A stretch of 44,335 nt of DNA from an uncultured Candidatus Poseidoniales archaeon (GTDB lineage Archaea; Thermoplasmatota; Poseidoniia; Poseidoniales; Poseidoniaceae), in the NCBI GenBank assembly GCA_902625885.1, contig CACODE010000010.1, positions 1-44,335 of the forward strand, given 5' to 3'. The notes under the pieces are model-generated. The model ran no database searches, was not told where the DNA came from, and worked only from the letters and a program-made list of their open reading frames with translations. Within the stretch, counting starts at the first letter, position 1, and every line of letters starts with the position of its first letter. The translations under genes and the position numbers were made by a program. Shown here one piece after another: positions 1 to 44,335 of the stretch.

Positions 1-17
1 AGAGATTCCCAGCAGAC

Positions 18-1568
18 ATGGCGGGAGACATACCAAAGGTGAACGTCGCCGCCAAGGACAGGGTGCTGCTGCATCTGCTTTCTCAGGACGAGTGGGCGGA
101 CAGATACATGGTGCCACCAAGCATGACGCGCCCCGGCATTGCCGAAGCCTGTGCCCAGCATCCACCAAACGTCAGCCGTACAATGCGAGACCTGCTGAAG
201 GGTCTCTTGGTTGAGGAGCACACCCGTGCGGTCCAGGGCGATGAACGCCGACAGAAAACATGGCAGTTGACCGATGAGGGCAGACTGAAAGCGCAGCAGC
301 GTCATGGTTCACTCGAGGCTACAAAGGTGCTTGTTCGCAACATGGATGGCGAACTCCTTGAGGTCAAAGCCTCCGAGGCCTCAACGCTTTTGGAAGCCGA
401 ATTGAGTTTGCTTCAAATCCTTCTACACGCCCAGCACGAGGGCGTGTTGACCTACGGAGACATCCGATTTGGAAGCATCAAGAAAGCCAGCGAGGAAGGG
501 TTGCCTGAACCCGGAAGATTGACGCCGCTTGTCGGGGTTCATGCAACCTACGCCAACCGCCCGCCCATTACCCGACCGGTGTACGGGCGAGACACCGAAC
601 TCCGGGCGCTTCACGATTGGTTTGGCGAACGCCACCCCTGCATGGTCGTTCACGGCATCGCCGGCATAGGCAAATCGACACTCGTCGCTCACTGGCTCCA
701 TCAACACATGGAAACCGACCCGCATCTCTCGGTTTGCTGGTACACGTGCCAGCCTTGGGACAAGGCGTTAGGGCTGGCGACAAGTTTGCTCCACCGTTTC
801 GGCATTGACGAAACCCACGACCCCTACCGCATCATCGAAACGCTGCCCCTCACGCCCGGAGCGGAAATGAACGTCGATGCATGGAAACGCCGCCTGACGG
901 CGTATATGACCGACGCAAACACCATCCGAGAGCGGTTCAAGGACAGCGTCGGTGGACCCCCTCCTTACTGGCTCATTGTTCTCGATGACGTGCATTACAT
1001 CACCGAAGAAGCGAGGCACCTTCTGGGCTCTTTGTTGCAATTGGCTCAAAACGGTCCGCTGCGCGTCTTGCTTGTTTCAAGGACCGAACTCAGTGTTTAC
1101 GACCGGCGGGACGTTCACATACGCCACACGGTTCGTGAGCTCCCACTGAAGGGTTTGAGCCTTGAAGCCACGGCCGCTTGGCTAGCAAACTTGGAAGGAG
1201 GGGAAGCACCGCCGGCCGATGAGGTTCATGCAGCGACTGGTGGGCACCCGCTGGCCATGGAACTCTTGGAGTTGTACGGTCAGCCGACGCACAAGGATTG
1301 GCTGCGTTTCTTGGACGAGGAAATTCTCCTCCGCTTGCCTGAAAAAGAAAAGGAAATGTTAGCGACGTTAGCGGTGGCCGACGAGCCGGTCAAGTGGGAG
1401 CACCTCGCCAAAAGCGTGGGGTGGAACGGAACGCCACCAGAGAATCTTCTCAAACACGGTCTTTTGCTTGAACTGGACGAAGGAATGTGGCTTCATGAGG
1501 CGTTGCGTGAGCGGTTGCTCAGGGACGTCGGCGATCGCCAAGAAGAGCGAAAAAAGAGGCTTGGTTGA
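18..1568 (+). CDS. Winged-helix STAND-type P-loop ATPase
   Basis: This 516-residue protein has an N-terminal winged-helix-like region (about residues 12-95) and a STAND/NB-ARC-like NTPase core. The Walker A motif GIAGIGKST is at residues 213-221 and a Walker B run ending LIVLDD at about 319-324. The stretch VYGRDTELRAL just before Walker A is typical of the STAND entry motif. STAND ATPases act as ligand-triggered switches, and with a DNA-binding N-terminus the likely role is a signal-responsive transcription regulator. There are no obvious C-terminal sensor repeats, so it is short for the class. The ATG at 18 is plausible, but the frame is open to the window edge, so the true start could lie upstream. 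It ends 2 nt before the convergent thioredoxin gene. The class call is firm and the ligand and targets are unknown. Confidence 0.75.
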   Translation: MAGDIPKVNVAAKDRVLLHLLSQDEWADRYMVPPSMTRPGIAEACAQHPPNVSRTMRDLLKGLLVEEHTRAVQGDERRQKTWQLTDEGRLKAQQRHGSLEATKVLVRNMDGELLEVKASEASTLLEAELSLLQILLHAQHEGVLTYGDIRFGSIKKASEEGLPEPGRLTPLVGVHATYANRPPITRPVYGRDTELRALHDWFGERHPCMVVHGIAGIGKSTLVAHWLHQHMETDPHLSVCWYTCQPWDKALGLATSLLHRFGIDETHDPYRIIETLPLTPGAEMNVDAWKRRLTAYMTDANTIRERFKDSVGGPPPYWLIVLDDVHYITEEARHLLGSLLQLAQNGPLRVLLVSRTELSVYDRRDVHIRHTVRELPLKGLSLEATAAWLANLEGGEAPPADEVHAATGGHPLAMELLELYGQPTHKDWLRFLDEEILLRLPEKEKEMLATLAVADEPVKWEHLAKSVGWNGTPPENLLKHGLLLELDEGMWLHEALRERLLRDVGDRQEERKKRLG

Positions 1569-1570
1569 CG

Positions 1571-1900
1571 TCAGAAATCGTCCGCCGTCATGACTTCATC
1601 GATCCATGAAAGCAGCTTTGGCTTTGGCATGCTTCCTGTCTTCTGTGAAACGATTTTGCCGTTATGGTAAATGAACAAAGCCGGAATGCTTCGAACGCCG
1701 AGTTGTGCTGCGGTTGCTGAATTCTTTTCTGTGTCCACTTTAGCTACCAAAATCTCACGCTCTTGAGCCACGGCCTGAAGGACCGGTCCAATCGCCTTGC
1801 ACGGGGCGCACCATGGAGCCCAAAAATCAACGATGACCCATTCCGTAGCGTTCACGGTGTCGTTAAATTCACTGTCGCTGACATCCCTAACTTCGCCCAT
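1571..1900 (-). CDS. trxA: Thioredoxin
   Basis: This is a 109-residue thioredoxin with the active site WAPWCAPC, the conserved cis-Pro segment RSIPALFIYHNG and a typical length for the family. It reduces protein disulfides in the cytoplasm using the two active-site cysteines. I chose the ATG at 1900 because an AGGTGA ribosome-binding sequence lies 5 nt upstream and the protein then matches a minimal thioredoxin. The frame stays open further, with an ATG at 1951 and one at 2020. The longest extension would run back through the divergent rpe gene and is unlikely, although the 1951 start (126 residues) cannot be excluded. The gene is divergent from rpe. Confidence 0.9.
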   Translation of the reverse strand: MGEVRDVSDSEFNDTVNATEWVIVDFWAPWCAPCKAIGPVLQAVAQEREILVAKVDTEKNSATAAQLGVRSIPALFIYHNGKIVSQKTGSMPKPKLLSWIDEVMTADDF

Positions 1901-2018
1901 GGGTTCACCTGAGTCCCGCTCTGTTAGACCTGTTATAGGCATTTGTGCCATTTTGAATGGACCACAGATATGGCAAGCCTCATGAAATGATGACGCTTGG
2001 GTCTGCCCGAGGGATGAC

Positions 2019-2690
2019 ATGATTGTAGCGCCCAGCGTCCTGACCTCCAACCTTGCCGACCTTGCCACAGACTGCAAGGAAGCCGTTGACGCCGGGTTGA
2101 ATTGGCTCCACTTGGACGTCATGGACGGTAATTTTGTTCCAAACCTGACCTTTGGCCCGCCCGTCATCCGAAGCTTGCGAAAGGCCCTCGGTCCAGATCC
2201 GGTGTTCGACGTCCACCTCATGATTGAAAACGCTGAAGATTGCTTTCAGGACTACATTGACGCCGGTTGCAATCACCTCTCTGTACACGTTGAAGCGGTC
2301 AAGCACCTCCACCGACTCATCGGCGCCATCCGAGACGCTGGCGCTTCCGTCGGCGTGGCGCTCAATCCAGCCACACCCGTTGAAACGGCTCTTGAAGTGC
2401 TCAGCGAGGTTGACATGGTGGTCATCATGAGCGTGAACCCAGGGTTTGGAGGTCAATCGTTCATCACCAATGTGGAAGGCAAAATTCGCCGCATCGCTGA
2501 GGCCATTGAACAGCAAGTGGCAAACGGAGGGCGTCCCGTACAAATTCAGATCGACGGAGGCGTGAAAGCCCACAACATTGGCATGATACGGGATTGGGGT
2601 GGCAACAACTTCGTGGTCGGTTCTGGCCTGTTTAACGACAAAGGAAGCGTTGCGGAAAACCTTGCAAGCATCCATGAAGCGCTCGGCTGA
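2019..2690 (+). CDS. rpe: Ribulose-phosphate 3-epimerase
   Basis: This 223-residue TIM-barrel enzyme interconverts ribulose 5-phosphate and xylulose 5-phosphate in the pentose phosphate pathway. Diagnostic segments are the N-terminal IVAPSVLTSNLADL, the metal-site segment HLDVMDGNFVPNLTFGP, FDVHLMIENA, VNPGFGGQSFI and the late phosphate-binding QIDGGVK and VVGSGLF. The length is standard. The ATG at 2019 sits behind a GAGGGA ribosome-binding sequence. The TGA at 2688-2690 is followed at once by GGAGG and the next glycosyltransferase gene in the same frame, so the two are probably co-transcribed. This is a confident family assignment. Confidence 0.96.
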   Translation: MIVAPSVLTSNLADLATDCKEAVDAGLNWLHLDVMDGNFVPNLTFGPPVIRSLRKALGPDPVFDVHLMIENAEDCFQDYIDAGCNHLSVHVEAVKHLHRLIGAIRDAGASVGVALNPATPVETALEVLSEVDMVVIMSVNPGFGGQSFITNVEGKIRRIAEAIEQQVANGGRPVQIQIDGGVKAHNIGMIRDWGGNNFVVGSGLFNDKGSVAENLASIHEALG

Positions 2691-2695
2691 GGAGG
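2691..2695 (+). promoter_or_regulatory. Shine-Dalgarno GGAGG of the GT4 gene, next to an odd start
   Basis: GGAGG directly follows the rpe stop codon. Seven bases further on, at 2703, is an in-frame ATC that begins IRILVVSLLYPV, the usual first beta strand of a GT4 enzyme. The first recognised start codon, TTG at 2724, lies 28 nt from this site and would remove that strand. The site therefore points to initiation at 2703. Confidence 0.5.
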
Positions 2696-2723
2696 GTTTT
2701 TCATCCGTATCCTCGTTGTTTCG

Positions 2724-3797
2724 TTGCTTTATCCCGTCCCGTCCAACAAAACGAGAGGCGTGTTTGTTGAAGACCATGTCCGTCTTTTGCTCGAACTCGG
2801 TTGCGATGTCAAAGTCGTCAATCCACTTCCGAGGATGCCGCGCTACGCTGAAGCACGCCGTTCCACCATGATGGGTGTTGCGAGAGCGCCAAAGCGGTGG
2901 AAACATGGTGGGGTTGAGGTTTTGGTACCTCGATTTTTTGCCCTTCCCGACCACCCTTACCCTCGATTGACCGCCTCAAGTGTCGCCCGCCGTGCGAAAT
3001 GGGTCGAGAAGCAACTGGCTGATTGGCGGCCGGACATCATCGTGTGCCACACGCTGTGGCCGGTAGCGCATCTTGCTCAACAACTGGCCTCGCGCTGGAA
3101 ACGCCCGTGGGTTGGTGTTGTGCACGGGTTTGATTTTGATGTAGGGCTTTCCATGAAGGGCGTGCGTGACCATGTGAGGGCATCAGCCCGTTCGTGTGAT
3201 GCATTGGTTTGTGCCTCGGATAGACTCGCCTCCGTCGCAACAGCGTGGCCGACGCCGCCCGACCGCGTCCAAACAATCGCCTGCGTCACCGAAATCCATG
3301 AGGAATGGCACAACGATATTTCGCCCATGAGAAAGTCTTGGAAAAAGGAACCCATCGACATCTTGTTTCCATCGGACCCGCGACGTCCTGAAAAGCGCCA
3401 TCTGCTCGCCCTCCAGACTGGAGAAGTCATGGAGCAGCGAGGCTGGATGGTCGGGGTGACGTCGCTTCGCCACCAACCAAGGGACATCGTCTACGACCGG
3501 ATGTTGACCGCCGACGTGACGCTCATCACCTCCCGAAGGGAAGCGGGTCCGCTGGTCGCTCGCGAATCGCTGATTTGTGGGACACCCGTGGTAAGCGTCG
3601 ATGTGGGCGAAGTCGCTCGTTACCTGCCGGCGTCGTGGGTCCGTAGAGACGATCCTGAAGCCCTTGCCGACGGCATTGAAGCGGCCTTACGGGACGGGTG
3701 GAAAGAAGAAGACACCGTCGAAGAACGGCTGGCCTTTTCCAACAAGGAAACCGTCAGTCGGATGTGGCGCGAATTGCTCGCCAGCCTTGTTTCGTAA
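2724..3797 (+). CDS. GT4-family glycosyltransferase
   Basis: This is a GT-B fold glycosyltransferase of about 357-364 residues. The N-terminal acceptor-side domain includes WRPDIIVCHTLWP and VGVVHGFDFD. The C-terminal donor-binding domain contains PIDILFPSDPRRPEKRH and a segment ending REAGPLVARESLICGTPVV, with the E-x7-E type arrangement of GT4 retaining enzymes. It probably transfers a sugar from a nucleotide donor to a growing surface glycan on the cytoplasmic face. The listed start is the first recognised start codon (TTG). Homology and ribosome-binding position favour 2703, where the codon is ATC. Its 3' end overlaps the convergent flippase gene by 44 nt. Donor and acceptor are unknown. 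Confidence 0.85.
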   Translation: MLYPVPSNKTRGVFVEDHVRLLLELGCDVKVVNPLPRMPRYAEARRSTMMGVARAPKRWKHGGVEVLVPRFFALPDHPYPRLTASSVARRAKWVEKQLADWRPDIIVCHTLWPVAHLAQQLASRWKRPWVGVVHGFDFDVGLSMKGVRDHVRASARSCDALVCASDRLASVATAWPTPPDRVQTIACVTEIHEEWHNDISPMRKSWKKEPIDILFPSDPRRPEKRHLLALQTGEVMEQRGWMVGVTSLRHQPRDIVYDRMLTADVTLITSRREAGPLVARESLICGTPVVSVDVGEVARYLPASWVRRDDPEALADGIEAALRDGWKEEDTVEERLAFSNKETVSRMWRELLASLVS

Positions 3798-5208
3798 ACC
3801 AGAACAACGGCAAACCCAAGACCCACAGAAGGGTGCCAGAGAACAGCCCAACGACGACGACGAGGCTGCCTAAGAGAACCGCAAACCATTCGATTTTTCG
3901 TTGTTGAACAGCGTCAAATTCACCGCTCATCCACCACGACAGCACGAGCAGGACGCCCGCTGAAAGGCTGCTGGCCACAGCCGCAGAGTGCAACTTCCGT
4001 GCGGGCTCCTCCGGCCCCTCCAAGACGAGGCCGTAACCAAGCAGCGATGCAGCCACCAAAACCAGCACAATGAAGGCCGTGAACCGCCAAGGGTGATGCC
4101 CCGCCATCAGGCTGGTGTAGGTTGGTGTGGCAAGCAGCGTGAAGGCCCATCCCGCGAGGAGAATGACGAAGACATCAACCGCCGAGGCTCCGTGAGTGCC
4201 GTCCAAGTAGGCTGATGGAAAGGCCAACGGTGCAAAAACGCTCATGATGATGTAGCCACCAAACAACCCGTACGGCAGCAACCCAAAGCACATGTCCGTG
4301 GCACGATAGAGTTCATTGCGGTGCTCTGAAGGGTTGTTGCGGGCCCGCCCGAGGACCGGCAAGAGCGCAGAGCGAATAGCAGCAGGGACGACCAACCCGG
4401 CCAACCAAGCCAACTGAGCCACATGGAACACCGCCCCTAGGGTTGCACCGCCAGACGCCGCCACCATGAATTTCTCAATTCGAATGACGTAGGGCAAAAC
4501 CCCCAAAGTGATGGCGAAAGGAAGGGCTGCGGCCAACAACTGCCCGTTGGTTGACCAAACATTTCCAAGACGACTCCATTCCGCCGCTCCTTGCAGCGGC
4601 GGTGCAACCCTCATCGCCCAGAAGAGCGCCAGCGCCCATCCGGTCGTGGCTCCAACGAGAAACGCCCCGGTGAACGCTGTTGCCGAGGACGACCCCTGCC
4701 ATGTCAAGACCCCGTACAACAGGACCGTTGTGCCGCGCTCAACGACCTTTGTGATGGCTTCAAGACGGGCTTCGCCCAAGACCCTGAGGGCGGATCTCGG
4801 GGCGTACGACGCAACATGAACAAGCGCAACAAGGCCGGCCAAAACCAACAACACCGCAGGAGCGTGAACGTTCAACCATTGTTCCGGGCGAGCCAGGAGT
4901 GCCAACAGAAGAAAAGGAACGGCGACGAGTGCTTGCCAGCGATAACTCCGCCAAACGGCGAGCGGCACCAATTCCGGAGCACGTGTGCCGTCTCTGGCGA
5001 TCAAGGTCGGCAATCCGAGGTCGATGATCAGAAACAGCGACGCATACAGATCGATGGCCAACACCATCCATCCGTAATGTTCAGCCAAAAGCGCGTGCGC
5101 CAACAAGATCTGACCGACAAAAGCAAAGGCTACGGCGAGAAGGTCGGCACCCACAAGCCAAGCAGCGTCTCGTCCGCTGGAAGGGGTGCGAATCTTGGCC
5201 TCGGCCAT
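3754..5208 (-). CDS. Wzx-like polysaccharide/lipid-linked oligosaccharide flippase
   Basis: This 484-residue integral membrane protein has roughly a dozen or more hydrophobic segments spread along its length, for example near the start (ADLLAVAFAFVGQILLAHAL) and in a cluster at the C-terminus. The pattern and length fit the MATE/MOP superfamily of polysaccharide biosynthesis flippases, which move undecaprenol- or dolichol-linked oligosaccharides across the membrane. It lies beside glycosyltransferases, which supports that role. It is the last gene of a minus-strand group that also holds the two small genes upstream (5251-6149). Its tail overlaps the GT4 gene on the other strand. The specific substrate is unknown. 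Confidence 0.8.
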   Translation of the reverse strand: MAEAKIRTPSSGRDAAWLVGADLLAVAFAFVGQILLAHALLAEHYGWMVLAIDLYASLFLIIDLGLPTLIARDGTRAPELVPLAVWRSYRWQALVAVPFLLLALLARPEQWLNVHAPAVLLVLAGLVALVHVASYAPRSALRVLGEARLEAITKVVERGTTVLLYGVLTWQGSSSATAFTGAFLVGATTGWALALFWAMRVAPPLQGAAEWSRLGNVWSTNGQLLAAALPFAITLGVLPYVIRIEKFMVAASGGATLGAVFHVAQLAWLAGLVVPAAIRSALLPVLGRARNNPSEHRNELYRATDMCFGLLPYGLFGGYIIMSVFAPLAFPSAYLDGTHGASAVDVFVILLAGWAFTLLATPTYTSLMAGHHPWRFTAFIVLVLVAASLLGYGLVLEGPEEPARKLHSAAVASSLSAGVLLVLSWWMSGEFDAVQQRKIEWFAVLLGSLVVVVGLFSGTLLWVLGLPLFWFTKQGWRAIRATSD

Positions 5209-5250
5209 GAAACACGCACAAGATGGTGGTTTTCAATCACTCCCGCTGGG

Positions 5251-5517
5251 TCAGGGCCGGGTGTCCTCTTCCACGCCGAACGCCCAACGGCTGACTTCGC
5301 CACGAACGCCCGTTTCAGAACCGACTCGGTGAACAAACGGAGACTTGCGGAGCGCCCGTTGGAGGATATGCGCCCGAACCGCTCGGCCTTCAGACCGCAA
5401 GGCGTCGATAATTTCAGGCGTTGTTGCTGGGCCGTTTTCTCTCAACCAGCCAACGATCCATTCTGCCTGTTCACGGTTGGCCTTCCGTTCGTCGCTCCAG
5501 CGAGAAGGCCGACCCAT
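5251..5517 (-). CDS. Small winged-helix-like protein of unknown function
   Basis: This is an 88-residue basic protein. The segment QAEWIVGWLRENGPATTPEIIDALRS followed by an arginine-rich helix and a beta-like FVHRVG resembles a compact winged-helix DNA-binding domain. I placed the start at the ATG at 5517, because the open frame upstream looks non-coding (Cys/Arg-rich) and would overlap the neighbouring membrane-protein gene. It sits between an unknown membrane protein and the flippase, 42 nt before the latter. It may be a local regulator, but no target can be named. Confidence 0.55.
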   Translation of the reverse strand: MGRPSRWSDERKANREQAEWIVGWLRENGPATTPEIIDALRSEGRAVRAHILQRALRKSPFVHRVGSETGVRGEVSRWAFGVEEDTRP

Positions 5518-5552
5518 ACCACGATGTGCGGCCGTTGAGCCATGAAGATTTG

Positions 5553-6149
5553 TCAATCCTCGTCGTCGAATTTGAGCGCTCGTGCGCGCTCCATGGCCGC
5601 ATCGTCGGTGAACCAAAAGGTCGGTGTTGGGCCAAGGTCGCTGTCCCAACGCTGAACAGCTCTCGCAAACATTTCGCCATCGGCGTATTCCTTGCACCAC
5701 TTCAGAAACCATTCTGCTTGCGCTTGCATGGCTTCATCGCCTTCCGATTGACGTCGCAACATCTCGGCTTGAAGAGCGGTGATCATCATCCAATTCGGCG
5801 TCAAAGCGTACGTCACGTACGGGTTTCGCTCCATGTCAACGCTGCGCCATTCGGTCCAAAGGGAGAACACCTGGTCGTAAAGATAGCCGATGGTGAGAAC
5901 ACCAAGCATGACGGTGAGGAATATCGTCAGCAAACCGAAATAGGTCGCTGGTATGCCTGCAAAGGAATCGTTGAAGCAAAGCGTCTCTGAGCATGTCTCT
6001 CCAAACCGCCAACGGACGTACGGCCAAACGAGCAACGTGATGGTCGTGCCCCAGAGCAACAAGCCAACCACGGCTTGAGATTGTTGCATGCGCCAGTACT
6101 GACGCATGACCCACTTGCGAAACACAGACGGTTGGGTGGATTCGGACAT
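5553..6149 (-). CDS. Membrane protein of unknown function
   Basis: This 198-residue protein has two clear transmembrane segments, about residues 25-45 (VVGLLLWGTTITLLVWPYV) and 69-92 (GIPATYFGLLTIFLTVMLGVL). Between them is a short extracellular-type loop carrying two cysteines (ETCSETLC) that could form a disulfide. A soluble, Trp- and Glu-rich C-terminal half of about 100 residues follows. I do not recognise the family. The ATG at 6149 is the first in frame. It is upstream of, and probably co-transcribed with, the small winged-helix gene and the flippase, so an accessory role in envelope glycan work is possible but unproven. Confidence 0.6.
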   Translation of the reverse strand: MSESTQPSVFRKWVMRQYWRMQQSQAVVGLLLWGTTITLLVWPYVRWRFGETCSETLCFNDSFAGIPATYFGLLTIFLTVMLGVLTIGYLYDQVFSLWTEWRSVDMERNPYVTYALTPNWMMITALQAEMLRRQSEGDEAMQAQAEWFLKWCKEYADGEMFARAVQRWDSDLGPTPTFWFTDDAAMERARALKFDDED

Positions 6150-6231
6150 GTGAACACCCTGACCAAAAAATCCTCACTTAACAAGCCAACCCCTAGCGGC
6201 CACCTTTGCAGGTCGTTTCAACCGGCTCTGC

Positions 6232-7467
6232 TCAAGTGCGGTTGATGTAGTCCAACACTTCATGCACAACCTGCCCGATGACGCGAATGTTTTCTTCGGT
6301 CAGATGAGGTTGCAGGGAGAGGTCGCAGGCAAATTCAATGTTCGCAATGGTGTCCTTGAGTTCGTCTTTGTGAGCTTCGATGTATTCCCACTGTCGGAAA
6401 TCACGAGCGTTTCGCTTGGCACCAAAGATTTGCATGGGGACGCCTTCTTGTTTCATGACATCGATGAAGCGGTCCGCATCTTGACGGTTCAGCCCGACGA
6501 GGTGAAACTGCATCGTGTCACAAAAGCTGTCCACCTGCGGAAGCGGCATGGGAATCTCGATATTGGGGTGGTCGCCGATAAGGGTGTGAAGGAGGTGCCA
6601 GTTCTTGACGTGGACGTCTTTGATGACGGGCAGTCGAGCGATTTGCGGCGTCAACATGGCGGCCGTTACTTCCTGCATGCGCATGGAATAACCCGGTATC
6701 TGATTTTGTAGCGAGTCCATCATTTCGTGGTCGAGGTCGAAGTGCTTCAGCCACAACCGCTCGTAAGAGCCTGCATAAAGCACGGCCTTGGCTGCGATTT
6801 CGTCGTTGTTGGTGATGAACAAACCGCCTTCACCAGCGCTCATCCCTTTGGAGGATTGGGTGGAGAAACAACCGATTTCCCCAAAGGTGCCAAGCAGTTG
6901 GCCGTTCCAACGCGTCTCGTAGGCGTGAGCACAATCCTCGATGAACACCAAGTCGTGTTTCCGAACCACCTTCATCACGGCGTCCATGTCAGGAACGTGC
7001 CCGCGCATGTAGGACATCAACAGAACCTTGGCCCCTGATGCTGCCGCTTTGCGGTCAAGATCTTCGGCGTCCATGCCCCACTCTCGGTTGCTTTCAACCA
7101 GAACAGGAACGGCCCGAGCGTGTTCGATGACGCTTGGCACAGCATGGAAGGTGAAGGCGTTGGTCAGGATTTTGTCGCCCGGTTGTACGCCTGCAATGTT
7201 GAGGGCGATGAACATGGCTGAACCGCAAGAATTTGTGCCAACTGCGTGCTTGACGCCCATGTAGTTCGCAAAAGCGTGTTCCAAATTTGCCGTGATGGAG
7301 GCTTCCTTAGATTTTGGCTGATAGCGGTACATCATGCCGGCCTGCATGGCGTTCACGGCAAGATCAATGCCAGCTTGAGGAATGGGTTTGAAGGCCTTGT
7401 TGTCAAAGTCAACAATGCTGTCGCCGCCTTCAACGACAAGTTTTCGCGACTGCTTTGGTGCTTCCAT
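6232..7467 (-). CDS. DegT/DnrJ/EryC1-family sugar aminotransferase
   Basis: This 411-residue PLP-dependent aminotransferase belongs to the nucleotide-sugar family. The substrate-binding GTNSCGSAMFIALN, the PLP-contacting FIEDCAHAYE (Asp about 178) and the Schiff-base lysine in SSKGMSAGEGG (Lys about 207) are all present. Such enzymes aminate 3- or 4-keto nucleotide sugars to give amino sugars for surface glycans. I took the ATG at 7467. The longer frame would overlap the upstream gene, and the protein begins sensibly here. It is the last gene of the minus-strand run starting with the UDP-sugar dehydrogenase. The exact keto-sugar substrate cannot be told from sequence, and members acting on non-sugar substrates exist. 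Confidence 0.88.
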   Translation of the reverse strand: MEAPKQSRKLVVEGGDSIVDFDNKAFKPIPQAGIDLAVNAMQAGMMYRYQPKSKEASITANLEHAFANYMGVKHAVGTNSCGSAMFIALNIAGVQPGDKILTNAFTFHAVPSVIEHARAVPVLVESNREWGMDAEDLDRKAAASGAKVLLMSYMRGHVPDMDAVMKVVRKHDLVFIEDCAHAYETRWNGQLLGTFGEIGCFSTQSSKGMSAGEGGLFITNNDEIAAKAVLYAGSYERLWLKHFDLDHEMMDSLQNQIPGYSMRMQEVTAAMLTPQIARLPVIKDVHVKNWHLLHTLIGDHPNIEIPMPLPQVDSFCDTMQFHLVGLNRQDADRFIDVMKQEGVPMQIFGAKRNARDFRQWEYIEAHKDELKDTIANIEFACDLSLQPHLTEENIRVIGQVVHEVLDYINRT

Positions 7468-7520
7468 GCCGTTCCCTTCGGAAGATTCCTCAGGCCCGAT
7501 GATTTTGAATGTATTGAATT

Positions 7521-8468
7521 CTAGCCTTCGCGATTTAACCACAATCCCCCGGCGAGTTCTTCCCACTCTATGGACTGTGGATGGCAAGAATTGTGGTAGT
7601 TCGTGAACTCACCAAAATACCACTTTCCGTCGGCCAAGAACATGTCGACCCTCGTGTAGTCGATGTCCTCTGCCAGTCGTTCAGCGATGCGAACCAGTTC
7701 GTCGATGCCGTCTTTGCCGAGAATGGAAACAATTTCATCGGGCGTGTGTTCCTCGCTCCAGCGGCAATTGGTCTGATGGATTCGCTGGCCTTCAAGGGTG
7801 TAAATGGACTGAGAATGGGATGTCATGCGCCCCGTATCGTATTGAATGAAGCCTGCTTTCCCGTGGAACACATGGACTTTCCAATCGTTTGGCAACCGGT
7901 TTTTGTCGGTCAACAACTCCTCGATCATCACCCCACGCGGCTCAATGCTCGCCGCCCCCCACTCTATCGGTGCAGGAAATTCCTTTCTCAAGCACCAACG
8001 CAAAGACCGTTCAATGCGCCATTTGGGCCAAGGCTTTCCGTTTTGGTCGCGCCAGTTTCGAATCACGCGATACCGGTTGTCCGTGCGAGAAAACAACCGG
8101 AGTTTCCGAGGAACGTTGGCAAGCGGCACCGCGCCGTTGTCCATGATGAACAGGGCGTCTCCAGACCAGTGGTTGGTCTTGATGACGCAACGTTCGGGCA
8201 GTTGGTCCCAATCAATGTTCACGTCTTCCGACCAGTGGTACAACTCGGTCAGGTGGCAAACCTGCTTTGATTCAACCAACTCGCGAGAGCGGTACTTGTC
8301 TTCCATCAACGGAAGAAGCGGGTTGCGGTCCTCCACACACCGCTTAAGTTGGAGCTGGCTGTAATGACCCCTTTTTGATTCATCAAATACGTGCCAAGGG
8401 TGAACGCCGCCTGGAAGCAACTTGGTCATCGGTTGTCCGTAAACGGGCTTCGGTTTTAGCCTTGGCAC
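7521..8468 (-). CDS. TupA-like ATP-grasp protein (teichuronopeptide biosynthesis family)
   Basis: This 315-residue protein resembles the TupA-like ATP-grasp family. Matching features are CVIKTNHWSGDALFI near the start, the core MIEELL, WKVHVFHGKAGFIQYDTGR, and the metal-binding end DYTRVDMFLADGKWYFGEFTNY. ATP-grasp enzymes join a carboxylate to an amine through an acyl-phosphate. TupA itself is tied to the peptide-bearing polyglucuronate of the Bacillus cell wall. Here it probably couples an amino acid or amine to a sugar carboxylate. The start is uncertain between GTG 8468 and ATG 8429. It lies between the glutaredoxin and aminotransferase genes, 53 nt before the latter. The substrate is inferred only from the neighbours. 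Confidence 0.75.
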   Translation of the reverse strand: MPRLKPKPVYGQPMTKLLPGGVHPWHVFDESKRGHYSQLQLKRCVEDRNPLLPLMEDKYRSRELVESKQVCHLTELYHWSEDVNIDWDQLPERCVIKTNHWSGDALFIMDNGAVPLANVPRKLRLFSRTDNRYRVIRNWRDQNGKPWPKWRIERSLRWCLRKEFPAPIEWGAASIEPRGVMIEELLTDKNRLPNDWKVHVFHGKAGFIQYDTGRMTSHSQSIYTLEGQRIHQTNCRWSEEHTPDEIVSILGKDGIDELVRIAERLAEDIDYTRVDMFLADGKWYFGEFTNYHNSCHPQSIEWEELAGGLWLNREG

Positions 8469-8493
8469 CGTTCAGCATTTCGTACGGTTTTCT

Positions 8494-8826
8494 TCAGGCC
8501 TGTCGACCGGCATCGTACATTTCGCGCATGCTGCCGTCTTGAAACATCTCGAGGGCGATGTCGGAGCCGCCGATGAGTTCTCCGTGAATGAACACTTGAG
8601 GCATCGTTGGGAAGTCCGACCAAGCGCAGACCGATGGAATGGCACGCGGATCAGACAGGATGTTCACAGCGGCAAACGGCTCGTCAACCTGTTGCGAGAA
8701 TTGTTGCATCACTTGAGCGGCCCGGTTTGAGAAACCGCATTGGGGTTGGTTTGGGTTGCCTTTCATGAACAACACGAGAGCGTGTTCATCGACGATTGCT
8801 TGCAGTTCTTCGGGGGTCCAGTCCAT
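8494..8826 (-). CDS. grxD: Monothiol CGFS glutaredoxin (Grx4/GrxD type)
   Basis: This 110-residue protein has the monothiol active site CGFS in the segment FMKGNPNQPQCGFSNRAAQV, the Pro-containing FPTMPQVFIHGELIGGSDI glutathione/cluster-binding region, and standard length. CGFS glutaredoxins bind a [2Fe-2S] cluster and act in iron-sulfur trafficking, often as a complex with BolA. The ATG at 8826 is preceded by AGGAG at 8 nt spacing, which favours it over an in-frame GTG at 8835. The gene begins 5 nt after the bolA stop, so the pair is almost certainly co-translated. This family is more usual in bacteria and eukaryotes than in archaea. Confidence 0.93.
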   Translation of the reverse strand: MDWTPEELQAIVDEHALVLFMKGNPNQPQCGFSNRAAQVMQQFSQQVDEPFAAVNILSDPRAIPSVCAWSDFPTMPQVFIHGELIGGSDIALEMFQDGSMREMYDAGRQA

Positions 8827-8831
8827 TTGTT

Positions 8832-9152
8832 TCACTCCTGTTTGTTTTTCCTGATTCGGCGAACGTGCAGGCCCTGCCCGCCGCCGTGTGGATCAAACGC
8901 CGTGTCGCCTGCAACCTCTGCTTGGGCAGGGGTCATGCACTTCAAATCGAGTGCGTGAATGGGATGAGGAATGTGTTGTTTCATGACAGCGAGGACCTGT
9001 TTTTGCCTCTGCAAGGGACGAACGCCCTCAAAGGTCTCTGAGATGACCCGGACGTGGAAATGGTCGCCTGAACCGTGCAGGTCCACGACTTCGACCGTTG
9101 CTTCGGGCACCGCCTTGAGCACCTCAGCTTCAATCCACGCCGCTTCAACCAT
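8832..9152 (-). CDS. bolA: BolA-family protein
   Basis: This 106-residue BolA/YrbA-like protein has a core containing VVDLHGSGDHFHVRVISETFEGV, RQKQVLAVMK and a HALDLKCMTPAQ C-terminal strand. BolA proteins partner monothiol glutaredoxins by sharing ligands of a [2Fe-2S] cluster, and the conserved His in the HALDLK segment is the expected cluster ligand. I chose the ATG at 9152 because GAGG lies 7 nt upstream; a GTG at 9158 is an alternative. It is directly followed by the grx gene. The C-terminal tail is Gly-, Arg- and Lys-rich. Finding this pair inside a glycan locus is odd and may be chance. Confidence 0.92.
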   Translation of the reverse strand: MVEAAWIEAEVLKAVPEATVEVVDLHGSGDHFHVRVISETFEGVRPLQRQKQVLAVMKQHIPHPIHALDLKCMTPAQAEVAGDTAFDPHGGGQGLHVRRIRKNKQE

Positions 9153-9215
9153 GCTCACGCCTCAACAGACCCTAAGAGAGCACCATCTTTGAACCTGCGC
9201 TCGCTTACAGGACCT

Positions 9216-10463
9216 TTATTCCGAGGCCATTTTATCAAGAATCGACGCCACAGCTGTTGACTTTTTCACCGTAAGCCAAGGTTCCAACACCCTTGTCTCA
9301 ATGTCGTCTTTCAACCGCTTCAGGCCACCACCACTGATGTTCAGGAGTACGCAATCATCATTCTTCACCGTTCCAGTTTGTACCGCTTGAAGCAAGCTGG
9401 CGGCGGCCACAGCGCCCGGGGTCATGATGTCAATGCCCTCTATGGACTCAATCGTTTGACGAGCCGTCATGGCGTCTTTGCGATCAACGATGTAGGTTTG
9501 ACCATTGGAGGCCTTCAAAATGTCGTGGACCGCCCCCACCTGCCCGTAAGCCGGTCCTTTGTTGAGCAAATAATCGGAGTAGACCTCCACGTCTTCCACA
9601 GGGAAATCCTCAGGCACAAGGTGATTCCTGCCCGCCTGCCAAGCACTGTGAATGGGGTGATGTTCGACATTTTGAGAGACATGTTGCCGGGGGACCGGCC
9701 CTTCAAACAGCCCTTCGTTGACGAGACGTTCGGCCATTTCATGAATGCCGATGGGGCCCGGGCCGCCCCCAATGCCCTGAAAGTAGTGGTCTGGAAGACG
9801 ACCAATCGTAAACGCAGCGTCAAGCATCAGGCTGCCGATACCGTCTCGTCGAGCCACGTTGTGGACGCTGCCTTCCATTTGCCAGCCAGGCAGATGTGCA
9901 GCGATGCCTTTAGCGACGGTCTTGGCGTCGTAGTAATCACCGTCCTCAACCACGACGAGGCGGACGCTCTCAGCGTCGTTTTCCGGTCGGGTCCAGATGC
10001 GCTTAGCGTGATCCTTGCCCACCACCACGATGAGCGGCGTGTTGTCAAGACCGCAGAAATGCGTGAAAGCCCGAGCGGTGTTACCAGCGCTGGCGCAAAT
10101 AAGGCCGGTGCAACCGTGGTCGTGCATGCGCTGAATGGTGGGAACCGCTTCCATGTCTTTGAAACTCCCCGTGGGGCACAAGCCGCCTTTTTCTGGCCAG
10201 TATCCATGATAGGTGACCCAAAGGTTGCTGAGGCCAAGGGCTTCACCAAGCGCTACCGCACGGTACGTGACGGTGCCCGCCACGTACCTGTTCGCTTGGG
10301 AAACAGGTAGCCACGAGAGGTATTTCCAGACGCCGTCTGCGTTCTTTCTCAGGGTAAATGGCTCGTTGTAAACGGCGCGCAGAAGAGCGTTATCGGTGTG
10401 ATGAAGGGTGTAGGCATCATCTATCAATTCGCCCGTTTTGAGGCACTGGAGTTGATACTTCAT
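9216..10463 (-). CDS. Threonine-synthase/cysteate-synthase-like PLP enzyme
   Basis: This 415-residue fold-type II PLP enzyme has the lysine in PTGSFKDMEA (about Lys102), ASAGNTARAF as the substrate/phosphate loop and a late ISGGGLKRL PLP-phosphate loop. Overall layout, the LLRAVY segment and the WLPV segment before the PLP lysine recall cysteate synthase, the archaeal threonine-synthase paralogue that makes L-cysteate from O-phosphoserine and sulfite, and the length is close to that family. The usual N-terminal zinc cysteines are mostly missing (one Cys, two His). I used the ATG at 10463, since the longer frame adds a non-conserved extension. It lies downstream of the UDP-sugar dehydrogenase. 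Threonine synthase or another beta-replacement activity remains possible. Confidence 0.75.
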   Translation of the reverse strand: MKYQLQCLKTGELIDDAYTLHHTDNALLRAVYNEPFTLRKNADGVWKYLSWLPVSQANRYVAGTVTYRAVALGEALGLSNLWVTYHGYWPEKGGLCPTGSFKDMEAVPTIQRMHDHGCTGLICASAGNTARAFTHFCGLDNTPLIVVVGKDHAKRIWTRPENDAESVRLVVVEDGDYYDAKTVAKGIAAHLPGWQMEGSVHNVARRDGIGSLMLDAAFTIGRLPDHYFQGIGGGPGPIGIHEMAERLVNEGLFEGPVPRQHVSQNVEHHPIHSAWQAGRNHLVPEDFPVEDVEVYSDYLLNKGPAYGQVGAVHDILKASNGQTYIVDRKDAMTARQTIESIEGIDIMTPGAVAAASLLQAVQTGTVKNDDCVLLNISGGGLKRLKDDIETRVLEPWLTVKKSTAVASILDKMASE

Positions 10464-10554
10464 TGCCTCACCGTGCCGAAAAGGAGCGACAACATTTCGT
10501 CCGAAGGTCGCCGTATAATTGTTGAGGAATATGGTGATTTGCAAAGGCCGTTCA

Positions 10555-11907
10555 TCACGAGAACGGGCGGCCAACGGCAAAGCATGACCACCCTTGCTCG
10601 CTCAAGGCGTCCAAATCCAACACGCGACGGCCGTCGTAAATTCGGGGGGTTGGCATGGTCTTCGCAAGCGACACCCAATCAAGGTTGACACAGGCTTTGT
10701 GCGCCGTGACCAACACGGCAAGGTCGTGGCCCTTGGCCTTGGTGGGGTCTTCTATCACTTCAACCGAATCGGGAAAGGTTTCCGGGTCGATGTGAGGGTC
10801 GTAAACGCTGACCTGAATGCCGCGTTGTTGCAAAGCCTCTGCCAGCGGTTCTGCAGGCGTTTCGCGAGGGTCGCCCACCTCGGCTTTGTACGACCATCCG
10901 AGGAAAAGCACCTTGGTTGATTCGGCCGACAAACCGGCCTTCCACAGAATATCCACAATCACCTGCGCTACATGATTGGGCATTGAACGGTTCACAGCAC
11001 GTGCGGCCGTGATGAGGCCAGCAGGGACGCCAACATCGCTGGCTCGCTGAATCATGTAGTAGGGATCAACAGGAATGCAGTGACCGCCCACGCCAACACC
11101 AGGCGTGTAACGATGGAAGTTCCACTTCGTCGCTGCGGCGGAAAGCACATCCTCCACGTCCACGTCCATGGCCGGGAAGATGCGGGCCAGTTCGTTAACC
11201 AGAGCGATATTGATATCACGTTGCACGTTTTCAATTACTTTCGCTGCCTCAGCCACCTCAAGTTTCCCGACATAGCGGACGTCTTCGCTTGTCAAATGCT
11301 TGTAAAAACGTACCAGACCATGCCCTATCAATTCATTGTTGCATCCAATCACGCGAGCCACTTTCCTAACCGTTCGCATTTCGTCGCCGGGGTTAAAACG
11401 CTCAGGGCAATAAGCGATGTCAACTTCTTTACCTTCAGTGAGACCGTATTTTTGGATCAACGGCCGCCATGTTTGGTCCGTGACACCAGGATAAACCGTG
11501 GATTCAAGCACAACGGTGGTGTGACGTGATTTATCGATGGATGCGAAGATTCTATCTCCCGCTGAAAAAACATACGATAGGTCCGGTTTGGAATCAATGG
11601 TGATAGGGGTTGGTACCGTCACCAGGATGATGTCGCAGATTGAAGTCAGGTCTTCAATGGAGCTTGTTATGTTCCACGAGTCAAGTTTTGTGGACGGTAT
11701 TTGATCATTTAGAGCAGCATCACCAATTGGATTTCTCTGCTCGTGGAGTGCTTCGATGACGCTGATTGACGTGTCGCAACCCCACACTTGAAATCCTGAA
11801 TCGTGGAATCCAATAGCGGTTGGCAGCCCAACATAACCCAAGCCGACGACGCCAACAATAGGATTTGTATCTGGCGTAAAGTCGTGCGATACTTCGCCGG
11901 TTGACAT
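10555..11907 (-). CDS. UDP-N-acetylhexosamine 6-dehydrogenase (WecC/WbpA type)
   Basis: This 450-residue enzyme oxidises C6 of a UDP-N-acetylhexosamine (ManNAc or GlcNAc) twice with NAD to give the uronic acid. The Rossmann GVVGLGYVGLP motif is at residues 19-29, the catalytic-site lysine lies in EAAKVIENVQRD (about Lys223), and the catalytic cysteine in GVGGHCIPVDPYY (about Cys277). A C-terminal NAD/sugar domain with GWSYKAEVGDPRETP follows. The length is normal. The ATG at 11907 is directly supported by the start of the conserved domain. It is divergent from the Wzm transporter gene and heads the minus-strand run. Whether the substrate is ManNAc or GlcNAc cannot be decided here. Confidence 0.93.
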   Translation of the reverse strand: MSTGEVSHDFTPDTNPIVGVVGLGYVGLPTAIGFHDSGFQVWGCDTSISVIEALHEQRNPIGDAALNDQIPSTKLDSWNITSSIEDLTSICDIILVTVPTPITIDSKPDLSYVFSAGDRIFASIDKSRHTTVVLESTVYPGVTDQTWRPLIQKYGLTEGKEVDIAYCPERFNPGDEMRTVRKVARVIGCNNELIGHGLVRFYKHLTSEDVRYVGKLEVAEAAKVIENVQRDINIALVNELARIFPAMDVDVEDVLSAAATKWNFHRYTPGVGVGGHCIPVDPYYMIQRASDVGVPAGLITAARAVNRSMPNHVAQVIVDILWKAGLSAESTKVLFLGWSYKAEVGDPRETPAEPLAEALQQRGIQVSVYDPHIDPETFPDSVEVIEDPTKAKGHDLAVLVTAHKACVNLDWVSLAKTMPTPRIYDGRRVLDLDALSEQGWSCFAVGRPFS

Positions 11908-12009
11908 GGTCTGGCGAGTTGGCCTTACCTCATCAATTCAACTATTGCGATAGCGGCATGGAAGGATTTCATAAAGGTTTGATGCAAAGGACGCCCTATG
12001 GAGGACCAA

Positions 12010-12846
12010 ATGGATATCCAACTCACCGAAGTTGGACCCAAAACCTCTTTTTTTACTGCTCCAGTTTCCTCTCTTTCAATTCTTTTTTCTCATCGATTTC
12101 TCATTAAGAATTTATTGAAGAGGGAAACAAAAGGACGCTACAATAACTCATTTCTTGGCTATTCCTGGACGGTTCTGGAACCGGCTCTGCTCTCGTCTGT
12201 TTACTATTTTCTTTTCATCATGCTCGCAGACAATCCCGATCGACTCTATCCTGTCTGGGTCATCATAGGCGTGATTGTGTGGACGTGTTTCGGGAAATGT
12301 TTGCAAGCCACTGTCACATCGTTAACGAGAAACGCCTCAACAATCCATCTCGTTTATTTCCCGAGAATCATTTTTTCATACTCCACGGTTGGTTCCACCA
12401 TCTGGACCACGGTGATGAGTTCCTTTGTGCTCATACCGCTTTTGTTTATCTACGACATCCAAATTTCTTGGCAACTTCTTCTCGTTCCACTCGCTATTTT
12501 CCTCGCAGCCTTCAATGCGATTGGCTTCGGTTTGCTTCTGGCGCCTGCAAACTGTATCAACAGAGACATTGAACACCTCATCCGGTTCATAGTCAGAGCT
12601 GGATTCTTTGTCTCTCCTGTCATGTGGACTTGGGGCATGGCCGTTGAGCGAGGATGGGCAGCTGATGTTGTTCTTTGGAACCCCATGGTGTTTCCAATCA
12701 CCTTAGCGCGAGACGGCTTTTTGGGCCATGTGACTGAATTTCCATTGAATGGCATGATGATTTCAGTCGGCTGGGGCGTCCTCATGTGGGTTATTGGTTC
12801 AGCCCTTTTCAGCAAATATGAACACTCGGCGGTGAAGTACTTATGA
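12010..12846 (+). CDS. wzm: ABC-2 polysaccharide export permease (Wzm type)
   Basis: This permease of about 278 residues has six predicted membrane segments and the conserved early RETKGRYNNSFLGYSWTVLEP motif of Wzm/TagG proteins. It forms the channel through which a completed lipid-linked polysaccharide crosses the membrane. I place the start at ATG 12010 because GGAGG (12000-12004) lies 5 nt upstream. An ATG at 11998 would add four residues. The stop overlaps the start of the ATPase gene in an ATGA, so the two are translationally coupled. Base composition here is noticeably AT-richer than the flanks. Confidence 0.92.
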   Translation: MDIQLTEVGPKTSFFTAPVSSLSILFSHRFLIKNLLKRETKGRYNNSFLGYSWTVLEPALLSSVYYFLFIMLADNPDRLYPVWVIIGVIVWTCFGKCLQATVTSLTRNASTIHLVYFPRIIFSYSTVGSTIWTTVMSSFVLIPLLFIYDIQISWQLLLVPLAIFLAAFNAIGFGLLLAPANCINRDIEHLIRFIVRAGFFVSPVMWTWGMAVERGWAADVVLWNPMVFPITLARDGFLGHVTEFPLNGMMISVGWGVLMWVIGSALFSKYEHSAVKYL

Positions 12847-13562
12847 TGGGCCAATCGATCATTGTAGAGGACGTTTCCTTGTCCTTTCCAAAGAAAAAAA
12901 GCATACTTCAAATGTTGAAGAAAAGCGATACCAGCAGTTTTCTCGCCCTAGACAAGATCAATTTCTCTGTCAAAAAAGGCGAGGTTGTTGGCATCATTGG
13001 CAGAAACGGATGTGGAAAATCGACCCTCCTGCGAATTATCGCTGGGATTTTTTCTCCGGATAAGGGAACATGCAAATCCGCTGGAAAAATTTCACTATTG
13101 GCTGGACTTGGTACCGGATTTACTGGCCATTTGACAGGCCGTGAAAACGCCTTCCTCTACGGGAGCATCTTGGGCCACGAGCAAGCCGTCATGAAAGAAC
13201 TGATGGATGAGATTATTGCCTTCAGTGAACTAGAATCGTTCATCGATGAGCCGCTACGAACGTACTCTGCAGGAATGAAGGCCAGACTGGGCCTCGCAGT
13301 TGCCAGTGCTCTTAATCCTGAGATTTTGTTGATTGATGAGGTTCTTGGCGTAGGTGACCCTGTTTTCAAGGAAAAATCGAAGAAAAAAATTCTGGACATG
13401 GTATCTGAAGCTGGCACGGTGGTCATTGTGAGCCATTCGTTTGGCCTCATGACATCAATCTGTGATCGTGTCATCCACATGAGTGATGGAGAAATCAAAT
13501 TCATTGGTGAACCGCAAGATGCGATTTCATCGTATTACGCCTCAGAAGAAGGGAGGAAGTAG
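12843..13562 (+). CDS. wzt: ABC transporter ATPase for polysaccharide export (Wzt type)
   Basis: This 239-residue ATPase has Walker A GRNGCGKST, signature YSAGMKARL (the Wzt/TagH-type variant of LSGGQ), Walker B ILLIDEVLGVGD and a switch histidine in IVSHSF. With the coupled Wzm it powers glycan export. It is the short form without the C-terminal carbohydrate-recognition domain of O-antigen Wzt proteins, so export is probably not controlled by a chain-end modification read by this subunit. The start overlaps the permease stop by 4 nt. The next gene begins 2 nt after its stop. Confidence 0.94.
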   Translation: MMGQSIIVEDVSLSFPKKKSILQMLKKSDTSSFLALDKINFSVKKGEVVGIIGRNGCGKSTLLRIIAGIFSPDKGTCKSAGKISLLAGLGTGFTGHLTGRENAFLYGSILGHEQAVMKELMDEIIAFSELESFIDEPLRTYSAGMKARLGLAVASALNPEILLIDEVLGVGDPVFKEKSKKKILDMVSEAGTVVIVSHSFGLMTSICDRVIHMSDGEIKFIGEPQDAISSYYASEEGRK

Positions 13563-13563
13563 A

Positions 13564-14520
13564 TTGAAGCAACATCATATCCGAGTGAACAAGGAGGCCG
13601 AGGATTCGTACTCGTTTGCTGTTGGCGATGAACTCAGAAAATCGTTAATATCTCCTTGGAAGATCCCGCTGCTCCCGATTTCATTGCCAAAGCGTATTCT
13701 CTCCCATCGGAAGGACAAAGCTGCAAACGATGCGCTGCCCTACTTGGTGGATTGTATATTTGTCTATGATTTAGAGAAAATGCGGTTATCTGATCAAAAA
13801 TCCTTCATCAACCAGTCATTAAATTACTCTGAAAACAGCATAGGCATCGGTATCGGAGATTCACTGATTGATGCAAATTTTCGCCATTCCGTTCCTACAC
13901 GGCGAGAAATGGACATTGAGCCAAAGGAATGGAATGCTTTACTGGAAAAATTTCTGTTGGGTATTATCCGAGCGTACCGGCCAAAAAAATTCGTTTTTGT
14001 CGGAAAATATCCCTATGCAGGGCTTATGTCCGTGCTAAGGAAATGTGAAACGGAGAACGGATTCTACTGGATTCATGTGCGGGGAGATTTAGAAACGATT
14101 GAACAACGCTCAGAGAAATTCACAAAATCAAAATCGCTTTCCCACTTTACCGACCACGACACCATCGTTCGGAATACAATCTTCTTCGACCACGAACCTT
14201 CAGATGAAGTGGGTAAACAGTTGAAGTCAATCGGCGTGAACATTATCAGCACACCCGAGCATGCAGAATATCTGGTCTTACGCCATGAGGAATACGATTG
14301 CAAGAGTTTGCTGATGCGCAATCAGACGGTATTCATTCTTCCGAGCGCCCAACCCTCTCTAGGACAAATTCCCGATTACCTGCTTCCAAATCTTGTGGTA
14401 TCTGATACCGAGGAGAAGAATGAAACGATCCTCTCTGTGGTCAGTTTCCGAAAAAATCAACGTAAGAACAAATCCCCACTCATGCCAGTTGAGGCAAAGA
14501 TTGACCTGTGGCTGGAGTGA
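13564..14520 (+). CDS. Truncated MurG-like glycosyltransferase-related protein
   Basis: This 318-residue protein is not recognised on its own. Its middle matches the glycosyltransferase at 18685-19962: both have EWNALLE, then a beta strand with F-x-G-x-(Y/F)-P-Y-x-G-(M/L) and a W-x-R-G element. The nucleotide-sugar-binding C-terminal half with GGYNS in that neighbour has no visible counterpart here. It may be a non-catalytic partner, a pseudoenzyme, or an enzyme with a diverged donor site. The start is taken as TTG 13564, with GGGAGG 7 nt upstream, directly after wzt. The sequence is very AT-rich: 18 G/C of 60 bases in 13741-13800. It ends 4 nt before the convergent GT/PP-loop gene. Confidence 0.6.
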   Translation: MKQHHIRVNKEAEDSYSFAVGDELRKSLISPWKIPLLPISLPKRILSHRKDKAANDALPYLVDCIFVYDLEKMRLSDQKSFINQSLNYSENSIGIGIGDSLIDANFRHSVPTRREMDIEPKEWNALLEKFLLGIIRAYRPKKFVFVGKYPYAGLMSVLRKCETENGFYWIHVRGDLETIEQRSEKFTKSKSLSHFTDHDTIVRNTIFFDHEPSDEVGKQLKSIGVNIISTPEHAEYLVLRHEEYDCKSLLMRNQTVFILPSAQPSLGQIPDYLLPNLVVSDTEEKNETILSVVSFRKNQRKNKSPLMPVEAKIDLWLE

Positions 14521-14524
14521 TCGG

Positions 14525-17500
14525 TTAATCTGCAAACAAATCGATACCCAGCAAGGTCTCGACTTCCGAATCCGACATGGGTTCTGCGATGTTGTTCAAT
14601 TTCTTGGCCACATAGGTTCTGTAAGCATCAGGAATGAGATCTAAGAACGCTGGATTGTACCGTTCAATCATTGTATAATCTCCGTCCATCAATTTACCTA
14701 CGTCTGGAAACTTGGTACGAATAAAATTCTGTTGCTCTTGCGGGAGGCGCTGAATGGCATACAAAGTCGAAATCGCTTGCTTGAGTGGTTTTTTCTCCAA
14801 AAAGATCTCAATTTCGCCTTGAATTTGCACTTCTTTTCCTTTCATCGAATTCTTGCGGAAGCATTTCCAGCATTTTCCACAAACCTTGCCCGCTTCTTTG
14901 GAACGCAGGCAACTCTCTGCATAGTCCGCGTAGTCAGAGTTGTCCACAATGCGCTGATTGATGATCTCAGATGCCCCAGAGGTTGGAAAAACAAGGTCTA
15001 GGCCTGCTTTTTCTAATATTGACGAGTGTGTTTTCCAATACGATGAGAGGTTGAAGTCCCTTCCTTTATGTCCGTGGAAAAGGTAGGCGTTTTCCAATGG
15101 CATTCCCATGGCAATTGAGCCCAACTCAAAATAATCAGCAAGCAGAATGACATGGACGGCCCCGGCAAAATCCGTGCTAAAGCCGACAGATTTCCCGTGA
15201 TCAAGTCGTATCTGTTCGTGATTACTCTTTACGATCACAACCTGTTTCCCATTCTCTCGTAACTTTTCTATGAAACGGAATGCGTTGGCGTGATTCAACT
15301 TTGATTCAAACCCATCCCGCTGATGGTACATCAAGACCGTTTCTGGTGGCATAAGTTCCATACATGCAGTGGAGTCCACCCCCGCACTGAACGCTAAACC
15401 GCACCTCCAGCCCTTCTGGCGCGTTGGCTCCCAGTTATTCAGTATGGTTCTGTCCCACGGAGAACACAAGAAATGATGAGCGATTCGAAGAATATCAGCG
15501 TGGGTGTTGTTGAGGTCCCAACCTATGGGCATCTCAAAGAAAATATCTCTCCCAGAAGCATCAAAAATGAGACGTTGCCCTATCTGAGACCAGTAATTAG
15601 CGATTGCATACTCGGATTTTACGCTTGTACCCATCTCAATTTTATCTCGTTTAAACATCGAAATCCAAGGGAAGGACCTCCTGAGAATTTCTTTGTTGGG
15701 TTTGAAAATGTTTGAAAAAAACTTCGTGTTTCTCCACTCGTCACGCATCCTTCGCTCTGTCTCTTTGTCAAGGCTGTCAACGAACTCCTGCCAACGTACT
15801 CGAGCTGTATTTTTTTGTTCGCCGGCATTGGTCAAGGTCACGTTCCCACCATGGAACCGCCTCAACAAAATATACGACCCCGTGTGGTCCAGTTTGTGTC
15901 CTGCTCGCGCTATTTCCAGATTCATGATGTAATCCGTTCCATAACTGTAATTTTCATCGTACGGGAATTCGAGGAGAACAGATCGCTTAATCATGCTCGC
16001 AGGGTGGAGCATGATTTTCCCCCCGAACAATATCTGGCTGTATCCGTGCTCTCCACCTGAAAAATATTCATGGTTCAAATTTGCATCTTGATCAATCCAA
16101 CCTCCGAAACTACCAGAGGAACCATCGGATAGGCAGTCGAGTTGCTCTTGTATTCGATTAGGCATCATCAAATCGTCATCGTCCATGATAACAATGTACT
16201 CTCCCTTGGCCATCTGAACCCCAATGTTTCGCGATTTTGGTATACCTGATGCCTCCTTTTTCAGATAGCGAATTCGGAGATCTGCAAATTGTTTAACCAC
16301 CTCTTCTGTTTCATCCTCTGACCCGTCATCGACAATTAACAACTCAAAATTCTCGTAACTTTGATTCAGGACGCTCCTTATTGCATCTGATAGGAGTTTT
16401 GACCTGTTTCTTGTGATGATAACGACCGAAACAAAAATTTGGTCTTCAAATTGGTCAATTTCCATTACTGACCTCGTAAACTTGACAGCGCGCGGACCGC
16501 TGTATGAGTGATCCTTGACAACGTTCCATTCCATCAGTCCCATGCGTTCAAGTGCATTTTTCATGGTCAAGAAGGTGTTCTCGGTTTGAACCTTTGATTT
16601 GCTTATTGAAGTCGATTGCTCGTGGAGTGCGTACTTGTACAACAGTTGGTCGTGAAACTCAATTTCTCCAACTTCACTTAACTTCTGGAAGAAATCATAG
16701 TCTACAGCGTTGAGAAGCGTCTCTGAAAACCCACCAACTCGAGACCAATCTCGTTTTCGAAACAAACGAGGATGATGCACAATCATGCCGTGAAGCATCC
16801 TTTCCCTGGTAAACGTAGGATAATACCAGGCTTCTTCCAAAGTATCTTCTTGCTGGTTCCATTTGTAATGCCTTCCGTAGACACAACCGATTTGAGGATC
16901 CTTCCGAATTTCGGGCAACAGCGTTTCGATGGCATCAGGAAGCAACTCGTCATCGCTGTCCAGTTGAAGGATGTACAACCCTCTTGCCGCACGAATGCAT
17001 GCGTTGCTTGCCGAACCAATGCCCCCGTTTGCCTGATGAATAATCTGAATTTTAGGATGGTCGCTGTACATCATGTCGAGGTGTTCTCCTGTCCCATCTG
17101 TTGAACCGTCGTTGCAAACGACAATGTCAAAATCTCGATACGTTTGTTCCAATGCTGATTGAATCGCTCGATCAATGGTCTTCTTCGCATTATAAGCAGG
17201 AATGTAAATTGAAACCATTGAGGTCGTTGACTGAACCTCAGGGTCGTAATCTCTGTAGGTTGGAACCATGTCCAGCAGCATCGGCCTAGTGATCAATTTC
17301 CCAGCCTCTCGGTCAACAAATTCTCTGCCGCCCGGAGGTTCTTGGTGAAGCCCTAATGCGTCCAATAATGGAATGAAATAATAACCTGCATTCATCACCC
17401 TATACCCGAATTCGTTGTCTTCTGCACCCCATGCTGTAAAACTCTCATCAAACGGACCTGCATCCGAAAATATGCGCCTGTTGAAGCCCACATTTCCGCA

Positions 17501-18160
17501 GGAAGACGCTCTGAAGGGGTGGGGTGAAGTTTTCAGATTGTCAGTTTCAGAATAAATCGCTTCCCTCCAATCTTTCGAAGGAGATTGTTTCATGACGGCG
17601 TTTTTGGTTGCCACCGGAGGAAGTTCCAACATCACAGAAGGGTTTCTCAAGACCTCTTCTATCGGAATATCGTTTGCATCGACGTATCTCCGATGACCAA
17701 TAAGGAGAACTTTTTCATCAAGACATAACCACTTTGCAAACAGTTCGACCAAATTTGGAACGGGGGCCATGTCGCAATCCAAAATGATGATGTTGTCGTG
17801 TTTAGCGGCCCGAACGCCAAGATTTCGAACATGCGATAGCCGATATCCCAAGTCTTTCTGACGAACGTAATTTACATCGAAGTGTTCTTCAAATTCCAAA
17901 ATCAGTTGCTCGGGATGGTCCGAGGAACCATCATCAGCAATGATGACCTCGATCAAATGCAGTGGGTAAGTCTGGTGAGTGAGCATCGCCATCGTTCGAC
18001 GAAGCATATCAATTCGATTGTAGACTGGAAGAACGACGGAAATCGGAATGTTTGGATTTGAAGCCATAGCCTTCTGTTCCAAAAACGAATAATCATTCCC
18101 CTTTCCTTCAATCTTGGGAAGGACCAAACCTTTGGGTAATCGGTCGCCGTATGATGTCAT
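14525..18160 (-). CDS. Triple GT2 glycosyltransferase fused to a PP-loop ATPase-like domain
   Basis: This 1211-residue protein has four parts. GT2 domain 1 (about 37-290) carries DDGSSD, a DCD metal site (128-130) and a GAEDNEFGYR catalytic motif. GT2 domain 2 (about 313-560) carries NDGSTDGT and DSDDE (401-405). GT2 domain 3 (about 574-800) carries DDGSEDET and a DDDD cluster (660-663). The C-terminal part (about 850-1211) has a PP-loop-like FSAGVDST (924-931), a further HGHKGRDF segment and cysteines at 1084, 1094, 1097 and 1100, resembling the zinc cluster of QueC-like PP-loop enzymes. The GT2 domains probably extend a glycan on the cytoplasmic side. The PP-loop domain would adenylate a carboxylate or carbonyl for amidation or a similar step. 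The ATG at 18160 is 3 nt after the upstream stop. All three GT2 domains keep their metal motifs. Confidence 0.85.
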   Translation of the reverse strand: MTSYGDRLPKGLVLPKIEGKGNDYSFLEQKAMASNPNIPISVVLPVYNRIDMLRRTMAMLTHQTYPLHLIEVIIADDGSSDHPEQLILEFEEHFDVNYVRQKDLGYRLSHVRNLGVRAAKHDNIIILDCDMAPVPNLVELFAKWLCLDEKVLLIGHRRYVDANDIPIEEVLRNPSVMLELPPVATKNAVMKQSPSKDWREAIYSETDNLKTSPHPFRASSCGNVGFNRRIFSDAGPFDESFTAWGAEDNEFGYRVMNAGYYFIPLLDALGLHQEPPGGREFVDREAGKLITRPMLLDMVPTYRDYDPEVQSTTSMVSIYIPAYNAKKTIDRAIQSALEQTYRDFDIVVCNDGSTDGTGEHLDMMYSDHPKIQIIHQANGGIGSASNACIRAARGLYILQLDSDDELLPDAIETLLPEIRKDPQIGCVYGRHYKWNQQEDTLEEAWYYPTFTRERMLHGMIVHHPRLFRKRDWSRVGGFSETLLNAVDYDFFQKLSEVGEIEFHDQLLYKYALHEQSTSISKSKVQTENTFLTMKNALERMGLMEWNVVKDHSYSGPRAVKFTRSVMEIDQFEDQIFVSVVIITRNRSKLLSDAIRSVLNQSYENFELLIVDDGSEDETEEVVKQFADLRIRYLKKEASGIPKSRNIGVQMAKGEYIVIMDDDDLMMPNRIQEQLDCLSDGSSGSFGGWIDQDANLNHEYFSGGEHGYSQILFGGKIMLHPASMIKRSVLLEFPYDENYSYGTDYIMNLEIARAGHKLDHTGSYILLRRFHGGNVTLTNAGEQKNTARVRWQEFVDSLDKETERRMRDEWRNTKFFSNIFKPNKEILRRSFPWISMFKRDKIEMGTSVKSEYAIANYWSQIGQRLIFDASGRDIFFEMPIGWDLNNTHADILRIAHHFLCSPWDRTILNNWEPTRQKGWRCGLAFSAGVDSTACMELMPPETVLMYHQRDGFESKLNHANAFRFIEKLRENGKQVVIVKSNHEQIRLDHGKSVGFSTDFAGAVHVILLADYFELGSIAMGMPLENAYLFHGHKGRDFNLSSYWKTHSSILEKAGLDLVFPTSGASEIINQRIVDNSDYADYAESCLRSKEAGKVCGKCWKCFRKNSMKGKEVQIQGEIEIFLEKKPLKQAISTLYAIQRLPQEQQNFIRTKFPDVGKLMDGDYTMIERYNPAFLDLIPDAYRTYVAKKLNNIAEPMSDSEVETLLGIDLFAD

Positions 18161-18163
18161 GGA

Positions 18164-18688
18164 TTACCCCTCCTTTCTTAATGGCTGAATAACGGCCCAT
18201 TTTCTTTCTTTTCCACTTTCGTAGACTGTGGAATTGATTACGCTCTCCCCACCATGCCAGTCAAGGAGCTTCTGTAGCAAATCAAACTCATCGTCCCGAT
18301 GAACATCATCAACAATGAATATTGCTGTTTTCGGGAGTTCGTCAAGAAACGACAAGAGTCCGTGCCTGCCGATGTCGCCCGGAGGTCCATCAACAATAAC
18401 CACAGAAATCGGCCTTGATTTAATGGCGTTAATTATTGGCAGTGGATCATACCAACCTTGTTGGTTGTGTTCGGCAGACACATGGTTCTCTATGATTTCA
18501 GCATGCACATATTTTGACGGCGCCAAGGCCAACCAGTCTGGATTGTGCTCGATGGATAATAGATCAAATTGCTCTGCAAGTTTGAAACTCCCATATCCAC
18601 TTCCAAACTCGAGAACAGAGGACCCTTTCTCAACATTCTCTTGGAGCCACGAGAAAATTTCATTCGGCATCATCCAATCTGTGTTCAT
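18164..18688 (-). CDS. Class I SAM-dependent methyltransferase-like protein
   Basis: This 174-residue Rossmann protein has a motif I-like SVLEFGSGYGSF (residues 24-35), an acidic end of strand 2 in LSIEHNPDW and a VVIVDGPPGD strand-4 motif. That arrangement fits small class I methyltransferases found in glycan loci, acting on sugars or lipid-linked oligosaccharides. It overlaps the upstream glycosyltransferase stop by 4 nt (ATGA) and ends 3 nt before the big GT/PP-loop gene, so the three are one operon. The acceptor is unknown, and a non-methylating Rossmann role cannot be excluded. Confidence 0.7.
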   Translation of the reverse strand: MNTDWMMPNEIFSWLQENVEKGSSVLEFGSGYGSFKLAEQFDLLSIEHNPDWLALAPSKYVHAEIIENHVSAEHNQQGWYDPLPIINAIKSRPISVVIVDGPPGDIGRHGLLSFLDELPKTAIFIVDDVHRDDEFDLLQKLLDWHGGESVINSTVYESGKERKWAVIQPLRKEG

Positions 18689-19962
18689 GCTTTGCCCTCC
18701 AGATTTGCGCGGAGTGCTTTGCTTAATGTATCAGCACCGTTCTCGTGCGTTACTGATTTTATCTCTCCAATGCTGTTCAATAATTTTTGAATTCCATCTT
18801 GGATGGTCTTCTCTGTTCTGGTCTTGACAACATAACCCCAGCCTTCATCCTCAGCCACCAAACAGCGAGCTAACTGATCGTCCATTCCAGTCTCCAAATT
18901 TGGATAGAAAAGGACCGGGAGTCCAAACGCTCGTGTCTCATGGAAAGAGTTGTAGCCGCCTGCTTGAATGACAGCATCAAAACCCTTGAAATACTGAGAA
19001 TTCGGGTAGTCTCGAAGTACATGAACGTTGGGCAATTCAACATCAATTCTCGACCCTATCATTGACTCACCCAGCACAACATGAATCCCATCATGCTTGA
19101 GAATTTCATCCAACGTTATCCGAATTTCACTTGTGATGTCATTGATTTGTCCGGCACCAAGTTGAACATAAACCACTCGACAGTCTTGTGGAATTCCGAG
19201 ACGGTACCGTGCTTTCTCTCGAGGTATCAAATCGGTTTCGTCAAGGAGAACCATCGGTGGACACCTCATCAGTTCAACGCCGTGCTCGAGTTCTTCCTCT
19301 TGCTCGTCAACGGCGTCTCCCGGACGAACGATCACGTCGAAATGTTGTACGCTGTCAACGGGGATTCGCGCTCCTTTTCGGAACATCCCTCTGCGCATCC
19401 AAATTTTGCTCAAATTTTCCCGTCCCTCTATGGCTCTGAGCATCCCTCTGTAAGGGAAGGCCCCGTCAAAAATGAACATTGAGGGGTTGTGCGTCTCAAA
19501 ACAAAAGGTCAGTTCTTCCTCAAGAAGGGCATTCCATTCTTGCGAATCAATTCCCTGGAAATATTTCGGACCCGAAATATGGTGGGCAGGAATACCGTGC
19601 GGTTTCAGCAAGTGAAGAGTTGGCATTGTGGTGAAAAAAATCACTTCGAGATTCGAGTCGTCCTTCTTCATGCGTTTTGCCAACGCAAGCATTCTGGTAA
19701 AGTGACCAAATCCTACGCCATTGGTTGGAAACATTATCACACAATTTCCTCTGACTAGCGGCCTGCCCGCTGAATTTAGCTGTAGACGCTTTGGCTGAGG
19801 TCTCAAACCAACCAACTCCAATCCGATAAGGAACATCACAACTGGAAGAGAAACAATGAGAAAAGGAGCCCGCCAAGGTTTCCGGATTGCGGTCGTGAGG
19901 TGGAGGCCTAATCGAAACGATGGAGAGTTCCGCAAACGATGGTTTTCTCGTTTGAGCCTCAT
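18685..19962 (-). CDS. MurG/GT28-like glycosyltransferase with N-terminal membrane segment
   Basis: This 425-residue protein has a hydrophobic anchor near the N-terminus (FLIVSLPVVMFLIGLELVGL), then a GT-B domain opening with GVGFGHFTRMLALAKRM, and a C-terminal donor-binding domain with VVYVQLGAGQIND and the diagnostic VIQAGGYNSFHETRAFGLP. This matches the GT1/GT28 glycosyltransferase fold, which transfers sugar to a lipid-linked acceptor at the membrane. I preferred the ATG at 19962 over the TTG at 19998. It is the first gene of a minus-strand operon with the methyltransferase-like and GT/PP-loop genes. Its N-terminal half is paralogous to the short protein at 13564-14520. Confidence 0.85.
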   Translation of the reverse strand: MRLKRENHRLRNSPSFRLGLHLTTAIRKPWRAPFLIVSLPVVMFLIGLELVGLRPQPKRLQLNSAGRPLVRGNCVIMFPTNGVGFGHFTRMLALAKRMKKDDSNLEVIFFTTMPTLHLLKPHGIPAHHISGPKYFQGIDSQEWNALLEEELTFCFETHNPSMFIFDGAFPYRGMLRAIEGRENLSKIWMRRGMFRKGARIPVDSVQHFDVIVRPGDAVDEQEEELEHGVELMRCPPMVLLDETDLIPREKARYRLGIPQDCRVVYVQLGAGQINDITSEIRITLDEILKHDGIHVVLGESMIGSRIDVELPNVHVLRDYPNSQYFKGFDAVIQAGGYNSFHETRAFGLPVLFYPNLETGMDDQLARCLVAEDEGWGYVVKTRTEKTIQDGIQKLLNSIGEIKSVTHENGADTLSKALRANLEGKA

Positions 19963-20096
19963 GATGCTCGTCGTTTTATCGATACGGCTCTCCCCCAACT
20001 TCCTGTCGTGAACTTTGAGTTATTGTCATGTCGGTATTCAGCGATAAGACCTTCGTATTCCCGAAGGCTCATCAACAGGCGAGTCCAGCGGAAACC

Positions 20097-21056
20097 ATGC
20101 CAACGCTCCTCATCACCGGTGGTGCAGGGTTTATTGGCGCACATACTGCAAAGATGGCTATCGAAAACGGCTGGAAAGTGCGTATCCTCGACAACCTTTC
20201 AACCGGTCTTCAAGCCAAGGCCGAGATGCTACAGCGCCTTGGTGCAGATGTCATCATCGGTGATGTTCGCGACGCATCTACTGTACATTCAGCCGTTGCA
20301 GGTTGTCAAGCCGTTGTTCATCTCGCTGCTCAAGTTTCAGTCCCGCAGTCCGTGGAATTCCCCCAAGAAACCCTCGAAATCAATGTCGGTGGAACGGATA
20401 ACCTTCTCAATTCATGCAACATCAATGGCGTATCCCGTTTTGTATTGGCGTCAAGCGCCGCAGTCTACGGTACCAACGATGCCTTCCCACTTGATGAAAG
20501 CGATGCCGGAGCGTTCCATTCCCCCTATGCTGATTCAAAATGGCAAAACGAACAACAAGTTCTGAAGGCGAAGGAAGCAGGTATGGAAGCCGTCGCACTT
20601 CGATTCTTCAACGTTTACGGCACGGGCCAACGAGCTGACGGCGCCTATGCTGCTGTGATTCCAAAGTTCATTGAGTTGGCCGTGAATGGACTGGCACCCA
20701 CCATCTTTGGCGACGGATTGCAAACGCGTGATTTCGTCCATGTTGATGATGTTGCACAAGCCTTGCTCCTGCTGGCCACGGAGCCGTGGACAGACGAGTT
20801 TGAACACGTCTACAACGTCTGCACGCAAACCGAGATTTCTCTTCTGGATCTCTTGTCAAGCATTCACAACATATTGGCGGATGTTTCACCAGAAACCCCG
20901 CGACCGTCCCCAAACCATACAGAAGAACGAGCAGGCGACATTGCACGCTCTGTTGGCTCGAAGGAAAGATTGGTTAACGACTCGTCCTGGAAGCCAAAAA
21001 TTGAGTTTGCACAAGGTCTCCGACAACAAATCCTTGACAGCATCGAGGATGCGTGA
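20097..21056 (+). CDS. NAD-dependent nucleotide-sugar epimerase/dehydratase (extended SDR)
   Basis: This 319-residue extended SDR protein has the NAD motif TGGAGFIGAHTA, AAQVSVPQS, the catalytic YADSK (Tyr/Lys pair; Ser in LASSAAVYG) and RFFNVYGTGQRADGAYAAVIPKF with sugar-binding residues. The pattern is that of UDP-glucose or UDP-GlcNAc 4-epimerases (GalE/WbpP), though dehydratases share it. It supplies an activated sugar for the surrounding glycosyltransferases. I took the ATG at 20097 because the longer frame adds an unrelated 23 residues upstream of the first beta strand. Its stop overlaps the GTG start of the next gene. Confidence 0.88.
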   Translation: MPTLLITGGAGFIGAHTAKMAIENGWKVRILDNLSTGLQAKAEMLQRLGADVIIGDVRDASTVHSAVAGCQAVVHLAAQVSVPQSVEFPQETLEINVGGTDNLLNSCNINGVSRFVLASSAAVYGTNDAFPLDESDAGAFHSPYADSKWQNEQQVLKAKEAGMEAVALRFFNVYGTGQRADGAYAAVIPKFIELAVNGLAPTIFGDGLQTRDFVHVDDVAQALLLLATEPWTDEFEHVYNVCTQTEISLLDLLSSIHNILADVSPETPRPSPNHTEERAGDIARSVGSKERLVNDSSWKPKIEFAQGLRQQILDSIEDA

Positions 21057-22162
21057 AGTGCATGCATGTTCTTTGGTTGACGGCGCGTTCCATGGCTGAC
21101 CTGTGTTCAACCACACAGCGCAACCTCATCAACGGCTTGCTCGAACAGGGCCACCGTGTCACGTTCGTGAACGGGGACGAGACGATACCGCTGGAGCACG
21201 GGTCTTTCACCCATGTTTCGCTTCCAACCAACGCCCGCCGAGGATTTCGAGCCAAGGCTCTTGGGAAGGTCATGGGCGTATGGCTGACGGGTCAAACCGT
21301 CAATCGGGACCCAGCAGTGGCCGTGGTTGAATGGCGGGTGGCGCGTCAAGTTGTACCGGTGCTGGAAAACGCAGGCATTCCATGGACGCTGATGGATCGC
21401 AGCCCTCCTGCTGACCCGGGTCTTTTCGGTCGCCTCCAGTGGCGACCATGGCGGTTAGCGTGGCGAAAGGCAAGGCAATCTGGCGCAGAAGGGTTCGTCG
21501 TCTCGCTCGCACACCAAGCCTTTGTTGCGCAGAAGGCCGGGCATCAGCGAACCACGGTGCTCCAGGCCGGTGTGGATTTAGAACGTTTCAAACCCCAAGA
21601 AAAACGCACCCCTTTCACGATGGTTTACCACGGGCGGCTGGATCGACACCGAGGCATCCTCGCCTGCGTGATGCTGGCGCAAAAAGCACGGCTGGAGGGA
21701 CTCGAAGTGGACTTGATGCTCATTGGAGAGGGTAACTTGAAACCCGCTCTGCTCGATATCGCTCGAACCTCATCCTTCCTCCATGTTCATCCCGCCATGC
21801 CGCAACCTCAACTGGCGAAGCACCTTGGTGCCTGTCATCTTGGGTTACTGCCCATGCCCAATCGCGGGGTGTGGCGATTGGCGAGCCCACTGAAGCGTAG
21901 CGAGTACCTGGCTGCCGGACTGCCCGTGTTCGGCATTGAACACAACGGACATGCGCTTCACGGTGTGGAGAAGGCGTGGTTCTCATTGGTCCCTCAGGAA
22001 GACTTCCACATCGATGGTCTGGCGTTCATTCAACAAAGACAAGCAGCGCATGAAGCGACATCGCAAGCAGCCAGGGCTTACGCAGAAGAGCACTTGAGTT
22101 GGCAGCGGTCGATAGAGACGTTTAGCGATACGCTTCTCAACGTTCTTCATAGGGATTCGTAG
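21053..22162 (+). CDS. GT4-family glycosyltransferase
   Basis: This 369-residue GT-B enzyme starts CMHVLWLTARSMADL, with VLQAGVDLERFKP marking the linker to the donor domain, FTMVYHGRLDRHRG at the start of that domain, and SPLKRSEYLAAGLPVFGIEHNG near the C-terminal nucleotide-binding helix. It is a retaining GT4-type transferase acting on a surface glycan intermediate. The GTG start at 21053 overlaps the epimerase stop (GTGA) with GAGG upstream; an ATG at 21062 is also possible. Its last 16 nt overlap the convergent glycosyltransferase gene. Confidence 0.87.
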   Translation: MKCMHVLWLTARSMADLCSTTQRNLINGLLEQGHRVTFVNGDETIPLEHGSFTHVSLPTNARRGFRAKALGKVMGVWLTGQTVNRDPAVAVVEWRVARQVVPVLENAGIPWTLMDRSPPADPGLFGRLQWRPWRLAWRKARQSGAEGFVVSLAHQAFVAQKAGHQRTTVLQAGVDLERFKPQEKRTPFTMVYHGRLDRHRGILACVMLAQKARLEGLEVDLMLIGEGNLKPALLDIARTSSFLHVHPAMPQPQLAKHLGACHLGLLPMPNRGVWRLASPLKRSEYLAAGLPVFGIEHNGHALHGVEKAWFSLVPQEDFHIDGLAFIQQRQAAHEATSQAARAYAEEHLSWQRSIETFSDTLLNVLHRDS

Positions 22163-23127
22163 AGAGATTTCCAACGCTGCTGTATCTTGTCCACACCGTA
22201 GGACGCCACCGAGGCTTTCAACGACGTCGGAGTTGGTGGGTTTTCAAACAGGTTGGAGACCGCTTCAACCCATGCTTCAACATCGCCAAACCTTGCTGTC
22301 TCAACCGTTTCAGGCAAACCCTTGACGCGATCGCTGGTGCAGACCGGCAACCCCGCTGCAAGGGCTTCCAAGACCACCACTGGTTGGCCTTCAAAGGCGG
22401 AGGGGACGAGCAACACAGAGGCTTCGGCCAACAACGATGCTTTCTCTTCCACCGAAACCCACCCCCTGGCATCGACCCAGGTATGCGCTGATTTCGAGGC
22501 ACCGGTCATTGTCAATCGAACGTCTGGAAAGGATGAGCGCAGGGCTGTTACGAGGGTTACGGCAAAATCATGCCCTTTCGCAGGGACACTGCGCCCCAAC
22601 AGAAGCAGGTGCCGTTGTTCTCGCTCATTGGTTGAGGAAGGGAGAGGAGGATGGGGGTTGTGGACCACTTCAAGAGGCCCAAGAACAGGCGTGAGTTTTT
22701 CGTGCCAAGCCAGGGACAAGACGACGCCATGAACGCCTGCATCATCCAACACTGAACGCACCCGATGTTGCCGTTTTTCACCGCCTCTCGACAACCACGT
22801 GTCGAACTGACCGGAGTGAAGATGAACGACAACGGGAAGTCCATGCGCTCGAGCAAGGGTGATGAGACGCACTTTTCTTCGCCAGGACCAATCGGCAGCG
22901 ACGTGGACATGAACCACATCGGGACGCAAGCCATCGTCGGCAAATCGCCGAAGAAGTTCATGCCTGGCTCGCCGGTAGGCACGCCATTTCGACCATACCC
23001 CGCCTTCTGCATGCGACGAGAGCAGGTCCGCTTGCCACCCCGTTGGTGGATGTTCGGCGAGGGTGTGCATCACAGTGGCCATGCCGCCGCGCGAGTTGCA
23101 GGGCCCGAGGTGCAACACCTTGCGCAT
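22147..23127 (-). CDS. GT4-family glycosyltransferase
   Basis: This 326-residue GT-B enzyme has an N-terminal CNSRGGMATVMHTL acceptor-side loop, PDVVHVHVAADWSW, the linker HNPHPP, LLLLGRSVPAKGHDFAV at the donor domain, and the classical SAFEGQPVVVLEALAAGLPV with the E-x7-E pair. I place the start at ATG 23127 (MRKVLHLGP). The longer frame to 23250 would overlap the divergent GT2 gene and does not look like protein. It probably adds a sugar to the surface glycan. It is the only minus-strand gene between the plus-strand GT4 and GT2 genes. Confidence 0.88.
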   Translation of the reverse strand: MRKVLHLGPCNSRGGMATVMHTLAEHPPTGWQADLLSSHAEGGVWSKWRAYRRARHELLRRFADDGLRPDVVHVHVAADWSWRRKVRLITLARAHGLPVVVHLHSGQFDTWLSRGGEKRQHRVRSVLDDAGVHGVVLSLAWHEKLTPVLGPLEVVHNPHPPLPSSTNEREQRHLLLLGRSVPAKGHDFAVTLVTALRSSFPDVRLTMTGASKSAHTWVDARGWVSVEEKASLLAEASVLLVPSAFEGQPVVVLEALAAGLPVCTSDRVKGLPETVETARFGDVEAWVEAVSNLFENPPTPTSLKASVASYGVDKIQQRWKSLYESL

Positions 23128-23222
23128 GGACTTGCCAGACCTCTCGGCATCAAGAAATGGTAGGGAAAATCTGCACGCGACGGCCGCTTGTCTGAGGAGG
23201 ACATAAGGGCCATGGGTGTCGC

Positions 23223-24458
23223 ATGCCATGCATGGTCGTCGTTCCGGCACTCATTGAGGGCGCCGCCTTAGGCGTCGCTATGGTGCCCTTTCTGATTCAC
23301 CGCTGGGACATGTATCGCTGGGACAGAGATCACAGGAACGAACACCATCCGAAGACCACCGACCATTTGGAACGCCTCACCGTCCTTCTCCCTGTTTGGA
23401 ACGAAGCGACGGTCATCCAAAAGAAACTCGAAAACCTTAACGCTCAGGGCTTGCAAATCAACGTGTTGATCGTCGATTCGGCATCGACGGACGCCACCGT
23501 CAACCTCGTTCGCCAGTGGCTTGAAAAAAACCCCAACGCCTTCGACAAAGCCGAAATTATTGAGATGCCTGAAAGAAAAGGGAAAACGGCCGCAGTCATT
23601 CAGGCGCTAACACACCTTGGGCAGCACGCTGACGGTTTGGTATGCATGACCGATGCCGACGCGTTGCTCCAACCCGGTTGCTTGAAACGGATGATGCAAT
23701 GGTTTGCTGACCCGATGGTCGGAGCCGTCGGAGCTGTACCGCAACGCGCACAGGAGCGCCCTGAAGAACGCCTTCATCGCGATTCATGGGAAGCGATGCG
23801 TCTGGCCGAATCCATGGTCGACAGCACCCCCTTTCTCGAGGGTTCGTGCATGATGTGGCGTCCTTCTTGCCTTGCCATCAACGAATTGCACCCTTCGGCC
23901 AACGCCGACGATGCCCAAATCGCCACCTCCGTTCGCTGTCGCGGGTGGCGCGCCATCGCCGACCCAATGGCTCAATTCGTCGACGTAGCGCCGTCAACGC
24001 TGGTGGGGCAGCGTCGCCAGAAAGTCCGGCGAGCCCAAGGGTTGCAACGGTTGTTGATTCGGCAACGAAAAAACGCAACGTCCCGGAACCAAGGCTTGTT
24101 TGGTCGTATCTTTCGCCGCCAGTTCCATTTCCACATCACGGCCCCACTGGCGTTGACCATCGGTGCGGGTGCGGCCGTTCTCCGATGGGGGTTCATCGGT
24201 CTCTACGGGTGGCCGGCAACGTTCACGCTGGCCAACAGCCTGCACCTTGGGTTTAGCATGCTGGAAGCCGCTTGCGTTCTGTTGTGGTGGCGAGCTCGCC
24301 AAGGAAAATCAAGCGGCCCGCTGTCAATCTTGGGCCAGTGGTTTGCAAGCATGGAACTTCTCGGGCGGTCGCTCATCACCACGGCACGGGGTCGGTCGTT
24401 GCACCAGTGGGAACAGCACAGAGACGTTCGTGAACGCTTGTTGGAAATTGAGATTTGA
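23223..24458 (+). CDS. Membrane-bound GT2 glycosyltransferase
   Basis: This 411-residue GT2 enzyme has an N-terminal membrane segment (about 4-25), then LTVLLPVWNEATVI, VDSASTDAT, MTDADALL with the D-x-D at about 144-146, an ADDAQ acidic site near 229-230 and a QRRQKVRRAQG element that takes the place of the Q-x-x-R-W motif. Two or three C-terminal membrane segments follow (about 300-385). The layout is that of processive or dolichyl-phosphate-type membrane GT2 enzymes, so it may make a polymer or a lipid-linked sugar. ATG 23223 is the first start in frame; a second ATG is at 23232. A strong hairpin follows the gene. Confidence 0.85.
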   Translation: MPCMVVVPALIEGAALGVAMVPFLIHRWDMYRWDRDHRNEHHPKTTDHLERLTVLLPVWNEATVIQKKLENLNAQGLQINVLIVDSASTDATVNLVRQWLEKNPNAFDKAEIIEMPERKGKTAAVIQALTHLGQHADGLVCMTDADALLQPGCLKRMMQWFADPMVGAVGAVPQRAQERPEERLHRDSWEAMRLAESMVDSTPFLEGSCMMWRPSCLAINELHPSANADDAQIATSVRCRGWRAIADPMAQFVDVAPSTLVGQRRQKVRRAQGLQRLLIRQRKNATSRNQGLFGRIFRRQFHFHITAPLALTIGAGAAVLRWGFIGLYGWPATFTLANSLHLGFSMLEAACVLLWWRARQGKSSGPLSILGQWFASMELLGRSLITTARGRSLHQWEQHRDVRERLLEIEI

Positions 24459-24468
24459 GAAGAAGGCC

Positions 24469-24494
24469 CCTCCGGCGACCTTGGCCGCCGGAGG
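24469..24494. terminator. Perfect 9-bp stem hairpin between convergent genes
   Basis: CCTCCGGCG at 24469-24477 pairs perfectly with CGCCGGAGG at 24486-24494 across an 8-nt loop. It lies 10 nt after the GT2 stop and about 50 nt beyond the pilin stop on the other strand, so it could mark the RNA 3' end on both strands. A T-tract is missing, so termination is inferred from position. It could instead protect the 3' end of the pilin mRNA. Confidence 0.5.
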
Positions 24495-24545
24495 CGCGTT
24501 GTACAGGTCAGGGACCTGGATGGTGTGGCTACTCAGTGATTGAAA

Positions 24546-25046
24546 TCACTCAGCAACGACGCCGTTGGTGGTGTCGATGACCTTGTTCTCACGGGTGTCC
24601 GTGATGGTCACGTCGATGCTGCAGCTGGCGCTGCAGAGGTCTTGTCCACTCTCGGCGATGGTGACACCGTCACCAACAGACCAAACTTGGTCGTCCGTGT
24701 TGCCAAACTCGACGAGGCTGCAGACGCCGCCTTCGCCACCTGGGTTGTCGCAGGTCACCGGAGCAGCGCCGTCAATGGCGAGCTTCACGGAGACAGCGGC
24801 CCAGTTGATGTCGCCGCCTTGGTCCATGGTCAACATGATCAGGTTGTCAGCGGTTCCAGTGCCTGGGGTACCTTGGGCGTCCTTTCCGCTGAAAGCGTAA
24901 AGGGCAAGGTTACCGTCGGTGTTGTCTTCTGCGAGGGAGCTAGCCCACACGTACAGCACACCAGCCAACACAACAGTGATTGCAACCATCAAGATGGTAG
25001 CGATAACTGGGCTGACAGCCTCTTCGTTTCGGTTTTCTTTTTGCAT
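24546..25046 (-). CDS. Archaeal type IV pilin-like protein
   Basis: This 166-residue pilin has a short charged leader (MQKENRNE) followed by the class III signal/hydrophobic helix beginning EAVSPVIATILMVAITVVLAG, the hallmark of the archaeal pilin N-terminal domain, which a prepilin peptidase processes. The mature globular domain is acidic, Gly/Thr/Asp-rich and holds four cysteines (VTCDNPGGEGGVC and LCSASC), suggesting two disulfides. It would form or decorate a surface filament. A strong AGGAGGAC ribosome-binding sequence lies 6 nt before the ATG, and a TATA-like element sits about 52 nt upstream. The gene stands alone, without assembly ATPase or membrane platform genes nearby. Confidence 0.9.
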   Translation of the reverse strand: MQKENRNEEAVSPVIATILMVAITVVLAGVLYVWASSLAEDNTDGNLALYAFSGKDAQGTPGTGTADNLIMLTMDQGGDINWAAVSVKLAIDGAAPVTCDNPGGEGGVCSLVEFGNTDDQVWSVGDGVTIAESGQDLCSASCSIDVTITDTRENKVIDTTNGVVAE

Positions 25047-25097
25047 ATTTTTGTCCTCCTTTTCCCATTCGGGATAGGACTCCCTATGACCGTCCTC

Positions 25098-25105
25098 ATA
25101 TTAAA
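25098..25105 (-). promoter_or_regulatory. Candidate TATA box for the pilin gene
   Basis: On the minus strand this reads TTTAATAT, close to the archaeal TATA consensus, and lies 51 nt upstream of the pilin ATG. A start site about 25 nt downstream would give a leader of roughly 25 nt containing AGGAGGAC. No clear BRE is judged. This is a motif call only. Confidence 0.45.
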
Positions 25106-25330
25106 CCCATCTGCCTTTTTTCTTCGGCAACGCGCGAGAAAACGCCGAAATTCGGAAAAAATGCCCATGTTAAGTTTCACCTTTGAACGCGCCAGCGAGT
25201 GGTACATACCGTTTGTAAATACCAAAATGAACAGAAAAATTACCAGGCATGGCTTTCGCTGTTGGTGGAGTGATGGGTGAACAGGGTGAGAGAAAACGAG
25301 AGGGGATGGGATGCACTCAACGAGAACTTC

Positions 25331-25364
25331 AACAGCCCTGTTCATGATTTGGTAGTCCTACCAA
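25331..25364. repeat. Two adjacent inverted repeats next to a TATA-like sequence
   Basis: AACAG-CC-CTGTT occupies 25331-25342 and TTGGTAG-TC-CTACCAA occupies 25349-25364. The first has 5-bp and the second 7-bp perfect arms, each with a 2-nt centre, spaced 6 nt apart. A TTTATAT element follows at 25366-25372. Such short-centre palindromes next to a TATA element look like operator sites for dimeric regulators, possibly controlling the pilin gene from about 300 nt away or an unseen transcript. The protein that binds is unknown. Confidence 0.45.
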
Positions 25365-25372
25365 GTTTATAT

Positions 25373-25394
25373 GCGTTTTTGATGGTAAAAACGC
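25373..25394. terminator. Candidate terminator hairpin downstream of methionine aminopeptidase
   Basis: GCGTTTTT (25373-25380) and AAAAACGC (25387-25394) are perfect 8-bp arms around a 6-nt loop, 3 nt beyond the stop of the minus-strand methionine aminopeptidase gene. Read on that strand, the T-run is in the ascending arm. The T-rich sequence and position fit a transcript end, but termination is not proven. Confidence 0.45.
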
Positions 25395-25397
25395 CGA

Positions 25398-26411
25398 TTA
25401 TTCCACCGTGAGGATCTCAGGACCCCCGGGTGTGATGTGCACCGTGTGCTCAAATTGAGCGATGTTTCCACCGTCAGCGCACCGAAGAACGTGGTAGGTT
25501 TCGAGGAAACGGATGCTGATCAGTTTCTTCACCAAAGCGTTCCACTTGCTTTGCAGGCTCGCCTCATCGGCTTCCGGAAACGGCTTTTTCAGCATGGGAA
25601 AAGCCCAGCGCTCGGCGAACGGCAAGGTGGCGTAGCGTTCCTCTAGATTCCGAGCCATTTGGGCACCAAGCGGTTTTAGTTGGTTTTTCGCACGTGCTTT
25701 TCGGGAGGTCGTTAGACCCGTAACTCGGTAGATGTTGGAGGAATTTGGACGCCCGATGTTTTCGATGAGCCCCGATTCTCCGGTTGTGTTGAAGGGTTCA
25801 ACAGCGTACACACCGCCTTCTTCGACAACGCCAGAGAACCCACGGTTCTCTTTACCGCACGCAAACGAAGGTACCGAAACACCAGCGTGGAGCTCCCAAG
25901 GCTTGAGTTGATGGCCGCACAGGTTGCGTATGGGCTGGAACCCTGCGTCGAGCGAGGGTTGCGCCGCCGCTTGGCCAACTTTATGCCAAGGCGTACCGGG
26001 ATGCATCATCTCAATGGCGGCATCACGGGCTTCTCGTGCGGCTTTGATTTGTTCGGTGTGCTGGTTGCTGTTGCCGATTTCCAGCGTGAGCGCGTTGTCG
26101 CCGATATGACCCTTGATGTGTACACCAAAGTCAATTTTGACACAATCACCTTTCTGAAGGACGGCTTCCCCGTCCCAGCCTTCAACGCCCTCAACCTGAT
26201 GGTTGGTGGTGAAGTGCGCAGCGAGGTCGTTCACGGCGACAGTGCCGGGGAAAGCAGGTTTGCCACCATGACGGTGAATGAACCGTTCTGCTGATTCAAT
26301 GATCTCGTGATAGGTTTTGCCTGGCTTGAGTTCATCTTTCATCGCTTCCAGCGTGCGGCGAGCGACATGCCCTGCATCTCGCCAATACTTCAAGTTGGAT
26401 TCTTCCACCAT
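25398..26411 (-). CDS. map: Methionine aminopeptidase, type II (archaeal)
   Basis: This 337-residue pita-bread metalloprotease removes the initiator methionine from nascent proteins. The five metal ligands are visible: Asp94 (KIDFG), Asp105 (GDNA), His167 (CGHQL), Glu205 (AVEPF) and Glu321 (AQFEHT). His66 in AAHFTTN is the substrate-binding histidine. The insertion between the His and Glu ligands and the C-terminal region mark it as type II. The start overlaps the upstream Sua5/YrdC stop by 22 nt, so the genes are coupled. Confidence 0.96.
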   Translation of the reverse strand: MVEESNLKYWRDAGHVARRTLEAMKDELKPGKTYHEIIESAERFIHRHGGKPAFPGTVAVNDLAAHFTTNHQVEGVEGWDGEAVLQKGDCVKIDFGVHIKGHIGDNALTLEIGNSNQHTEQIKAAREARDAAIEMMHPGTPWHKVGQAAAQPSLDAGFQPIRNLCGHQLKPWELHAGVSVPSFACGKENRGFSGVVEEGGVYAVEPFNTTGESGLIENIGRPNSSNIYRVTGLTTSRKARAKNQLKPLGAQMARNLEERYATLPFAERWAFPMLKKPFPEADEASLQSKWNALVKKLISIRFLETYHVLRCADGGNIAQFEHTVHITPGGPEILTVE

Positions 26412-26983
26412 TGAACCACGCTATGCGCAGGTACAACGCCCTCTCTCATAACAGTTACCTCCGTACCGTGGGAACCTTCGACAACCGATAGGATGGTGCT
26501 GCCTACGCCCCCCGGACATGAGCCACTGAGAATGGCGTAAGGAGGAAGACCTAGCACTGCTCCAGCCGCCTCAGCACTGGGTTCGGGCTCCTCGCCGGAT
26601 TCGTTGGCACTGGTGGCCGTGATGGGGCCGAAAGTTTCCACAAGGGACCTGGCTTTGGGATGAGCAAGGCATCGCACGGCCACCCGATTGCCGCCAAGGC
26701 GCGGGTCTTGCGGTTCCAAAGCGTCCAGAATAAAGGTGAAGGCGCCCTTTGGAAATTGCCGCTCAACCGCTCGAACCTTGTCGGGGACCTGCACAAATTG
26801 CGCCGCCTGATCCAGCGATAGGACGCCCAAACTGACGGGTTTGCTCGAATCGCGCTGCTTCAGCGCAAACAGGGCATCAAGGGCGGCCTTGGTCGGGAGG
26901 CAGGCCAAACCGGGAAGTGTGCTGGTTGGATAGGCCACAACGCCTCCGGTTTGCACGTGTTCGATCAATTCAGGTGTCAACAT
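26390..26983 (-). CDS. Sua5/YciO/YrdC-family threonylcarbamoyl-AMP synthase
   Basis: This 197-residue protein has the YrdC fold: VAYPTSTLPGLACLP, FALKQRDSSKPVSLGV (the KxR and SKP nucleotide/threonine-binding elements), VAVRCLAHP and ITATSANESGE. The family makes threonylcarbamoyl-AMP from threonine, bicarbonate and ATP, the first step of the universal t6A37 tRNA modification. It lacks the C-terminal Sua5 domain, so it is the short YrdC form. The ATG at 26983 gives a standard N-terminus. It is 9 nt downstream of the small unknown gene and overlaps map. Confidence 0.9.
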   Translation of the reverse strand: MLTPELIEHVQTGGVVAYPTSTLPGLACLPTKAALDALFALKQRDSSKPVSLGVLSLDQAAQFVQVPDKVRAVERQFPKGAFTFILDALEPQDPRLGGNRVAVRCLAHPKARSLVETFGPITATSANESGEEPEPSAEAAGAVLGLPPYAILSGSCPGGVGSTILSVVEGSHGTEVTVMREGVVPAHSVVQWWKNPT

Positions 26984-26992
26984 GAGAACGCC

Positions 26993-27265
26993 TCAAAGAC
27001 GGACCCACTCTGAAACGTGTTGCTGAGCCACCTCGCCAGCGAGGTCTTTGTCTTCGGTTCGAACCATGAGTTTGCCGCTGGGGTAGAGCGTCATTTCGCA
27101 CCGGCCTGTGAAAGTCCAGCAGAGGCGAGACCGAACACCAACCTCGAAACCTGAGGCTTCAATCGCTGCTCCAACGACGTCCAAGTCAATCGATTCAACG
27201 CCGTCGGGAACGATTTGGTAGGAGCCTTTAGCGCCGCAAAGTTCCATGGCGAATCCATCTGACAT
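26993..27265 (-). CDS. Small conserved-looking protein of unknown function
   Basis: This 90-residue protein has alternating strand/helix character. It ends with CEMTLYPSGKLMVRTEDKDL, an element resembling the beta-hairpin seen in some small archaeal TBP-like folds, followed by an amphipathic helix. I do not recognise the family, and the TBP-like comparison is weak. The start is taken as ATG 27265; a GTG at 27274 lies immediately after the stop of the upstream gene. It is tightly packed between the PPSG-repeat gene and the Sua5/YrdC gene, so it probably belongs to that operon. Confidence 0.55.
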   Translation of the reverse strand: MSDGFAMELCGAKGSYQIVPDGVESIDLDVVGAAIEASGFEVGVRSRLCWTFTGRCEMTLYPSGKLMVRTEDKDLAGEVAQQHVSEWVRL

Positions 27266-27274
27266 GTTGCTCAC

Positions 27275-28372
27275 TCACAATTCTGGTGGTCTCGAAGGGG
27301 GGCTTTTGGGTGGGCCGGAAGGTGGACCGCTAGGAGGACCTGATGGAGGGCCGGAAGGCGGGCCGCTCGGAGGGCCGGAAGGTGGACCGCTTGGGGGACC
27401 TGATGGAGGGCCGCTAGGAGGACCTGAGGGTGGACCGCTCGGTGGGCCGCTTGGAGGACCGGACGGGGGGCCACTCGGTGGACCCGAGGGTGGACCTGAA
27501 GGTGGGCCACTTGGAGGACCTGAAGGTGGGCCACTTGGAGGACCTGAGGGTGGACCGCTTGGGGGACCGGATGGAGGGCCGCTGGGAGGGCCCGAGGGTG
27601 GACCGCTTGGGGGACCTGAAGGTGGACTGGATGGTGGGCTGACCTCGGCTGGAGGCGCTTCGGGTTCGCTTTGTGGCTCTGGTTCCGCAGAGGTTTCGGG
27701 CTCTGAAACAGGCGTGAGGGGGGTGAGAAGCGGATCGGATACCTGAGATGGCGTCGCGCTGGAGGCGGTGAGTGGGGTCGTCAGCGGGTCTGAATCGTTC
27801 GTTGAGCTCGCCCAGGGCGGTGTCCGAGGCCCGTCCTCATCAGCCTCAGCACCGTCGCTGCGAATCATCTTGGTGCCGCCGCCTTCGGTGTTTTCGCCGA
27901 CGTAGGACGTCATGACGATGGACGTCGGGTCGATGATGCCGCGTTCCTCAACGTTGCCAAAGTCTCCAAGGTCGGCGTTGAAGGCACCGCTGAACAAGCT
28001 TGAACCAATGGCGTTCCCGAGCACCCGGCCTTTTTCCGCCTGAAATTCAAAATCAAACTCGTAAGGCCCGAGGTTCATCGTACGGCCGCCGCCGGCGAAC
28101 TCAAAGGTCCAGGAACCTGATTCAATTCGTGCTTCAAATTTGAACTGGCGCGTCAGTCCGGGACCAATCGACGTGATGCCGCCAATGGGTTCGTACCTGC
28201 CGCCGTTTGAGTCCACGATGGCCGCTTCCAAGCCCCCAACAGGGATGGACGATTCGTTCACGACATCAACAACCACCTGGACGATGTCTTCGTCGTCGTC
28301 GTCGATTTCCATCTTCACCGATGCAAGGTGAGCGCTCAATGAATCGGCACGGGCGCTGTGATCGTCGCTCAT
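27275..28372 (-). CDS. Protein with beta-rich N-terminal domain and long PPSG repeat tail
   Basis: This 365-residue protein has an acidic N-terminal half of about 150 residues with alternating hydrophobic strands, perhaps a beta-sandwich, including VQVVVDVVNESSIPVGGLEA. An acidic Ser/Thr/Pro-rich linker follows, then a tail of roughly 26 tandem PPSG units. There is no signal peptide or membrane segment. Such proline-rich tails act as extended spacers or multivalent ligands. The TTG three bases before the ATG at 28372 is not used here. The stop is followed at once by the next gene. The function is unknown. Confidence 0.65.
   Translation of the reverse strand: MSDDHSARADSLSAHLASVKMEIDDDDEDIVQVVVDVVNESSIPVGGLEAAIVDSNGGRYEPIGGITSIGPGLTRQFKFEARIESGSWTFEFAGGGRTMNLGPYEFDFEFQAEKGRVLGNAIGSSLFSGAFNADLGDFGNVEERGIIDPTSIVMTSYVGENTEGGGTKMIRSDGAEADEDGPRTPPWASSTNDSDPLTTPLTASSATPSQVSDPLLTPLTPVSEPETSAEPEPQSEPEAPPAEVSPPSSPPSGPPSGPPSGPPSGPPSGPPSGPPSGPPSGPPSGPPSGPPSGPPSGPPSGPPSGPPSGPPSGPPSGPPSGPPSGPPSGPPSGPPSGPPSGPPSGPPSGPPSGPPKSPPSRPPEL
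27309..27632. repeat. Array of about 27 tandem 12-bp units encoding PPSG
   Basis: Units of the form ggNggNccNNNN repeat in register without interruption for 27 copies; a 28th, diverged copy lies at 27633-27644. The codons vary at third positions while the encoded Pro-Pro-Ser-Gly is kept, so the array has diverged in DNA but is held at the protein level. It lies in the 3' part of the minus-strand gene. It is a coding minisatellite and not a CRISPR array. Confidence 0.9.
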
Positions 28373-28436
28373 CAAGGCTCACCTGTTTCTCGTGTTGGGT
28401 AATTCTACTTCAATGGCTTGCTTGGAAACGTTGCGT

Positions 28437-29000
28437 TCAACGGAGTCGGAGACGGGTTTCGGAGGGCAGCGACCAATCAACAGCCGCCACCGTGTGATTC
28501 TTGAGGTCAACCGCCGTTCGATACTCAGCGGTTTTGGACCCGGCGCTGAACGTGTCGCGCAGACCGAACCACAGCCAGCCAACAAAGGGAATGATGTAGA
28601 TCATTTTGCTCACCGAGCGCGGGCCCCAGTGATGCTTTTCAAGCATGGTGCCGTTGTCGTGGACGATGGCTATTCGAAAGCCACGCTGCCCAAGGGAACG
28701 GCCGAATTTTTGGCCTGTGTATTTGAAATAAAGGTAGAAGGCTGCGCAAAAGACAAACCAGTTCATGAAAAATTCAACCGTGTATGCCGAGCCAGCGGTG
28801 AGAAGGGTGTAATCAAACAAGCCCTCCAGCAAGCGGAAATCGGTAAAGAAACCGAGGACGATGGTGATGAGCATCATGTCCAACATGAAGGCCAGCACGC
28901 GCTTCCAAGACGGTGCGATGAGCATGCCTTCGGGTGCCGAACCGATGATGCTCTGGGCCAGCGTGCCACCTTTGACGACGGTCACAGGGCTTTCGGCCAT
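28437..29000 (-). CDS. RDD-family membrane protein
   Basis: This 187-residue protein has the RDD pattern: PSWKRVLAFMLDMMLI at the first membrane segment, where Arg and Asp occupy the family positions, a second segment with FMNWFVFCAAFYLYFKYTGQ, then GRSLGQRGFRIAIV. A third membrane segment (IYIIPFVGWLWFGL) follows. RDD proteins are small membrane proteins, some proposed as Na+/H+ antiporters, and most are uncharacterised. It is upstream of the PPSG-repeat gene on the same strand, 64 nt away. Confidence 0.8.
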   Translation of the reverse strand: MAESPVTVVKGGTLAQSIIGSAPEGMLIAPSWKRVLAFMLDMMLITIVLGFFTDFRLLEGLFDYTLLTAGSAYTVEFFMNWFVFCAAFYLYFKYTGQKFGRSLGQRGFRIAIVHDNGTMLEKHHWGPRSVSKMIYIIPFVGWLWFGLRDTFSAGSKTAEYRTAVDLKNHTVAAVDWSLPSETRLRLR

Positions 29001-29045
29001 GCTTGTCCTAAGGCTTCTCCTTTGTCAAATAGCGCGTTGCGTCCA

Positions 29046-31061
29046 TCACATGCCGTGGGAAACATGCCAGGCAAAAAGTTGGTTTTCTTCAACCCAGTCC
29101 AGATACGAGCGCCATGTTCCGTCATGACGAAGCGTCTTGGGATGCCCCAGGAGAACAAGCCCTCGCTTGGCGCGAGTGATGGCCACGTTCAGGCGCCGAT
29201 AATCGGCAAGAAAACCGACCTCCCCGCGCTCGTTGGCCCGAACCGTCGAGAACACGATGACCTCCTTCTCACGACCCTGATAGCCGTCCACGCTCTTGAT
29301 CTCCAAGCCAAAATAGGGTTGACCTTTCTCTCGACCGCCGGCCGATTCAAAAAGACGGGTCAATTCTCGTACCTGCCCGTTGTAGGGAGAAATAACGCCG
29401 ATGTCTTGAGGCACAAGGTCGCCACCTGCTAACAGGTGGTTAACCACATCGAGGACCATGCCCGCCTCGTCTCGATTGAACCGACTTTTCCCCTCTTCGT
29501 CACTTTCCTCAACGCCCTCAACCGGAACGAAAGCCATCGGCCGGTCCCAGTCTGGCCAGAGGAATCCGGCTGCTGGAGGGCGTTCGGCAGCCGAGCAGCC
29601 GTCCTCTAGACGGTTATCGTAAAACCGGGCGCTAGGAAATTCCCTCAACACGGGGTGCATGCGGTACTGCGTGGTGAGCATCACTGAACCCAATCCACAG
29701 GCGATGAGACGGTCGAACAAAGAGCGGTTGAGGCCGCCTTTTTCGGCGCGTCGGCTAAGGACGGTTGGCGGCAATTGTTGATGGTCGCCGACCAAAATCA
29801 ACTGGCGACACCCTTTGACAATCGGCACAAGGGCGCTCGGTTCGGTCGCTTGGGTTGCCTCGTCCATCAACACAATAGGAAATTTTCTCGACTCCAACAG
29901 GCGATGACCGCAACCGATGGTGGTGGCGCATATCACCTCGGCATCGTCCAAAACGCTTGCCGTCATCACGTCCTCCATTCTCCGAATCTCTTTCTGATTG
30001 ATTTTGATATCGCGGTGCATCAAACCTTTCTCTTTCCCTTTGAGCGAAGGCAAGGCTTTGCGCAACTCGCGCTGTTCGTCCCGAAGGAACGCCAACTCCT
30101 CCTGCATAGGGTGATGTTCCAACACAGCGTCCAAGGTGGCCGAGCGGAGGTTTTCCCTCACCTTAACCGGACGACCGATGCGCAAGGCCTTGACGCCGAG
30201 GTCCAGCAACCCCTCAAGCAAGTTATCAACGGCAACGTTGGACTCCGCCGTTGCCAGGAGTGGTCCGCGGTCCTGCAGGGCGAGGTGTTGCAGAAGGTGG
30301 GTGGCCGTCGTCGTTTTCCCCGTACCCGGAGGACCTTGAATCAGCGTTAGTCGGCGATTTAGGGCGCTGCTGATGGCTTCTTTTTGAGAGGAGTTGAGGT
30401 AATCTGGAACCGGTGTTGGTTCCCGCAAACGGCGTTTGCCGCGTATGTCTGGTTGAAGCGCTGCGCTCTGGTCCATGTCCAAGACATTGCCAAGAAGAAG
30501 TTCACGCAGCACCGTCCCACCATCGCCTTCGGTTGAATGAAACGCTATGAGCGCCTGATGCATGCGGTCGTGCGCTACTCGATTGGCGCCCCTGTCCAAC
30601 CTCCATCCACCTTTCCGGACATCTCGGGGGCGTTCACTCACCACCACCCGAAGGCGGGTTGGTCCTCTGTCCAAGACCACGCCTTCAACCACTTTTTCGC
30701 CCCACGGTCGTGAACGCGAGATGAGAACAATATCGCCGTGAGAAAAACGATGCTCAGGCAACCGTCCACCATCCTGTGCTTCAAACACAACGATGTCCTC
30801 GCCGAAAAACCGACCTTGTGTTCTTGCTCTCAAATCAAACAACGACACGCCGGACAACAACAAGCGCTGTTTTGACCATGTTTTCCACCGCTCCTCTACG
30901 AGTTGCGTTTCGTCATCAAGTTCCTGTTTGATGAGGTCCGTCATGACGGTAAAGTGGTCCTGACTTCGACGCCATCGATCCGGCATAGGTTCACCTTTTG
31001 CCAGCGGAAGTTCAGGTTCGGAAGCGCTGTTCATCCGTTTCACGGAGCCCTTCCTCGCCAT
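29046..31061 (-). CDS. Upf1-like superfamily 1 DNA/RNA helicase
   Basis: This 671-residue helicase has a Q-motif-like NSSQKEAI, Walker A GPPGTGKTT (about 243-251), Walker B MDEATQATEPS, motif III GDHQQLPP, motif IV region TTQYRMHP, motif V VDGYQGREKEVIVFSTVRAN and motif VI NVAITRAKRGL. The N-terminal beta-barrel-like domain (about 90-150) fits the Upf1/IGHMBP2/Dna2 group of SF1B 5'-3' helicases. It probably unwinds nucleic acid in repair, replication or RNA handling. The ATG at 31061 is used; ATG 31034 would trim nine residues. It is divergent from the zinc-ribbon gene. Confidence 0.92.
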   Translation of the reverse strand: MARKGSVKRMNSASEPELPLAKGEPMPDRWRRSQDHFTVMTDLIKQELDDETQLVEERWKTWSKQRLLLSGVSLFDLRARTQGRFFGEDIVVFEAQDGGRLPEHRFSHGDIVLISRSRPWGEKVVEGVVLDRGPTRLRVVVSERPRDVRKGGWRLDRGANRVAHDRMHQALIAFHSTEGDGGTVLRELLLGNVLDMDQSAALQPDIRGKRRLREPTPVPDYLNSSQKEAISSALNRRLTLIQGPPGTGKTTTATHLLQHLALQDRGPLLATAESNVAVDNLLEGLLDLGVKALRIGRPVKVRENLRSATLDAVLEHHPMQEELAFLRDEQRELRKALPSLKGKEKGLMHRDIKINQKEIRRMEDVMTASVLDDAEVICATTIGCGHRLLESRKFPIVLMDEATQATEPSALVPIVKGCRQLILVGDHQQLPPTVLSRRAEKGGLNRSLFDRLIACGLGSVMLTTQYRMHPVLREFPSARFYDNRLEDGCSAAERPPAAGFLWPDWDRPMAFVPVEGVEESDEEGKSRFNRDEAGMVLDVVNHLLAGGDLVPQDIGVISPYNGQVRELTRLFESAGGREKGQPYFGLEIKSVDGYQGREKEVIVFSTVRANERGEVGFLADYRRLNVAITRAKRGLVLLGHPKTLRHDGTWRSYLDWVEENQLFAWHVSHGM

Positions 31062-31176
31062 GCTCTAACCACCGTCTTTCCCTTCATCATCGTATGCATG
31101 AACTTTGAAGCGATTAGGGAGCGACAAACCCTCATTCTTAAACCAAGATTCTGCGGCGCAAGGTTTGGGTGCCTTG

Positions 31177-32328
31177 ATGTTTGGTCGCAAGAAGAAGGCA
31201 AAGGCCACTGTCGGTGCCCTGTGCCCTTACTGCGGCCATGACAACCCCCTCGGCGCCGAGAAGTGCGAACAATGCTACTACGCCTTGGATAAATCCGCAC
31301 GCGACCAACCAACGGCAGAACCTTCGGCGTCAAACGAAGAGATCATGTCGCTTCTGCTCGGAGAAAACGAGGAAGAGGACGCTCCGAAAGTGGTCGAAGC
31401 GGTGCTTTCCATGGACGATGTAACGGTGGACGTCGGTCAGTATGACCCAACGCCGGTTGAACACGACGGGAAGGGTGAACCTGTCCCAGAATCGTTTGAT
31501 TTCATCGGAAGCCAAGGGCCGACGCTCTCGTCCACGGTCGCGTCAAAGGAAGCCGAAGAGGTTGAGTTGACCGCCGATGATGCGCCCAAGGAATACGTGG
31601 ATTTCGACCTCGGTTCTGTTGACCCGCTGGCGGAGGTCAAAGAGCCCGTTCACACGGGGAGAGGGGGGCTGTATTCTCCAACTGTTGAGATGCCTAAAGA
31701 CGATGACCTCGTCGGGGTTTTGGGCCCGTCCACGCAAACCACGCCGGACCTGCCGGACCTCCCCGATGACAAACCCCTGCCCACTGCGTCGCTGGCAAGC
31801 GCTGTGGCAGCGGAAGCAAGCGTGCAGGTGCCGCCCGTGTCGGTGCCCATGAGCCGTGCGGAGACCGCCACTGTATCGTCAGTGTCAAACGCTTCTGTCT
31901 CGACACCCGACCTGCCTGAACTGCCCTCGGAAAACAAGACGGTTGGCACGGATGAACCCGCCGTAGCGTCGATGACTGGACACCAGCCCGCGGCACAGGC
32001 CGTCCCCGAAGAGACGTCGTCTCAAACCACGGCCGAACACAGGATTTGGCCGTGGCCAAAAGGCGAGCCTTGGGCGGCGCAAGATGTTTATCGAGAGGTG
32101 GTTCGGGCGATGGAACACATCAAGAGCGGGCAGATGGAGGCGGCTGCAAACACGCTTGATACGCTCGGCCCGCACCTCGATAAAAACCTCGACATGCTCC
32201 TGCATGTTTCCGTGTTGATGCAGCATCTTGGACGCAACGAACACATGAAATGGACCCTCGACATGGCCGCTTACGTGCACCCTCAAGACCCGCATGTCCA
32301 GCAAGCAAGGGCGCAATTGTTGAGGTGA
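31177..32328 (+). CDS. Zinc-ribbon protein with long disordered acidic linker and helical C-terminus
   Basis: This 383-residue protein opens with basic residues and a C4 zinc ribbon, Cys16-x2-Cys19...Cys30-x2-Cys33 (CPYCGHDN and CEQC). A long acidic Pro/Ser/Thr/Ala-rich linker to about residue 290 follows. It ends in a helical domain of about 90 residues (DVYREVVRAMEHIKSGQ to the end) that looks TPR-like. The ATG at 31177 places the ribbon at the very N-terminus; the longer frame adds a non-conserved extension. It is upstream of the GNAT, deacetylase and cupin genes. It is probably an interaction adaptor of unknown partner. Confidence 0.65.
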   Translation: MFGRKKKAKATVGALCPYCGHDNPLGAEKCEQCYYALDKSARDQPTAEPSASNEEIMSLLLGENEEEDAPKVVEAVLSMDDVTVDVGQYDPTPVEHDGKGEPVPESFDFIGSQGPTLSSTVASKEAEEVELTADDAPKEYVDFDLGSVDPLAEVKEPVHTGRGGLYSPTVEMPKDDDLVGVLGPSTQTTPDLPDLPDDKPLPTASLASAVAAEASVQVPPVSVPMSRAETATVSSVSNASVSTPDLPELPSENKTVGTDEPAVASMTGHQPAAQAVPEETSSQTTAEHRIWPWPKGEPWAAQDVYREVVRAMEHIKSGQMEAAANTLDTLGPHLDKNLDMLLHVSVLMQHLGRNEHMKWTLDMAAYVHPQDPHVQQARAQLLR

Positions 32329-32337
32329 GATGGCAGC

Positions 32338-32907
32338 ATGGTCAAAACACCCGAACTTTTTGTTGACCAAGGCGTCGTTATGCGGCCTGCTACAAAAGCG
32401 GTTCTTGTTGCGATGTTTGATGCTTACCAAGAGGATGCCGAGGCGGCCCAAACAGCCTTGCCTTGGCTCAACCCCAACGACGACGTCCTGCGTCAGCTGC
32501 GCGACATGCTTTTCGACATCGAATCTCAGGACGGGCTTGACAGGCTTCACTTTTGGTCTGTTCATCTGAAGAGCGGTGGGGAATTTGTCGGCTTGGTGGG
32601 CCTGGGCGATGAACTTCAATCGCTGCAGGCCGATTTCAACCTCGGCTACTGGGTCCGCCGTGAACATCGACGCCAAAAAATCGCAACCAGGTGCGTTGAC
32701 GCTATCTTTGATTGGCTTTCCCAACGACAACGAACAACCACCGTTGAAATCGCCGTTCATGCGCACAACGACGCAGGGCTTGCGACGGCAGGCGCCATCT
32801 GCGAGCGATGGAAGGGCGAACGGCTGCCCGAGTTTATCGGCATTGAATTCAACGAGCGAACGGTCCCTCACCACCTTCACCTTGTGAACCTGGGGCCGGA
32901 GGCTTGA
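32338..32907 (+). CDS. GNAT-family N-acetyltransferase (RimJ/RimL-like)
   Basis: This 189-residue protein has the acetyl-CoA-binding core of GNAT enzymes: the strand FNLGYWVRREHRRQKIATRCVD (pyrophosphate loop in RRQKIAT) and a following helix and strand VEIAVHAHNDAGLATA. The layout resembles RimJ/RimL protein or amino-sugar N-acetyltransferases. It lies 9 nt after the zinc-ribbon gene stop and 1 nt before the deacetylase gene. Pairing with a deacetylase suggests sugar or peptide acetylation, but the substrate is not visible. Confidence 0.82.
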   Translation: MVKTPELFVDQGVVMRPATKAVLVAMFDAYQEDAEAAQTALPWLNPNDDVLRQLRDMLFDIESQDGLDRLHFWSVHLKSGGEFVGLVGLGDELQSLQADFNLGYWVRREHRRQKIATRCVDAIFDWLSQRQRTTTVEIAVHAHNDAGLATAGAICERWKGERLPEFIGIEFNERTVPHHLHLVNLGPEA

Positions 32908-32908
32908 C

Positions 32909-33700
32909 ATGTTGACGTGGATGACCGTCGATTCGGATGATTTCAGGCACTTGCCAAAGCACCAAGGGCACCCTACTAGGAGCAAGGGCCGGGTTGTTGG
33001 CAACGAGCAACTGTCGCCAACCTTCCGTGCCGGGTGGTCTGGCTTTCTACGTTGGATGGAACGGCATGACGGTATCGTGACGCTGTTTGTGATCAGCGAC
33101 ATGCTGCATGACGCCGAATTTGCGAAGCTTTTGGCCGAGGCGTTGAAACAATTTCCACGACGGCTCACGGTAGGGTGTCACGGCCACACCCACCGTTCTT
33201 GGTCGGCGTGGGGCGAGGACGCCGAGGGTTTCGATGCCATGCTCAGCACCTCAACGCAGTTGTTGCGTGAACATGTCGGCGAGGCGTTTCGACCGTTCTT
33301 CCGAGCCCCCAGCGGGTACGTAGCGCCGTGGATGGCCGCCGTGCTCAACAAAAACGGCTACACCGTGGACACCTCGGTCAACCCATCATGGCTGGTACGG
33401 CGGAAGGCTGGTGGCTCATCTTGGTCAGCGGTCAACGAAGCCATGGCCAAACAGCGCATCGTTGAACGCCCGTGGTTAACGCGAAACACGCTACCGGTTA
33501 ACGGTCCGGCTTTGTTCACGTTCCCACTTTCTGTGAACGCAAAAACCGCATGGAAGCGGGCGCCAAGGCTTCTCCGGCCAGATGAATTGTCAAAGGTAGA
33601 GCATCGCGAACAAAGCATCACAACGCTCTATTGCCATGTTCTTGATTTTGCTCGCCGGGGCACCACATGGACCCCTCCACTAAGGCATAGAGCCAAGTAA
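32909..33700 (+). CDS. Polysaccharide-deacetylase-like (NodB fold) protein
   Basis: This 263-residue protein fits the NodB domain. The catalytic TVDSDD near the N-terminus replaces the common TFDDG, GCHGHTHRSW supplies the H-x3-H metal ligands, and FRAPSGYVAPW matches the conserved Arg/Pro segment. The family hydrolyses N-acetyl groups from amino sugars in polysaccharides. There is no signal peptide, so it may act on cytoplasmic or lipid-linked precursors. It starts 1 nt after the GNAT stop, and the cupin gene follows 21 nt later. The replaced first motif keeps two acidic residues, so activity is plausible. Confidence 0.82.
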   Translation: MLTWMTVDSDDFRHLPKHQGHPTRSKGRVVGNEQLSPTFRAGWSGFLRWMERHDGIVTLFVISDMLHDAEFAKLLAEALKQFPRRLTVGCHGHTHRSWSAWGEDAEGFDAMLSTSTQLLREHVGEAFRPFFRAPSGYVAPWMAAVLNKNGYTVDTSVNPSWLVRRKAGGSSWSAVNEAMAKQRIVERPWLTRNTLPVNGPALFTFPLSVNAKTAWKRAPRLLRPDELSKVEHREQSITTLYCHVLDFARRGTTWTPPLRHRAK

Positions 33701-33721
33701 AGCGGTTGTTCTGGACCCACC

Positions 33722-34081
33722 ATGAGCACCATCAACCTCGCTGAGAAATTTAGCCTCTTCTCGGACCACTGGTCACCAAAGGTGATTGCTGAAATGAACG
33801 ATTACCAATTCAAATTGGTCAAAATTCAGGGCGAATTCGTCTGGCACGATCACGGCCATACCGATGAAGTGTTCATCGTCATTGAGGGCAGCATGTGCAT
33901 TGAATTTGAGGACCGTACCATCACGCTCAACGCCGGTGAAATGCATGTTGTGCCAAAGGGCACGAAACACAAGCCTTACGCAGTGGAAGAGTGCAAAGTC
34001 ATGCTGGTTGAACCACGAGGCGTTGTTAACACGGGCGAAGCCGGTACGGAGCTCACGGCGGACAACGACGTTTGGATTTGA
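33722..34081 (+). CDS. Small cupin-domain protein
   Basis: This is a 119-residue single-domain cupin. Motif 1 is [19 protein letters not shown], with the two His and the Glu metal ligands. Motif 2 is [16 protein letters not shown], with the third His. Cupins of this size act as isomerases, dioxygenases or ligand sensors, and the sequence does not say which. It ends a plus-strand run with the zinc-ribbon, GNAT and deacetylase genes, and its stop is 6 nt from the convergent GH1 gene. Confidence 0.85.
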
Positions 34082-34087
34082 GGCCCG

Positions 34088-35425
34088 TCAACGCTTTTGC
34101 ACGATGTTGCGGTACAGGTCACCGCTTTGACGAAGCGTTCGTTGTTGCGTCTCGAAGTCAACATGGTGGAGGCCAAACCGCATGCTGTACCCTTCCGCCC
34201 ACTCGAAATTATCCAACAGGGACCAGTGGTGGTACGAGCGAACGTCGTACCCGTCCGCCAGCGCCCTTGAAAGCACCCAAATATGACGCTTCAAATGTTC
34301 TCCCCGAAGGGCATCGTTGGCATCGGCAACGCCGTTTTCCGTGATTTCGATCGGGACGTTGAGCGGGGCCAAGAATTCAATCGCCCTGCGAAGGCCTTCA
34401 GCGTACATTGGGTAGCCGAATTCGGTGAAGACCTCGTGCCGGCGTTTTGGAAAACGCATGTTTCGCAATGCAGGCAACGAAAGACCCGTCAGGACGTGCG
34501 TGTAATAGTTGAGGCCCACAAAATCGAGGCTCCCTTTCGCCTCGGGAATGTCGGTAAAGAACATCCTGCCGTGTTGAATTCCGCTTCGCCACGCACCGTT
34601 CCAGAGGCGTTCCAAGAGACGAGCGAGGGGCCAATCGATGGGGCTCCAACGGTTCTTTGGATCGAACAACGTGACGTTCTTCGCCATCCCAATTTGGGCT
34701 TCCGGTTGCTTCTTTTTGAGAGCAGCGTAGACATGTCCGTGCGCTGAAAGGAGGTGGCGCATGACGCGAAGCGTGCTTCTCGGTGAGCGCTTTCCGGGAG
34801 GAAACATCCCCAGTGCATAGCCCATGATGGAAAAGACGGTCGGCTCGTTGATGGTCACCCAAGTGTCGACACGGTCAGACAAGGCCTCGAAAACACGCTC
34901 GCAATACGCCACGAACGCACGGATGTTCTCCTGCTTCGCAAAGCCCCCTTTCTCTTCCCACCATGCCGGGTGCGAAAAGTGGTGGAGGGTCACGACGGGC
35001 CGTATGCCCCGGGCAACAAGGTCGTCAACCATGTTGGAATAGCGCTCAAGCGGTTCATCGTCCCACACACCTTCGCTGGGTTCCAGTCGGCTCCATTCTA
35101 TGGAGAACCTGTAGGAATTCAAGCCCAAATCGCTGAGCAGTTGGAAATCCTCTCGCCAACGGTTCCAGTGGTCACATGCTGCACCGCTCTGTTCCAAACC
35201 GTTGGCCGCTTCGTGAACCGTCCAATTGTTGACAAGGTGTCCCTCAACCTGGTGGGCTGCTGTAGCGGTACCCCAGCGGAACGATGTTGGGAAGTCCAGG
35301 TCTTCAAGGTCAACCGTCGACCAGTCTTCGTGCGGTTCAGGAAACTTGCGTCGGCGGTAAAGGATGAGCGAGAGCTTGAACACCACGAAAGCGCCCAGAC
35401 CAAGAAGCACAAGGCGCCCCCACAT
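34088..35425 (-). CDS. Membrane-anchored family 1 glycoside hydrolase (beta-glycosidase)
   Basis: This is a 445-residue GH1 enzyme. After a single N-terminal hydrophobic segment (residues 4-22) ending in YRRRKF comes the TIM-barrel catalytic domain: FRWGTATAAHQVEG, TINEPT with the acid/base Glu194, ITENG with the nucleophile Glu363, and the HHWSLLDNFEWAEGY aglycone/glycone motif. GH1 enzymes cleave beta-glucosides or galactosides with retention. By the positive-inside rule the catalytic domain would face the cytoplasm, which suggests glycolipid or lipid-linked glycan turnover. The start is at 35425, and the stop is 6 nt from the convergent cupin gene. The anchor is unusual for the family. Confidence 0.92.
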   Translation of the reverse strand: MWGRLVLLGLGAFVVFKLSLILYRRRKFPEPHEDWSTVDLEDLDFPTSFRWGTATAAHQVEGHLVNNWTVHEAANGLEQSGAACDHWNRWREDFQLLSDLGLNSYRFSIEWSRLEPSEGVWDDEPLERYSNMVDDLVARGIRPVVTLHHFSHPAWWEEKGGFAKQENIRAFVAYCERVFEALSDRVDTWVTINEPTVFSIMGYALGMFPPGKRSPRSTLRVMRHLLSAHGHVYAALKKKQPEAQIGMAKNVTLFDPKNRWSPIDWPLARLLERLWNGAWRSGIQHGRMFFTDIPEAKGSLDFVGLNYYTHVLTGLSLPALRNMRFPKRRHEVFTEFGYPMYAEGLRRAIEFLAPLNVPIEITENGVADANDALRGEHLKRHIWVLSRALADGYDVRSYHHWSLLDNFEWAEGYSMRFGLHHVDFETQQRTLRQSGDLYRNIVQKR

Positions 35426-35496
35426 GCCTTCGTGGTGGCGCCTACCTGTCTTTGTAGTTCGGTTTCACGCCACCGGCCGGCAAGAACACAGGGTTC

Positions 35497-38166
35497 TCAC
35501 AAGGAAGCGATATCGGGTCGGTCGGTTGAAACGGCAAAATTCTTGGCCGCTGTTTTGTAGACTTCAGGCTTGATTTGGCCTTCCCTCACCAGCGATGAGA
35601 GAGCAGCGAGGGCGATGGCGGCCCCGTCAATTTCGAAGAAACGCCTCAGAGCCTCGCGGGTGTCAGAGCGACCAAACCCGTCCGTACCCAACACGCTGTA
35701 TGGTCCGCTGACCCACTGGCGTATCATGTCGGGCACGGCCGCCATGTTGTCCGAGACGGCGACGGTTGTCAACGGTTCAGCGAGCAGGTTCTCCACCCAC
35801 GGTTTTTGCGGTTCCTCTGTGGGATGGAGACGGTTGTACCTGTCGGTCGCCAACCCTTCTCTGCGCAACTCGCCGTAGGAAGTCGCAGAGTAAATCTCGG
35901 AGCGGACGCCGTAGGTTTCCAACTTTTCAACCGCATCAAGAACCTGAACCATGATGGGGCCAGAGCCGATGAGACGCACGACAGGCCCGTCCCCTTTCGG
36001 CGCACCTCGCAGGAGGTACATGCCCTTGATGATGCCTTCATCGACGCCTTTGGGCTTCGGTGGCATGGGGTAATTTTCGTTGTAAATCGCAATGTAATGC
36101 AGAACGTCTTGGTTCTCGACGTACATTTCCTCAATGCCGTGTCGAACGATGGTGGCGAGTTCGTAGGCGAAGGCTGGGTCCCAGGCTCGGACGGCCGGAT
36201 TGGTGTGCGCCATAAGCAACGAATGCCCGTCTTGATGTTGGAGGCCCTCGCCGTTCAGTGTTGTTCTCCCGGATGTTGCGCCCATGAGGAAACCGCGTGC
36301 GCGCTGGTCGGCCGCCGACCAGATGAGGTCTGCAACGCGCTGAAACCCAAACATGGAATAGAACGTGTAAAACGGCACCGTCGGGTAAAGATGGGTCGAA
36401 TAGGAAGTCGCCGAGGCGATGAAGGTTGATGTCGCCCCTGCCTCGTTGATGCCCTCTTCAAACAACTGCCCTTTTTCCGACTCCTTGTACTTCATTAGCA
36501 CGTTGTGATCTACCGGTTTGTAGAGTTGCCCCTCGGGATGGTAGATGCCGAATTCCGCAAAGAGCGGGTCCATACCGAAGGTGCGGGCTTCGTCGGGGAT
36601 GATGGGGACCACGCGTTTACCGAAGGCCTTGTCTTTCATGAGCGAGCGCAGCACTCGAACAAAGGCCATGGTGGTGGAGACCTCCATCTTCCCTTTCGTC
36701 CCTTCATCAAATTCCGCATACGCGCCGGCGTCCGGCAGGTCGATGGTTTCGCTCGGTACAATCCGTTTTGGTAGGTACCCTCCGAGGGCCTCTCGGCGCT
36801 GTGCTGCATAGGCGACAAGTTCCGGAACATCGCTAGGCATCACGTATGGGTAAGTTTCGAGATCTTTGTCGGTGAATGCCAACCCGAGGTCGTCTCGCAT
36901 GAACTGCATGGTGTCCATATCGGCTTTCTTTTTCTGATGGGTCGTGTTTCTGCCCGCAAACGAGGGGCCCAATCCATAACCCTTGATGGTTCGAATCAGG
37001 ACGACGGTCGGTTCGCCCTTGTGGGCCGTGGCTTGAGCGTAGGCTGCGTGGAGTTTGGCAAAGTCGTGACCTCCAACATCGGCGCACAGCGCCTCGAGTT
37101 CATCGTCGGACAGGTGAGCGACGAGGTTTGAGAGGCCGTCTGAATTGAAGAGTTCCTTGCGGATGGTGGCGCCATCAGAGGTCATGATGCGTTGCTCATC
37201 GCCGTCGACCAACGAACTCAATCGTTGAGCGAGCAACCCCTGCGTGTCCCGTGCAAAGAGGTCGTCCCAAGAACTGCCCCAAAGCACCTTGATGACGTTC
37301 CAGCCCGAGCCACGGAAGCGGCCCTCCAATTCCTGCACGATTTTTGAGTTCCCGCGAACGGGTCCGTCGAGACGTTGCAGGTTGCAGTTCATGGTCATGA
37401 CAATGTTGTCCAAACCTTCTCTTCCGGCCAAGGAGAGCTGAGACAGCGATTCCGGTTCATCGGATTCACCATCGCCCATCGTGTACCAAACGCGGGAAGA
37501 CGTCGTGTTGGCCAAACCACGGTCCTCAAGGTACCGATTGAATCGCGCCTGATGAATGGCCGTCATGGCGCCTAAACCCATGCTCACGCTGGGGAATTCC
37601 CAGAACTCGGGCATCAAGCGAGGGTGGGGATAACTTGACAGCCCTTGCCCGCCAACCTCTTGTCGGAATTTCTCGATGTGTTCGTGCGTCAAACGGCCTT
37701 CCAACCAAGCACGAGCGTAAATTCCCGGGGAAGCGTGACCTTGCCAGTAAAGGTGATCGCCGGAACTGCCGTTTTCTTTTCCTCGGAAGAAGTGGTTGAA
37801 GCAAACCTCCCATGCATGTGACGTGGAGGCATAAGTCGAGATGTGGCCACCAATGCCGTCGAAGTATTTGTTCGCCCGGGTCACCATCATCATGGCGTTC
37901 CAGCGAATGATGCCGTGGAGACGTTGTTCAATTTCCATGTCTCCCGGATAGGACGATTGGTCGTCGGGGTGAATCGTGTTGAGGTAGGGGGTTCCGACCA
38001 CTTCGATATCCACGCCGACGTCCTTGGCGGCTTCAACGGTCGACTGGAGCAATCGACGGGCTTCGTTCTCCCCCCATTGTTCGGCGATGGCGACGATGGA
38101 GTCCCGCCACTCTTGTGTCGTAACGGGGTCAGGGTCGGGTTGTGTCGACCGTCGAGCGAACCCCAT
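35497..38166 (-). CDS. aceE: Pyruvate dehydrogenase E1 component, homodimeric AceE type
   Basis: This 889-residue protein is co-linear with bacterial AceE. The ThDP/Mg motif GDGESDEPES is at residues 231-240, with MTMNCNLQRLDGP following. HQ in GRNTTHQKKK matches the active-site loop, and DEARTFGMDPLF, GATSGRTTLNGEGLQHQDGHS and LGTDGFGRSD are all present. It decarboxylates pyruvate and passes the acetyl group to the E2 lipoyl domain. I placed the start at ATG 38166, behind GGGAGG, which gives the usual length. The longer frame would cross the divergent small gene. No E2, E3 or lipoyl genes are visible nearby. It was probably acquired from bacteria. Confidence 0.95.
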   Translation of the reverse strand: MGFARRSTQPDPDPVTTQEWRDSIVAIAEQWGENEARRLLQSTVEAAKDVGVDIEVVGTPYLNTIHPDDQSSYPGDMEIEQRLHGIIRWNAMMMVTRANKYFDGIGGHISTYASTSHAWEVCFNHFFRGKENGSSGDHLYWQGHASPGIYARAWLEGRLTHEHIEKFRQEVGGQGLSSYPHPRLMPEFWEFPSVSMGLGAMTAIHQARFNRYLEDRGLANTTSSRVWYTMGDGESDEPESLSQLSLAGREGLDNIVMTMNCNLQRLDGPVRGNSKIVQELEGRFRGSGWNVIKVLWGSSWDDLFARDTQGLLAQRLSSLVDGDEQRIMTSDGATIRKELFNSDGLSNLVAHLSDDELEALCADVGGHDFAKLHAAYAQATAHKGEPTVVLIRTIKGYGLGPSFAGRNTTHQKKKADMDTMQFMRDDLGLAFTDKDLETYPYVMPSDVPELVAYAAQRREALGGYLPKRIVPSETIDLPDAGAYAEFDEGTKGKMEVSTTMAFVRVLRSLMKDKAFGKRVVPIIPDEARTFGMDPLFAEFGIYHPEGQLYKPVDHNVLMKYKESEKGQLFEEGINEAGATSTFIASATSYSTHLYPTVPFYTFYSMFGFQRVADLIWSAADQRARGFLMGATSGRTTLNGEGLQHQDGHSLLMAHTNPAVRAWDPAFAYELATIVRHGIEEMYVENQDVLHYIAIYNENYPMPPKPKGVDEGIIKGMYLLRGAPKGDGPVVRLIGSGPIMVQVLDAVEKLETYGVRSEIYSATSYGELRREGLATDRYNRLHPTEEPQKPWVENLLAEPLTTVAVSDNMAAVPDMIRQWVSGPYSVLGTDGFGRSDTREALRRFFEIDGAAIALAALSSLVREGQIKPEVYKTAAKNFAVSTDRPDIASL

Positions 38167-38347
38167 GGTGCCTCCCCTGTGATGATGGGTCAACGAAGAG
38201 GGTTTTGAATCCCTCGCCAACAGGAAACAGGATTGCTTGTTCATGAACGATCTCAAAATTCTCGTTTCCTTTCTTTTGTGCATCCTAAGGCTTGGTCCAT
38301 TGAATTGTTGAGCAAGCCATAAGAACCGACTTTCCGGAGGCGAGGGC

Positions 38348-38527
38348 ATGTCCGTTGAGGCTATGGTACAGAAGATGATTGACGATTTGACCGCTGCGCT
38401 TGTTGATGCTGTAAAGCACGACAAGGGTAACAACGCTGCAGGCACCCGCGTGCGAAAGGCCATGCAGGAAGCCAAGGCTGCTGCCCAGGCCGTTCGCGTC
38501 CAGGTTCAAGCCGACAAAAGCGCTTGA
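38348..38527 (+). CDS. 59-residue histone H1/Hc1-like protein
   Basis: This small basic, helical protein is read from ATG 38348, with GGAGG 9 nt upstream, to TGA 38525-38527. After an amphipathic N-terminal helix (AMVQKMIDDLTAALVDAV) comes KGNNAAGTRVRKAMQEAK followed by AVRVQVQ. This is very like the K-G-N-x-A-A-G-T-R-V-R-K core of the short histone H1/Hc1-like proteins of Bacteroidetes and Chlamydiae. Such proteins bind DNA. The gene is divergent from aceE and 15 nt upstream of the CoA-transferase gene. It is easily missed because it is under 60 residues. Assignment rests on motif recall, not a search. Confidence 0.7.
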   Translation: MSVEAMVQKMIDDLTAALVDAVKHDKGNNAAGTRVRKAMQEAKAAAQAVRVQVQADKSA

Positions 38528-38542
38528 AACCGGACAAGTTCA

Positions 38543-39646
38543 ATGACGGCTTCAGCCAACGAAGCATACATTGAATTGAACCCTTCTTCAGCGGAAGGCA
38601 TGCAACCGCTCTCTGGCGTACGCGTGCTCGACCTGTCCCGCATCTTAGCCGGCCCCCACGCCGCCCAAACACTGAGCGATTTGGGTGCCGAGGTGCTCAA
38701 ATTGGAGGCCCCTTGGGGCGACGACACGCGTTCTTGGGGCCCACCCTTTCAGTCCGGTTTCGATGCTCAAAACGTTGCCTCGTACTTCTTGTCGTGCAAC
38801 CGCGGTAAGCGCATTGAAACGGTTAACATCAAGCAAGAGCAGGAACGCATACGGTCGCTCGTCGCCGAACACGACGTTGTGATCGAGAACTTCAAGCCCG
38901 GCACGTTTGACGCCATCGTCGGCGAGGTCCCGGAGAAGACCATCGTCTGCAGCATCTCAGGCTACGGACAGGACGGGCCTCGACGTGACGAGGTGGCGTT
39001 TGACTTGACCATGCAGGCCCGCAGCGGCATCATGTCCATCACCGGCGATGCCGACGCTGGCCCCGCAAAAGTCGGCGTGGCGTGGATCGATGTCATGACC
39101 GGCATGAACGCCGTGTCCTCCATCCTCGCCGCCCTCTACCATCGCGAGAAGACCGGCAAAGGTGCTCGCATCGACATCTCGTTGTGGGACACGGCGCTGG
39201 CCTCGCTCGTGAATCAGGGGCACAATGCATTGGCCGGTATCACACCCGGCCGCATGGGCAGCGCCCACCCCAACCTCGTGCCCTACAAGGCCTTCGAAGC
39301 CAGCGACGGGTGGTTCGCCATCGGCGTGGGCACCGAGAACCAGTGGCACAAGCTCGTCGATGCGCTGGAGTTGGACGTTCCCGCCAACTGGAAGGACAAC
39401 AGCGCACGAATTGAGGAACGAGCAGCGGTTGAAGCCACCGTACAAGCCGCTGTTTCAGCGTTGGACCGGCCCACGCTCGAAGGGTTACTCGCTGGCATTC
39501 CGTGTGCGCCGGTCAACACCGTCAACGAAGCGTTGGCAGACGCCCAAACAGAGGCCCGTGGCGGACTTGTGGAACACAACGGTGTGATGACACTAGCGAG
39601 CCCGCTGCGCTTCATTCAGCCGTCAAACGAGAACAGCGAGGTCTGA
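38543..39646 (+). CDS. Family III CoA-transferase (CaiB/BaiF type)
   Basis: This 367-residue protein starts the fold at PLSGVRVLDLSRILAGPHAAQTL, continues with LGAEVLKLEAP and ENFKPGTFDAI, and has the catalytic aspartate in VAFDLTMQARSG (about Asp154). GVAWIDVMTGMNAV and IDISLWDTALA complete the domain. Such enzymes move CoA between carboxylic acids, or act as racemases in the related AMACR group. It is a little shorter than most members. The gene follows the Hc1-like gene by 15 nt and its last 31 nt overlap the convergent FEN-1 gene. The acyl substrate is unknown. Confidence 0.92.
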   Translation: MTASANEAYIELNPSSAEGMQPLSGVRVLDLSRILAGPHAAQTLSDLGAEVLKLEAPWGDDTRSWGPPFQSGFDAQNVASYFLSCNRGKRIETVNIKQEQERIRSLVAEHDVVIENFKPGTFDAIVGEVPEKTIVCSISGYGQDGPRRDEVAFDLTMQARSGIMSITGDADAGPAKVGVAWIDVMTGMNAVSSILAALYHREKTGKGARIDISLWDTALASLVNQGHNALAGITPGRMGSAHPNLVPYKAFEASDGWFAIGVGTENQWHKLVDALELDVPANWKDNSARIEERAAVEATVQAAVSALDRPTLEGLLAGIPCAPVNTVNEALADAQTEARGGLVEHNGVMTLASPLRFIQPSNENSEV

Positions 39647-40650
39647 CCGCCTTCCCGAAGGTAACCGCCTTCCTTGAGCTTCTCGAATGCTTGGTCCATT
39701 CGACGCTGGCTGAACTGGCGCTCCTTCTGAAGGAATTGAATCAGTCCCTTGCGGTCAACTTGCCCCTGCTTGAGGGCGGCTTCTTCGACCTCAACGGCCG
39801 GATGGTTCAGGAAAATTTCACGAATCTCCGCCAGTCTCTCCGGCACCTCGCGCTCTTTGGCCTCGCAGACCGCTTCAAGCGTGCCGTGTTTCTTGATGAG
39901 TTTGAGCCCGGTCTTCGGCCCGATGCCTTTGATGCCGGGATGGTAGTCGGTGCCAATCATGATCGCCAGGTCCACGAGTTGCTCACGGCTCAGGTCGTTG
40001 CTAGCGAGCATCTCGCCCAAGTCGATGGATTGGGCGTGAACCACGCGCCCGTACCGCTTCGTGCCGTCGTCCATCAGGTTGCGCACCAAAACGGGTGAGC
40101 CGTAGAGTAGCGCATCCCAGTCTTGGGTCGCCACGATGTCGAGTTGCCCTTTGGCTGCCATCACGGCGGCTTGGGCTTCACCTTCCGCAGCCGCTGTCAC
40201 CCACGGGACGCCCATGAGATCGAGCAGTTGCTGGGTTTCTTTCACCATCTGCGGAGAATAATGCATGATGCGGGCCGCCATCTTCTGTGCCAAGGTGAAA
40301 TCGCCAGCCGCCAAGGCCTCTTTGTGAACAGCCTCGGCTTCTTCTCGCCGTGCTCGGCGTGCGGCCATTTCGTCGGCTTTGAGTTCGGGAGACTTCCCGT
40401 CAAAGATGTACACCGGTTTGATGCCCATGCTGAGCAGCGTGGCCGTGCGATGAAGAAAGCCCATCAGGTGCGACACGGGATTACCGTTGGCGTCCCGGAG
40501 TGGCATACCATCGCCCTGTGGCGAACGGTCTCGCATGGTGGTGAGGAATTGAAAGGCGGTGAGAAAGGCGTCTATGCCGACTCGCTTTCCGGAGAGCGCC
40601 TTCAGCGTGGTCTGTTCAGCAGGCGCGATGTCCTTCAGATTGCAGCCCAT
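39616..40650 (-). CDS. fen: Flap endonuclease 1
   Basis: This 344-residue archaeal/eukaryotic-type FEN-1 removes 5' flaps during Okazaki fragment maturation and repair. Metal ligands are seen as Asp27 (GIDAF), Asp84 (IFDGK), Glu156/Glu158 (AEGEAQ), Asp177/Asp179 (TQDWDA) and Asp235 (IGTDY), followed by the helix-hairpin-helix GIKGIGPKTGLKLIKKHG. The C-terminus ends QTSLFSFDG, a PCNA-binding motif. The length is typical. The stop overlaps the CoA-transferase 3' end. It is divergent from the THUMP methyltransferase gene. This is strong evidence that the DNA is archaeal. Confidence 0.96.
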   Translation of the reverse strand: MGCNLKDIAPAEQTTLKALSGKRVGIDAFLTAFQFLTTMRDRSPQGDGMPLRDANGNPVSHLMGFLHRTATLLSMGIKPVYIFDGKSPELKADEMAARRARREEAEAVHKEALAAGDFTLAQKMAARIMHYSPQMVKETQQLLDLMGVPWVTAAAEGEAQAAVMAAKGQLDIVATQDWDALLYGSPVLVRNLMDDGTKRYGRVVHAQSIDLGEMLASNDLSREQLVDLAIMIGTDYHPGIKGIGPKTGLKLIKKHGTLEAVCEAKEREVPERLAEIREIFLNHPAVEVEEAALKQGQVDRKGLIQFLQKERQFSQRRMDQAFEKLKEGGYLREGGQTSLFSFDG

Positions 40651-40726
40651 GGGCCCGACTCGTAGGCCACCGTATGTAGCCGTTCGCCTGCGATTGCATC
40701 AAGAAGGCTGAGCGTCAGGCGTCTTC

Positions 40727-41872
40727 ATGGGCGAGGTGTTGGCGTGCTTGCGCGGTTGGCACCCCGGCCTCGCCTTGGCGGAATTGGAAGCCCTGCTTCC
40801 GGAAGCGGAAATCGAACCGGCCGTGTCTGCAAGGTGGTGTCGTGTTCGGCATTCAACGCATTCAGCGCGAACGGAAGCGCTGGCGTTGGCCAGCGGACTT
40901 CAATGCTTCTTGCTGAACGGCACAACGGTGTCATCCAGCGACATTGACGCCTCGACGTTGCTTCTTCGCATGGAGGCTTACCTGAGCGAGCATCCCGTTG
41001 ACGGCTCCGTGGCGGTCAGAGCATGGAAACAAGGTGAAAAAATTCCGGGATGGAGCCTCTCACGACTGACAAAACAGGTCGGAGGCGTGCTCTTTTCTTC
41101 GGGTAACGAGGTTGATCTGGCGACACCCGACCACGTCTTTGCCATCGTTTCTGACGGGCTCACGGCCTCCATCGCCTTTGGTTGGATGGAGGGTGATGGG
41201 ACAGCGTCCTTCTCCAACGGTGAGCGACGAGCTGGCCAGCGTCCTTTCTTCAAGCCCGTAAGCCTCGATCCGATGCTCGCCCGTCTGGGCGTCAACCTGG
41301 CCGCAGGGCCACGAAGCAGCGGACCGGTGGTGGACCCGATGACCGGAACGGGTGGTTTTCTCATAGAAGCCTCGCTTAGCGGACGGAGCGTCGTGGGCAT
41401 CGACATTCACTCCGAGATGGTGCAGGGGGCACGAGACAACCTTGCGTGGGCGCACGACGGAGACACGCCCGGGTCCGCTAAAGTGGTCCGAGGCGATGCG
41501 ACAAGGATTGGCGACGCCGTCCCCGGCGACTGGCACGGCAAGATCGCAGGCTTTGTGCTTGACCCGCCGTACGGGAGAAACTCTCACGGGACCGAAACGG
41601 CTGACGCTTTGTTGCGGGCGTGCCTCGTGAGCGCTCACGTCGTGGCGTCGCCATCGGCCGGGTTCGTGCTCATCCTCCCCATGCACCCGCCTGAGCAACA
41701 CACAACGTCCTCGCTTTCCTTCGACCAACCGTTCGAGTTGCTAAACGGCACTTGGGAAAACGTGATGCGTGTCATCAAAGAAACCGGTTGGGTGCTCCGG
41801 TCCGTTCATGCCGAGCGGGTGCACCGCAGCCTCGGTCGTCTTGTTGTTCACGCTCAGCGCTGCGCCTCATGA
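40727..41872 (+). CDS. THUMP-domain tRNA (guanine-N2) methyltransferase, Trm-G10 type
   Basis: This 381-residue protein has an N-terminal THUMP-like RNA-binding region (about 1-150, with SVAVRAWKQGEK typical of the fold). The methyltransferase domain follows, with RPFFKPVSLDPMLAR as the junction, motif I-type DPMTGTGG (203-210), GIDIHSEMVQGARDNLA and motif IV LDPPYGR (278-284). It fits the archaeal enzyme that makes m2G or m2,2G at position 10 of tRNA. The ATG at 40727 gives a good N-terminus. A tRNA gene lies 81 nt downstream on the same strand. Confidence 0.88.
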   Translation: MGEVLACLRGWHPGLALAELEALLPEAEIEPAVSARWCRVRHSTHSARTEALALASGLQCFLLNGTTVSSSDIDASTLLLRMEAYLSEHPVDGSVAVRAWKQGEKIPGWSLSRLTKQVGGVLFSSGNEVDLATPDHVFAIVSDGLTASIAFGWMEGDGTASFSNGERRAGQRPFFKPVSLDPMLARLGVNLAAGPRSSGPVVDPMTGTGGFLIEASLSGRSVVGIDIHSEMVQGARDNLAWAHDGDTPGSAKVVRGDATRIGDAVPGDWHGKIAGFVLDPPYGRNSHGTETADALLRACLVSAHVVASPSAGFVLILPMHPPEQHTTSSLSFDQPFELLNGTWENVMRVIKETGWVLRSVHAERVHRSLGRLVVHAQRCAS

Positions 41873-41916
41873 CGAATCCCCCCGCCTCCGAGGTTGTCCG
41901 ACAAGCCAGCGACCCG

Positions 41917-41931
41917 CCTTCTTCAAGAAGG
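41917..41931. terminator. Short hairpin between the THUMP gene and tRNA-Arg
   Basis: CCTTCT and AGAAGG flank a TCA loop, followed by a G-rich run. It lies 45 nt after the methyltransferase stop and 22 nt before the tRNA. It could be a transcript end or a processing signal, but the evidence is position and symmetry only. Confidence 0.3.
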
Positions 41932-41953
41932 AGGGGGCACTCGCAACGACAAC

Positions 41954-42030
41954 GGGCGATTAGGGTAGTCTGGATATCCTTCCGGCCTTCGGAGCCGGAG
42001 ACGGGGGTTCGAATCCTCCATCGCCCGCCA
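41954..42030 (+). tRNA. tRNA-Arg (anticodon TCG), CCA encoded
   Basis: The cloverleaf folds cleanly. The acceptor stem is GGGCGAT with ATCGCCC, followed by discriminator G and an encoded CCA at 42028-42030. The D arm has A14, G18-G19 and A21 in place. The anticodon stem CCGGC/GCCGG closes the loop CTTCGGA, with anticodon TCG decoding CGA. The T arm is GGGGG-TTCGAAT-CCTCC with one G-T pair. There is no intron. T-rich sequence in 42051-42056 may end the transcript. Confidence 0.95.
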
Positions 42031-42111
42031 CCGTTCTTCGTCACAATGGGTTATTTTGCCGTATTGCTCAACCGGGGTCAGAATTATACGGTGCAATAGT
42101 CTGGTAAGGGC

Positions 42112-44335
42112 GTGAAATCGAAAGCCTTTCTGTTGTTGGCAATCTTTCTGTTTTCAATCGCACCGTTGTCCAATGCATCAGCGAACGGTTCAAGCGATGT
42201 GGCGTTGACCAGGCCAGACCATTTGAGTTGCGTGTCCGACCCCATCCTAGAGTGCGCATATCCGATCGACGCAACGTTGTCGCACAGTTGGCCGTTCAAA
42301 GCCTACAACGCGGATGTGGCAGAACAATACACGTTCCGAATGACGGTCGTGGACTCATCAACCAACGCGCAGGTGCACTCGGCCTCAAACACCGTCACGA
42401 TGGCCGCATACGACGTGGTGGATGTAACGTTCCCGCCTTGGAACGGGTGGACAGACGGTGAAACCTACAACATCAGTTTCAGCGCAGTGAGAACCAACGA
42501 CAACAGCAACGTGGGCAATGTGAGGTATTTTCATGCCACGTTCAAGGACACCGTTGATGTGGCGATTTTATCGGACAGTTCTACGCCTGAAATCAAAGAT
42601 GACCTGGCGATACTTGGCAAATCGTACACGCAATTTCCAACCGACGATTGGCCAACCTATCTTCAATCTGGATGGATGTCAAATTACGACAAAATCGTGA
42701 TTCCCTCGCAAAACAATTACGCTGCGGCGCCGACCGATGAAGGAGGGGACGGTTATTTTGAGAAACTCGGAGATTCATCAAACAAGTCCGTTCTGGAATC
42801 GTTTATGTCAGCGGGAGGGACGGTTCAACTTCATTTAACGAGTTCCACCGAGCATTACGAATATTCGTCCACAACCGAGGAGAGTCATTTACCGTTTAAC
42901 ATGAACATCGAGGCGAGAAACACGCCCCAGACAACGGTCACGTACAGCGATATTGAATTCAACAATCCGTATCACCCAGTCTTCGATAGTGTTGATTTCA
43001 ACGGATTCCAGGGATTTGACGAATACGGCACCGTGGCCGAGGCTGTTGTGGACACAACGTCCTCACAGGCAACGTCCATCCCGAGTGTTTGCAACGGTTA
43101 TTCTGAGCATTGGGGCCACTTCCAACCATTGATTCAGGCCTCTGCTGTTGACCAAAACTCTGTGCTGGGCACGTGCAATTATGGGGCAGGTGGCATGATC
43201 GTCACCACCATCGATGTCGAGAGCATGTCCGAGAGGGCCGACAGCCTTGCATTCCCACTTCTTGGTAACCTTCTTTCCCACCACTTAGAGGCCTATCCAA
43301 ACGGATTTGGTGGCACAGCATCAGGAACAGACATCACGCTCAACGGCAACACGCCTCCATTGGACCCTTCCACTGGCGAATACATGACCATGTACCTGAA
43401 GAGCGACGAAGAGGTTGTTTTCGCTTATTCAACGAACACCGCCGAAACGCTTTCTGCAGACTGGGAAATCGAAGGCCCAACCGATTGGCAAGGCAACGCC
43501 ATGTCAAGCGGCATCGACCACACCAACGAATCGTCTCCTTCGCTTACGTTCTGTCAAATGGACTTTTCATCTGACACCGGATGCTCGCAAGGAGCGACTT
43601 GGGAAATCACGGTGTACCTGCACGACGAACATGGAAACGCCCGCATCATCTCGATCACGGTAGAAACAAACGATGCCAACGCCGACCAATACACACCGAT
43701 GGCTGATGCTCAACTCGAAATGCGTTGGGAATACGAGGATCAAATAGAACTCATTGGCCAAAAAACCGTATCAGGAACCGAGTGGCCCGTGTACAGAATC
43801 CACCTCGACGGGTCGGGTGCACTCCTTGTGTTCTTCGATGCGAGTAACTCTTCTGACCCGGATGCTTCGGATGGAAACGGCATCTATACCTACGAGTGGA
43901 GGGTGCTGTTTGACGCCCCGTATGGAGACAGTAGCTTCGATTTGGAAGGCCACACCTTCACGATGTTAGGCGCCAGCAACGGTCAGTGGGCCTACCAGTT
44001 CAGCAACGTGACCGTCGACTCGACGGGCACCTCAGAGAGCCAAATTCGAATTGAGTTGATCGTTTATGACAGTGCGGGTAAATTCTCAGAAAAGCACCGG
44101 ATGTACTTCGTCGTGGTTCCCGAAGGGTTCGGCGATGCTGAACCAACGGTGCAAATTGATGAGGGGTTGAACGGAACGCAGGTCACCAGCGACACCATTA
44201 CCCTGTCTGGAACCGTCCTCGACGGTGCTGAACAAGATGATGTTTACATTGAAGTGGCGCTCGACGAAACGGCTTTCAACCAATCAGCCGTTTCAAAATT
44301 CAATTTGCTCACTGAAGGGAAGTGGGCAAAGTCGG
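42112..44335 (+). CDS. Large secreted protein with PKD-like domains, 3' end beyond window
   Basis: The frame is open from GTG 42112 to the edge of the window, over 741 codons, with no stop, so the gene is incomplete. It begins with a Sec-type signal peptide (KSKAFLLLAIFLFSIAPLSNASA). Next comes a beta-rich region, a flavodoxin- or amidotransferase-like stretch around DVAILSDSSTPEIKDD to IVIPSQNN, then a PKD-like domain near FFDASNSSDPDASDGNGIY and an Ig-like strand set near the edge (ITLSGTVLDG). Paired cysteines occur (for example SCVSDPILEC). It is probably an extracellular or surface-bound protein binding polymers or other cells. AAGGG lies upstream of the GTG. The catalytic role, if any, lies beyond the edge. 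Confidence 0.8.
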   Translation, partial: MKSKAFLLLAIFLFSIAPLSNASANGSSDVALTRPDHLSCVSDPILECAYPIDATLSHSWPFKAYNADVAEQYTFRMTVVDSSTNAQVHSASNTVTMAAYDVVDVTFPPWNGWTDGETYNISFSAVRTNDNSNVGNVRYFHATFKDTVDVAILSDSSTPEIKDDLAILGKSYTQFPTDDWPTYLQSGWMSNYDKIVIPSQNNYAAAPTDEGGDGYFEKLGDSSNKSVLESFMSAGGTVQLHLTSSTEHYEYSSTTEESHLPFNMNIEARNTPQTTVTYSDIEFNNPYHPVFDSVDFNGFQGFDEYGTVAEAVVDTTSSQATSIPSVCNGYSEHWGHFQPLIQASAVDQNSVLGTCNYGAGGMIVTTIDVESMSERADSLAFPLLGNLLSHHLEAYPNGFGGTASGTDITLNGNTPPLDPSTGEYMTMYLKSDEEVVFAYSTNTAETLSADWEIEGPTDWQGNAMSSGIDHTNESSPSLTFCQMDFSSDTGCSQGATWEITVYLHDEHGNARIISITVETNDANADQYTPMADAQLEMRWEYEDQIELIGQKTVSGTEWPVYRIHLDGSGALLVFFDASNSSDPDASDGNGIYTYEWRVLFDAPYGDSSFDLEGHTFTMLGASNGQWAYQFSNVTVDSTGTSESQIRIELIVYDSAGKFSEKHRMYFVVVPEGFGDAEPTVQIDEGLNGTQVTSDTITLSGTVLDGAEQDDVYIEVALDETAFNQSAVSKFNLLTEGKWAKS

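Follow-up and report, generated by a model that had tools for sequence, protein, structure and literature searches.

The question raised by this locus is what a QueC-like PP-loop domain does at the end of a glycosyltransferase. The window, i.e., the whole 44,335-nucleotide stretch of DNA analysed, belongs to a Poseidoniales (Marine Group II) archaeon, a member of an uncultured order abundant in the surface ocean. An uninterrupted open reading frame on the minus strand (14525–18160) runs from ATG to stop and encodes a fusion protein of 1211 aa; the opposite strand is riddled with stops over the same interval. The Pfam scan revealed three Glycos_transf_2 stretches (E 1e-88, 296 bits), each with an acidic D-x-D type motif. 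The first GT2 domain, also recognised with NCBIfam, occupies residues ~40–275 (17336–18043; ILDCDM at 126) and carries a Glyco_transf_7C-like WGAEDNEFGYR, the second residues ~317–545 (16526–17212; QLDSDD at 399) and the third residues ~577–800 (15761–16432; IMDDDD at 658). They are followed by a QueC-like PP-loop domain, a full DUF6395-type unit (residues 850–1211; 14528–15613), with the PP-loop FSAGVDST at residues 924–931 (15368–15391) and the tetracysteine C1084-x9-C1094-x2-C1097-x2-C1100, a probable zinc site (14861–14911); all these features lie on the minus strand. ORF, Pfam and motif positions agree with the earlier note, made from the sequence, which described one frame with three GT2 domains, then a PP-loop and a cysteine cluster.

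A chance ORF or a frameshift fusion was ruled out by two comparisons. The L038 homologue has nearly the same length (1212 aa) and the same three GT2 domains with DUF6395, its C-terminal domain being 65% identical to that of the window. Between the window and its 99%-identical copy in L037, the differences at codon positions 1, 2 and 3 number 8, 1 and 66, respectively; judging from this pattern, the fusion ORF evolves under purifying selection.

The C-terminal domain matches the Pfam family DUF6395 (PF19932) with 80.6 bits against a cut-off of 25 (E 1.8e-22, residues 1047–1202). Pfam assigns no function to this family, and its model spans only 14555–15022, the C-terminal half of the domain without the PP-loop. 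A literature search for DUF6395 by name found no paper, and no member was found in the phage collection searched. The family occurs in archaea and some bacteria, mostly as a stand-alone protein. The domain, described in the earlier note as a QueC-like zinc-cysteine unit with a PP-loop, is no orphan. In an alignment of 86 diverse members, the PP-loop residues S, G, D and S and the four cysteines are invariant or nearly so, and since the homologues retain both features, this refuting condition set by the note did not arise. Conservation across phyla extends to further polar positions (E, R, GF, D, SE). It is very probable that the C-terminal domain is an active PP-loop ATPase.

The HUP/PP-loop fold proposed earlier was recovered by structure prediction. 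The AlphaFold2 model of the domain (pLDDT 95.3, pTM 0.92) has PP-loop enzymes as its top PDB matches in Foldseek, namely TilS, NcsA/TtuA, MnmA and LarE, with E down to 1e-4, and phage QueC as its best viral structural matches (TM by target 0.5–0.6). Normalised to the query, global TM-scores reach no more than a low 0.3, as nothing in the matched structures corresponds to the N- and C-terminal portions of the domain. When the single domain was searched against PDB sequences, nothing significant emerged; the family profile returned argininosuccinate synthase alone, around the PP-loop (E 0.0055). Profile comparison with hhalign scored LarE at 58.1 bits (184 columns), WbuX at 50.7 bits (102 columns) and QueC at 50–52, against 16–24 for eight unrelated families.

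QueC-type enzymes make a tRNA base and, as recently found, tag defence proteins. QueC (PF06508) and its relatives QatC and Cap9 share with DUF6395 a single HUP domain in which SxGxDS is followed, some 160–180 residues on, by C-x(7-9)-CxxCxxC. The zinc motif of QueC itself, C-x8-CxxCxxC, lies C-terminal of the PP-loop and is matched by the C-x9-C-x2-C-x2-C of the DUF6395 domain. The global profile alignment to bacterial QueC (E 1e-7, 186 columns) covers the whole of QueC, with the PP-loop and the zinc cysteines both in register, which substantiates the QueC-like cysteine cluster noted earlier. However, the QueC substrate motifs YxQxHxxE, VPxRN and YPDC, as defined in PMC13329287, are absent from the conserved DUF6395 columns and present in the true QueC of the genome. 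The DUF6395 domain also extends beyond the part shared with QueC, by ~70 residues on the N-terminal side and ~100 on the C-terminal side, scores 11.8 bits with the Pfam QueC model (cut-off 22) and is encoded in polysaccharide loci rather than with queD and queE. An orthologue standing in for a lost QueC was ruled out, as the same genome encodes QueC elsewhere (L132). A role in a defence system was likewise discarded, since no PADLOC family, the QatC/Cap9 anti-phage proteins included, matched up to E 1. The DUF6395 domain is a distinct QueC-like branch and is neither QueC, whose substrate motifs it lacks, nor WbpG or LarE.

Fusions of DUF6395 are found with three GT2 domains, two GT2 domains, GT25-like/GT2 and LicD partners, and Glycomyces has the order DUF6395-GT2. 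As the domain mostly occurs alone, fusion to glycosyltransferases is a late and recurrent event. Large multidomain forms are described for WbpG relatives in Flavobacteria (PMC13329287), which means that PP-loop proteins with several domains, of a broadly similar kind, were already known. A more constant companion is a GT-B glycosyltransferase family (GT28/GT1-like), which adjoins the DUF6395 gene in 55 of the 73 testable cases. In the window, it is encoded at 18685–19998 on the minus strand, and the AlphaFold2 model of the product (pLDDT 87.6) matches UDP-glycosyltransferases with E to 1e-13. A weak match to TIGR03590 had pointed to a PseG-type sugar-nucleotide hydrolase, which was set aside in view of this model.

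Between the fusion and the GT-B gene, in the same operon as the fusion, lies a gene for a small SAM-methyltransferase-like protein (18164–18688, minus strand), so named from a sequence motif and a weak Methyltransf_23 match (E 0.15); its homologues adjoin DUF6395 fusions in L038, L043–L045, L050 and L058. On the other side, convergent with the fusion, the plus strand encodes a divergent second GT28-like protein (13483–14520, the start probably being downstream of 13562), related to the 18685–19998 product (BLASTP E 9e-12; HMM match E 3e-10). The same strand carries the ATPase (Wzt-like, 12843–13562; NF050108, E 5e-56) and the permease (Wzm-like, 11998–12846; NF050109, E 6e-18) of a polysaccharide ABC exporter. 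Next come two minus-strand genes that overlap by 26 bp: a nucleotide-sugar dehydrogenase, a maker of UDP-uronic acid (10555–11907; TIGR03026, 363.8 bits, cut-off 189.8), most similar to the UDP-ManNAcA/GlcNAcA type, and a cysteate synthase (9216–10580; TIGR03844, 423 bits, cut-off 324.9), which might, speculatively, supply an amine.

A similar content was observed elsewhere. Among the 29 DUF6395 loci of at least 15 kb, 23 contain a nucleotide-sugar dehydrogenase and 23 contain Wzm. Both are near DUF6395 in Halobacillus, Oceanirhabdus and a deltaproteobacterium, and the same unit reaches Firmicutes; the Alkalithermobacter locus has the dehydrogenase, and the Priestia, Nonomuraea and Glycomyces loci have no dehydrogenase, exporter or GT-B partner within the flanking DNA examined. 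The dehydrogenase was found in 20/29 genomes with DUF6395 vs. 14/44 without it in the window's Poseidoniales family (p 0.004) and in 3/3 vs. 7/52 in a second Poseidoniales family (p 0.005), the test being run within families and ignoring phylogeny inside each. A strong dehydrogenase match is lacking in 9 of the 32 sampled DUF6395-bearing Poseidoniales genomes, which are incomplete MAGs. Polysaccharide loci commonly include a uronate dehydrogenase, and thus the link of DUF6395 may be to the pathway generally. The GT-B partner and the uronate-dehydrogenase/ABC-exporter context say more about function than the fusion alone. The role in glycan synthesis suggested earlier is supported by the GT and LicD fusions together with the gene neighbourhood, and it is highly likely that DUF6395 acts in glycan modification.

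As to the chemistry, the domain may, as a tentative best explanation, use ATP to amidate the carboxylate of a uronic acid in a surface polysaccharide. DUF6395 would then be a zinc-stabilised QueC-like PP-loop ATP pyrophosphatase serving the synthesis of a surface polysaccharide exported by Wzm/Wzt. We infer that a uronic-acid residue would be adenylated at its C6 carboxylate, with ATP split into AMP and PPi, and that attack by ammonia on the adenylated group would give a uronamide. Tethered to three GT2 domains and served by the GT-B partner, the domain would find its substrate either in the chain under construction or in the donor used by the glycosyltransferases. There are precedents: QueC works on a carboxylate with ammonia (PMC13329287), and uronamides are made by the ATP-dependent amidotransferase WbpS (PMC7468200). 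WbpS and WbtH, of the asparagine-synthase type, resemble DUF6395 in PP-loop chemistry and in the product proposed here; however, WbpS is AsnB-like and of a different PP-loop family (PMC7468200), and the fusion protein has no Pfam match to AsnB. Archaeal glycans can bear an amino acid at position 6 of ManNAcA, threonine in the case of Methanococcus, and by the time of a 2010 review no enzyme had been identified for this attachment (PMC2952790).

The amine might be bigger than ammonia, i.e., an amino acid, with cysteate and threonine as examples. TilS uses lysine, and QatC and Cap9 use a protein N-terminus, which favours this reading by analogy, as do the threonine of Methanococcus and the TupA-like ATP-grasp and DltB/DltD-like genes that occur in DUF6395-type loci. 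Besides its overlap with the dehydrogenase gene in the window, cysteate synthase follows that gene in L041, L050 and L058 and is near it in L037/L042. However, it shows no association with DUF6395 among genomes of the window's family (12/29 with DUF6395 vs. 15/44 without, p 0.62), and none was seen in bacterial DUF6395 loci. Cysteate as the amine is, accordingly, kept as a lead, and a ligase for larger amines is improbable. An acetamidino (amidine) synthesis of the WbpG/NASAT kind, in which the domain would activate the N-acetyl carbonyl of a sugar and add ammonia, is unlikely, if slightly less so. WbpG, WbuX and NASAT (TIGR03573) share with DUF6395 the superfamily, a tetracysteine, a place in surface-glycan synthesis and the WbuX profile match given above; the structural neighbours of the NASAT crystal structure, TtuA, NadE and LarE (PMC10607449), are those of the domain model, and the dehydrogenase of the locus is closest to N-acetyl-sugar types. 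The arrangement of the cysteines tells against it. In the WbpG/NASAT relatives aligned, the tetracysteine motif, CXXCXn[GN]XCXXC (PMC10607449), precedes the PP-loop, whereas all four DUF6395 cysteines follow it, and the WbpG-type likeness drawn in the earlier note does not hold for them. The global alignment with the domain family fails, TIGR03573 is not among the best 25 of the 34 NCBIfam matches of the fusion protein, and no HisH/HisF-like genes were identified among the recurring neighbours, part of which were scanned. The genome has a TIGR03573 match of its own elsewhere (G000:C37).

The best local profile score belongs to LarE (TIGR00268), which acts on a carboxylate with ATP as a sulfur insertase, and TtuA, NcsA and LarE rank high in Foldseek. 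By this likeness, the cysteines would hold an Fe-S cluster or give sulfur, yielding a thiocarboxylate or a thio-sugar. Yet the LarE alignment fails to place cysteine on cysteine, while C-x9-CxxCxxC is the zinc pattern of QueC and aligns with it; LarE had no match in the window's own genome at E 1e-20, and no larB, larC or sulfur-relay genes were identified among the recurring neighbours of DUF6395. Thiolation is the least probable of the readings considered. Scarcely more probable is a catalytically dead domain whose part would be confined to binding nucleotide or acceptor and modulating the glycosyltransferases. The window PP-loop does read SAG in place of SGG, and the fusion and pairing with glycosyltransferases would suit a regulatory subunit; but members that are normal in other respects (L009, L028 and L033) have SAG too, and the conservation across phyla of the PP-loop and the other polar positions speaks for catalysis.

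Amidation of the uronate is, with the reserve stated, the reading we prefer. In its wider form, which we hold to be possible rather than probable, DUF6395 would be a further, separate route of sugar-acid amidation: a QueC-derived zinc PP-loop ligase with its own GT-B or a fused GT2 or LicD, joining ammonia, or an amino acid that might be cysteate, to the uronic-acid carboxylate of an archaeal or bacterial surface polysaccharide. If the reading is true, a QueC-like branch acting on surface glycans would broaden the range of this scaffold, an unnamed Pfam family would gain a testable function, and amidated or amino-acid-bearing uronates would alter the charge of the cell and its recognition by phages or grazers.

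The reading frame at 14525-18160 (minus strand) encodes a fusion protein of 1211 amino acids with three GT2 domains and, at residues 1047–1202 according to Pfam, DUF6395 (PF19932), a family without assigned function. The PP-loop motif FSAGVDST occupies residues 924–931, and the cysteines are residues 1084, 1094, 1097 and 1100. The order described in the earlier note, three GT2 domains followed by a PP-loop motif and a cysteine cluster in a single frame, was confirmed by the reading frame, Pfam and a complete homologue in locus L038 with the same order. Contig L037, the closest relative, is 94% identical to window positions 10675-16663 and encodes the same C-terminal 712 residues; its fusion codons differ at the third position in 66 cases and at the first or second in 9, which argues for protein-level selection on the frame. 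At the left end of the window (3-1568, plus strand), a gene for an AAA/STAND-type NTPase (AAA_16) extends past the edge.

As contig C10, the window belongs to a 1.66 Mb assembly that is 70% complete. Nearly all its close relatives in named genomes fall in Candidatus Poseidoniales (Marine Group II archaea), among them the MG-II chromosome CM001443, and its probable placement in that order rests on these relatives. L037 and L045, from MAG NP1472, are filed as gammaproteobacterial, yet their sequences either nearly coincide with Poseidoniales ones or nest within them; the MAG is probably misbinned or mislabelled, and for L037 we infer that misbinning is most likely.

Four lines of evidence make a PP-loop fold of the C-terminal domain (residues 850–1211) practically certain. 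Across 86 family members (21–99% identity), the loop S, G, D and S and the four cysteines show little or no variation, so the conservation expected for the SAGVDS serine and the cysteines was found. AlphaFold2 models the domain with confidence (pLDDT 95.3, pTM 0.92), and the predicted HUP/PP-loop fold was borne out: TilS, NcsA, TtuA, MnmA and LarE ranked highest in Foldseek against the PDB (E to 1e-4; partial superposition, TM 0.3). Among viral predicted structures, phage QueC accounted for most named top matches (TM by target up to 0.60), and an unnamed structure reached TM 0.66. Profile–profile scores were 58 for LarE, 51 for WbuX, 50–52 for QueC, 43 for TilS/TtuA, 38 for NadE and 37 for argininosuccinate synthase; eight unrelated families encoded in the same loci gave 16–24. 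The global profile alignment with bacterial QueC covered all of QueC (E 1e-7), placing PP-loop over PP-loop and the QueC zinc cysteines over C-x9-CxxCxxC; the local alignment picked out the zinc motif alone. The Pfam QueC model gave sub-threshold matches at both motifs in some members. A catalytically active PP-loop ATPase is very probable.

The fold, the motifs and the QueC alignment uphold the proposed PP-loop/QueC-like class, but the domain is not itself QueC, WbpG or LarE. The QueC signature YxQxHxxE, VPxRN and YPDC (PMC13329287) is absent from DUF6395 and present in the genome's own QueC (L132, G000:C1:182391-183068); compared with QueC, DUF6395 has additional parts, beta at the N-terminal end and helical at the C-terminal end. 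The cysteine order differs from that of WbpG/NASAT (PMC10607449), and no cysteine pairs with a cysteine in the LarE alignment. The most fitting description is that DUF6395 forms a QueC-like branch of its own. Poseidoniales QueC (alignment A3, loci among L113-L137) keeps SGGMDS, YGQxHxxE, VPNRN and YPDC; its zinc cysteines (C-x8-CxxCxxC) are lost in 13 of 13 aligned copies, and the frames of L116, L121, L122 and L137 run on into an MsrB-like domain. PP-loop enzymes with zinc clusters are already known from glycan loci (WbpG), so the finding as a whole is not categorically new. The literature searched held no description of the DUF6395 branch, its GT-B pairing or the triple-GT2 architecture, in line with the earlier note, which knew of no described enzyme with the last of these.

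DUF6395 proteins mostly stand alone (about 430–490 aa). Of the 73 copies flanked by 1 kb or more on each side, 55 have a GT-B partner of one family within 250 bp and 6 more within 2.5 kb; this family makes up 75 of the 811 genes of the same loci. The pairing also occurs in Halobacillus, Oceanirhabdus, Alkalithermobacter and a deltaproteobacterium. On this basis, DUF6395 with its partner is the unit and the GT2 fusion an add-on. In the window, a small methyltransferase-like gene lies between the fusion and the partner (18685-19998; model pLDDT 87.6, resembling UDP-glycosyltransferases), and on the fusion's other flank a divergent second copy of the partner (13483-14520) points towards it. L041 (on the MG-II chromosome, up to three), L038, L058, L064 and L075-L080 each hold several DUF6395 paralogues, which often have a partner of their own. 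Other Poseidoniales fusions are GT2 x2, GT25-like/GT2 and DUF6395-LicD, and Glycomyces has a DUF6395-GT2 protein. A quick tree groups 12 of the 14 fusions in a single 17-member clade (SH-aLRT 92) and puts the LicD and Glycomyces fusions outside it; its well-supported branches force at least four changes. Since separate fusions join different glycan enzymes, a role of the domain in glycan modification is likely.

Among 29 DUF6395 loci of at least 15 kb, 23 carry a nucleotide-sugar dehydrogenase, 23 Wzm and 21 Wzt, the exporter permease and ATPase. The dehydrogenases score above the threshold of the nucleotide-sugar dehydrogenase model (closest types UDP-ManNAcA/UDP-GlcNAcA) and co-occur with DUF6395 within each sampled Poseidoniales family (p 0.004 and 0.005, uncorrected for intra-family kinship). 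As the QueC reaction activates a carboxylate and consumes ammonia (PMC13329287), a uronic-acid carboxylate would be the natural guess for the substrate; QueC-type activation, suggested by analogy, is a weaker claim, separate from DUF6395 membership. Possibly, an amine other than ammonia is used: in the window, the cysteate synthase gene (TIGR03844, above cut-off; 9216-10580, minus strand) overlaps that of the dehydrogenase (10555-11907, minus strand) and recurs nearby in other loci, but it shows no association with DUF6395 within the window's family, and cysteate therefore stays a lead. The two genes are also adjacent in L041, L050 and L058. In L037 (6202-8839, against window 10482-10675), a DltB-like/DltD-like pair stands between them, a swappable decoration cassette that the window lacks. 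A TupA-like ATP-grasp gene, at 7521-8468 (minus strand) in the window and fused to TPR and GT2 in L050 (2622-5936), hints at amino-acid ligation to glycans. With ammonia, the C-terminal domain would activate the uronic-acid carboxylate and yield a uronamide, a known kind of sugar otherwise made by the AsnB-like WbpS (PMC7468200); such amidation by DUF6395 is put forward tentatively, at somewhat less than even confidence.
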